In this document: positions 1-42,934 of the stretch, in pieces
Numbering within the stretch: position 1 is the stretch's first letter
Layout of the letters: the number at the start of each line of letters is the position of its first letter
Assembly (NCBI GenBank): GCA_003576845.1
Contig: QEVJ01000039.1
Location: 1 to 42,934, forward strand
DNA length: 42,934 nt
Direction of reading: 5' to 3'
From: Planctomycetota bacterium
GTDB taxonomy: Bacteria; Planctomycetota; Planctomycetia; Pirellulales; PLA5
The notes under the pieces: model-generated
Told to the model about the DNA's origin: nothing
Database searches by the model: none
What the model saw: only the letters and a program-made list of their open reading frames with translations
Made by a program: the position numbers and the translations under genes

Positions 1-13
1 GCAAGAGGCCTGA

Positions 14-403
14 GGTAATGAAAAACCAGGCAACCCGCAAGTTCTCCCAGAAAGATCAAATACCATTGCAACTGCACATGATGCATCTGGCAACCGGCCG
101 ACGCGCGTGCCGTTCGATCGCCGCCACGTGTTCACGATGGAAACGGTCGATCTCCAACCGCTCGTGACCAGCGGTACGGTCAAGCGCGTCGGGCAAGACT
201 ATCTGTGGGTGCGGTTGTGAATCGAAGGGGCCCACTTCGTGGCCGGACCGTGGTTCACGGTTCAACCCTCGGGCACATGGCGGGAAATCGACCGCATCTG
301 GATAAGTAACGGGAATCAGAGCCTATCCGCGCGGGTGGAAATCCGCGCCGAACTCGAGGAGCCAAACCATGACGCGTCCTTGCTCATCACCACGCGACCC
401 TAA
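14..403 (+). pseudogene. Decayed coding fragment with an in-frame stop
   Basis: One reading frame is open from base 14 to a TAA at 401-403 except for a single TGA at 218-220. Both halves use GC-rich third positions like the real genes nearby. The first half ends with residues such as GTVKRVGQDYLWVRL, and the second reads on with WFTVQPSGTWREIDRIWISN, which looks like beta-strand-rich protein. A further stop lies at 11-13 and no convincing start codon is present. The best reading is the 3' remnant of an inactivated gene. A chance open frame in GC-rich DNA is possible. I recognise no family. Confidence 0.35.
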
Positions 404-3071
404 CGCGAACTGGCCTGTCGCTGGACAAACGATTCTGAAACACGGAGAGTTGGAGCAGCCTCCGTGTTTCAGTGCGTTCCTTCCCGTCGTCGCGGCGGTC
501 GCGATTTGGTTGGCCATCGCCGTGCCGGTTGCTGCCGATCCTTGCGGGATGGTGCCGCCGATCTATCTGGCGGGCGGGTCGCCGATTACGCGCGTTGGCC
601 TGCAAAAAACGTACGTCTTTTACAAGAACGGCGTGGAGACGTTCATCATTCGCCCCGGTTTTTCGGGCAAGGTCGACGAGTTCGGCATGTTGATTCCGTT
701 TCCGACACCGCCGGCGATTCGCAAAGTGCCCGACGACGTGTTCGCCCACGTCGCGGCGGCGATCGACCCGCCGGAAGTGATCGTCGATTTGCATCCAAAG
801 CCGGCAGACGATACGCCAACCGCCGCGTCGGCGGTGCGCGACAAAGACAGGGCCGGTGAGAGCCCGCTCCGCTTCGACGACGTTCGCGTCCTGCGCCAAG
901 AAGCCGTCGGCATGTACGAAGTCGCGGTGCTCGAAGCGGGCAGCGCCGCGGCGCTCAACCGCTGGATGACCGACCACGGTTACAAGTATCCCAATGGCAT
1001 GGACCGCGTGTGCAACGAGTACATCGCCCAGCGTTGGTGCTTCGTCGCGGTCAAAACCAAGGTCGGCAACAAATCGGGCGTCGATCCGCGGCCCGGCCAG
1101 CGTTCGATCGACTCTAAATTGCCCGACGGAGCGACGTTCGACGGCTTCGTCCAGGCGATGGGCTTTCGCTTCAAGAGCGAAAAACTGGAAGTACCGATGC
1201 GGCTCTCGTCGTTCAACGAGGGCGAGCTGCACAACGTCGTGTATTTGCTCGCCGACGGGCCGCAGCGGATCGCCACCATGCCCGAGGCGCTCGTCGTCCG
1301 GCAACTGCCGGGTAGCGAACTGCTGCGAAACGTGACCGAGCCGCTGCCGGTGCGCATCTTGGGCGGCACAGACGCCGATCTGACCGACTGGCACAAGCAG
1401 CGGCTCAAGACGCAGCGCGATCCCAAGCCGCACAACGGCATTGCCCGCGACGTGTTTGCCTCCGATCTTCTCGCGGTGCGTTCGGGCGAGCTTTCCTTGC
1501 CGCACGAAGAGCGCGAAAAGACGCTGCTGCGGATCAGCGAGCGTCTGGGCCTTCGCGGCGGCGAAATCGACGTGCTGCATCAGCAGGTTTTGGCCGAGGA
1601 ACACGAAAAAACGGTCAACGCGGCGCTGGCGGACCTCAAAGGTATGACGATGACTGTGATCGACGGCGATTTCGATCGTAAGGTGTTGTCTCGGGAAAAC
1701 ATCCTGTTTCGCGGTTTCGAAATGCCGGCCGATCGGAATCACCCGGCGGCGTACGACGCCAAGCAATTTGGTCCCGGCGGCCAGCGCGAGGGCACGCTGT
1801 ATCGCACGAGCCGCACCGTGAACAACGTCGAGCGGCTCGTGGCCGTCGCCGATCCACAGCGCAGGACCGAGTCGAATGCGGCCGTGCTGCGTAGCGCGGC
1901 GATCGTCGTGGCGGTCATCGTCGCCGTAGGGCTGTTTTTGCGTTGCCGCGGCGGGACCAAGGATGTCGCGGCGCGGTTGTGGGCGTTGCTGTTGATCGCC
2001 ATCGGTATTGCGGCCCTGGTCACGACTTCGGTCGCACAAGAGCGCGGCGGCAACCGCGACACCGGTGGAGACGGACGCAAGGAAACGGCGCCTGTCGCGA
2101 ATCGTCACCTCCGCGAGCTCGTTCGTCAGCTTGCCGACGCGGACGTCGCCGAAGACGTCGTACGGTCGCTCGTGGCGCACGGCGACGACGCGGTCCCGCT
2201 GCTGTACGGCGAAGCCGTCGAAGGGCCGGACATGGCGACCCGGGGTTGGGCGATCGTCGCGCTCGGCGAAATCGGCACGAAGTCGGCGGACGAGCACTTG
2301 GAACGCCTGCACCAAGATGGAAATCAACCGCCGCTGGTGCGCACGTGGGCTGCGGCCGCTCGCATCGAACTTTGCCGCGAGATGGAAACGCTACTCCAAC
2401 GCACGAATCTCGCCACCGCGTTTCCCGCCACCGGTCGGCCGCTGGCGATGCGCCTCGTCGCCATGACGTCGACCGACGGCAAGCCACTCGAAGTCGCACA
2501 ACTGCTCCGCGCCGCCCAACAAGTTCCGCAACTTCAATCGGCCCTCGCGCCGGCGATTCTGGCCACCGAACCCAAGGAACTCGGCGCCACGATGCTCCGC
2601 GACGAAGACGCAAACGCCCGCTACACCGCTACCCAATGGCTGGCTACGCTGACGGCCCAACACGCGGACGAGAGGAAGACCGCGGAAGTAGCCGAGACGA
2701 TCGCCGGTCTGCTGACCTTCGACGCGGAGGCGAAACAGACGCCGTGGCATGGCGGACCGTTGTACGTGCCCTCACTTAGCCCGCAGTGGCCGCAAGCCGA
2801 AGCCCGCCGGCTCGTCGGTTCGCTGATCGCGTGGCACGTATGGTGCGACCGCCGCGAGGACCGCGAGGAGCAGCGCAAAATCGACAACGCGCTGGCCAGC
2901 GTCAATCTGGCCGGGATCGTGGGCTATCAGTTTCAAGGCGTCGGCGTCGACTCGGCTAACTGGCTGGCCGCATGGTCCAAGGTCGTTGGCCGCGACGCGG
3001 TGATCGAAATGCTCCGTGCCCAGGGCATCGATAAGGAATCCCGGTATGTGAACTCGCTGCCCGAGCGTTGA
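369..3071 (+). CDS. DUF2330 family membrane protein with C-terminal HEAT-like repeats
   Basis: This is a 900-residue protein. An extended N-terminus leads into a hydrophobic export signal (about residues 36-56) ending in VAADPCGM, where the mature DUF2330 domain begins (CGMVPPIYL, then FIIRPGFSGKVDEFGMLIPF). DUF2330 proteins are exported proteins of unknown function. Two hydrophobic segments near residues 504-522 and 535-556 probably anchor it in a membrane. The remainder to about residue 780 looks like alpha-helical HEAT-type repeats (for example GWAIVALGEIGTKSADEHLE), which usually bind other proteins. The ATG at 369 is the longest start; a TTG at 450 preceded by GGAG would remove a hairpin-coding segment and is an alternative. 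Its 3' end is 14 bp from the convergent barrel gene. Family call is firm, role unknown. Confidence 0.85.
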   Translation: MTRPCSSPRDPNANWPVAGQTILKHGELEQPPCFSAFLPVVAAVAIWLAIAVPVAADPCGMVPPIYLAGGSPITRVGLQKTYVFYKNGVETFIIRPGFSGKVDEFGMLIPFPTPPAIRKVPDDVFAHVAAAIDPPEVIVDLHPKPADDTPTAASAVRDKDRAGESPLRFDDVRVLRQEAVGMYEVAVLEAGSAAALNRWMTDHGYKYPNGMDRVCNEYIAQRWCFVAVKTKVGNKSGVDPRPGQRSIDSKLPDGATFDGFVQAMGFRFKSEKLEVPMRLSSFNEGELHNVVYLLADGPQRIATMPEALVVRQLPGSELLRNVTEPLPVRILGGTDADLTDWHKQRLKTQRDPKPHNGIARDVFASDLLAVRSGELSLPHEEREKTLLRISERLGLRGGEIDVLHQQVLAEEHEKTVNAALADLKGMTMTVIDGDFDRKVLSRENILFRGFEMPADRNHPAAYDAKQFGPGGQREGTLYRTSRTVNNVERLVAVADPQRRTESNAAVLRSAAIVVAVIVAVGLFLRCRGGTKDVAARLWALLLIAIGIAALVTTSVAQERGGNRDTGGDGRKETAPVANRHLRELVRQLADADVAEDVVRSLVAHGDDAVPLLYGEAVEGPDMATRGWAIVALGEIGTKSADEHLERLHQDGNQPPLVRTWAAAARIELCREMETLLQRTNLATAFPATGRPLAMRLVAMTSTDGKPLEVAQLLRAAQQVPQLQSALAPAILATEPKELGATMLRDEDANARYTATQWLATLTAQHADERKTAEVAETIAGLLTFDAEAKQTPWHGGPLYVPSLSPQWPQAEARRLVGSLIAWHVWCDRREDREEQRKIDNALASVNLAGIVGYQFQGVGVDSANWLAAWSKVVGRDAVIEMLRAQGIDKESRYVNSLPER
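435..472 (+). terminator. Perfect 13-bp hairpin, terminator-like
   Basis: CTGAAACACGGAG (435-447) is exactly complementary to CTCCGTGTTTCAG (460-472) with a 12-nt loop. It lies 32 nt after the stop of the decayed fragment, so it may be that gene's old terminator, but no T-tract follows. It also lies inside the N-terminal extension of the DUF2330 frame, which raises doubt about the ATG at 369. Confidence 0.4.
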
Positions 3072-3085
3072 CTCGCGCGCGGCGA

Positions 3086-4879
3086 TTAGTACCGCAAGCC
3101 AATGAAGAACGAGAAGTTGCGAATCTTATCGCCGTCTTCGTGGGCGATCGGGAAGGCGAGGTCGAGGGCGATCGGCGCGGGGCCGAGGGCGGCGTTGCTG
3201 ATTCGCAGGCCGAAGCCGGGGGCGACACGGAAGTCTTCCCATTCGATCCTGTGGTCTTCCTCGACCGTGCCCGCGTCCACGAACACGACGCCGCGGAGCA
3301 TGTCGTCGGCGGTGATCGGGAACATGTACTCGGCGGTGGTAAGGAGCTGGAACTCGCCGCCGACGATCACGTCGCCGCTCTTGGGCGAAGCGCCGCGGAA
3401 GCCGAACCCGCGGATCGTCGAGTAGCCGCCGGCGTAGAAGTGGTCGTAGGCCGGCGTGTCGCTGCCGGCCCAACCGGCCTGGCCGCCGAGGTGCAGCACG
3501 TGCCGCCCGGAGCCGTCGATGCGTTCGGTGAGCGTGAAGAACTGGCGGGCTTCGAGCGTGGTGATCGGGTATTCGAACGAACCGAAGACCTGCTCGTGGC
3601 CGATCTCGACGATGTGACCTTGCGTGGGCAGGAAGGCGTCGTCGCGCGTGTCGTGGCCGAGCGACAGTTTCACGCCCAACAGCGTGTTCGAGCCGAGCAT
3701 GTCGGCGACCTCGGGCACGGGTGGGATGATCCGCGGATTCGAGATGTCGACGTCTTCGCCGCGAAACGCGGCCGTGACGGTCCAGTCCTTCGGCAATTGA
3801 TAGCCGAGAGCGACGCGCCCGCCCAAGCGGCCTTCGTCCCAATCGTAGAAGCGGCGATCGTAGTAAAAGCCCGACAAGCCGAGCGTGAACATCGAGTCGA
3901 ACAGATACGGCTCTTGCCACGAGACCATGTAACGGTGGACCGACGTGCCCGGCATGGCTTCGAGGCGGAAGCGTTGCCCGCCGCCGCGCCACGCATAGCC
4001 GTTGCGGACGTCGTCCCAACTGCGCGGAAATCGCTTCCAGTCGAAGTTCTGTTCGTCGATGACGAACTGGCCGATGAGGCCGGCGTCGGAGTTGATGCCC
4101 GCGCCGATCATCATCCGGCCGGTGCGGGTTTCGTGGACGACGGCGTCGAGGTCGACCGTCAAATGTGGCGGCACGATGGCATTGAGCGGATCGCCCATCA
4201 CCGACGCTCCCGACCCGGAATTGAGGCCGGGACCGGGGCGAATTCCGCCGGGAAACGGAGCGCCGGGAACGCTAACGGTCGTGCCGGGAACGTAACCTGG
4301 CGGCGGCGACGTCGTCGCTGAGCCGTTAGCGCCGGCTGCACCGTTCGAGCCGTAGCCCGTGCTATTGAACGACGGCGAGGCGTAGTTGGCCGGGGGACTG
4401 GTCGTCGCGCCGGCCGGCGGCAAATAGGGCGACGAGTATGCCGGCGGCGCGCTGTAGTTGGGATACGTGTTGGCGGCCGGAGCGGCAGGCGTTGCTGTGC
4501 CGCGATAGGGATTGCCCCAGGCCGCCGCGCCGGGCGTGTTGGGGTACGGATTGACCGGCTGCGTGAACTGAGCCGGCTCTACGCGGCTCGATTCGCCCGG
4601 CGCGACGGAACCGACCGTGCGGCCGCCGTAATACGTGCCGCTTGCATCGCCGTAGTCGGCATTTTGTGCTCGAACCGTGGGACGCTGCGCATCGTGCAGT
4701 TTCGGAGCGTTTGCTTCGTCGTTCGCGGGAACATCGACGCTCGGCGGGGCGAGCGACGCAAGCTCGCGATCCGACATCGGCGCGCGGTCGCCGTTCGGCG
4801 CGAGCAAGCCGCAACCGGCAAGCGGGACCAGCGCCGCGACGAGCAGCGTCCATCGGTGCAATTGCCGCAGTTGGGTCAC
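3086..4879 (-). CDS. Omp85/BamA-type outer-membrane beta-barrel with lipoprotein signal
   Basis: The chosen start is GTG at 4879-4877, preceded by AGGAG at 6-nt spacing; it gives 597 residues and shares GTGA with the stop of the upstream POTRA gene. Residues 1-23 form a lipoprotein signal ending in the lipobox LAGC (Cys23). A long Pro/Ser/Thr/Asn-rich linker runs to about residue 240. The rest is an Omp85-superfamily barrel (surface antigen D15 type), with the RGF motif in STIRGFGFRG and an aromatic C-terminal strand ending in FFIGLRY, the usual recognition signal for barrel assembly. BamA inserts beta-barrels into the outer membrane; here the barrel half is a separate polypeptide and must work with the POTRA protein beside it. 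No POTRA domain is visible in this protein. Confidence 0.85.
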   Translation of the reverse strand: MTQLRQLHRWTLLVAALVPLAGCGLLAPNGDRAPMSDRELASLAPPSVDVPANDEANAPKLHDAQRPTVRAQNADYGDASGTYYGGRTVGSVAPGESSRVEPAQFTQPVNPYPNTPGAAAWGNPYRGTATPAAPAANTYPNYSAPPAYSSPYLPPAGATTSPPANYASPSFNSTGYGSNGAAGANGSATTSPPPGYVPGTTVSVPGAPFPGGIRPGPGLNSGSGASVMGDPLNAIVPPHLTVDLDAVVHETRTGRMMIGAGINSDAGLIGQFVIDEQNFDWKRFPRSWDDVRNGYAWRGGGQRFRLEAMPGTSVHRYMVSWQEPYLFDSMFTLGLSGFYYDRRFYDWDEGRLGGRVALGYQLPKDWTVTAAFRGEDVDISNPRIIPPVPEVADMLGSNTLLGVKLSLGHDTRDDAFLPTQGHIVEIGHEQVFGSFEYPITTLEARQFFTLTERIDGSGRHVLHLGGQAGWAGSDTPAYDHFYAGGYSTIRGFGFRGASPKSGDVIVGGEFQLLTTAEYMFPITADDMLRGVVFVDAGTVEEDHRIEWEDFRVAPGFGLRISNAALGPAPIALDLAFPIAHEDGDKIRNFSFFIGLRY

Positions 4880-6705
4880 GGGTATCTCCTGGCGGCAGCG
4901 GCGGGAGGCGTTCGGTCGTAGTAGCTCTTCGGCGCATAACCGCTTGTCTGCGGCGTTGCGCGCGGTCCGCGCCATTGCGGCGACGGAGCATCTAGTGGGA
5001 CACCGCGCGGGCCATCGCGCGGGTCGATCGCCGCGGCCCGTTCGACCGGCTCACGCGGCAAACCGCGGACGATCGCGTACAGCACCGGCGGGCCGTCGGG
5101 CGTTTCGTAGACGTACACCAGATCGAGCGTGCGCGAATCGTCGTCGGGACTTTGACCGCGGACCTTGCGGACGCCGCCGCGGCCCACGACGCTCGTTTCG
5201 CCGTCTTCGGGCCGCGAAAACTTGATCTGCGGCATCTTGGTCGGGTCCTGCCGCTCGAAGACGCCGGCCCGCATCAGCCGCCGCTGGGCTTCGCGGATCT
5301 CGCGGATGTCGGCGATGTCGCCGGGCCGCAGGCGGATATTGTTCTTCACCACGTTGAGCCGCGTGTGGGGGCTTTCGCCTTCGATGAGCACGTTGATCTC
5401 GCCGATGCGATAGCGATCGCCTTCGACGACTTTGTAGACGAGGTCGAGCTGGCCCGGCTCTTCGAGGAATCGCGGGTCGGCCTTGACGTCGGCAAAGACG
5501 TATCCCTCGCCGCCGTACTCGTTCAGCATGGCAGCGACGTCTTTGTTCATTTTGCCCTGGTCGAAGAACTGGCCCGCGGTGAGCTGCAAATCCTTGTCGA
5601 GGCGGTTCGTGGCGATCTTCTCGTTGCCTTCGATCGCGACGCTGCGGATTTTGTAGCGTTCGCCCTCGCTGATGACGAACGTGAGCGTGAGCCACTCGCG
5701 GTCTTCGTCGTATTGGAGCATCCGGCGGACTTGAGCGCGGAAGTAGCCGAGGCTGCGGTAATAAGCCGTGAGCCGCTCTTCATCTTCTTCGATCTTCTTG
5801 TGGTCGACGTAGCCGCCGAAAACCCAAAGCACGCCGGGCTTGGACTGAATCTGCGTCTTGAGGCGGGCGTCGGTGACGATCGTATTCCCGACGAAGTTCG
5901 TCCAGGCGATCTTTTGCGACTGACCTTCGTTGAGCAGGTAGACCACACCCTTGTCGGTCGGCTTCGTGCCTTCGATGATCGAAACGGTCATGCGGTTGTA
6001 GCCGCGCTCGCGGTAGAACTCTTCGATCTTGCGGCGGCCTTCTTCGATTTCGTAGGGCGAGAGCGGCCCGCCGACCTTGAGGCCGACTTTTTCCAACAGC
6101 TTCTTGTCGCGAATCTGATCGTTGCCGACGATCTTGACGTATTCGATCGTGGGCCGTTCGACGACTTCGAACGTGATCTCGACGCCGTCGCCGACGAACT
6201 TGCTTTTCGGCCGGACATCGACGAACATGCCCGAGCGGTTGAGCTCCCGAACGTCGCGTTCGATCTGCTCTTCGTCGAAGGTGTGGCCCTCACGGACTTT
6301 GATTTTTTCGAGCACCTTCTTGCGCTCGATTCGCCGATTGCCGACGATTTCGAGCCTCGTGACGCGGCGGCCCGGGTTTCGGGCGTCGGCCGGAATGAGT
6401 TGCTTCCCGCCGTCGACCGGAAGCGCACGCCGGGCTTCGTCGAGCAGATTCGGGTCGCGGGCGGCGTCCAAATTCGGCGGAATCAGTTCGGGATCGAGCT
6501 TGCCCGGATTGTGCGGAGGCGTTTCGTAGTCCTGCGGGCCGAAACTCGCCGGGCGCTCGGCCGCGGCGCTCGGCTTCGGCGACGGGGCCGTCGCCTGAGC
6601 CTGGGCGGATTTGACGGGCGCAAGCATCAGAGCGACGACCGCCAGCACGAAGGCGACGGCGCGCGAATGCGGCGTGAGCGGTGCGGTGTGGCCGCGATCG
6701 GTCAT
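4876..6705 (-). CDS. Five-POTRA periplasmic protein, N-terminal half of a split BamA
   Basis: From ATG at 6705 this gives 609 residues with a signal peptide (hydrophobic VAFVLAVVALMLAPVKSAQA). After an Ala/Pro-rich linker come five consecutive POTRA-like units of about 75 residues, starting near RVTRLEIVGNRRI, TIEYVKIVGNDQI, KIAWTNFVGNTIV, RYKIRSVAIEGNEKI and RYRIGEINVLIEG. POTRA domains bind unfolded outer-membrane proteins in the periplasm. Canonical BamA carries them on the same chain as the barrel; this protein ends soon after the fifth and has no barrel. Its TGA overlaps the GTG of the barrel gene by four bases, so the two are translationally coupled. No clear ribosome binding site precedes ATG 6705; a longer frame to 6846 exists but lacks a better signal. 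Confidence 0.85.
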   Translation of the reverse strand: MTDRGHTAPLTPHSRAVAFVLAVVALMLAPVKSAQAQATAPSPKPSAAAERPASFGPQDYETPPHNPGKLDPELIPPNLDAARDPNLLDEARRALPVDGGKQLIPADARNPGRRVTRLEIVGNRRIERKKVLEKIKVREGHTFDEEQIERDVRELNRSGMFVDVRPKSKFVGDGVEITFEVVERPTIEYVKIVGNDQIRDKKLLEKVGLKVGGPLSPYEIEEGRRKIEEFYRERGYNRMTVSIIEGTKPTDKGVVYLLNEGQSQKIAWTNFVGNTIVTDARLKTQIQSKPGVLWVFGGYVDHKKIEEDEERLTAYYRSLGYFRAQVRRMLQYDEDREWLTLTFVISEGERYKIRSVAIEGNEKIATNRLDKDLQLTAGQFFDQGKMNKDVAAMLNEYGGEGYVFADVKADPRFLEEPGQLDLVYKVVEGDRYRIGEINVLIEGESPHTRLNVVKNNIRLRPGDIADIREIREAQRRLMRAGVFERQDPTKMPQIKFSRPEDGETSVVGRGGVRKVRGQSPDDDSRTLDLVYVYETPDGPPVLYAIVRGLPREPVERAAAIDPRDGPRGVPLDAPSPQWRGPRATPQTSGYAPKSYYDRTPPAAAARRYP

Positions 6706-7016
6706 CGGCAAAAGCCCATCGAGCACGCCCGGTGCAGGCGCAGGACGAGATGTGCGAAGTTGAAAGGCCGCGTAGAAATACAAAAACGGCCAACCCGCGG
6801 CAAGGGGAGTTCCGCGGCAATTCACGCGGCCATTTGGCGGGACCACGTCAGCTTATGCGCACGAAGCGATTCTCGCCCAATGTCAAGATCGGAACCTCAG
6901 AAATTAGCTAGTCCAGTGCGTTGCCGAGACAGCCACAGTCCCGCAGACTCTCAATCCGCGCCACGTGCCATCATCGCTTGCGGCCAAATGCCGCGCCGCA
7001 AAGTCGCGGCGTCTCG
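6706..7016. other. 311-bp intergenic region upstream of the split bamA operon
   Basis: On the minus strand a TTGACA (near 6887) lies about 180 bp upstream of the POTRA gene, but no good -10 box follows at 16-18 bp, so a promoter is only possible. A hairpin CGCCGC (6995-7000) / GCGGCG (7007-7012) just after the stop of the next minus-strand gene could end its transcript; it has no T-tract. No coding sequence is supported. Confidence 0.4.
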
Positions 7017-8024
7017 TCACTTGCCGCGCTCGAGGCGGAAGAGCGGCGCGCCCATTTGCGCCACGTACAGAACATCGTCCTTAGCATCGTAGGCGAGCCA
7101 CGTCAGCGGGCTGTTGGCCTGGATGCCTTTCGGGAAGACGATCGGCTCGGACCACGTGCTGCCCACATCGCGCGATTCGACGAGGCCGCGCGACGTGAGC
7201 GCGAGCATGTGCTTTTCTTCCTGGCCGAAGACGGGGCCGAAGCGGCCGTCTTTGATCGCGCAGACGTGCTTCCACGTTGCGCCTCGGTCGGCGGTCGTGA
7301 GAATGGCGCCGTCGACGAGCCAGTAGACTTTGCCGTTATGCCATTGCGGCAGGGCGCGGGTATTCCAATCGCCACATTCGGTGAAGGTCTTGCCCGCGTC
7401 GGCGGTGCGGTGCGGTTTGCGTTTGCCTTGCGAGCCGCGCAGGACGACCGCGGTCTTATCGTCGAACACGCATGCGGGACCGAAGTCCTTGCCGAGGTCG
7501 TCGTCGAACGACTTTCCACCGTCGGTCGAGCGCAACAGCACGTCGCCGGACTCGTGCTTGAGGGCGAGGACAAGTTTGGCATTCGGATCGTAGGGCGCCG
7601 TGGCAACCCAATCGACGTGATTCGAATCGCGGTGCATCGCCGACCACGTGGCGCCGCCGTCGTTGCTCGCGACGATCGGACCGCCGTAGACCGTGGCGAT
7701 GACGAACCGGTCGACGCCCGAGCTCTTCAGGGCGGGAGCGAGCACGATCGAGCCGGGCCATTCAGTGCGGCCCTTGATTGCGTCGCCGTGGCGTTTCCAC
7801 GTCGCACCGCGATCGGTTGAGCGATAAAGGCCCTTCTCGCTCAAGAAGGCGTAGACGTCGCCGGTCGTGGGATGCGTCGCAACGCCGGTGAGTCCCCCGT
7901 AGCCGGGCTTTTCCTTGGCGTTCAGATCGGCGGAGATCTCTCGCCACTCGGCGGCCACGGTTCGCTCCGCGGAGAGAATTGCGATTGCGAGCAGGATTGT
8001 TCGGAGCGGTCGATGGGTTGCCAT
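7017..8024 (-). CDS. Exported BNR/sortilin-like beta-propeller protein
   Basis: This 335-residue protein begins with a signal peptide (TILLAIAILSAERTVAA). It contains repeated BNR/Asp-box-type units, for example GLYRSTDRGATWKRHG, SNDGGATWSAM, LLRSTDGGKSFDDD and TTADRGATWKHV, the pattern of sialidase/VPS10-like propellers and Ycf48-type assembly factors. These folds bind ligands or glycans; no sialidase catalytic set is evident, so an enzymatic call is not justified. It is followed on the same strand by the POTRA gene about 310 bp away, so a shared operon is doubtful. Fold call good, function unknown. Confidence 0.75.
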   Translation of the reverse strand: MATHRPLRTILLAIAILSAERTVAAEWREISADLNAKEKPGYGGLTGVATHPTTGDVYAFLSEKGLYRSTDRGATWKRHGDAIKGRTEWPGSIVLAPALKSSGVDRFVIATVYGGPIVASNDGGATWSAMHRDSNHVDWVATAPYDPNAKLVLALKHESGDVLLRSTDGGKSFDDDLGKDFGPACVFDDKTAVVLRGSQGKRKPHRTADAGKTFTECGDWNTRALPQWHNGKVYWLVDGAILTTADRGATWKHVCAIKDGRFGPVFGQEEKHMLALTSRGLVESRDVGSTWSEPIVFPKGIQANSPLTWLAYDAKDDVLYVAQMGAPLFRLERGK

Positions 8025-8073
8025 GCGAGGCAGATCGGAAAAAGAAGTGAATGGTTGAGTCGGTGCGTGCGCT

Positions 8074-8094
8074 GCGTCATGCGGAGCATGACGC
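8074..8094 (-). terminator. Hairpin after the PQQ-propeller gene
   Basis: GCGTCATGC (8074-8082) and GCATGACGC (8086-8094) form a perfect 9-bp stem with a 3-nt loop, 17 bp past the stop of the minus-strand gene. There is no run of T after it, so it may act as an mRNA end stabiliser or a factor-dependent terminator. Confidence 0.45.
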
Positions 8095-8111
8095 CCAGAA
8101 TTGCACGATGG

Positions 8112-9416
8112 CTACATTTTCTTGCCGATGCAGTATAAACGACGAGAGCCCTTGATGTAGATGCGGCCATTCGACACGGCCGGCGACGCGGCGCTGGGAT
8201 CATCGAGATCGCTCTCGGCGACGATGTCGAGCTTTTCGCCGGGGCGAACGACGACGCTGCGGCCGCCGGAGGCAAAGAACACGAGGCCGTCGGCCGTAGC
8301 GATCGGACTGGCCTGCATCGAAACGCCGGCGAGCCGCGCGGAGTACATCATTTTCCCGTCGGACCAGCGGGTGACTTCGAGCACGCCCGGGTTGTGCGTG
8401 CGAAACAGCAGGCCATCGGCGACGACGGGAGACGCGAGGCCCTCGGGAATGTTGCCAATGCGCCAATTTAGTCGTGGCTCGGCGACGTCGCCCTTGGCCG
8501 TCGCGTCGACGCAAACGCCGGGGCCGCCGCGGCCGCTGTCGGAGTAGACTCGGCCATCGCGATAGATCGGAGAGGTCACGTCGCCGGGCGTGTCGAACGA
8601 CCAGATCGGCTCGCCGTTCTTCGGGTCGATCGCTTGCAGCACGTTCGACGCGGCGACGAACATCCGGGGCTGTCCGTCGACGGTTGCGAACGTCGGCGTC
8701 GAGTGATTGAAGGCGACATTGGGGCGCGCCTGCTTCCAGACGACTTCGCCCGTGCGGCCGTCGTAGGCGGTAAGCGTCGCGTGTTTGTTGTTCTTGTCGG
8801 CGAGCAGGATAACGCGGTTCTCGAACGCGACGGGACTCGACGCAAACGCCACGTCGATCGAGGCGTGGTGCTCGATCGGCTTTTGCCAGAGGAGCTTGCC
8901 GTGCAGGTCGAGCGCGGCGAGCGTCGCGGAGCCGAACGCGGCGTAAACGCGCTCGCCGTCGGTCGCGGGCGTGGGCGCGGCATAACCGCCGCGGAGATCC
9001 GAGAGCGTCCACGGGCCGGCGGGCACAACGGTATCCCACAGCTCGCGGCCGTCCGCGGCGGCATAACACGTGACGTGTTGCTCGGGCACTTGCTTTTGCG
9101 AACCGTCGTTGGACCAATGGGCGGTCGTGACGATCACGCGGTCGCCCCAGACGATCGGACTGGATTGGTTGAAGTCGGGCTTGCCTTCGGCCACCGTAGG
9201 GCGCAGCGGGATGTGCCAAGCGATGTTCTCGCCCGTCGCGATGTTCCAAGTCGTGGGCAAATCGCGCTCCGCGGACTGGCCCATACCTCCGGGACCGCGG
9301 AAGCGGGGCCAGTTCTCGGCCAGGGCCGCGGACGGAATGAACTCGGCGGCGAGGACGAACGCGAAGAACGTCCACGAAGAACCGCAAAGGGGAACGTATA
9401 TACGACGTGGTCTCAT
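8112..9416 (-). CDS. Exported PQQ-binding-like beta-propeller protein
   Basis: The protein has 434 residues with an N-terminal signal (FFAFVLAAEFIPSAALA) followed directly by NWPRFRGPGGMG, the hallmark opening of the large planctomycete family of exported PQQ-like (pyrrolo-quinoline quinone) propeller proteins. Propeller repeats include KLLWQKPIEHHASI, GEVVWKQARP, NGEPIWSFDTPGDVTSPIY and KMMYSARLAGVSMQASP. No dehydrogenase active-site residues are recognisable, so binding of PQQ is not implied. Such proteins sit in the periplasm and often accompany polymer-degradation genes. The ATG at 9416 is the only start that keeps the signal peptide. It lies 87 bp upstream of the BNR-propeller gene on the same strand. 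Confidence 0.85.
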   Translation of the reverse strand: MRPRRIYVPLCGSSWTFFAFVLAAEFIPSAALAENWPRFRGPGGMGQSAERDLPTTWNIATGENIAWHIPLRPTVAEGKPDFNQSSPIVWGDRVIVTTAHWSNDGSQKQVPEQHVTCYAAADGRELWDTVVPAGPWTLSDLRGGYAAPTPATDGERVYAAFGSATLAALDLHGKLLWQKPIEHHASIDVAFASSPVAFENRVILLADKNNKHATLTAYDGRTGEVVWKQARPNVAFNHSTPTFATVDGQPRMFVAASNVLQAIDPKNGEPIWSFDTPGDVTSPIYRDGRVYSDSGRGGPGVCVDATAKGDVAEPRLNWRIGNIPEGLASPVVADGLLFRTHNPGVLEVTRWSDGKMMYSARLAGVSMQASPIATADGLVFFASGGRSVVVRPGEKLDIVAESDLDDPSAASPAVSNGRIYIKGSRRLYCIGKKM

Positions 9417-9738
9417 GGCGTAGCTGCGGAACGTCTTGGCGTGGGCATCGTGTCTACCTATCGCGCGATCGGGGGCCGTCGTACTCGCGAAGCGAACATT
9501 TTTTCACATTCGCCCTTATATACTTCGGCGGACGTGTCTGATGGCAGCCACACGACGCGGCCGCCGCTACTTCGCGCATTGTCGAGAAATATCGGCGATT
9601 TTTGCGGGCTTCGGCGACCGACCGTCGCGGCTTCTCATCCGAGCATGGCTTCGATTCGTGAGCTAGAGTTGCGATAGGCCGCGCGAGGTCCGCTGGGACC
9701 TGCTTCGGAACGGCCGATTCCACGTCGGGCGCCGGCTC
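9417..9738. other. 322-bp divergent intergenic region
   Basis: This separates the minus-strand PQQ-propeller gene from the plus-strand flagellar gene and must hold promoters for both. An AT-rich patch around 9498-9524 (run of T, then TTATATAC) is the best candidate core, but I cannot place matched -35/-10 boxes, and no sigma-28 or sigma-54 flagellar promoter is visible. A small frame at 9541-9666 has no supporting feature. Confidence 0.35.
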
Positions 9739-10608
9739 ATGGGCTTGTTCGCCGTTTTTCAGACGTCGCTTTCGGGAATCTCGCTGGCCGAAACCGCGCT
9801 CGACGTGGGCGCGAACAACCTCGCGAACCTGAGCACGCCGGGGTTCAAGGCTTCGCGGGTCGTGGCGGCGACGCAAACGCCGCAGACGCAATCGCGCGGG
9901 TCGGGACCGACGGGGCCCGAGGGCGGGACGAATCCCGTGCAGGTCGGCCTCGGGGCGTACGTCGCGGCGATCGAAGTCGATGCGAGCCAAGGCGCGATCG
10001 AACTGACCGGCGATCCGGCACAGCTCGCGTTGCAAGGACAGGGACTGTTTATCCTCCAAGGCCGCGACGGCGGGCGGACGTATACCCGCGACGGCCGGTT
10101 CGCACTCAATGCGGACGACGAACTGGTCGCCGGCGATGGATCGAGCGTATTGGGCTTCGGAGTGGGCGCGGATGGCGAGATCGACACGACGCAACTTCGG
10201 CCGCTAAAGATCAAGCTCGGTTCGTTCATCGCCACGCCGGCCGGTTCGGCGTCGCTGTTGGGATACAGCGTCACCCCGACGGGCCGCATCAAGGGACGGT
10301 ATTCCGACGGACAGTGGCGCAATCTGGGGCAGTTGAGGCTGGTGCGGTTCCCGAATCCTGCCGGACTCGAACAGCGCGGCGGCAACCGCTACGTCGAAGG
10401 TCCGGCGTCGGGCGCGGCGCTCGAGACCGATCCCGGCGGCGTGGCCGCGGCCACGATTCTGCCCGGAGCCATCGAACGTTCAAATACGGACGTCGGTCGA
10501 GAGTTGGTGAACTCGCTGCTATGGGACATGCACTTTCGGGCGAACGTGGCCGTGTCGACGACCGCGGGTTCGCTCTTGGGCGAGTTGCTTTCGCTGCGGC
10601 GGGCGTAA
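9739..10608 (+). CDS. Flagellar hook-basal body protein (FlgE/FlgF/FlgG family)
   Basis: The protein has 289 residues. The N-terminus (LDVGANNLANLSTPGFKAS) matches the flagellar rod/hook N-terminal motif, and the C-terminus (GAIERSNTDVGRELVNSLLW, ending near residue 289) matches the paired C-terminal motif; the two helices form a coiled coil in the axial structure. A central segment DPAQLALQGQGLFILQGRDG matches the FlgE/F/G middle domain. The length suits a rod protein (FlgF or FlgG) more than a hook. Which of the two cannot be decided here. It is exported by the flagellar type III system, so no signal peptide is expected or seen. No other flagellar gene is in the window. Confidence 0.85.
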   Translation: MGLFAVFQTSLSGISLAETALDVGANNLANLSTPGFKASRVVAATQTPQTQSRGSGPTGPEGGTNPVQVGLGAYVAAIEVDASQGAIELTGDPAQLALQGQGLFILQGRDGGRTYTRDGRFALNADDELVAGDGSSVLGFGVGADGEIDTTQLRPLKIKLGSFIATPAGSASLLGYSVTPTGRIKGRYSDGQWRNLGQLRLVRFPNPAGLEQRGGNRYVEGPASGAALETDPGGVAAATILPGAIERSNTDVGRELVNSLLWDMHFRANVAVSTTAGSLLGELLSLRRA

Positions 10609-10756
10609 CAAAGCCGGCCCGATTGCGCCGATTACGGAGGCAAATCGATCACCCATCGTCGTTTTCGTTCCCCGGCCGGTTCTGGCTTCATCGGTCACGG
10701 GTTGGACTGCGCGCGAATCTTCGGCGGAATTGTCGCAACTTCGTTCCTCGGGCCCG

Positions 10757-10772
10757 CGATAACCGGTTATCG
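10757..10772. promoter_or_regulatory. Perfect 16-bp palindrome upstream of the peptidoglycan-binding gene
   Basis: CGATAACCGGTTATCG is a perfect palindrome 69 bp before the next start codon, the size of a dimeric repressor's operator. A second hairpin, CGAGCC (10799-10804) / GGCTCG (10809-10814), lies between it and the gene. The regulator is unknown. Confidence 0.35.
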
Positions 10773-10841
10773 GAAGCGGCGAAGGGACACTCTCTTGGCG
10801 AGCCTTCCGGCTCGGCCCCTCTTCGCGCAAGGAACACGGCG

Positions 10842-11789
10842 ATGGCCCTCGCGCTACGATCCCCCCGTTTTACGACCGCGCCGACCGCGGCCCGGTTTCA
10901 ACAGGCGGCGAACAACACGCCCACAATCAAGAAGGGCGAAAAAGACAAGCAGGCAGTGCGAATCCTTCAGCAGGCCCTGATCGACCTGCACTTTCCGTTG
11001 CCGATCTCGACCAAAAAGTACGACAGTCCCGACGGCGACTTCGGCAACGAAACGCACGATGCTGTGAGGGCGTTTCAGCGCAAATACTTCCCCGGCGAGA
11101 CGCCGGACGGCAAAGTCGGCAAGAATACGCTGTCGAAGCTGGACGATCTGCTGCCGCTTCCCGGAGCGCCGCTCCCGCCGCTGCCGACGAGCGACAACGA
11201 AGACATGGACGAGTTGGCCAAGCAGGCCGTCCTCCGCGTGCTGACCGGCCAGTTCATGACCCGCATCGACTTCGTTTACTGCGGGCAAGAGGTGAACTGG
11301 GGCTGGTTCTGGACGGTCAAGCGGAACGTCGAGAACGACATCATTGGCGTGCGCTACGATCCGATCGTGGCGGACTTCGGCCTGGCGGTGTACGTGCCGG
11401 AGGACACGGCGGCCAGCGCGCCGAACCACATCGTCATGCCGCATACGAAGCTGATCACATGGAAGCAGCGGTCCGTGCTGGTTCACGAATCGGTGCATGC
11501 CAGTCAAGACTTGCGCGGAATTCCGCTGACGCCGGCGCTGTCCGAAGGGGCCGCCCACGTCGCGCAGAACTTGTATCACCGCCTGGCGACCGGCAACCGC
11601 GTGACCGACACGAATGCCCTGGCCGACGCCGTGCATCGCGAGGCCGACAGGTTCGCGCTGCGGATTCTTTCCGGAGAATCGTCGTTTACGGCGGCGGAGA
11701 CGACGGACCTCGACCGCGCGATCGCCGCCGTGCCGATGTATCAGCGGACGAGCGTGGGTTACGACGGCGTGCCGGATGCGATTCTGTAG
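10842..11789 (+). CDS. Peptidoglycan-binding-domain protein with HExxH metallopeptidase motif
   Basis: The ATG at 10842 is preceded by AAGGA at 9 nt and gives 315 residues. Residues about 28-100 form a PG_binding_1-like domain (KQAVRILQQALIDL, then GDFGNETHDAVRAFQRKYF and VGKNTLSKLDDLL). The C-terminal half contains VLVHESVHASQD with H215-E216-x-x-H219, a zinc-metallopeptidase signature, then SEGAAH (E235), a plausible third ligand. The surroundings recall eCIS-core/DUF4157-like proteins (HExxH followed by Q). No signal peptide is seen, so export would need another route. The combination suggests a wall-active or wall-tethered protease; activity is inferred, not shown. Confidence 0.65.
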   Translation: MALALRSPRFTTAPTAARFQQAANNTPTIKKGEKDKQAVRILQQALIDLHFPLPISTKKYDSPDGDFGNETHDAVRAFQRKYFPGETPDGKVGKNTLSKLDDLLPLPGAPLPPLPTSDNEDMDELAKQAVLRVLTGQFMTRIDFVYCGQEVNWGWFWTVKRNVENDIIGVRYDPIVADFGLAVYVPEDTAASAPNHIVMPHTKLITWKQRSVLVHESVHASQDLRGIPLTPALSEGAAHVAQNLYHRLATGNRVTDTNALADAVHREADRFALRILSGESSFTAAETTDLDRAIAAVPMYQRTSVGYDGVPDAIL

Positions 11790-11837
11790 GTTCCCGCAGA
11801 TCGCAACGCACATCGCGGCAGTTGACGCAACGCTGCA

Positions 11838-13028
11838 CTACAGCACCCGGCAGACGAAGCACTTGAGATACTCCGTCTCCGGGCACGTCGCGCTCACGGG
11901 GTGGTCGGTCGACGCACCGCGTTGTTCGAGAAACTGGATATCGCGGCGGGTGCGCTGGGCGACACCGGCTAGCATCGCCTGGAAATCTTCCCGGACGACG
12001 TGAGCCGAGCAACTGCACGTGACGAGGTAGCCCGCGGGGGCAAGGATCTCGACGGCCAGCCGGTTGAGGCGATGGTACGCGGCGAGCGCCCGTTCGACCG
12101 CCCCGCGGCTGCCGGCGAACCGGGGCGGGTCGAGCACGATCACGTCGAACTTCTGGTCCTCGGCGGCGAGGCGTTCTAGGACATCGAAACAATCGCCGAC
12201 TTCGAAGCGGACGTTGTCGACCTCGTTGAGCGCCGCGTTCGCGCGGGCTAGCTCGACCACCTTCGCGCTCGTGTCGACGGCGAGGACCTCGCGCGCGCCG
12301 CCGATCTTGGCGGCCGTGATGCCGAATCCGCCCGTGTAGCAGCACATGTCGAGGACGCGGCGGCCGGACATGAGGGCGGCGGCAACGCGGCGGTTTTCGC
12401 GCTGGTCGAGATAGAACCCGGTCTTCTGGCCTTCGCGAAAGTCGACGCGGAAGTCGACCCCGTGTTGGCGGATGGTGACGACTTCCGGCGGCCGGCCGTG
12501 CGCGACGCGGTCTTGCGGCTCCACCCCTTCGGTCTTAGCCAGGTTGCCGTCGGTACGGACCGTTATGCTGTTCGGCGCGGCCAGCTCGACGAGCACGGGC
12601 ACGATTTCGTCGATGCGGGCAGCGATGGCTTTGGCCGTGATTTGCACGACCAGATCGCGGCCGTAGCGGTCGACGATCAGACCGGAAAGGCCGTCAGCTT
12701 CGCTGAAGACGAGTCGGGCGGCGTCGGCGGGATCGGTGTAGCCGAGTTGCTCGCGGAGCGACAGCGCCGCGGCGAGACGGCGACGCCAGAAATCGGCATC
12801 GAGCGGCTCGTCGGCGTTCCACGTGTAAAGGCGTACCTGGATGCGGCTGGCTGCGTTGTAGACGCCGCGGGCGACAAACTCGCCTTTGTGCGTGACGAGA
12901 TCGACGACCTCCCCGTCGGCAACCGCACCGTCGACGCGGCCGATCGACGCATCGAGCACCCAAGGATGGCGAGCAAAAAACGGCCCGCTTTTCTTCGGCT
13001 TCAAAACGACTTGGGCGGCGGTGGGCAT
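11838..13028 (-). CDS. rlmI: RlmI-like 23S rRNA (cytosine-5) methyltransferase
   Basis: The protein has 396 residues. The N-terminal about 75 residues form a PUA-like RNA-binding domain (VLKPKKSGPFFARHPWVLDA). The Rossmann methyltransferase domain has SAM motif I VLDMCCYTGGFGI, the acidic motif VLAVDTSAKVVELA, the DPPRF motif (LDPPRFAGSRG), and the catalytic TCSCSAHV (Cys expected to attack cytosine C6). In E. coli RlmI makes m5C1962 in 23S rRNA; the specific base is inferred from family resemblance. Overall length matches the family (about 396). It lies convergent to the peptidoglycan-binding gene, 48 bp apart. No clear ribosome binding site precedes the ATG. Confidence 0.85.
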   Translation of the reverse strand: MPTAAQVVLKPKKSGPFFARHPWVLDASIGRVDGAVADGEVVDLVTHKGEFVARGVYNAASRIQVRLYTWNADEPLDADFWRRRLAAALSLREQLGYTDPADAARLVFSEADGLSGLIVDRYGRDLVVQITAKAIAARIDEIVPVLVELAAPNSITVRTDGNLAKTEGVEPQDRVAHGRPPEVVTIRQHGVDFRVDFREGQKTGFYLDQRENRRVAAALMSGRRVLDMCCYTGGFGITAAKIGGAREVLAVDTSAKVVELARANAALNEVDNVRFEVGDCFDVLERLAAEDQKFDVIVLDPPRFAGSRGAVERALAAYHRLNRLAVEILAPAGYLVTCSCSAHVVREDFQAMLAGVAQRTRRDIQFLEQRGASTDHPVSATCPETEYLKCFVCRVL

Positions 13029-13042
13029 GGGTTTCAGGGGGA

Positions 13043-13218
13043 CGGGATTCTGGATTATGGATTCGGGGAATCCTGTGTGGTTCGACTTGAGGACTTTCGA
13101 TACTACCTGTGAGTTAAGCGCGTCGATAGGGGCCGGTCGCGCGCCGCTGGCCGTGGACTATACTCGCGAGAACGCTTCGGAGCGTTTCCCCGGATCCAGA
13201 ATCCCGACCCCCGAATCC
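13043..13218. repeat. Paired inverted short words between rlmI-like and SDR genes
   Basis: CGGGATTCTGGAT (13043-13055) is exactly complementary to ATCCAGAATCCCG (13194-13206), and GGATTCGGGG (13059-13068) to CCCCGAATCC (13209-13218). The second pair is in permuted order, so this is not one simple hairpin. The words flank the divergent promoter region of the two genes. Confidence 0.5.
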
Positions 13219-13219
13219 T

Positions 13220-14023
13220 ATGCCTTGGTCCGACAAAGTTGCCCTCGTCACCGGCGGTTCCAGCGGCCTGGGGTTGGCCATTGCCGGGGCATTTGCCGAC
13301 GCGGGTTGTCGCGTGGCGATTGCGGCTCGGGATGCGGCGAAGCTGGCCGCGACCGAGGCGGAACTGCGTGAACGATTTGGCGACCGGGTGATGGCTGTGG
13401 CCGCCGACGCGACGCGGGATGAGGACGCCGCGCGGATGGTCGCGGGCGTCATCGAGCGTTTCGGGCGGCTCGACGTGCTCGTCAACAACGTCGGCCGGTC
13501 GACTCGCGCTGAGGTACTGGAAGTCACACCTGAGCAGATGCGCGAGATGCTGGAGATCAACCTAATCTCGGCGGTCCGCTGCACGCGGGCGGCGGCGAGC
13601 GCGTTGATCGCTCGGCGTGGGCACGTCGTGAACATCGGGTCGCTGGCGTCGAAGGCGGCCGGGCGTCTTCTGGGGGCGTATCCGGCGAGCAAGTTCGCGC
13701 TGGCGGGGTACACGCAGCAGCTTCGGCTGGAGCTCGAGCCGCAGGGGTTGCACGTGCTGCTCGTTTGCCCAGGGCCTATTGCACGCGACGACGCGGGCGA
13801 GCGGTACGACGCGGCGGCGGCGGGTTTGCCGGAAGCGGCGCGGCGACCGGGCGGCGGGGTGAAGCTGCGGGGGATCGACCCGGCGGACCTGGCGCGGCGG
13901 ATCGTCGTGGCGTGCGAGCGGCGGAAGAAGGAGCTGGTCGTGCCTGCAAAAGCGCGGCTGCTGTTTGCCTTGGCACAGCTTTCGCCGGGGCTGGGCGATT
14001 GGCTGGTGCGGCGCATGACGTAA
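13220..14023 (+). CDS. Short-chain dehydrogenase/reductase (SDR)
   Basis: This 267-residue protein is a classical SDR. The cofactor motif TGGSSGLG occupies residues 11-18, NNVG follows strand 4, a Ser lies in NIGSLAS, and the catalytic pair is Y154 and K158 in YPASKFALAGY. The dinucleotide is probably NADP(H), judged by the Arg at the end of strand 2 (AARDAAKL). The substrate cannot be told. The C-terminus has a basic REKKELVVPAKARLLF-like stretch (RRKKELVVP) seen in SDRs of the ketosphinganine-reductase/DHRS7 type, so a lipid-related substrate is possible. The gene stands alone, with a promoter region shared with the divergent methyltransferase. Confidence 0.85.
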   Translation: MPWSDKVALVTGGSSGLGLAIAGAFADAGCRVAIAARDAAKLAATEAELRERFGDRVMAVAADATRDEDAARMVAGVIERFGRLDVLVNNVGRSTRAEVLEVTPEQMREMLEINLISAVRCTRAAASALIARRGHVVNIGSLASKAAGRLLGAYPASKFALAGYTQQLRLELEPQGLHVLLVCPGPIARDDAGERYDAAAAGLPEAARRPGGGVKLRGIDPADLARRIVVACERRKKELVVPAKARLLFALAQLSPGLGDWLVRRMT

Positions 14024-14359
14024 CGCCGGGCCGGCACGGGGCCATAAGAATGGTGCATGGAAAATGGTGAATTGCGAATGGTGAGTGGCTGGTAGGCGCG
14101 CGGGGCGGCCGCTGGTTAGACTCATAAGTACCCACCGCTGGGTTGCTACTTGGTTGCCCGGCAGATTTCCCACCGATTTGCGGTCCTTCGGGGCCGTTGG
14201 CAGGCGTTTCGCCACACCGAGCGCGTTGCCGTGCGCTCGCAAAACAGTTCGCTGTCGCAACGGAAGTCGCCGGACTTCCGAGAGTCGGCAGCTACCCATG
14301 AGCACCGTCGGAAGTCTGGCGGCTTCCGCTACGGTTTCGCACTTGCGAGGAATTGATCT
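14024..14359. other. 336-bp intergenic region with short-word repeats
   Basis: The first 70 bases contain degenerate repeats of an AATGGTGNATNG-like word (14049-14090). The last 100 bases hold two palindromes described separately. No gene or RNA is recognised; a GAGG about 8 nt before 14360 serves as ribosome binding site of the next gene. Confidence 0.4.
14261..14328. repeat. Two related 20-bp palindromes
   Basis: CGGAAGTC-GCCG-GACTTCCG (14261-14280) is a perfect 8-bp hairpin. CGGAAG-TCTGGCGG-CTTCCG (14309-14328) is a second, shorter-stemmed version of the same sequence. They end 32 bp before the DUF1549/1553 start codon, so they lie in its leader or promoter. Confidence 0.55.
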
Positions 14360-16786
14360 ATGAACCGGAATCTATTGTTGCTCTTGGGCGCTTTGTACGG
14401 CGGGCTTATTGGCGCTCGTGGGAATGCCGCCCAGGTGACGCGGATCGACGTCTACCCGCCGGACGTGCAGCTTGAGACGGTTCGCGATCGACAAGCGGTG
14501 GTCGTCGTCGCGACGCGTGACGACGGCGTGACGCTCGACGTGACGGGCGCAGCGAAGCTGTCGCTGGCAGACGCGAAGCTCGCGCGGATCGAGAAGAGCA
14601 CGCTTTATCCGGCGGCCGACGGGCAGACGACGCTCCACGTCGAGTACGAATCGTTCAAGGCTGAGGTGCCCGTGACGGTGAAACAGGCCGCCGCGGATCG
14701 GGCGATCAGCTTCAAGCTCGACGTGATGCCGGTGTTCATGCGGGCCGGGTGCAATACGGGCAGTTGCCACGGGCAGAAGGTCGGCAAGGACGGCTTCATG
14801 CTGTCGCTGTTCGGCTACGATCCCGATGGCGACCACTATCGCCTGACGCACGAGATCGGCACGCGGCGGATCAACCTGGCCCTGCCGCGCGAGAGCCTGC
14901 TGCTGGAAAAGGCCGACGGGACGGTCCAGCACACGGGCGGCAAGCGATTCGAGCGCGACGACGAGCTATATGCGAGCATTCTCCGCTGGCTCGAAGCGAA
15001 CGCGCCGCTAGATGCCGCGGATGTGGCAAAGTCGGTCGCTTTGGAAATCTACCCGCCGAAAGCCGTGCTCGAAGGCGCGGGAGCCAAACAGCAGTTTATC
15101 GCCCGGGCAAAGTATTCGGACGGCACGGACCGCGACGTTTCGCAGCTGGTCGTGTTTTTGACGAACAACGACAACTCCGCTCCGATGGACCCGAACGGAC
15201 TGGTCACCGCGGCGGCCCGCGGCGAGGCGTTCGTCATGGCCCGCTTCGACACGTTCACCGTGGGAAGCCAGGTTCTCGTGTTGCCCAAGGACCTCAAGTA
15301 CACGCCGCCGACCGAGAAGCCGGTCAATTACGTCGACGAACTGGTGGGCGCAAAGCTTTTGAAGCTGCGGCTCGAACCGAGCGGGTTGTGCACCGATGAA
15401 GTCTTCTTGCGGCGCGTGACGCTCGACATTACCGGGCGGCTGCCGACGCCGGCCGAATACGCGGCGTTCATGGCCGACACCGCGGCCGACAAGCGGACGA
15501 ATCTCGTCGACGAACTGCTCAAGCGGAAGGAGTTTTCCGAACTGTGGGCGATGAAGTGGGCGGAACTGCTCATGATCAAGTCGTCGAACGAGGTCAGCTA
15601 CAAGTCGGCGTACTTGTACAACACCTGGCTTACCAACCAGATTTCCAAGGACGTGCCGCTCGACCAGATCGTGCGCGAGATGCTCAGCGCGACCGGCGGC
15701 ACGTTCACCACGCCAGCCACGAACTTCTACCAGGTCGAGCGCGATACGCTGAAAACGGCCGAAAACGTCGCGCAGGTGTTCATGGGCATTCGCACGCAAT
15801 GCGCGCAGTGCCACAACCATCCGTTCGACCGCTGGACGATGGACGACTATTACGGTTTCGCGGCGTTCTTCGCGCAGATTGGCCGCAAGCAGGGCGAGGA
15901 CTATCGCGAGACGATCGTGTTCAACTCGGGCGGCGGCGACGTGCGGCATCCGGTCGGCGGGCGCGTGATGCCGCCGAAGTTTTTGGGCGGGGCGACGCCG
16001 GACGTTGCCGGCAGGGATCGCCGGGCGCTGTTGGCCGGTTGGCTGGTGAGCACCGACAATCCGTTCTTCGCGCCGAACGTGGCGAACCGCATTTGGGAGC
16101 ACTTCTTCGGGATCGGGATCATCGAGCCGGTCGACGACGTGCGGGTGAGCAACCCGGCGAGCAATCCGGAACTGCTCGACGCGCTCGGCAAGAAGCTGGT
16201 CGAGAATAAGTACGACTTCAAGAAACTGGTCCGCGACATCTGCTTGTCGAATGCGTATCAGCGAACCACCGCCCGCAACGAAAGCAACAAGGACGACGAG
16301 CGGAACTTCGCCCATTCGCGCGTGCGGCGGCTGCGGGCGGAGGTGATTCTCGATTGCCTCGCCCAGGCGACGGCAACGAAGGACAAGTTCCGCGGGTTGC
16401 CGCTCGGAGCACGGGCCGTGCAGATCGCGGACGGCAACACGTCGACGTATTTTCTCACGACGTTCGGCCGCTCGCCGCGGGTGACCGTGTGCGCGTGCGA
16501 AGCGACGAGCTCGCCGACGCTCTCGCAAGCGCTGCACATGCTCAACGGCCCGACGGTCGAGGGCAAGATTCAGCAGGGCCAGCAAATTCCGGCGATGCTC
16601 AAGGAAGGCAAGACGCCGCAGCAGGTGATCGAGGCGATCTATGTCCAGAGCCTATGCCGCAAGCCGAGCGACGAGGAGCTCAAGGCCCATTTGTCGATCG
16701 TCGCGGCCGACAAAAACCCGGAAACCGGCCTGCACGACGTGTACTGGGCGGTGCTGAACTCGCGGGAGTTCATCTTTAATCACTGA
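14360..16786 (+). CDS. DUF1549/DUF1553 heme-type protein with Ig-like domain
   Basis: This 808-residue planctomycete-type protein has a signal peptide, then a bacterial Ig-like domain (about residues 25-115). A cytochrome-like segment follows with CNTGSCHG (C131, C136, H137), a CX4CH variant common in this family. DUF1549 starts near YVDELVGAKLLKL, includes a second heme-type motif CAQCHNHPFDRW (C481, C484, H485), and DUF1553 follows (LAGWLVSTDNPFFAPNVANR). Families of this kind are exported and multiplied in planctomycetes, usually paired with a DUF1501 protein; none is adjacent here. The redox or hydrolytic role is unproven. Start chosen from ATG with GAGGAA at 8 nt. Confidence 0.9.
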   Translation: MNRNLLLLLGALYGGLIGARGNAAQVTRIDVYPPDVQLETVRDRQAVVVVATRDDGVTLDVTGAAKLSLADAKLARIEKSTLYPAADGQTTLHVEYESFKAEVPVTVKQAAADRAISFKLDVMPVFMRAGCNTGSCHGQKVGKDGFMLSLFGYDPDGDHYRLTHEIGTRRINLALPRESLLLEKADGTVQHTGGKRFERDDELYASILRWLEANAPLDAADVAKSVALEIYPPKAVLEGAGAKQQFIARAKYSDGTDRDVSQLVVFLTNNDNSAPMDPNGLVTAAARGEAFVMARFDTFTVGSQVLVLPKDLKYTPPTEKPVNYVDELVGAKLLKLRLEPSGLCTDEVFLRRVTLDITGRLPTPAEYAAFMADTAADKRTNLVDELLKRKEFSELWAMKWAELLMIKSSNEVSYKSAYLYNTWLTNQISKDVPLDQIVREMLSATGGTFTTPATNFYQVERDTLKTAENVAQVFMGIRTQCAQCHNHPFDRWTMDDYYGFAAFFAQIGRKQGEDYRETIVFNSGGGDVRHPVGGRVMPPKFLGGATPDVAGRDRRALLAGWLVSTDNPFFAPNVANRIWEHFFGIGIIEPVDDVRVSNPASNPELLDALGKKLVENKYDFKKLVRDICLSNAYQRTTARNESNKDDERNFAHSRVRRLRAEVILDCLAQATATKDKFRGLPLGARAVQIADGNTSTYFLTTFGRSPRVTVCACEATSSPTLSQALHMLNGPTVEGKIQQGQQIPAMLKEGKTPQQVIEAIYVQSLCRKPSDEELKAHLSIVAADKNPETGLHDVYWAVLNSREFIFNH

Positions 16787-16802
16787 TGAAAATGAAAAAT
16801 GC

Positions 16803-16874
16803 AAAATGAAGAATGAAAAATGGCCGAAGTCGAATTGCCGCGATTCGGTCCTTTCGTTTTTCATTCTTCATTTT
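16803..16874. repeat. AT-rich 18-bp perfect inverted repeat, possible bidirectional terminator
   Basis: Bases 16803-16820 (AAAATGAAGAATGAAAAA) are exactly complementary to 16857-16874, with a 36-nt spacer that itself holds a CGAAT/ATTCG stem. In GC-rich surroundings this AT-rich element between two plus-strand genes is striking. It starts 17 bp after the stop of the DUF1549/1553 gene. The long T/A arms and wide loop are unlike a standard intrinsic terminator. Confidence 0.6.
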
Positions 16875-16891
16875 GACTTTTGCATTCTGCC

Positions 16892-18520
16892 ATGCGTGCT
16901 AGCGGTTCCACGGCCTTCGACGCAATCGTCATCGGCGGCGGGCATAATGGCCTGGTGACCGCGGCGTATCTTGCGCGGGCCGGGAAGCGGGTGGCCGTGT
17001 TCGAGCGGCGGCAGGTTCTGGGCGGGGCCTGCGTGACCGAGGAGCTTTGGCCGGGCTACAAGGTCTCGACCGCGGCGTATGTGGTCAGCTTGTTCTTGCC
17101 GGAAATCACGCGCGAGTTGCGACTGGCGCATTATGGATTCAAGGTGCTGCCGCGAAGTCCCAGTTCATTCACGCCGCTGCCCGATGGCCGCAGTTTGTTG
17201 ATGGGTCCGGAGCCGGGCTTGAACCAGCGCGAGGTCGCGAAGTTCAGCCAGCGCGACGCGGAGGCGCTGCCGAATTACGAGGCGCTCTTGGAGCGGGTGG
17301 CGAAGACACTCGAACCGCTGCTCATGCAGGCGGCGCCCGATCCGCTGCCGCTGCCCGGCGAATGGCGAAAGATCGGCGTGGCGAAGCGGCTCCGCGACGC
17401 GGGCAAGATGTGGGCGCTGTATCGCGCGATGGCCGACTTGGGCGCGGACTTGCCGGCCGCGATCGAGTTGCTCACCGCCGCCGCGCGGCCGATTTTGGAA
17501 CGAACTTTCGAGAGCGAAGCATTGCGGGCGACGCTCGCGACGGATGCCGTCATCGGTTCGAGCACGTCGATCTCCGCCCCCGGCAGCGCTTATGTCTTGC
17601 TGCATCACGTGATGGGCGAGGCCGGCGGAGCTCGCGGCGTGTGGGGATATGTCGCCGGCGGGATGGGCGCGCTCTCGACGGCCATCGAAAGGGCGTGTCT
17701 CGATCTGGGCGTCGAAATCTTCCGCGAAGCGCCGGTGTCGCGCATCACGTCGCGCAGCGGCCGCGCGACGGGCATCGTGCTCGCCGATGGGCGGACGTTC
17801 GACGCGCCCGTCGTCGCTTCGAGCGTCGATTGCCGCTGGACATTCGAGCGGTTTTTGCAGCCGGGCGACTTGCCGGGGGAGTTTCTCGATGCCGTGCGGA
17901 AGATCGACTATGCGTCGGCGTCGATGAAGATCAACGTGGCGCTCGCCGAGCCGCCGAATTTTACGTGCTTGCCCAGTTCGGGCGTCGCGCCGCACCATCG
18001 CGGCACGATGCATATCGGCCCGACGCTCGACTACATCGAACGGGCCGGTGACGACGCCAAGTATGGCCGCCCGAGCGCGGAGCCACTCCTTGAAATCACG
18101 CTGCCCACCAGCGTCGACGATTCGATCGCTCCGCTGGGCAAGCACATCCTGTCGATGTTCGTGCAGTATGCACCGTACAAGCTGGCCGAAGGGACCTGGG
18201 ACACGGTGAAGGAATCGTTCGCCGATCGGTGCATCGCGAAGCTGGCGGAGTATGCGCCGAACGTGCCGGGGGCCGTGTTGCATCGGCAGGTACTCAGCCC
18301 GCTTGACCTGGAACGGGTGTATGGCCTCACTGGCGGGAACATCTTTCAGGGAGCGATGAACGCGAATCAACTTTTCTGTTTTCGGCCGGTGGCGGGCTGG
18401 GCGGATCATCGCACGCCGATCGCGGGGCTGTATTTGTGCGGCGCGGCGAGTCATCCCGGCGGCGGCGTGATCGGAGCGTGCGGCAAGAACGCGGCGGCGG
18501 AGATCTTGCGAGATGGCTAG
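16892..18520 (+). CDS. PYROXD2-like FAD-dependent oxidoreductase (phytoene-desaturase superfamily)
   Basis: Starting at ATG 16892 the protein has 542 residues (an upstream TTG at 16880 is unlikely). The N-terminus has the dinucleotide-binding motif DAIVIGGGHNGLVTAAYLAR and ends strand 2 with FERRQVLGGAC. The FAD-closing motif at the C-terminus is IAGLYLCGAASHPGGGVIGA. Internal text such as STSISAPGSAYVLLHHVMGE is typical of the PYROXD2/NAD(P)-FAD oxidoreductase group within the carotenoid desaturase superfamily. The substrate is unknown; a carotenoid role is not implied since no carotenoid genes are near. No signal peptide or membrane segment. A lone gene between repeat-containing spacers. 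Confidence 0.85.
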   Translation: MRASGSTAFDAIVIGGGHNGLVTAAYLARAGKRVAVFERRQVLGGACVTEELWPGYKVSTAAYVVSLFLPEITRELRLAHYGFKVLPRSPSSFTPLPDGRSLLMGPEPGLNQREVAKFSQRDAEALPNYEALLERVAKTLEPLLMQAAPDPLPLPGEWRKIGVAKRLRDAGKMWALYRAMADLGADLPAAIELLTAAARPILERTFESEALRATLATDAVIGSSTSISAPGSAYVLLHHVMGEAGGARGVWGYVAGGMGALSTAIERACLDLGVEIFREAPVSRITSRSGRATGIVLADGRTFDAPVVASSVDCRWTFERFLQPGDLPGEFLDAVRKIDYASASMKINVALAEPPNFTCLPSSGVAPHHRGTMHIGPTLDYIERAGDDAKYGRPSAEPLLEITLPTSVDDSIAPLGKHILSMFVQYAPYKLAEGTWDTVKESFADRCIAKLAEYAPNVPGAVLHRQVLSPLDLERVYGLTGGNIFQGAMNANQLFCFRPVAGWADHRTPIAGLYLCGAASHPGGGVIGACGKNAAAEILRDG

Positions 18521-18532
18521 CTTGGTTTCTTA

Positions 18533-18625
18533 AGCACAGAGGGCACGGAGGAAGAGGTTGGAGATTAGAGGTTAGAGGTTGGGGAATTCGGATCTGAGAT
18601 CTGAGATTTCAGATCGGGGAGCACG
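18533..18625. repeat. Spacer built of short repeated words
   Basis: The spacer contains CACAGAGGGCACGGAGGAAG, then GAGATTAGAGGTTAGAGGTTG, then overlapping GATCTGAGAT words that fold back (ATCTGA / TCAGAT). The first word recurs near 25,251-25,290. No gene is supported. Confidence 0.45.
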
Positions 18626-18657
18626 TGGACTTGGCGATTGCGTTGGGAGTTTCGTAT

Positions 18658-21012
18658 ATGAGCTTGCGATTTTCGTGGTTTCGGTGGTTCGTTTGTCTGG
18701 TGGTGCTTTTGCTTCCGGTGGCGTTTGCTGCGGCACAGGAGAAGTCGGCAGCGAAGGTGACTTTTGACGAGCATGTGTTGCCGATTCTGCGCGAGCATTG
18801 CGCTAGCTGCCACAATCCCGACAAGGCGAAGAGCGACTTGAGCGTGACGACGTACGCGCGGATTATGGCCGGCGGGTCGAGCGGTTCGGTCGTCGAGCCG
18901 GGCGATGCCGATTCCTCGCGTTTGTGGGCACTGGTGAGCCATCAGGAATCGCCGGAGATGCCGCCGATGCAGCCGAAGCTGGCCGACGCGAAACTCGACG
19001 TGATTCGCAAATGGATCGAGGGCGGGGCGCTGGAAAACGCGGGCGCAAAGGCGGTCGTGAAGAAGAAGGCCGACTTGGCGCTCGCGGCCGCCAGCGGTTC
19101 GGCCAAACCGGAAGGTCCGCCGCCGATGCCCGAAGGCTTGTTCCGCGAGCCGGTGTTGCGGAGCGCTCACTCGGGAGCGACGACGGCGATTGCCGCCAGT
19201 TCTTGGGCGCCGCTCGTCGCCGTGGCGGGGCAAAAACAGATTCTGCTCTATCACAGCGAGACGGGCGAGTTGCTCGGCGTGCTGCCGTTCTTGGAAGGCG
19301 TGCCGCACGTGCTCAAGTTCAGCCGCAACGGGGCGCTGCTCCTGGCCGGCGGCGGTCACGGGGCGCAGAGCGGCCGCGTGGCGGTGTTCGACGTGAAGAC
19401 GGGCCGACGCGTGGTGACGGTCGGCGAGGAACTCGACAGCGTGCTCGCCGCCGACATCAACGATACGAACACGCTCATCGCGCTCGGCGGGCCGCAGCGC
19501 GTCGTGCGGATCTACAACACGGCCGACGGCTCGCTCGCCCACGAGATTCGCAAGCACACCGATTGGGTGTACGCCATCGAGTTCAGTCCGGACGGCGTGC
19601 TCTTGGCGACCGCGGACCGCGGCGGCGGGCTGTTCGTATGGGAAGCCGAAACGGCCCGCGAGTTCCTGGCATTGCAGGGCCACACGGCGGCGGTGACGGA
19701 CGTGAGCTGGCGAAGCGACTCGAACATTCTGGCCAGCGCGAGCGAGGACACGACCGTGCGGCTATGGGAAATGAACGACGGCAAGCAGGTGAAGAGTTGG
19801 GGCGCGCACGGCGGCGGCACGGGCACGGTTGATTTTGCTCGCGGTGGACGGCTCGTCACCGGCGGCCGCGACAAAACGGCCAAGACCTGGGACGGCGACG
19901 GCAAGCAACTCGGCACGCTCGGAGGCTTTGGCGAAATCGTGCTCGAAGCTGCGTTTACACACGACGGGGCGCGGGTCGTCGCAGGCGATCTTTCGGGAAG
20001 CATCCGCGTGTTTACCGTTGCAGACAGCAAACAGGTCGCCGAGCTTTCGCCGAACCCGCCCACGCTCGATGAGCGGATTGCGGCAGCGAAGGCGGCCCTG
20101 CCCGCGACGGAGCAGGCGCTCTCGGCGGCGCAGGCGGAGTTGGCGGCGGTGCAAAAACTCGTCGACGAGCGAGCGGCGATGGTCGTGGAAGGGACCAACG
20201 CCCACGCGGCGGCGCAGAAGGCGCTCGAAGCAGCGCAGGCAGCGAGCAACGCAGCGGAGTCGGCGCTCGTGGCGGCGCTGCAGGCGGCGAAGGCGGCTTC
20301 GGAAAAGGCGCTCGCCGCCAAAGACGCTGCGGCGAAAGCGCCGAAGGATACGCCGGAACAGCAAACGGCAGCAAAACAACTTGCCGACGCGGCCGCGGCG
20401 GCGGAGGCGGAGGCCGTGAAGGCGGCGGAGGCACTTGCTGGGGCGAAGACGGCGCGCGATGCGAAGGCGGCCGAATTGCAGGCGGCAACGAACTCGCTCG
20501 CTGCGGCGAAGGCAAAGGTGGACGCTGCGACCGCAGCCAAGACGGAAGCGGACAAGCAGCGCGAGCCGAAGGCCGCAGCGGTCGCGGCAGCCGAGCAAGC
20601 GCAGAGCGCGGCCGTGACGGCGCTGCAGGCGCTTTTGGCCGAGAAGAAGCGATACGAGGAAACGCTCGCGCAATTGCCGGTTGCGGCGAAAGCGGCGGCC
20701 GATCAAGCGACCGCGGCGATGGCGGTGGTCGAGCAAGCGAAAGCGGCTCAGGCAGCGGCCGACGAGGCGATGAAGGCCAAAGCCGCCGCAGCGACTGCGG
20801 CGGCCGAACGCCTCGCCGCGCTCCAGGCCGAGGTGGACAAGCTCAAAGCCGAAGTCGCCGCCGCACAAGCCGCCGCGGCGGAAAAGGCCAAAGCGGTTGA
20901 CGCGGCGACTGAAGCTGCGGCGACGGCGATGGCGTCAGCCGAGGCAGCGGCGGCTAAAGCGAAGGAAGCCGAGACGATTTCGGCACTGCAAAGGCAGTCG
21001 GCCAAGAACTGA
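18658..21012 (+). CDS. PSCyt1 cytochrome fused to WD40 repeats and Ala-rich coiled coil
   Basis: ATG 18658 follows GGGAG at 8 nt and gives 784 residues. A signal peptide (about residues 1-26) leads to a planctomycete cytochrome C (PSCyt1) domain with CASCH (C48, C51, H52) and the typical PMPPMQPKLADAKLDVIRKWI-like end (MPPMQPKLADAKL). WD40 repeats cover about residues 170-460 (for example YAIEFSPDGVLLATADRGG, ASASEDTTVRLWEM). From about residue 468 to the end is a very Ala/Lys/Glu-rich coiled coil of roughly 310 residues. The protein should be periplasmic: a c-type heme module on a propeller scaffold with a long helical stalk. The stop lies 25 nt after a 34-bp sequence found again at 21,780, so its 3' end has been rearranged. 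Confidence 0.85.
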   Translation: MSLRFSWFRWFVCLVVLLLPVAFAAAQEKSAAKVTFDEHVLPILREHCASCHNPDKAKSDLSVTTYARIMAGGSSGSVVEPGDADSSRLWALVSHQESPEMPPMQPKLADAKLDVIRKWIEGGALENAGAKAVVKKKADLALAAASGSAKPEGPPPMPEGLFREPVLRSAHSGATTAIAASSWAPLVAVAGQKQILLYHSETGELLGVLPFLEGVPHVLKFSRNGALLLAGGGHGAQSGRVAVFDVKTGRRVVTVGEELDSVLAADINDTNTLIALGGPQRVVRIYNTADGSLAHEIRKHTDWVYAIEFSPDGVLLATADRGGGLFVWEAETAREFLALQGHTAAVTDVSWRSDSNILASASEDTTVRLWEMNDGKQVKSWGAHGGGTGTVDFARGGRLVTGGRDKTAKTWDGDGKQLGTLGGFGEIVLEAAFTHDGARVVAGDLSGSIRVFTVADSKQVAELSPNPPTLDERIAAAKAALPATEQALSAAQAELAAVQKLVDERAAMVVEGTNAHAAAQKALEAAQAASNAAESALVAALQAAKAASEKALAAKDAAAKAPKDTPEQQTAAKQLADAAAAAEAEAVKAAEALAGAKTARDAKAAELQAATNSLAAAKAKVDAATAAKTEADKQREPKAAAVAAAEQAQSAAVTALQALLAEKKRYEETLAQLPVAAKAAADQATAAMAVVEQAKAAQAAADEAMKAKAAAATAAAERLAALQAEVDKLKAEVAAAQAAAAEKAKAVDAATEAAATAMASAEAAAAKAKEAETISALQRQSAKN
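20954..20987 (+). repeat. Direct repeat copy 1 (3' end of the WD40 gene)
   Basis: This 34-bp stretch matches 21780-21813 at 31 positions, including 23 identical bases in a row (20962-20984). It encodes part of KAKEAETISAL near the end of the PSCyt1-WD40 protein. Confidence 0.8.
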
Positions 21013-21056
21013 TTGTGCTGCACGCAAACGACGGCAGAATTGCGGTCGGTATTGGT

Positions 21057-21734
21057 ATGGCATTCTTGTTTCGACTCATCGGATTCCTCAACCACGAAAA
21101 ACTCTGGTGGCCGCTGGGCGGCATCATCGTTTTCACCGTGGTGTTGTGGCGACACCGCGATCCGCAGTCGGCGTCGATCCTCTTGGGAGGGTCTGCCCTG
21201 GCGTTCGTTGGACCGTACTTCTTCCGGCAGGCAGTAATTCGTAGATACGGCAAGACGAAGGCGGCGCTTGTCTTCGGGGCAGCCGTACTGGCGGTACTTG
21301 TCCTAGCCACCCGTCTGTTCGGCGATGGGCCCTCCGGCGAGTTGAGCTTTGGTGTGTATTCGGCGTTTTGCGTTGGCGTATTGTTTTGGTCTGCATCGGA
21401 CCCGATGTTCGAGATGATGCGCTGGCTTGCGTTTCCCACGGAATGGGGGCGATTGCCGGACGAAATTCATTTGTTTGACCGCCGGCGTCTTGCGTGGCCA
21501 AGTCGAAGGAATGCGGTCGATTGCTGCCTGTTTCGCTTCCGATTCGACGACAAATGGAGCTATGGCATTGTGGGTCCGCTGACGTTTGCGCTATTCGATC
21601 AAGATTTCGACGGCAAATCGCCGGAAGAGATCTACGCCGCCTACGCCGAATGGTACGACCGAGCTGGAGTCGGCAAACTAATCGAAAAGACCATCGACCG
21701 AGAGGTCGAACGGCAAATCGAAAAGTTTGGCTAA
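21057..21734 (+). CDS. Small multi-span membrane protein of unknown function
   Basis: From ATG 21057 the frame encodes 225 residues; an upstream TTG (21015) would add 14. Four hydrophobic segments are visible in the first half (WPLGGIIVFTVVLW, SILLGGSALAFVGPYF, ALVFGAAVLAVLVLA, FGVYSAFCVGVLFWSA), followed by a soluble, Arg/Asp/Tyr-rich C-terminal region. I do not recognise a family. It lies exactly between two diverged copies of the 3' end of the WD40 gene and is less GC-biased at third positions than its neighbours, both hinting at insertion by recombination. Ribosome binding site is weak. Confidence 0.65.
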   Translation: MAFLFRLIGFLNHEKLWWPLGGIIVFTVVLWRHRDPQSASILLGGSALAFVGPYFFRQAVIRRYGKTKAALVFGAAVLAVLVLATRLFGDGPSGELSFGVYSAFCVGVLFWSASDPMFEMMRWLAFPTEWGRLPDEIHLFDRRRLAWPSRRNAVDCCLFRFRFDDKWSYGIVGPLTFALFDQDFDGKSPEEIYAAYAEWYDRAGVGKLIEKTIDREVERQIEKFG

Positions 21735-21779
21735 TGCACTGGCCGTTGGTTACGTTTGAGTGTCGCCAAAGCTGTCCCA

Positions 21780-21813
21780 CTAAGGCCAAGGAAGCCGAGA
21801 CGATTTCGGCTCT
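21780..21813 (+). repeat. Direct repeat copy 2 (orphan 3' end)
   Basis: Second copy of the 34-bp sequence at 20954-20987 (3 mismatches). It lies after the membrane-protein gene, not within any complete gene. Confidence 0.8.
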
Positions 21814-21838
21814 CCGGGCGCGGGCGGCCAGCCGGTAA
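21782..21838 (+). pseudogene. Orphan last 18 codons of a WD40/coiled-coil gene
   Basis: The frame reads KAKEAETISALRARAASR and stops at 21836-21838. The intact gene upstream ends KAKEAETISALQRQSAKN and stops. Both have exactly 13 codons from ETIS to the stop, so this is a displaced, diverged 3' end and not a chance match. No start or upstream coding part is attached. Confidence 0.6.
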
Positions 21839-22182
21839 ACGCTCGTATACCGGCGCGAAGTGCCACGGCCAAAAAAAATCGCAAGTTGTTTGCGTATAAA
21901 GACTTGCGGCGCGATCCGTTTCGTGGCGCAGACTTGCTTGGGGCTTGATGATAGAATCAAGCCTTCGCCGACGAGCAGAGCGGCCGGTCAGGAGGGCCGG
22001 CATTACGCGAAAAACGGACTTATCTGTCGTCGTGGGCGACGTTTCGAGCGACCGTCGCGATTCGTGAACCGCGACGCTCGACCGCCCTCAACGAGACCCC
22101 GATACCTCCTCGTCCGGCCGCAGAACTCTCTGGCGTCTTTCCTATCGGCATTGCTTCGGTGATCGGTTACTCGGTCGAATCC
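21839..22182. other. 344-bp intergenic region upstream of rpe
   Basis: A perfect 8-bp hairpin GGCTTGAT (21942-21949) / ATCAAGCC (21956-21963) lies 220 bp before rpe. An AT-rich patch near 21890-21900 (GCGTATAAAG) could be a -10 region, but no matching -35 box was found. No open frame in the region has supporting features. Confidence 0.4.
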
Positions 22183-22875
22183 ATGTCTGCGCCCACGTCG
22201 CTGGCGTCGCTCAAAGCGGCCGCGCCCGTTGTGTTGCCGTCGCTGCTGTTGTGCAATTTCGGTCACTTGGCCGATGAGGTCGCGCGGCTCGAAGCGGCCG
22301 GCGTGCGGGCGTTGCACCTGGACGTGATGGACGGCCAGTTCGTGCCCAATCTGACCTACGGCCTGCCGATCGTCGAAGCCGTTCGCCGGGCGAGCGATTT
22401 GCCGATCGACTGCCACCTGATGATCCACCGCCCGGAACGGTACGTGCGAGCCTTCCGGGATGCGGGCGCCGACGTAATTACGATTCATGCCGAAGCAACC
22501 GATGATCTGCCGGGCACACTTGAGGCGATCCATGCTAGCGGGGCAGCAGCCGGCGTCGCCATCAATCCCGGCACAAGCGTTGCAGCAATCGAGCCGGTGC
22601 TCTCTGCCTGCCAGTTGGTGCTCGTAATGAGCGTGGAGGCGGGCTTCGGCGGCCAGGCATTTAATCCGGTCGCCCTGGAAAAACTTACACGGTTACGAAC
22701 CCTGGTCTCGCCCGAGACCGTATTGGAAGTCGACGGGGGCGTGAACGCCCAGACCATTTCCCGCTGTGCCCAGGCCGGCGCCGAATGGTTCGTCGTCGGC
22801 TCCGCCATATTTCGCTCGAACGACTACGCTCGCAGCGTTGCCGAGCTTGAACAATTAGCGAGTACGAGTAGCTGA
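22183..22875 (+). CDS. rpe: Ribulose-phosphate 3-epimerase
   Basis: From ATG 22183 the protein has 230 residues, the normal size (a GTG at 22159 would add 8). It is a TIM barrel that interconverts ribulose 5-phosphate and xylulose 5-phosphate in the pentose phosphate pathway. Family motifs are all visible: LPSLLLCNFGHL at strand 1, ALHLDVMDGQFVPN with metal ligands H45 and D47 and catalytic D50-region, CHLMIHRPERY, VMSVEAGFGGQ (phosphate-binding loop), and EVDGGVN with the second catalytic Asp, then FVVGSAIFRSND. It is followed 20 bp later by the phosphatase-fold gene, so the two are probably co-transcribed. Confidence 0.93.
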   Translation: MSAPTSLASLKAAAPVVLPSLLLCNFGHLADEVARLEAAGVRALHLDVMDGQFVPNLTYGLPIVEAVRRASDLPIDCHLMIHRPERYVRAFRDAGADVITIHAEATDDLPGTLEAIHASGAAAGVAINPGTSVAAIEPVLSACQLVLVMSVEAGFGGQAFNPVALEKLTRLRTLVSPETVLEVDGGVNAQTISRCAQAGAEWFVVGSAIFRSNDYARSVAELEQLASTSS

Positions 22876-22895
22876 GGATATCCAACCGATCCCGT

Positions 22896-23477
22896 ATGGT
22901 CCAAGTGGTGTTGATCCGTCCCGGTAGGACGGAGTTCGACGAACAACGCAGAATTCAAGGCACGCTCGACATTCCGCTGTGCGAAGCGGGCGTCGAGGAC
23001 GTGCGGCGGACGATCGACGAGCTGCGCGGCATGGAGTTCGACGTGATCTACACGTCGCCCTGCCAGGCGGCCCGCGAAACGGCCGAGATGCTCGCCGACG
23101 CGCTCGACGTGAAGCTGAAGGAACTCGATCAGCTTGCCAACCTCGACCAGGGGCTATGGCAAGGCCGGTCGATCGACGAAGTCCGGCAGACGCAGCCGAC
23201 CGTATATCGGCAGTGGCAGGAGAATCCGGAGAGCGTTTGTCCGCCCGGCGGCGAAGCCGTGGCCGACGCCCGAAAGCGCGTGCGGGCGGCGATCGCCAAG
23301 CTCCGCCGCAAGCACGACGGCCGCACGATCGCGATCGTGGCGCCGGAGCCGATTTACTGCTTCACGCGGTGCGAGCTCGCCGGCGGAGCGCCGCGCGATT
23401 TGTGGAAGTGCTGCACAGAGGCGAAGCGGTGGGAAGTCGTCGGGGCAGGCACGCCGCAGCTCGCGCCGACGGCGTGA
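22896..23477 (+). CDS. Histidine-phosphatase-fold protein lacking both catalytic histidines
   Basis: The 193-residue protein has the overall sequence of the histidine phosphatase (phosphoglycerate mutase-like) superfamily. The N-terminal RHG motif that carries the phosphorylated His is RPG (VVLIRPGRTEF). The later VxHG-type motif with the second His is VAPEP (IAIVAPEPIYC). The second Arg motif is kept (SPCQAARETAEML), and the fold elements IQGTLDIPLCEAG and LDQGLWQG are recognisable. It should not transfer phosphate by the usual mechanism; a binding or regulatory role is inferred. It sits directly between rpe and a molybdopterin-domain gene; the next frame could start in a GTGA overlap with its stop. 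Confidence 0.8.
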   Translation: MVQVVLIRPGRTEFDEQRRIQGTLDIPLCEAGVEDVRRTIDELRGMEFDVIYTSPCQAARETAEMLADALDVKLKELDQLANLDQGLWQGRSIDEVRQTQPTVYRQWQENPESVCPPGGEAVADARKRVRAAIAKLRRKHDGRTIAIVAPEPIYCFTRCELAGGAPRDLWKCCTEAKRWEVVGAGTPQLAPTA

Positions 23478-23509
23478 ATGACGACCAGTCGATTGCACGG
23501 AGCGTTATT

Positions 23510-23983
23510 ATGGCTTCGCCGCGCTTGGTTATCGACGGTGAAGTCGAACGCGCCCGAGAGTTCTCGATCGGGGATCTCGCATCGCTCGCTGCGGGCCAGC
23601 AGATTTCGGACGTGTCGGCGATCGAGCCGAACCGCCGGGGGCGCGGAATCTGGCTTTCGGGCTTGTTGCAGGCGGTGGGCGCGAAGCCGTCGGCCACGCA
23701 CGTCGCGCTGCACGCCTCGGCCGACGACTTTCACGCCAGCGTGCCGCTGGCTGCCGTGGCGGATCGGGCGTTTGTGATATACGCGCTCGGCGATGGGCCG
23801 CTGCCCGCGTCGGCCGGCGGCCCGTTCCGGTTCTTCATCCGCGACCACGCCGCCTGCCAGACGGCTGAGGTCGACGAGTGCGCAAACGTGAAGTTCGTGG
23901 ACCGGATCGAGCTGACCGTCGGCCCGGGCCGCGACAATCGGCCGCGGGACGAAGCGGAACACGCGAAGCTGCACGGGAAGTAG
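23510..23983 (+). CDS. Short molybdopterin-binding (sulfite-oxidase-type) domain protein
   Basis: From ATG 23510 (GGAG at 7 nt) the protein has 157 residues; a GTG at 23474 overlapping the previous stop is an alternative. It resembles the oxidoreductase molybdopterin-binding domain: LVIDGEVERAREFSIGDLAS at the start, GIWLSGLLQAVG, VALHASADDFHASVPLA, and FRFFIRDHAA near the end, then VKFVDRIEL. The Cys that ligates molybdenum in sulfite oxidase/YedY should lie between strand 2 and IWLSGLL; here that stretch is VSAIEPNRRGRG with no Cys. No signal peptide or Tat motif. Redox activity is therefore doubtful. Confidence 0.65.
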   Translation: MASPRLVIDGEVERAREFSIGDLASLAAGQQISDVSAIEPNRRGRGIWLSGLLQAVGAKPSATHVALHASADDFHASVPLAAVADRAFVIYALGDGPLPASAGGPFRFFIRDHAACQTAEVDECANVKFVDRIELTVGPGRDNRPRDEAEHAKLHGK

Positions 23984-24153
23984 TCCGTGACATGGGCGCG
24001 GCGTAAGCGGCGCGTTCTCGTTGTGTGAGCGCGGTCCGAATGACTCTGGACCCCCGGCCGCGCGCGGATAAAATACCGCAACGCGCTCGACCCGCCTGGA
24101 ATTCGCCGTGGCGTCGGTAGCTGGGATTCCTTCTTGCCCGCGGAGTTTTTGCC

Positions 24154-25215
24154 ATGTCGTCGCCCACCAAGAAAGAGCTTCTCGCGCAGACCGTCGAGCA
24201 CTACGACATCGCGCGGACGAACGTCGTGCCGGTCGTCGAGCAGATGCGGGAGATGGCGTTCTCCGCCCGCGACCTCGCCCGAGCGGCGGACATCTACGAC
24301 CGGATGCTGCGCGACCGCGATTGCGGCGTGATTCTGACGCTCGCCGGGTCGCTGATCAGCGCGGGGCTGAAAAAAGTGTTCGTCGACATGATCCGCAACC
24401 GGATGGTCGACGCGATCGTCAGCACCGGCGCGAACATCGTCGATCAGGACTTCTTCGAGGCGCTCGGCTTTCGCCATTACGTCGCCGAAGAGCGGCTCAA
24501 GGCGGGCATGGACGACGGAATGCTTCGCGATCTGCACATCGACCGGATTTACGACACGCTGATCGACGAGGACGAACTCCGCGTTTGCGACGAAACGATC
24601 AAGCAGATCGCCGATTCGCTCGCCCCGGGGGCGTATTCCTCGCGCGAGTTCATTCAGGAGATGGGCAAGCACCTGGTCGAGAACGGCAAGAACCGCGACT
24701 CGATCGTGCTGGCGGCTTACGAGCACGGCGTGCCGATCTTTTGCCCCGCATTTTCCGACTGCTCCGCGGGCCTGGGCATCGTCGTCCACTATCACGAACG
24801 CGGACCGGGCCAGCGGGCCGTGTTCGACAGCATGAAGGACTTTTACGAACTGACGCAGATCAAGATTCAGAGCGGCGAGTCCGGCCTGTTCATGATCGGC
24901 GGCGGCGTGCCGAAGAACTTTACGCAGGACGTGGTCGTGGCGGCCGATATCCTGGGCCACGACGCACCCATGCACAAATATGCGATTCAGGTCACGGTGG
25001 CCGACGTACGCGACGGGGCGCTGTCGAGCAGCACGCTCAAGGAAGCGTCGAGCTGGGGCAAGGTCGACACCCTGTTCGAGCAAATGGTGTTCAGCGAGGC
25101 GACGCTCGCCGTGCCGCTCATCGCGGGCTATGCGTATCACAAAGGCGCGTGGCGCGACCGCAAGGAGCGGCGGTTTAATGAGATCTTCGCCGAAGCGGCG
25201 CAGGTGGCAGATTAG
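24154..25215 (+). CDS. Deoxyhypusine synthase-family protein, probable homospermidine-type synthase
   Basis: ATG 24154 follows GGAG at 8 nt; 353 residues. The protein aligns with deoxyhypusine synthases: LTLAGSLISAGLKKVFVDMI and DAIVSTGANIVDQDFFEAL (NAD site), VPIFCPAFSDCSAGLGIV, GGGVPKNFTQDVVVAADILG, and EASSWGKVDTLFE. In the last motif K303 corresponds to the lysine that forms the enzyme-butylimine intermediate. Bacteria have no eIF5A, the eukaryotic substrate, and many bacterial relatives make homospermidine from putrescine and spermidine, so a polyamine role is the better inference. The eukaryotic activity is not implied. It ends at a strong terminator. Confidence 0.85.
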   Translation: MSSPTKKELLAQTVEHYDIARTNVVPVVEQMREMAFSARDLARAADIYDRMLRDRDCGVILTLAGSLISAGLKKVFVDMIRNRMVDAIVSTGANIVDQDFFEALGFRHYVAEERLKAGMDDGMLRDLHIDRIYDTLIDEDELRVCDETIKQIADSLAPGAYSSREFIQEMGKHLVENGKNRDSIVLAAYEHGVPIFCPAFSDCSAGLGIVVHYHERGPGQRAVFDSMKDFYELTQIKIQSGESGLFMIGGGVPKNFTQDVVVAADILGHDAPMHKYAIQVTVADVRDGALSSSTLKEASSWGKVDTLFEQMVFSEATLAVPLIAGYAYHKGAWRDRKERRFNEIFAEAAQVAD

Positions 25216-25313
25216 ACGGGATCGCTTGGCGCGGTCGAGTCCGTTGCTCGAACACAGAGGTCACGGAGGAGGAGCACAGAGGCACAGGGAGGGAATCTGG
25301 TCGGATTGCAACG

Positions 25314-25347
25314 CGGCACGGTCTTGCGACCGTGCCGTTTTTGTTTT
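25314..25347 (+). terminator. Intrinsic terminator after the deoxyhypusine synthase-like gene
   Basis: CGGCACGGTC (25314-25323) pairs perfectly with GACCGTGCCG (25328-25337) around TTGC, followed by TTTTTGTTTT. This is a textbook plus-strand rho-independent terminator about 100 bp after the stop. The bases between contain ACACAGAGG/CACAGAGG-type word repeats (about 25,251-25,290). Confidence 0.9.
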
Positions 25348-25397
25348 GGAGCGGCCGATGCACGCTTGCCGCGTCGATCAGTAAGAATGGCCGCGCG

Positions 25398-28300
25398 TTA
25401 TCGTGCCGCCCGATCGATCAGCGAGTCGACGGCGCGGACGACGAGCCGCGTTCGTCCGGCAACGCTTCGCCGGGTTGCCGTTAGCCGGAAGCCTGCGTCG
25501 TCGTGCGATAAGGCGCACCGCGAGTCGAGAGCTCCGAGTACGACATCGCGGCGCGTCGCAGCGGCATCCTCGCGCTCGATGCGCCGGGAACGAACCACGA
25601 CCGCGCCCGCGGCGCTCGACGATGCCGGCGAAGGCGCGGCGGTTCCGAGCGACGTCTGGAGCGCTGCCAGGTCGGCCAGATTCGTGGCGCCGTCGCCGTT
25701 GATGTCGCCGCGGCCGCGGTGCGCGCCGGTCGCGCTGCCGAAGTTTTGGGCGAGTAGGGCGGCATCGAGTCGGTCGACCAGACCGTCGCCGTTGAAATCG
25801 CCCACGAGGGGAGCGGGATCGTCCGCGCCCGGCGAACCGCCGATGCGGGCGCTCGATCGCCAGTTGGCCGGATTGCCGTAGCTCGCGCTCGGGTCGATGA
25901 CGACGAGCGAGAAACCGTCGCCGTCGGTTTCCTTGTACCAGTCGTCGTCGTATGCAAATTCGTGGATCAACCCGCCAGCCTTGTCGCGGAGCGTTATCGT
26001 TTCGCCGGCATTGTCGAGCGCGCCGGTAAAGCCGCGTTCGGCGATCGCGGCGGCGGGCACGAGCGGATAGGCGGCCGCGAAGGCCGCCGGATTCTTGGCG
26101 ACCACGATGCGACCCAGCGGCGCGAGCATCCGATTTGCGTCGGTTTCGGCGAACGCGAATTCGCCCACGCCCTCGATCCACACGTCGGCCATATCGACGG
26201 CGACCGTGCCGCTCGTGTTGACGAGTTCGAGGAACTCGGTGTCTTCGATCGCACCCGGCGGGTTGTAGTAGATTTCGCTCACCCGCAGGGGCGACTCGAC
26301 GGCGAAGAACGCTTCGGTAAGCGCGCTCCACGTGCCGCCGGAGAGGACTCGCGACCGGATCGTGCCGGATTCGGCGAGGGTGACATCGCCCGTCACGGCG
26401 ATTGCGCTGGGGCTAACGGCTCCGCCCGGCAGTCGCGGATCGCTGCCGTCGGTCGTGTAGTAGCGCGTTCCGGCAGGGGCAGTAATCGCCAGATCGAAGC
26501 CGGCCTGAACCGTGCCGCCGTGCTGACTGAACGTCGGGGCGGCGACCGCGGGATACAAGCCTTCGTTGCGATAGATCGTCAGGAGGTTGTTCGTGCGGAA
26601 CGGGAAGTACGTGTTCAGCAAGCGATTCTGCTCCGCGATCCATTCGACGTCGCGGGTGAGCGGGTTGGCTTGCTTGAGATCGCCCCAGCGGGCCGACTCG
26701 GCGACGATCGCATTGTCGAGCGTCGCGGCGTGTTGCATCCACCGCGCGGCCGTATTCGCGGGCGTGAGCGCCCCGGCGTTGAACAGGTGTTTGTGAATGC
26801 GGTCGCCGAAGCGGACACGGAACTCTTCGATTTGCAGCAAGCTGGCGAGCATTCCGGTCGGATCGCTGCTCGGGCCAATCGCGTTCTGGCTGACGTTTTC
26901 CAGGATTCGCTCGACATCCCAAGCGTAGAGCCGCCAGGGCGCGTCGTTGGGTCCGCCGCCAACCGCCCGCCAGTTGCCGTCGTTCTTGAGGTCCTGGTTG
27001 CCGCCGTAGCGGTGCATGATGAACCAGTCGATGTAGTTGTCGACGTCGAGCCGCTGTTGGATCGCGTCCCAATTGCGGGCGGCAACGGCGGCGGCGAGCT
27101 CGTTCCAGCTCGTGGCGTTGCCGTCGGTGAAGACGAGGCCGTTGCGGGCGTCGTAGTCGTCTTCGGTTCCGCCAAAGTAGGCGGCGTAGTGCGAGGCTTC
27201 GGCCCGTTCGTGCATTTCGTAGACGCCCCAATAGAGGCCGTTGAGATAGAGGTGCACGTAGCGGCCGTAGCCCGCGGAAGGATCGCCCATCGCCCGCATC
27301 GTGTCGCGGGCCCACATTTCGCGGATCATGTCGCCGCGGTTGCGCTGGCCTTGGTCCCAATGAATCCACGAGTTGTTGTAGCGGGCGCGGAGGTGGACCG
27401 AGTCGAACCGCTCAACGGGCGAACCGTCGAACAGCGGGTATTCGAGGTCGCCTTCGAGCGGGACGTTGTTCGCGCCGACGAGCAGCTCGTTGCGGAACCG
27501 CAAGCTCATCGAGTGTTTGCCGTGTTCCGGGTTGCGGCTGGCGCCGCCTTGCATTCGCGCGCCGGCGTCGATCTGGAAGCCAACCGTGCCGTCGGGAAAG
27601 ATCAACTCGGCGGACGTGGGTTTTTCCTGAGCGCTCAAGGGATTCGTGTACAAGCCGCCGGCGCCGACGATGTCGGCCGGGTCGAATACGAGCGACAGGG
27701 CGGGCAATTCATCGAACCCGTCGCGAATGCGTTGTAGGTTGGCTGCATTGGCGGTCACCTGCGGATCGAATTCGTAATCGGCCGGCGTACCGTTCCACGA
27801 CGTCGGGAAACCCGCCGGAGCGATCGGCTGGTTAATCACATCGTCGACGAACAAGTACGTCTGCGTGTCGACGTTCGTCGGCGCAAGGCCCGGCTTGAAG
27901 GCCATCGCGCGGAGCGTGGTCGTGCGATTGACGGCGACGGTTGCCGAGGGGGGCGTATTGGCGTCGGGCGAAGGAACCTGCGTGCCGTTCGTCGGTGTGG
28001 GGAGCGAGCCGTTGGTCGTGTAGACGAGCGTCGCGCCGGGGGTATTGGACGTAATCGTCACGCTGAAGGGCGCGTCGTAATACCCGCGATCGGCGCTGAA
28101 CCGCGTATCGGCGACGAAGCCGGTGAACGTGGACGATTCGTTATTGGCCGCGCCGGGCGTGGGGATGTTGTAATACTTCGCCGCGCCGAGATCGTCGAGA
28201 CCGTAGGATACGTCGTTCACCTGGCGCGGGAACTCGGGCACGAACTCGTGAATCGCAACGCCCGTGCCACCGACAAGGGCCAGGTATTCGCCGTTGTTCT

Positions 28301-31300
28301 GAAGGCTGAAGTTGGCGTGCAGATAGCCGCGTTCGTCGAGCGCCGGGTCCGTAATACCGAGGCCCGAGGCAAACACGACCAGATAGCCCGACGCAGGAAT
28401 CGTCGTGCCGCCGGGGATCTGCCATTTGGCGGGCGTGTCGGGATCGTCGGTGAGGTAGAGTCCGCCGACGTTGATGGGCGACGGCGTGAAGTTGCGAATT
28501 TCGATCCAATCCGGCGAGAGCGTGCCGCCGGTGAAGGCGTCGCCGGCGGTCGCGCGCGTGCGCGTCGTGAGCGTGTCGCCGTTGTCGGCCATGAATTCGC
28601 TGATCCGCAGCGTCGGGGCCGTTGCCGTGGTGAACGATTCGCTCGTCGTGGCCCAGGCGCTGCCGGCGAGATTCGTGCCGAGCGCGCGGAAGTAGTAGGT
28701 CGCTTCGGGTGTAAGCCCCGTCACGCTGGCGGCGAAGGCGCCGCTTTGCAAGCCGACATCGACGGAGGATTGCCACGCCGCCGCGTTTTCGCCGCCGTCG
28801 GCCGGTCCGTAGAAGATCGTGACGGTCGGCGTGTCGTTGCCCGTGTTCGCGACGCGGCCGGCGAGTTGCGCAGAGAATGGACCGACGTTGGTCGCCGGGG
28901 CGTTCTCGACGGTCGGCGGACTTACGGCGAGTGTCGTGAACGCCTGCGTGGACGGCGACCAGGCGAGGCCGGCAACATTGATGGCCCGAGTGCGGTAGTA
29001 GTAGTCCGTCGCCGGCAAGAGGCCGGTGAGCAACTCGGTATATTCGCCGGACGGCACGTCGATGAGGACGATCGTGTTGTCCCACTGCGACGGGACAGTG
29101 CCGCCGTCGTTGTCGCCCCAATAGATCGTCACGTTCGCCGGGTCGCCGCCGTCGACGAGGTACGCGCCGATCCGCGCCGACGTGCCGGAGATGTCCGTCG
29201 GCGCAGCGTTCGTAACGGTCGCGGGTGCGACGATCGTGAATTGCGACGTGAACTCGGCGTTGGGGCGATTGTCGGTGCTTTCGAGCGCTCCGGGGGAGAT
29301 TCGCAACGTATACACGCCCGCTGCGAGTCCGGCGGGAAGCGTAAACGCGAGCGTATCGGCATCGACGACGTTCACGGCCGTCGCGGGAACGCCGTTCACC
29401 GTCAAATCGCTCGCCGCGACGGACGAGGCGAGCACAGGCAAGTTGAAATTCACCGTCGCCGTCGTGGGCGGCGTGGCGGTTCTCGCACCCGGTGCGGGTG
29501 TGATGCTCGTGACGCCTAGAAGCGTGAACTTCTCTCGCAATCGCACGCCGGTGAGGGCATAGCCTTTCGAGTCGTTCGCCGCGCCGATGGGATCGACCGC
29601 CGTGGGAATCGTTCCGGTGTACTGCGTCGAGACGATGTCGAAGCGGCCATCCGCGCCGGCGTCGATGTCGAGCCACTGGGCGACGAAGCCTTGCCCGGCG
29701 AGGTGATTCGAGCCGGTCCAGACGGCGACCTGGTTTGCGGCGAGACCCGCCGTCACGATGCCGACGCCCGCCGAATGCGCCGGGGTGAACGAATCGGCGC
29801 CGACGAGCGTGACGAGCGTCCAGCGGCGGGTGTAAGGCGTGTTCCCGCGGACGGCCGTGCCGGCAAAGTCGTAGGTCTTGTTCGGGTCGAGTCCGGTGAA
29901 GGCGTGCGTGTAGGTATCGGCGCCGTCGAGTTCGAGGCTCGTGCCCGTGCCGGTTGAGAAATCGACGAACCCTGCGAAAATGTTGGCGGCGTCGGTCCCC
30001 GCGGCGGGCACTCCGGATGCACCGGCATAGTTGATGCCGACGGCCGACGTGCTGAGCGTGATGCCGGTGGCCGCGCCGGTGGCGATGTTCTTGAGTAAGC
30101 CCGAGGCGACGCCATTGGCGGCGAATGTTGTGGCGCTCGGATGCGTTGCCGGTCCGGCGACGTGATCGTTGAACGCGACGACGTCGTCGACGGACTGGCT
30201 GAGCGTCGCGAAGGAGCCGGTCGCGGTCCAGGCGTCGCCGGCGGCGTTCGTGGCGCGGAAGCGGAAGTAATGCGTCGTTTGCGCGGCGAGTCCGGCAAGC
30301 ACCGTGCCGAACGCGGCCGGTTGCGTGCCGAGCGATACGGCGTTGTCCCAGTTGGCGGCGACCGCGCCGGCGTCGTTGTCGCCGTAGTAGAGCGTGACCG
30401 TGTTTGGCGCGTTTCCGGTGCTGGTGATCTGGCCCGAGAGTTCGGCCGACGTGGACGTGACGTTCGCAGCGTCGTTGGCGGTGATCGCCGGGAGCGACAA
30501 GGCGGCGGTCGTGAAGGACAGCGACGGTTCGGCGAAGTGCTCGCCGGCGGAATTCACGCCGCGGATCGTTACGTAATACGTCGTGCTCGGCTGCAAGTTG
30601 GAAAGCGGCAAGCTGAACGTGCCGAACTGTAAGCCGGCGTCGACGGAGTTCTGCCACGCGGCGGCGTTCGTGCCGCCGTCGGTCGTGCCGTAGTAGACCG
30701 TCACCGTCGGGCCTTCGCCGCCGGTGTCGGCCACTTCTCCGCCGTAAACGGCCGAGACCGCGTCGATGCTCGATACCGAGCCGTTGAGCATGACCGGCGG
30801 CGTGGCGGCCGTGTCCATGTTCGCGAGCCAGTTGATAGCGTTCGTGAATAGCGTGCGGCCGTCGGAGGTGAGCGAGTTGAAGGTGTTGTCGGTCATCGGG
30901 AACATGACACGGCGACCGGCGGCGGGCGAAACGCCGCTGGCCGGATCGAGCGGTTGGCCCGCGTCAGCAATGAAGATGGCCGCGTTTCCGGCGACGGACG
31001 CGCCGCCGGTCGACGCGACGCCGTTGGCCGCGGTGGCGACCGTCGTCAGGCCCGGATAGACCGACGGCGTGCTGAGCGTTTCGGGACCGGACGCTGTGAG
31101 GAACTGAATCGTGCCGGAAAGTCCGGCGGTGATGGGATGGTTCTGCGCGATGGTTAGCTGGGTCGTCGAGACCGATTTGGTCATGACGGCGGTTGCCAGG
31201 CCGAATTCGCCGGCGGCGTTGTCCATGACGGCTTCTTCCCAGTTGAGAATGCCGACGGGGGATGTGTGGTACTTGTTTCGCAGGGTGCCGGAAGCGGGCG

Positions 31301-31637
31301 TGCTCGACAGCACGAGCACGTCGATGCCGACTAAATCGGTCGTGTTGTTGGCGGCGCTAGCTTGTTTGTACGCGACGTTCTGCGCGCCGAACGTCGACGT
31401 GAGATGGCTCATCACGGCGGGATCGGCGCCGAACGTCGCCCCGGCGTCGTTACCAAGGAAGAGAATCTTCGGCGTGCCGGCGAGGAGCATCCGCGGTTCG
31501 AGTGCTTCGCCTAGGAGCCGCGAACGCTTGGATAGACGGGTGCTTCGACGACCGCGCGCGCAAGCGGCGGCTTGTCGTGTGCGCGAGTGAACCTGGGGCG
31601 AGAACGCACCGGCAAGCCGCCACGGGAAACCCAGCAT
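25398..31637 (-). CDS. Giant exported LEPR-XLL protein with lamin-tail, CotH and dockerin-like domains
   Basis: ATG at 31637 follows GGGAGG at 5 nt; 2079 residues. The N-terminus carries the LEPR-XLL planctomycete signature (LEPRMLLAG, residues 47-55). Residues about 55-275 look like a ThuA/GATase-like fold. Then come fibronectin-III-like units (about 280-480, 805-1005), an Ig-like unit (about 705-805), a lamin-tail domain (from about 1005), a chitobiase-type beta domain (about 1180-1265), a CotH kinase-like domain (about 1285-1690), a second chitobiase-type unit, and a second lamin-tail domain (to about 1945). The C-terminus has a dockerin-like EF-hand pair (GDFNGDGLVDRLDAALLAQN). It is a surface or secreted protein; CotH proteins phosphorylate spore-coat or other proteins, but the active residues were not verified. 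Confidence 0.85.
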   Translation of the reverse strand: MLGFPWRLAGAFSPQVHSRTRQAAACARGRRSTRLSKRSRLLGEALEPRMLLAGTPKILFLGNDAGATFGADPAVMSHLTSTFGAQNVAYKQASAANNTTDLVGIDVLVLSSTPASGTLRNKYHTSPVGILNWEEAVMDNAAGEFGLATAVMTKSVSTTQLTIAQNHPITAGLSGTIQFLTASGPETLSTPSVYPGLTTVATAANGVASTGGASVAGNAAIFIADAGQPLDPASGVSPAAGRRVMFPMTDNTFNSLTSDGRTLFTNAINWLANMDTAATPPVMLNGSVSSIDAVSAVYGGEVADTGGEGPTVTVYYGTTDGGTNAAAWQNSVDAGLQFGTFSLPLSNLQPSTTYYVTIRGVNSAGEHFAEPSLSFTTAALSLPAITANDAANVTSTSAELSGQITSTGNAPNTVTLYYGDNDAGAVAANWDNAVSLGTQPAAFGTVLAGLAAQTTHYFRFRATNAAGDAWTATGSFATLSQSVDDVVAFNDHVAGPATHPSATTFAANGVASGLLKNIATGAATGITLSTSAVGINYAGASGVPAAGTDAANIFAGFVDFSTGTGTSLELDGADTYTHAFTGLDPNKTYDFAGTAVRGNTPYTRRWTLVTLVGADSFTPAHSAGVGIVTAGLAANQVAVWTGSNHLAGQGFVAQWLDIDAGADGRFDIVSTQYTGTIPTAVDPIGAANDSKGYALTGVRLREKFTLLGVTSITPAPGARTATPPTTATVNFNLPVLASSVAASDLTVNGVPATAVNVVDADTLAFTLPAGLAAGVYTLRISPGALESTDNRPNAEFTSQFTIVAPATVTNAAPTDISGTSARIGAYLVDGGDPANVTIYWGDNDGGTVPSQWDNTIVLIDVPSGEYTELLTGLLPATDYYYRTRAINVAGLAWSPSTQAFTTLAVSPPTVENAPATNVGPFSAQLAGRVANTGNDTPTVTIFYGPADGGENAAAWQSSVDVGLQSGAFAASVTGLTPEATYYFRALGTNLAGSAWATTSESFTTATAPTLRISEFMADNGDTLTTRTRATAGDAFTGGTLSPDWIEIRNFTPSPINVGGLYLTDDPDTPAKWQIPGGTTIPASGYLVVFASGLGITDPALDERGYLHANFSLQNNGEYLALVGGTGVAIHEFVPEFPRQVNDVSYGLDDLGAAKYYNIPTPGAANNESSTFTGFVADTRFSADRGYYDAPFSVTITSNTPGATLVYTTNGSLPTPTNGTQVPSPDANTPPSATVAVNRTTTLRAMAFKPGLAPTNVDTQTYLFVDDVINQPIAPAGFPTSWNGTPADYEFDPQVTANAANLQRIRDGFDELPALSLVFDPADIVGAGGLYTNPLSAQEKPTSAELIFPDGTVGFQIDAGARMQGGASRNPEHGKHSMSLRFRNELLVGANNVPLEGDLEYPLFDGSPVERFDSVHLRARYNNSWIHWDQGQRNRGDMIREMWARDTMRAMGDPSAGYGRYVHLYLNGLYWGVYEMHERAEASHYAAYFGGTEDDYDARNGLVFTDGNATSWNELAAAVAARNWDAIQQRLDVDNYIDWFIMHRYGGNQDLKNDGNWRAVGGGPNDAPWRLYAWDVERILENVSQNAIGPSSDPTGMLASLLQIEEFRVRFGDRIHKHLFNAGALTPANTAARWMQHAATLDNAIVAESARWGDLKQANPLTRDVEWIAEQNRLLNTYFPFRTNNLLTIYRNEGLYPAVAAPTFSQHGGTVQAGFDLAITAPAGTRYYTTDGSDPRLPGGAVSPSAIAVTGDVTLAESGTIRSRVLSGGTWSALTEAFFAVESPLRVSEIYYNPPGAIEDTEFLELVNTSGTVAVDMADVWIEGVGEFAFAETDANRMLAPLGRIVVAKNPAAFAAAYPLVPAAAIAERGFTGALDNAGETITLRDKAGGLIHEFAYDDDWYKETDGDGFSLVVIDPSASYGNPANWRSSARIGGSPGADDPAPLVGDFNGDGLVDRLDAALLAQNFGSATGAHRGRGDINGDGATNLADLAALQTSLGTAAPSPASSSAAGAVVVRSRRIEREDAAATRRDVVLGALDSRCALSHDDAGFRLTATRRSVAGRTRLVVRAVDSLIDRAAR

Positions 31638-31868
31638 CGTTCCTCCCGACGTGTGTCTGAACGAGGGATCATAGAAAGGACCGCGCCGGCGAAAATGCCA
31701 GCAGCACTCGCCTCACCCCGCTCCCACCCAGCGAGAACCCTACGCGGTGGTTTCAAGATAATCGAGAAGTTAGCGGCTCACAAACTTTTTTCAAAAAAAG
31801 ATTGCAGCAACGGTCCGCCGCCCGGCCGGCGAAACTTCCTTCGGTGGCAGAAATCCGCGGACGGGCGC

Positions 31869-31895
31869 AAAAGAAAAGCCCGCCGATTGGCGAGC
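31869..31895 (-). terminator. Intrinsic terminator of the small RNA candidate
   Basis: On the minus strand GCTCGCC (31895-31889) pairs with GGCGGGC (31884-31878) around AATC, with one T-G wobble, and is followed by TTTTCTTTT (31877-31869). Confidence 0.65.
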
Positions 31896-32054
31896 CGTGC
31901 GTCGTTCAGATTGTCCCCGGCACTTCCCCCGAGCCTCGTGAGCGTGCGGGTCGCTCATTCCCCGATGACAGGATGCGTTCCCGGGAACCGGTCCCGCGAA
32001 TGCCGCGTATTGCGAAGCCCGCCCTCGGTCACGAGGCTCCCTTCCAACCGGATC
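31869..32054 (-). ncRNA. Rod-shaped small RNA candidate, 6S-like
   Basis: Reading the minus strand from just after a consensus promoter, about 185 nt end in an intrinsic terminator. The RNA folds as an irregular rod: GAGCCTCGTGA (32039-32029) pairs perfectly with TCACGAGGCTC (31941-31931); inside, a GCGGG/CCCGC plus TCGC/GCGA stem (32022-32012 with 31954-31946); then a large internal bubble; then an apical stem, GCATTCGCGGGA with TCCCGGGAACGC (32003-31992 with 31986-31975), around CCGGT. Length, rod shape and central bubble fit 6S RNA, which binds sigma-70 RNA polymerase. Sequence conservation was not tested. It could be another sRNA or the leader of the LEPR-XLL gene. Confidence 0.45.
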
Positions 32055-32060
32055 ACCGAC

Positions 32061-32088
32061 ATTTTAGGCAATTCGCCTCCATTGTCAA
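32061..32088 (-). promoter_or_regulatory. Sigma-70-type promoter of the small RNA candidate
   Basis: On the minus strand TTGACA (32088-32083), a 16-bp spacer and TAAAAT (32066-32061) form a near-consensus promoter. The predicted transcription start is near 32054. It is the best promoter match in the window and lies about 420 bp from the nearest minus-strand start codon. Confidence 0.65.
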
Positions 32089-32295
32089 GAAAAATCCGCC
32101 TCGCTGCCCTTTCGTCCGTGCCTCCTCCCGCGGCTCCTTCCATTATCATATACGCACGCGGCCGCCAATCGGTTCGCGCCATTTAGCTCCCGGTATACTT
32201 AGCGCCCCGCCCAGTGAACACACCGGGGGCGATGCGCCCAAGGCAACAGCAAACCGCGTCGTAAAGGCGCGCGTCGCAGCCGCAACGCTCCAAAC

Positions 32296-32841
32296 TCATT
32301 GGCTCGGGTTCTTCGCGTCCCGCTTGGCCTGTTGCCGGCGGCCACGTGCCGAAATATGCCCGACGATCTTGCTTGCCAAACCGCTCTTGGCGATGCGTCC
32401 CTGGTTCGCCTTGGCCTTGACCTTTCGCTGGCGGCTGGCGTTCTTGTCGAGTTTCGGTTGCGCACGGGAAGCGCCCGCGGCGGCCGCCGATTTCTTCGAC
32501 TTCTTCATGGCCGCCTTCTTCGCTGTGCGCGGCTTGGCTGCCTTTGCCGCTTTCTTGGTTTTCTTCGCCGGCTTCGCAACCTTCTTCTTCGCAGCAGGCT
32601 TCTTGCGCATTGCCGATATCTTGGCGGACTTCTTCTTTGCGGGCTTGGAGGCGCGGACCGCTTTGCGAAGCTTCGCCGGAGCGACCGCCGGTCGATCGCT
32701 CGAAACCGGCGCCGGCACCGACATCGGCGCGGTTTCGGGCATCGGGCCGGTCGCGGGCGTGGCCGATTCCGGTAGCGAGGGATTCGTGGCGATGTCCAAT
32801 TCACTACCCGGCGATGCCGGCGACCCGTTGCCGTTAGCCAT
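32296..32841 (-). CDS. Lys/Ala-rich histone H1-like protein
   Basis: This 181-residue protein has an N-terminal Pro/Ser/Ala-rich third followed by repeated Lys/Ala tracts (KPAKKKSAKISAM, KKPAAKKKVAKPAKKTKK, RTAKKAAMKKSKKSAAA) and a basic tail (SRQRKVKAKANQGRIAKS). The composition is that of histone H1-like bacterial proteins that bind and compact DNA, in line with the condensed planctomycete nucleoid. No folded DNA-binding motif is visible, and low-complexity composition alone limits the call. ATG at 32841. It lies 62 bp downstream of the sod gene on the same strand. Confidence 0.65.
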   Translation of the reverse strand: MANGNGSPASPGSELDIATNPSLPESATPATGPMPETAPMSVPAPVSSDRPAVAPAKLRKAVRASKPAKKKSAKISAMRKKPAAKKKVAKPAKKTKKAAKAAKPRTAKKAAMKKSKKSAAAAGASRAQPKLDKNASRQRKVKAKANQGRIAKSGLASKIVGHISARGRRQQAKRDAKNPSQ

Positions 32842-32873
32842 ACCGACTCCAGTGCATTGAGGGTGCCCGACGG

Positions 32874-32890
32874 ACCGGCCGACGGCCGGT
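32874..32890 (-). terminator. Hairpin after sod
   Basis: ACCGGCC (32874-32880) and GGCCGGT (32884-32890) form a perfect 7-bp hairpin 14 bp past the sod stop. There is no T-tract, so termination is uncertain. Confidence 0.35.
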
Positions 32891-32903
32891 TATCCCAACG
32901 ACG

Positions 32904-33515
32904 CTATTTTCTCGCCGCCGCATAGCGCTCGCCGACGGCCTTCCAGTTAATCACGTTGTAAAACGCGGCGATGTAATCGGGGCGGCGATTCTGATAGTTG
33001 AGATAATATGCGTGCTCCCAAACGTCCATTCCCAAAATGGGCGTGCGGCCTTCCATCAGTGGCGAGTCTTGATTTGGCGTGCTCTCGACGACCAGCTTGC
33101 CGTTTTTGTCGACGGAGAGCCAGGCCCAACCGCTGCCGAACCGCGTCGTGCCGGCCTTGGTGAATTCTTCCTTGAACTTGGCGAAGCCGCCGAACTCCGC
33201 GTTGATCGCCGCGGCAAGATCGCCGGTCGGCTCGCCGCCGCAGTTCGGGCCCATGATGTTCCAGAACAGCGTGTGGTTGGCATGTCCGCCGCCGTTGTTG
33301 CGGACGGCTGTACGGATGTTTTCCGGAACCGCGCTCAAGTTGGCGATCAGCTTTTCGACCGGCTGATTGCCCAGGTCGGTCCCTTCGATCGCCTTGTTCA
33401 GGTTCGTGACGTAGGCGTTATGGTGCTTGCCGTGATGGATTTCCATCGTCCGGGCGTCGATGTGCGGCTCCAGGGCGTTGAACGGATAGGGCAGAGGGTC
33501 GACGGTGTAGGCCAT
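32904..33515 (-). CDS. sodA: Superoxide dismutase, Mn type
   Basis: ATG at 33515 follows GGGAG at 9 nt; 203 residues, full length. It converts superoxide to oxygen and hydrogen peroxide. The Fe/Mn family ligands are H27 ([10 protein letters not shown]), H81 ([11 protein letters not shown]), D164 and H168 ([20 protein letters not shown]). The Mn-type features GGGHANH before the second ligand and Gln149 in NQDSPLM favour manganese over iron. No signal peptide, so it is cytoplasmic. The 295 bp upstream (33516-33810) separate it from rpmG, and I see no recognised gene there. Confidence 0.93.
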
Positions 33516-33781
33516 AATCGAAAACTCCCGCGCGCAAGACGCGACTAGAGGGAAAATGGTTGGCGGCAGTCGGCAAACGTCGAAGTTGCCGTGCAAGATA
33601 CCGCGCGCAAGCACACGCGGCAACGGGCCGAATGCCGCCGCAAGCGCAAACGCAATTGGCTGAGCCCTGGCCGACCAGCGGGGCGGCCGCGACGCCAGCA
33701 ATGGCCGCCGCGTCGCCTCGGAAGAGACCGCCGGGCTACGATATGGCCGACGGAGCAAAGCGGGTGCCGCCGTGCTGTTAG

Positions 33782-33802
33782 GGCCGGTCTCGCGACCGTG
33801 CC
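33782..33802. terminator. Terminator-like hairpin after rpmG
   Basis: GGCCGGTC (33782-33789) and GACCGTGCC (33794-33802) pair with one bulge around TCGC, 9 bp past the rpmG stop. The sequence is nearly the same as the strong terminator stem at 25314-25337, but no T-tract follows on the minus strand. Confidence 0.4.
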
Positions 33803-33810
33803 ACGCGCCG

Positions 33811-33975
33811 CTACTTCTTCTTCTCGGTGTGTACCGTGTGCTTCCGCAGCCGGGGCGAATATTTCGAGAGCTTGAGCTTCTCGCCGCCCGGCTTCCGGCG
33901 GATCGTGTAGTTGTAATCCCCGGTCTCCTCGCAGACGAGGAACACGGTTTCGACCTTTTTCTTGCTCTTGGCCAT
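33811..33975 (-). CDS. rpmG: 50S ribosomal protein L33
   Basis: This 54-codon gene starts at ATG 33975 and ends at TAG (33813-33811). The product begins [20 protein letters not shown] and continues [20 protein letters not shown], then [12 protein letters not shown], the L33 pattern. A single Cys (VCEETGD) remains; the zinc-ribbon Cys pairs of some L33 proteins are absent, so this is a Cys-poor, zinc-independent form. It lies within longer shadow frames. No other ribosomal protein gene is nearby. Confidence 0.93.
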
Positions 33976-34127
33976 GGCTGCGACAAACCTGTTCTAGATA
34001 GATCGCCGGGCGAACCCCAGCGTGCAATTGCGCGATACGGAGCCACGTATTCTAGCCGGCAGACGGACCGCGTGAAAAGAGGGGTATGCGACGGTCGCGC
34101 GGCCTCACCCGGCTCGACACGTCCGAC

Positions 34128-34892
34128 CTATTCCCGCTTTACCGCCCAGGCCACGCCACGCAAAAAGATCTCCCGGCAGGTTTCGTTCGTGGCCATCTCT
34201 TTGGCGTCGTAGCGAGTGTAGAACGCGCGGCCTTTGGTTTTGGCGTTCTCGCGGGTCCAGGTATGGGGCATCATGTCGCCCTCCAAGCCGCTCCGCAGCA
34301 GCAGCTTCACGTCGTCCGCCACTTCCGTATAGACGTAGGAACCGCTGGCCGGGCGGGGCGGCTTGAGGCCCTTGAGGATTTCGTGCTCGCCCGCGCCTTC
34401 GACCAGGCCAATCACCAGCACCGGGTCCTTTTCCAGCAAGTGATGCCCGCCGTACTTCGCGCCCCACACCGCCTTGTCGGCTTCGAGGTAGTTCTGAAAC
34501 ACGTGGCTCGCCGCCCGATAGCCGGCGAGCGCGCCGCGGCGGGCGTGGAATTTCTTGAAGTGCCCAAGCTGTTCGTCGCTCGGCTCCGTGCGTTTGTCGA
34601 TCGAGCCGATCCACAGGTCGCACTTTTCGAGCTGCTCCAAGCCTTCGACGGCCTTGCTCCCTTTCACCATCCCGCCGGTGTAGGCCGTCAGGTCGTAACG
34701 TTTCTCCAATTCGGTCCGCACCTCGTTCAACTCGCCGCCGAAGAACAAGACGGATAGCTTCGACTTCGGCTTCGGCTCGTCGGCGCGAAGTGTGCCCGAC
34801 AACGAGTCGCCACTCATCGCGGCAGCCAACACTCCCACGCCAGTCGAACGAAGAAACGCGCGGCGGTCGTGCATCAACGCTTCGTATTGCAT
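34128..34892 (-). CDS. Tat-exported ThuA-like protein
   Basis: ATG at 34892 follows GGGAG at 8 nt; 254 residues. A twin-arginine signal (HDRRAFLRSTGVGVLAAAMS) predicts folded export by the Tat pathway. The mature part resembles the ThuA-like (class I glutamine-amidotransferase fold) domain: LSVLFFGGELNEVRTELEK, YDLTAYTGG, LEKCDLWIGSIDKRTEPSDEQ, then GHHLLEKDPVLVIGLVEGAGEHEI and MPHTWTRENAKTKGRAFYTRY, ending EIFLRGVAWAV. The C-terminal motifs are characteristic of planctomycete ThuA family proteins, often linked to carbohydrate or sugar-alcohol use. No catalytic Cys of an amidotransferase is evident. Function unknown. Confidence 0.75.
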   Translation of the reverse strand: MQYEALMHDRRAFLRSTGVGVLAAAMSGDSLSGTLRADEPKPKSKLSVLFFGGELNEVRTELEKRYDLTAYTGGMVKGSKAVEGLEQLEKCDLWIGSIDKRTEPSDEQLGHFKKFHARRGALAGYRAASHVFQNYLEADKAVWGAKYGGHHLLEKDPVLVIGLVEGAGEHEILKGLKPPRPASGSYVYTEVADDVKLLLRSGLEGDMMPHTWTRENAKTKGRAFYTRYDAKEMATNETCREIFLRGVAWAVKRE

Positions 34893-35009
34893 GACATGAC
34901 TCCCGTTTAGTCTAGTAATTCTCAGCAAACCGGAAAGAAGCAAAGTCGCAAAGATCGGTGCCGACCGACGCGACCGTTGGAATCCTTTGCGTCTTTGCTG
35001 CTTTGCGGT

Positions 35010-35891
35010 TCATCGCCGATTGCCGATGAATTCGGGCAAACTCACGCCTGTCGGCGGCCGGTCGACGGGCTCGCGTAGCTTGGCGTGTTCGTTTTTCGTC
35101 TCGCCGCCCGTGGCGAGGAAGAACCGTTCGCCGTCCGCGCCGGCGTCGATGTTCGTGGCGGGATTGCCGTCGGCCGTGAAGCGGGCGCGGGTCAAGGCAA
35201 TCCATTGCCCTTCGGCCGTCTTCACCCAGCCGTTGCCATAGTGCGCACGCCGGGCGAACGTGGTCGACTTGCGGTCGCGCTGGAAATCTTCGACGAACGA
35301 GTAATATCCCCGCAGCGTCTTGCCCTCGGCGAGCGTTGAGAACGTCACGAGATGCTTCCAGGCTTTTTTCTCGGGCAGATACAAATGCCCGGCGTATTCG
35401 GTCCGCTTGCCGTTGCTTGCCGGATCGATTCTGGCGGTGACTAGGAAGCGATACGTCTCGCCGATCTTCCAATCGAAGTCGTAGAACGACTGCCCGCCGG
35501 TGCCTTCGTTGCCGAAGCGGCCGACGCGGACGCCTTCGTCCTTGTGAAGCAGCTTGACGCGCTGCTCCTCGGCGACGCTCTTGGGATCGTTCTGGTCGCC
35601 GGGATCCCAGACGGAGAAGATCGCCAGCTTCTTGCCATTGCCGAGTTGCTGGATGCCGAAATAGCCCATGTCGAAGCCGCAGGCCATGAAATACGTTCCG
35701 TCGGCCGACGCGTCGACGGTCATCTCGTTGTAGAACGCCACGCCGTCGGGCGCGGGATAGCCAAGATGAACCGAGCGGCACGCAATACCCGCGAGGCGCT
35801 CATCGCCGCGAGCGCAATCGGCACCCAGCCACGCCGCAATGCCAAGCAGAACGAACACGAGCGTAAGCGGACTGCGGCGATGGTGATTCAT
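35010..35891 (-). CDS. Exported DUF3472 family protein
   Basis: From ATG at 35891 the protein has 293 residues (ATG 35903 would add 4). It begins with a signal peptide (LTLVFVLLGIAAWLGADCARG). The middle reads like a beta-sandwich: GTYFMACGFDMGYFGIQQL, LAIFSVWDPGDQNDP, RFGNEGTGGQSFYDFDWKIG, ETYRFLVTARID, EYAGHLYLPEKKAWKHLVTF, GYYSFVEDFQRD. This is the DUF3472 pattern, exported proteins of unknown function often found with polysaccharide-active proteins. It precedes the ThuA-like gene on the same strand by 117 bp of repeat-like spacer (GCAAAG words), so a shared operon is not clear. Confidence 0.75.
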   Translation of the reverse strand: MNHHRRSPLTLVFVLLGIAAWLGADCARGDERLAGIACRSVHLGYPAPDGVAFYNEMTVDASADGTYFMACGFDMGYFGIQQLGNGKKLAIFSVWDPGDQNDPKSVAEEQRVKLLHKDEGVRVGRFGNEGTGGQSFYDFDWKIGETYRFLVTARIDPASNGKRTEYAGHLYLPEKKAWKHLVTFSTLAEGKTLRGYYSFVEDFQRDRKSTTFARRAHYGNGWVKTAEGQWIALTRARFTADGNPATNIDAGADGERFFLATGGETKNEHAKLREPVDRPPTGVSLPEFIGNRR

Positions 35892-35937
35892 CGTTACTCT
35901 CATGGTGGAATGGTGTGCGTGTGCGCAATCGGCGGCA

Positions 35938-36483
35938 CTATGAATGCGACTTGCCGCGAGCGCCCCAGTTGGCTCGGTTGTACTCGTCGGAGCCGCCGCG
36001 GGGAATCGTGAGCGTTTCCCATTGGTCGCCGGCATGCACGCGGGCGAGTTGCACGATCTGGCCTACATGATAACACGTATGGCCGAGCGAGCGCTCGATC
36101 GCCAGCGGTACGGAGTGCGGTTCGCCGCGGATGAACACCGTCTTCGCCAGGTCTTCCGCCTGCAAGCCGGCAAGCGTCTCGAACAGCCGCGCCCAGCCCT
36201 GTTCCCAATAGGCGAGCATTTCCGCCCGCGAGGCGAACGTGTCGACGAACTCGTCATCGCGGTTGCGGTCGGGCTTTTCGCCGTCGGTCGTGAGAAAATC
36301 GGTCCACCGCGACAGCAGATTGCCGGCCACGTGCTTCGCGATGACGGCGATCGAGTTCGTGTGCTCGTCGAGCGCGATGCGCAGCTTTTCGTCGCTCACC
36401 TGGGCGATGGCCCGATCGGCCAGGCGTTTGTTTGCCTGGTGGGCGTTGATCGCGGCGGATAGGAATTCGAGAGCAATGTCCAT
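35938..36483 (-). CDS. DinB-like (DUF1572) protein
   Basis: ATG at 36483 follows GGAG at 9 nt; 181 residues. It is a small four-helix-bundle protein of the DinB/YfiT superfamily (DUF1572 type). The expected metal-binding His residues are visible: KHVAGNLLSRWTDFLTTDGE and the C-terminal GHTCYHVGQIVQLAR. Members include thiol-dependent transferases with a metal at three His; the substrate of this one is unknown. It sits 46 bp upstream of the DUF3472 gene on the same strand. Confidence 0.8.
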   Translation of the reverse strand: MDIALEFLSAAINAHQANKRLADRAIAQVSDEKLRIALDEHTNSIAVIAKHVAGNLLSRWTDFLTTDGEKPDRNRDDEFVDTFASRAEMLAYWEQGWARLFETLAGLQAEDLAKTVFIRGEPHSVPLAIERSLGHTCYHVGQIVQLARVHAGDQWETLTIPRGGSDEYNRANWGARGKSHS

Positions 36484-36510
36484 TGCATGTATCTCCGTGC
36501 AGCGCCCGTG

Positions 36511-36606
36511 GTAGGGTGGGTCGAACGAAATGTCGAACGAAGTGAGCCCCATCATGGAGCGCAACGAGTAAAAGCGGTGGGCCTCACTTCGTTCGACCCA
36601 CCCTAC
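36511..36606. repeat. 96-bp inverted-repeat element with 19-bp perfect arms
   Basis: GTAGGGTGGGTCGAACGAA (36511-36529) is exactly complementary to 36588-36606. An inner word TCGAACGAAGTGAG (36533-36546) also pairs with 36583-36596, so two folds are possible. It lies between the ends of two minus-strand genes, starting 4 bp from the reductase stop. It resembles short mobile intergenic repeats found dispersed in many bacteria; it encodes no protein. Confidence 0.75.
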
Positions 36607-36609
36607 GGT

Positions 36610-37548
36610 TTACCAATAACTCTCGACGTGAATCGACCCGCGAACGCCCGGCCGATCGAGCGTGAAGCCGCGTCGTTCGAGCACTTGGATCATGCCGGAC
36701 GCGGTGGACGAGACTGTATCTCCCGCCGGACGATGGCGCCGCGGGTCGCCGATCATCTGAGGATTGCCGCATAGATAGACGTGCGTGTTGTCGGTATGCA
36801 GGGCGATGCCGGATTGCCGCTCGAAGCATCCTTCGGCGAAAAACTGTTGCAAATAGCGCTTGCCGACGAAGCCCGAAGCTGTTGGGTCGATGTTCTCTGG
36901 CTCGCGCGTGGTCAGCCAGAGATAGCGGTAGTTGGGAAACGCGGCGGCAAGCGTCCGATGGGCGGCCAAATAGGCGAGGTCGCGCCGGCGGCGGACGCAG
37001 GTGACGGCTGCGATTGGTCCGCGATGACCCGCGGCGAGCCGGTCGGCGATCATGGCGTTGTGCGGCGCTTCGCCGGTGCCCGTGGCGACGAAAATCAGTG
37101 TATCGTCGGGTGCGACGCCGGCGGTGGTGTATTGACCTTTAGCCTTCGGACCGACGTAAAGCCGCGAACCTTCGGCCAGGTCGAAGAGCCGCGGCGTAAG
37201 CAATGGCCGATCGTGCGTCTCGGGATGTACGAGGGTGACGTAGAATTCGTTAGCCGTGTCGGCTTGCGGCGGCAGCAGCGCTCCGGCGGCGTCGACCATC
37301 GCGGCGCCGAACGAGTACGCCCGGCGAATCAATGCTGGCGCCGCATGCGCGGAATCGCCCACGTGGAGTGCGCCGTCGACGCACGGTTCCCATTCGCCGA
37401 GGCCAAGCGTCGTATATTGTCCGGGCGTGAATGGAACGGGTCCGCCGTCCGGCAGCACGCGGACGATGAGCAAATCCTCGTGAACGCGGCGCAGACCGAC
37501 GACCGTGGCGTCATAGTGAGTTCGGCGAAGCGCTTCGAGATCGGTCAT
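36610..37548 (-). CDS. Ferredoxin--NADP reductase family flavoprotein
   Basis: 312 residues from ATG at 37548. The FAD domain carries the RxYS motif RAYSFGAAM (after FTPGQYTTLGLG), and the NADP domain has LIFVATGTGEAPHNAMIADR, VTCVRRRRDLAYLAAHRTL, and VYLCGNPQMIGD. It ends in VESYW, the short C-terminal aromatic pattern of bacterial ferredoxin reductases (Fpr group). It moves electrons between NADPH and ferredoxin or flavodoxin. An inserted stretch near CVDGALHVGDSAHAAPALI is longer than in E. coli Fpr. It is divergent from the formate dehydrogenase genes with 108 bp between, so a shared promoter region and a joint redox role are likely but unproven. Confidence 0.85.
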   Translation of the reverse strand: MTDLEALRRTHYDATVVGLRRVHEDLLIVRVLPDGGPVPFTPGQYTTLGLGEWEPCVDGALHVGDSAHAAPALIRRAYSFGAAMVDAAGALLPPQADTANEFYVTLVHPETHDRPLLTPRLFDLAEGSRLYVGPKAKGQYTTAGVAPDDTLIFVATGTGEAPHNAMIADRLAAGHRGPIAAVTCVRRRRDLAYLAAHRTLAAAFPNYRYLWLTTREPENIDPTASGFVGKRYLQQFFAEGCFERQSGIALHTDNTHVYLCGNPQMIGDPRRHRPAGDTVSSTASGMIQVLERRGFTLDRPGVRGSIHVESYW

Positions 37549-37656
37549 TTGGACGAGGAAAATGGCCGCGGCAGGGGATTTGCACCGTCGGGCACTACTG
37601 TGGACGCCGGTATCTGAGCGGGTGCATTATAACGACGACGCGACGAGGCGCGGCGG

Positions 37657-39126
37657 ATGGAAACGACTCACGACCGACCGGACGTTCGTTCGTTTTACGC
37701 GCTCGGCGACGCCGACCTAAGCCGTGCGCGCTGCCTCGGAACGGCGTGTTTCGTTGCCCGACACCTGGCGCCGGCGCAGCGGAGCGAGGCCGAGAGCCAA
37801 TCGCCGCCGGTCTATTGTCTCGGCAAGTGCTACGCGGCTCCCGCGTCGGGCGAAGATGCCGCGCGGCCGCGGATCGAGGTGCGATCTCGCACGGCGGTCG
37901 TGCTCGAAAGAATTGTCGAGCGCCCTGCGCGCGAGCTGGATGATTACGCGCGGCGCGGCGGTTTGGTCGGGTTGCGCAAGGCGCTCGAAATCGGTCCGGA
38001 GCAGACGCTCGGCGAGGTCGACACGTCGGAACTTCGCGGACGGGGCGGCGCGGCGTTTCCCACGGGCCAGAAGTGGCGAACGGCGGCGGCACAGGTTGCG
38101 CCCGCGAAGTATGTCGTTGCGAACTTCGACGAAGGCGATCCCGGGGCTTACGTCGACCGGTTTCTGGTCGAAGACGATCCGTTCTGCCTCGTCGAAGGGA
38201 TGGCGATTGCGGCGCTGGCGGTGGGCGCGTCGCAGGGGTGGATTTACGCCCGGTGCGAGTATCCCGACGCCGTTGCGCGGTTGCGGCGGGCGCTCGACGA
38301 CGCCCGCGGGAGCGGCTTATTGGGCCCGCGCGTGCTGGGCAGCGATTTCGCGTTCGACGTCGAATTGGTCGTCGGCCGCGGCAGCTATGCCTGCGGCGAA
38401 GAGACGTCGCTCGTCGCGTCGATCGAAGGCCGGCGACCGGTGGTCCACCCGCGGCCGCCCTTTACCGCCGAACACGGGCTGTGGAACGCGCCAACCGTCG
38501 TGAACAACGTCGAGACCTTGGCTAACGTGCCGTGGATTCTGCGGCACGGCGGAGCGCGATACGCGGCCCTGGGGATTCCCGGCAGCCGCGGGACGAAAGT
38601 CTTGTCGCTCAATTCGCTGTTCCGCCGGCCGGGATTGTATGAAGTCGATTTTGGCACGCCGCTCTCGACGATCGTCGACGACGTGGGCGGCGGATTGGAG
38701 CGAGGCACGCTCAAGGGACTGTGGATCGGCGGGCCGCTTTCGGGCGTGATTCCGCCCACGCTGCTCGATACGCCGCTGGGATTTGCCGAGCTGCGGGCGA
38801 TCGGCGCGAGCGTGGGCCACGGCGGGGTCATCGCGCTCGACGAGCACACGGCGATTCGCGATCTGGTGTGGTACGTGTTCGAGTTCGGCGCGTTCGAGTC
38901 GTGCGGGATGTGTACGCCGTGCCGCTTGGGAACGACGCGGATCGCCGAACTGTTCGCAGCGAACGCGCGGCGAGCGCACGACGGCCGCGACGCGCGGCGG
39001 GAGTTCGACGAGATCGTGTCGGCACTCAAGTATGCCAGCTTGTGCGGCTTAGGCACGGGATTGGCCGAGTTTGCCGAGAGCATCGTGAGATACTACGGCG
39101 AGGAGCTGCGGCCATGCTTCGCCTGA
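37657..39126 (+). CDS. NAD-dependent formate dehydrogenase beta subunit with fused short NuoE-like module
   Basis: 489 residues. The first about 60 residues form a very short thioredoxin-like [2Fe-2S] module with ligands C26, C31 (CLGTAC) and C54, C58 (CLGKC), the CX4C...CX3C pattern of NuoE. The rest is a NuoF/FdsB domain: GRGGAAFPTGQKW and NFDEGDPGAYVDRFLVEDDP (FMN and NADH sites), RGSYACGEETSLVASIEG, and a [4Fe-4S] site SCGMCTPCRLG (C416, C419, C422, with Cys near 462). It passes electrons from formate oxidation to NAD+. The alpha-subunit gene starts 13 bp before its stop, so they are coupled. Confidence 0.9.
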   Translation: METTHDRPDVRSFYALGDADLSRARCLGTACFVARHLAPAQRSEAESQSPPVYCLGKCYAAPASGEDAARPRIEVRSRTAVVLERIVERPARELDDYARRGGLVGLRKALEIGPEQTLGEVDTSELRGRGGAAFPTGQKWRTAAAQVAPAKYVVANFDEGDPGAYVDRFLVEDDPFCLVEGMAIAALAVGASQGWIYARCEYPDAVARLRRALDDARGSGLLGPRVLGSDFAFDVELVVGRGSYACGEETSLVASIEGRRPVVHPRPPFTAEHGLWNAPTVVNNVETLANVPWILRHGGARYAALGIPGSRGTKVLSLNSLFRRPGLYEVDFGTPLSTIVDDVGGGLERGTLKGLWIGGPLSGVIPPTLLDTPLGFAELRAIGASVGHGGVIALDEHTAIRDLVWYVFEFGAFESCGMCTPCRLGTTRIAELFAANARRAHDGRDARREFDEIVSALKYASLCGLGTGLAEFAESIVRYYGEELRPCFA

Positions 39127-41777
39127 GAGTCAACGGCACGCCACAGACGTGCGCGCAAGGAACGACGCTGCTTGCCCACCTGCGGGCGACGGGAACGCCT
39201 GTCCCGACGTTGTGCGACGATTCGCGGCTCGTGCCGGTCGGCGGGTGTCGGATGTGCCTGGTCGAGATCGACGGCTGCGAGCGACCGGTCGCGGCTTGCA
39301 CGATGCATGCGATCGACGGGATGACGATCCGCACGCACACGGAGCAGCTCGAACAGCTTCGCCGCACGCAACTGCGGCTTCTCGCGCGGCAGCACCCGGC
39401 CTTGCCGCGCGACGGCGAGCCGACGAGCGTGTTTCATCGGCTCGTGCGGCTTTACGGCATCGAAGACGCGCTCGGCGCGGCCCCGCGCGAGGCGCGGATC
39501 GACGATTCGCACCCGTGCATCCACGTCGATATGGCGCGGTGCATCGACTGTTTTCGCTGCGTGCGGATTTGCGAGGAAGTGGCGGGGCGATTCGTGTGGC
39601 GGGCGTGGAATCGCGGCGACCGCACCGAGATCGCGCCGGCCTTCGGCGTTCCGCTTGCCGAGAGCGACTGCGTAAGTTGCGGGGCGTGTGTCGATACGTG
39701 CCCGAGCGGGGCCATACTCGACAAGTCGGCCCTTGCGACGCCCGCGGCGACCGACGAAGTGCGCACGACTTGTCCGTATTGCGGCACGGGCTGCGAGATG
39801 TACGTCGGCCGGCGGGACGAGCGGCTCGTGTCCGTGCGGCCCGCGCTCGACGCGCCGGTCAATCGCGGGCATTTGTGCGTCAAAGGGCGTTATGGCTGGG
39901 ATTTCGTCCATGCCGACGACCGCGTGACGGAACCAATGATTCGCCGCGGAGCATCTTGGACGGCCGTGTCGTGGCCCGAGGCGATCGCGTTCGTCGCCCA
40001 GCGATTCGCGGAGATCGCCGAGAAGCATGGACCGGATGCGATCGGCGTGTTGGGTTCCGCGCGGGCGACGAACGAGGAGAACTATGTCGCCCAGAAGTTT
40101 GCCCGCGTCGTGCTCGGCACGAACAACGTCGATTGCTGCGCGCGGGTGTGCCATGCTCCGACAGCGGCGGGCATGAAGATGATGCTCGGCACGGGCGCGG
40201 CGACCAATTCGTTCGACGACATCGAGGATGCGCGGCTGATTATGATCTGCGGCGCGAATCCGACGGAGAATCACCCGATCGTCGGCGATCGCGTGCGGCA
40301 GGCCGCGATTCGCGGCGCGGAGCTGATCGTGATCGACCCGCGGCGGATCGAGCTGACTTCCCACGCACGCCGGCATTTGCAACTGCGGCCGGGCACGAAC
40401 GTGCCGCTCCTCAACGCGCTCGCGTATGTCATCGTCGAGGAAGCGTTGTTCGATCCGGCGGCAATCGCGCACGTCGACAACTGGGACGAGTTTCGCGCGT
40501 TCATCGTCGCCTATTCGCCGGAGCGTGTCGCGGACGTGTGCGGCGTTGCGGCGGACGCGATTCGCGACGTCGCCCGGCGGTATGCGACAGTAAAGCCGGC
40601 GATGTGCATTCTCGGTCTCGGCATCACCGAGCACGTCCAGGGCACCGAAGGCGTGATGTGCCTCGTGAATCTCGGGATCCTCACGGGCAACCTCGGCGTT
40701 CGCGGGTCGGGCGTTAATCCGCTGCGAGGGCAAAACAACGTGCAAGGCTCGGCCCACATGGGCTGCGAACCGGCGTCGCTCACGGGCGGCGTCGCGCTCG
40801 CGGAGCATCGGCCACGGTTCGAGGCGGCGTGGAAAACGCCGATTCCCGAGCGGAAGGGCCGCAACCTGATGGAGATGATCGACGCCGCCGCGGCCGGCGA
40901 GCTACGCGCGCTGTGGGCGATGGGTTACGACGTGGCGATGACGAATCCGCAGGCGCGGGCGACGATTGCGGCGCTTGCCAAGCTCGATCTGGTCGTCGTG
41001 CAAGACTTGTTCATGACGGAAACGGCGCGGCTGGTCGGTTCGGTGTTTCTGCCGGCGTGCTCGTCGTTCGAGAAGGACGGCACGTTCATGAACTCCGAGC
41101 GGCGGATTCAGCGGGTTCGCAAGGTCATCGAGCCGCGGGGCACTTCGCGGTCGGATTGGGAGATTGTCTGCGACGTGGCCAGGGCAATGGGGCGCGGCGA
41201 ACAGTTTGCCTTTCGTTCGGCCGAGGACATCTGGAATGAAATTCGCGGCGTCTGGCCGGCGGGGGCGGGGATTACTTATCGGCGGCTGGAGTCGGGCGGA
41301 TTACAGTGGCCCTGTCCCACGGAAGATCATCCCGGCACGCGCGTGCTGCACGAGGGCATTTTCGCGGGCGAGCGGCGGTTGTCCCTGCGGACGATCGACT
41401 ATCGCCCCACGGCGGAGACGACCTCGGCCGAGTTCCCGCTGCTGCTCGTTACCGGCCGGGCGCTGTATCAGTTCAACGCGGGCACGATGACGGGCCGGTC
41501 GAAGACGGCGGCGTTTCAACCGCAGGACGCGCTGCGCATATCGCCGGCCGATGCCGAGCGCTTGAACATTGCCGATGGGCAGACGGTGCGCGTCCGTAGT
41601 CGCTATGGCGAGGTCGCGCTGTCCGCGCGGGTCGTCCACACGGTTTGCGAGGGCGAAGTCTTCGCGACGTTCCAATCGCCCGAGAGGCAAGTCAACAATG
41701 TCACCGGGCCGCATCGCGATTCCGTGACTTCGACGCCGGAATACAAGGTGACGGCCGTTTGCGTCGAGCCGGCTTGA
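39114..41777 (+). CDS. Formate dehydrogenase alpha subunit (FdsA-like), molybdenum/tungsten type
   Basis: ATG 39114 follows GAGGAG at 8 nt; 887 residues. N-terminal [2Fe-2S] ferredoxin ligands are C34, C45, C48, C62. The next site, normally His-x3-Cys-x2-Cys-x5-Cys, reads QHPALPRDGEPT and lacks the Cys residues. Two [4Fe-4S] motifs follow (CIDCFRCVRICEE; CVSCGACVDTCPSGAI), then the cofactor domain with CPYCGTGCEMYV plus CVKGRYGWDF. The catalytic residue is Cys346 in RVCHAPTAAGM, not selenocysteine. It ends with a molydopterin-dinucleotide-binding domain (LLLVTGRALYQFNAGTMTGR). It oxidises formate to CO2 in the cytoplasm. Overlap with the beta gene suggests coupling. Confidence 0.9.
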   Translation: MLRLRVNGTPQTCAQGTTLLAHLRATGTPVPTLCDDSRLVPVGGCRMCLVEIDGCERPVAACTMHAIDGMTIRTHTEQLEQLRRTQLRLLARQHPALPRDGEPTSVFHRLVRLYGIEDALGAAPREARIDDSHPCIHVDMARCIDCFRCVRICEEVAGRFVWRAWNRGDRTEIAPAFGVPLAESDCVSCGACVDTCPSGAILDKSALATPAATDEVRTTCPYCGTGCEMYVGRRDERLVSVRPALDAPVNRGHLCVKGRYGWDFVHADDRVTEPMIRRGASWTAVSWPEAIAFVAQRFAEIAEKHGPDAIGVLGSARATNEENYVAQKFARVVLGTNNVDCCARVCHAPTAAGMKMMLGTGAATNSFDDIEDARLIMICGANPTENHPIVGDRVRQAAIRGAELIVIDPRRIELTSHARRHLQLRPGTNVPLLNALAYVIVEEALFDPAAIAHVDNWDEFRAFIVAYSPERVADVCGVAADAIRDVARRYATVKPAMCILGLGITEHVQGTEGVMCLVNLGILTGNLGVRGSGVNPLRGQNNVQGSAHMGCEPASLTGGVALAEHRPRFEAAWKTPIPERKGRNLMEMIDAAAAGELRALWAMGYDVAMTNPQARATIAALAKLDLVVVQDLFMTETARLVGSVFLPACSSFEKDGTFMNSERRIQRVRKVIEPRGTSRSDWEIVCDVARAMGRGEQFAFRSAEDIWNEIRGVWPAGAGITYRRLESGGLQWPCPTEDHPGTRVLHEGIFAGERRLSLRTIDYRPTAETTSAEFPLLLVTGRALYQFNAGTMTGRSKTAAFQPQDALRISPADAERLNIADGQTVRVRSRYGEVALSARVVHTVCEGEVFATFQSPERQVNNVTGPHRDSVTSTPEYKVTAVCVEPA

Positions 41778-41838
41778 GTGACGTTGCCAACGCAATCGCT
41801 TCCGGACGGTGCGCATTTCGTCAAGCGGAGCGTGACGT

Positions 41839-42780
41839 CTACGTTGGCGGAAGTTGATGGCCGCTCGTTTCGAAAAAGCCGATGAGCCACGCGATGGCCA
41901 GGCCTGCGAGCAGCGCGAGCGAAAGCTGGATCCGGTCGTGGTGGTGGAATTGCAGCTCGGGCAGCAGGTCGCTCATGGCGATGCAGAGGAACGTGCCCGC
42001 GGCGAACGCGAGCGAGCAGGCGAGAAAGGCGTCGTGCTGACCGGGCGTTCCGGCGAGTCCGGCTTGAAACAGCAAGACGCCGCCCACCACGGCCAGCGAG
42101 AACAAGGCGTTGATGAAGTGCGACGCCGGGGAGCGGCGCGGGCCGCGGGCCAGCAGCGTGCCGAGCGTGAGCGAATCGAACGGCTTGTGGCAGAAGACGA
42201 CGAGAAACGTGCCGAAGCCGGCGAGGGCGGCGTGGCGGTGTCCGTCGGCTTCGGCCGCGACGCTCGCGGCGAGGGCGACGCCGTCGAGCACGCTGTGCAG
42301 CGTCATTCCGATCGCGGCGCCGGTCCAGGTCATTGCATGATCGCCGTGGATCGGAGCGTCCTCGTCGGCGCGACGATGGCCGTGCGCGTGATCGTGATGG
42401 TGATGATCGTGCCCGCACCGAGTCCCCGCGGCAACATCGCTCGCCGTTCCCTGAACCCCGATCCCCGACCCCTGCTCCCCGTCCTCGTCCGGCGCGTCGT
42501 GGTGGTGATAGCAGAAGAACCGCTCGACGAAGAACATGGCGAGAAACCCACCCATCAGGCTCCACATGATGTAGTCGAGCTTGCCGGTTGCGCCGAGTTC
42601 GACGATGGCGTGGGGCAACAGGTGGAGCGCGCCGACGCCGAGCATCAGGCCTGCGACGAAGCTGACGGCCATCTCCATCCGTTTGTGCGTGAGGCGCACG
42701 ACGAGCGGAATCATCCCGCCCAGGAGCGAGGCGACGAAGATCAGGGCGCAGTAGAGGGCAAGGAGCGGGGCGACGGTCAC
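41839..42780 (-). CDS. ZIP-family metal transporter
   Basis: The chosen start is GTG at 42780 (313 residues); a TTG at 42819 lies inside repeat-like DNA and is unlikely. About eight hydrophobic segments are visible. The ZIP family signature in the fourth/fifth helices is present (IGMTLHSVLDGVALAASVAAE and VVFCHKPFDSLTLGTLL), and a cytoplasmic His-rich loop (CGHDHHHHDHAHGHRRADED) fits zinc or related metal binding. ZIP proteins carry zinc or iron-group metals into the cytoplasm. It is convergent with the formate dehydrogenase alpha gene, 61 bp apart. Metal specificity cannot be told. Confidence 0.85.
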   Translation of the reverse strand: MTVAPLLALYCALIFVASLLGGMIPLVVRLTHKRMEMAVSFVAGLMLGVGALHLLPHAIVELGATGKLDYIMWSLMGGFLAMFFVERFFCYHHHDAPDEDGEQGSGIGVQGTASDVAAGTRCGHDHHHHDHAHGHRRADEDAPIHGDHAMTWTGAAIGMTLHSVLDGVALAASVAAEADGHRHAALAGFGTFLVVFCHKPFDSLTLGTLLARGPRRSPASHFINALFSLAVVGGVLLFQAGLAGTPGQHDAFLACSLAFAAGTFLCIAMSDLLPELQFHHHDRIQLSLALLAGLAIAWLIGFFETSGHQLPPT

Positions 42781-42836
42781 AAGGAAAGGCTTAAGGCTAA
42801 AGGCAAAAGGCTGAACCAAGGCTTAAGGTCTAAGGT
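42781..42836. repeat. Short-word repeat upstream of the ZIP transporter
   Basis: Overlapping AAGGCTTAAGG/AAGGCTAAAGG-like words fill this stretch. They extend an open frame upstream of the transporter's likely GTG start, and probably are spacer, not coding. The remaining 98 bp to the window end (42837-42934) contain one small hairpin (CTAGCA/TGCTAG) and no gene that can be supported. Confidence 0.45.
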
Positions 42837-42934
42837 CAGTGCTTTGTACTAGCATCGGCGTGCTAGCAGGCGATTTGATTTGCGGTTGTTTTCTTTGGTA
42901 AGTTGTCATCTCGTAACGATTTATGAACTCGAAT

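Follow-up and report, generated by a model that had tools for sequence, protein, structure and literature searches.

A planctomycete BamA encoded as two polypeptides and probably reassembled by strand complementation within POTRA5

INTRODUCTION

Here we report that a planctomycete genome encodes its BamA as two polypeptides, a POTRA protein and a barrel protein, whose two halves probably rebuild the fifth POTRA domain (POTRA5) by strand complementation. BamA is the essential core of the outer-membrane protein insertase and occurs in diderm bacteria with such an outer membrane; in the well-studied cases the POTRA domains and the barrel form a single chain. The two genes lie in the window analysed here, a stretch of 42,934 nucleotides (contig QEVJ01000039.1, assembly GCA_003576845.1). 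No account of a split BamA, in Rhodopirellula and Pirellula or elsewhere, was found in the open-access literature, which includes few subscription journals. Speth 2012 (PMC3422733) lists a planctomycete BamA from BLAST and mentions neither POTRA domains nor a split, and Heinz 2014 (PMC4104836) defines lipoprotein and POTRA-less classes of Omp85 proteins, not a split type, in a main text without planctomycetes.

RESULTS

Two adjacent genes encode complementary parts of one BamA

The POTRA half, bamA-N (609 aa; nucleotides 4876–6705, ATG at 6705 and stop at 4876; this and all other features described here lie on the reverse strand), contains five matches to PF07244 with a whole-protein E-value of 4.3e-57 (Pfam), which place POTRA1–4 and a POTRA5 without its last strand at residues 115–499 (5209–6363). 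Its N-terminus reads as a Sec signal peptide (residues 1–36, 6598–6705) of the signal-peptidase-I-like type, ending KSAQA↓QA, and homologues likewise show signal-peptidase-I-like N-termini. The barrel half, bamA-C (597 aa; 3086–4879, GTG at 4879 and stop at 3086), matches PF01103 at residues 297–596 with an E-value of 5.8e-49 (Pfam) and is a predicted lipoprotein, the signal peptide of which, also read from the sequence, carries the lipobox LAGC (L20-A-G-C23; 4811–4879). Export signals were assessed throughout by eye and by pattern. The lipobox is followed by a Pro/Ala/Ser/Gly-rich linker of about 200 aa (residues 24–241, 4157–4810), which is predicted to be disordered from its AlphaFold pLDDT (below 50 at residues 42–235), and which contains a short motif, RAQN (motif 2, residues 70–73, 4661–4672), that is kept in the barrel half of a congener (L068). 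The C-terminal part, modelled alone by AlphaFold, forms a 16-stranded Omp85 barrel with high confidence (residues 254–596, 3092–4120), and alignment identifies its loop-6 motif IRGF.

The POTRA half matches positions 3–376 of the 741 positions of TIGR03303 (residues 115–489), and the barrel half matches positions 385–739 (residues 241–595). The two halves thus cover complementary and non-overlapping parts of the family model and together make up one BamA, in agreement with the split proposed in the initial annotation, although their separate scores, 240 and 143 bits, both fall below the cut-off of 297 bits. In addition, a phmmer comparison of the POTRA half with 9cmw gave 1.9e-28, the best Foldseek matches of the barrel-half model and of the model of a fused orthologue (L113) were BamA, and the best matches by VIA were BamA as well.

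The genome is a draft of 7.05 Mb in 289 contigs and 99% complete, with about 1% missing, where a second copy could in principle lie. Neither a second Omp85 barrel nor, at E-values up to 10, a further PF07244 protein was found in it, nor was the separate complete BamA that the initial annotation had considered; a BamD-like match above the family cut-off is present. It is very unlikely that the two genes encode independent proteins, namely a POTRA-less Omp85 lipoprotein with a job of its own and a periplasmic POTRA chaperone or scaffold. Such an arrangement has precedents in the noNterm class of POTRA-less Omp85 proteins and in Sam50, which still binds and assembles its substrates after removal of its POTRA domain (PMC4104836), but the genome would then have no BamA, and the idea is at odds with the complementary coverage of one family model, with the 4-base gene overlap kept in the genus and with the adjacency and order of the two halves in 42 of 42 split genomes.

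The junction is conserved and both halves are under purifying selection

As first described, the barrel gene starts at a GTG within a 4-base overlap with the stop of the POTRA gene (GTGA, 4876–4879) and after a ribosome binding site; the latter, AGGAG (4886–4890), lies 6 nt upstream of the GTG. The junction GCCAGGAGATACCCGTGACCC, with the Shine–Dalgarno sequence and the GTG overlap, is identical in a congener (L067/L068, metagenome-assembled genome G300), which has both reading frames and the barrel half of which has a lipobox of its own, MSGC, at the corresponding place. Between the window and this congener, dN/dS is 0.09 for the POTRA protein and 0.05 for its POTRA domains, and 0.13 for the barrel protein, 0.06 for the barrel alone and 0.21 for the linker; with dS at about 1.0–1.4, these ratios are approximate. 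Both halves are under strong purifying selection.

A sequencing or assembly frameshift, or a fused gene in decay, might be suspected, given that the window is a draft contig and that relatives have one continuous frame. The initial annotation had judged a recent frameshift unlikely, and our comparison excludes it: both halves have export signals, the congener keeps both frames with the same Shine–Dalgarno sequence, overlap and a lipobox, dN/dS in the folded parts is 0.05–0.06, and separate genes, each with a start and an export signal, occur in 42 genomes from five families. The conserved junction and low dN/dS, together with the sole Omp85 barrel and the sole PF07244 protein of the genome, therefore identify the gene pair as its BamA rather than as the product of a frameshift.

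The cut lies inside POTRA5

Alignments and models place the cut inside POTRA5, such that the POTRA protein ends after strand β2 and the β3 segment is carried by the barrel protein. Against a 774-position reference profile built on 22 planctomycete BamAs without the linker, the last position covered is 397–402 in every POTRA half and the first is 406–422 in every barrel half. In linker-less BamA, β3 of POTRA5 runs directly into barrel strand 1 (RDVLIEVKE-QNTGSVSFGAG in L019). The counterpart in the window, VDLDAVVHE-TRTGRMMIGAG, is encoded by the barrel gene, with the putative β3 strand VDLDAVVHE (residues 242–250, 4130–4156) immediately before barrel strand 1, and a profile alignment to solved BamA likewise has the barrel part open with the β3 segment. 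The fifth PF07244 match of the POTRA half spans only model positions 1–62 of 79, leaving POTRA5 incomplete. In many members of family f2 (family labels are codes; f1 is the family of the window's genome), the POTRA half ends a few residues past β2 (PDIIVQPNDER followed by the stop in L092), with no strand left for POTRA5, and the β3 segment before barrel strand 1 is retained in barrel halves. Of the five POTRA domains first assigned to the POTRA protein, all five are recognized there, but four are complete, and the fifth has its last strand on the barrel protein.

The model of the fused orthologue L113 comprises five POTRA domains, a disordered loop at residues 430–574 and a confident β3 strand at residues 578–586 before barrel strand 1. 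In the VIA alignment, residues 589 and 592 at the barrel start of this model pair with residues 423 and 426 of E. coli BamA, the same offset of 166 in each case, so that residues 578–586 of L113 correspond to residues 412–420 of the E. coli protein, the POTRA5 of which we take to span about 347–421. Residues 242–250 of the barrel half are not a strand when modelled by AlphaFold without POTRA5.

Strand complementation as the probable link between the halves

Since each half has its own export signal, the two would meet outside the cytoplasm, as the initial annotation reasoned. Whereas the sequences themselves establish the gene structure, the signals, the cut position, the conservation and the spread of the split, we infer that the halves associate and act as an insertase, that strand complementation is the likeliest way in which they join, and that the lipid has a part in this. 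The POTRA half would be exported through the Sec pathway and then released into the periplasm. The barrel half, a lipoprotein, would be kept at the outer membrane by its lipid and its disordered tail after export, with its 16-strand barrel embedded in the membrane. The POTRA half would then dock by accepting the β3 strand of the barrel half, which continues into barrel strand 1. POTRA5 would thereby be rebuilt with β1-α1-α2-β2 from the POTRA half and β3 from the barrel half, giving the normal POTRA-to-barrel geometry with no peptide bond between the halves and allowing the pair to act as one BamA.

The main competitor of this model starts from a strand-like stretch, RTLDLVYVYE, that follows motif 1 (RGQSPD, residues 516–521, 5143–5160, identified by motif counts against shuffles) in the tail of the window's POTRA half. 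This stretch could itself close POTRA5 as a substitute strand, and docking would then rely on different contacts or on adaptors recognizing R[GA]Q on both tails. We consider this a possible but clearly less likely arrangement. A strand-like stretch of the form VIDLxLxGxW follows RGQSPD in many fused relatives as in the window, and R[GA]Q is kept on the POTRA tails (14 versus 0.6 expected) and on the barrel heads (17 versus 2.1 expected) of split pairs. By comparison, the stretch is absent or lost in many f2 members whose POTRA halves end right after β2, many f2 genera have lost both motif 1 and the tail of the POTRA half, and the β3 segment before the barrel is kept. Moreover, the stretch has low confidence in the fused model (residues 461–465, pLDDT about 36), whereas the β3 strand there is of high confidence. 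A combination of the two, in which the substitute strand closes the POTRA half and is then exchanged for the barrel β3 upon docking, would amount to donor-strand exchange in a regulated, reversible assembly of the insertase, with RGQSP as docking or processing sites; we regard it as improbable. Strand complementation by the barrel β3 thus stays our preferred model.

The split is widespread and apparently recurrent

Comparison of gene structure across Planctomycetota, as the initial annotation had suggested, showed that BamA is split in 37 of the 37 f2 genomes in which both genes are visible, and elsewhere in the order in f1 (the window's genome and G300), in f71 (two genomes), in f72 (one) and in one f3 genome. 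A further 38 relatives within the order have a fused BamA that bears a long disordered loop at the corresponding site. Apparent splits in f70 (G335 and G327) and in the f3 genome G423, whose barrels fall at the end of a contig, were left uncalled and not accepted. The split is therefore not peculiar to one genome; it is family-wide and apparently recurrent.

Lipobox-like signals are found on the barrel halves of all of f1, f72 and f71, of the f3 genome G415 and of most f2 genera, and signal-peptidase-I-type signals take their place in g4, g260 (2 of 3 genomes), g263, g268 and g291. Judged from these N-termini, an export signal is a constant feature of split barrel halves, and the predicted lipid is common but not universal. 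The lipoprotein-anchored barrel of the initial annotation, with LAGC and a long linker, accordingly stands for the window, where Cys23 precedes the linker (residues 24–241); a lipobox-like signal is shared by most other split barrels, but does not extend to several genera.

Between β2 and β3, fused relatives from the order and from f7 have a loop of roughly 150–440 aa. The loop is present in f8, and none is seen in f9 and the other classes examined. Because fused relatives have the linker at the corresponding site, the long linker is, on this comparison, older than the split. We therefore suggest that a long disordered loop would first have arisen between β2 and β3 of POTRA5 in planctomycete ancestors, and that the chain would next have been cut within this loop, apparently more than once, each barrel half acquiring an export signal.

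Trees of the POTRA and barrel parts imply about four changes of state, of which at least 2–3 are forced by well supported branches on a weakly supported backbone. A single clade of all split sequences, a group defined by the trait rather than taken from a tree, gave p-AU 0.02, and a single origin of the split is disfavoured. As the changes of state can be read in both directions and the backbone support is weak, the reverse history, in which BamA was split once in the ancestor of the order and later re-fused several times, would also be compatible with the proposed mechanism, but we hold it to be unlikely. BamA is fused and loop-bearing in the outgroup families f7 and f8 as well as in most families of the order, every re-fusion would require the clean removal of a lipobox together with a stop and a start, and one split clade is disfavoured, though re-fusion does not need a single clade. 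We therefore retain repeated splitting of a looped, fused BamA as the likelier history.

DISCUSSION

Comparison with known Omp85 proteins

Our comparison reveals that the pair shares with BamA (TIGR03303/NF008287; E. coli 5d0o) the five-POTRA plan, the 16-strand barrel, the IRGF motif of loop 6 and the position of sole Omp85 protein of the genome. It differs from BamA in consisting of two polypeptides with separate export signals and a cut between β2 and β3 of POTRA5, in the lipoprotein signal on the barrel chain and in that neither half passes the TIGR03303 cut-off. TamL, the lipoprotein TamA of Bacteroidota, resembles the window's barrel half (LAGC23) in having a lipid-anchored N-terminus on an Omp85 barrel. 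However, TamL retains its POTRA domains on the lipidated chain, after the lipid (PMC12045153; class Lipo in PMC4104836), whereas the window's lipoprotein has no POTRA domain and carries only the β3 segment; scores against NF052279 (TamL) are 17 bits for the barrel half and 54 bits for the POTRA half, with a cut-off of 400. POTRA-less Omp85 proteins, such as the noNterm class and POTRA-deleted Sam50, likewise have a barrel chain without POTRA domains of its own, but in the window the POTRA domains are encoded by the adjacent gene and the barrel bears the putative last POTRA strand. Further counterparts are the fused long-loop BamAs of other families of the same order and class (L100–L123), which are orthologous and carry an R[GA]QSP-bearing disordered insertion at the matching site, in a single continuous chain of about 940–1430 codons.

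A whole family with a two-chain BamA offers a natural test of whether the hand-over of substrates needs a covalent link between POTRA5 and the barrel, and its fused long-loop relatives suggest a plausible route from one gene to two. The split pairs also provide separately expressible halves for structural work and reconstitution. Because neither half passes the family cut-off, annotation may miss BamA in these genomes.

The R[GA]Q motif of the linkers

In 24 fused loops, motifs of the form R[GA]Q(S/N..), most of them RGQSP, occur 43 times versus 2.4 expected from shuffles, and the RAQN of the window's barrel half corresponds to the V-R-G/A-Q motif found in fused relatives. The shuffles ignore relatedness, so that homology of the loops explains part of the R[GA]Q excess, in the fused loops as in the split pairs. 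That trypsin-like cleavage after the Arg of RGQSP is the reason for the motif is only an idea. As a separate observation, the same motif is present in the linker of an exported thioredoxin–trypsin-like protein, in 11 of the 24 relatives examined versus 0.12 expected.

Sequence motifs in BamA and a second exported protein

The R[GA]QSP motif of BamA loops and linkers is also found in the interdomain linker of an exported protein with thioredoxin and trypsin-like domains (loci L130/L169, G000:C110:26404-27939; homologues L171, L174, L175, L178, L180, L184, L185, L190, L194 and L198). This protein was matched in 39/39 genomes searched from the window's order, and its interdomain linker contains the motif in 11 of 24 cases, as compared with 0.12 expected. 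The sequences indicate that R[GA]QSP is an envelope linker motif common to BamA loops and the thioredoxin and trypsin-like protein.

In the window's POTRA tail, RGQSPD is shortly followed by a second strand-like stretch, RTLDLVYVYE (residues 527-536; window 5098-5127, minus strand), counterparts of which are present in many fused, one-chain relatives. It is possible that this stretch stands in for β3 of POTRA5. Seven genomes of the window's order (G297, G320, G322, G384, G436, G447 and G465; completeness 91-99%) lack an Omp85 match, probably reflecting contig gaps.

Neighbouring genes

Upstream of the two genes of the split bamA, at a distance of ~1.3 kb, the minus strand encodes a PQQ/BamB-like β-propeller protein (PF13360; 8112-9416). 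This closeness may be without meaning, since such paralogues are abundant in planctomycetes, with 28 in Tuwongella immobilis (PMC8567305). No further flagellar genes were recognised among the few neighbours scanned around an FlgE/F/G-type rod/hook gene (9739-10608, plus strand). Also on the minus strand, the gene at 25398-31637 encodes a protein of 2079 aa that combines a lamin-tail, a CotH kinase and a chitobiase-C-like domain with fibronectin III and dockerin domains.
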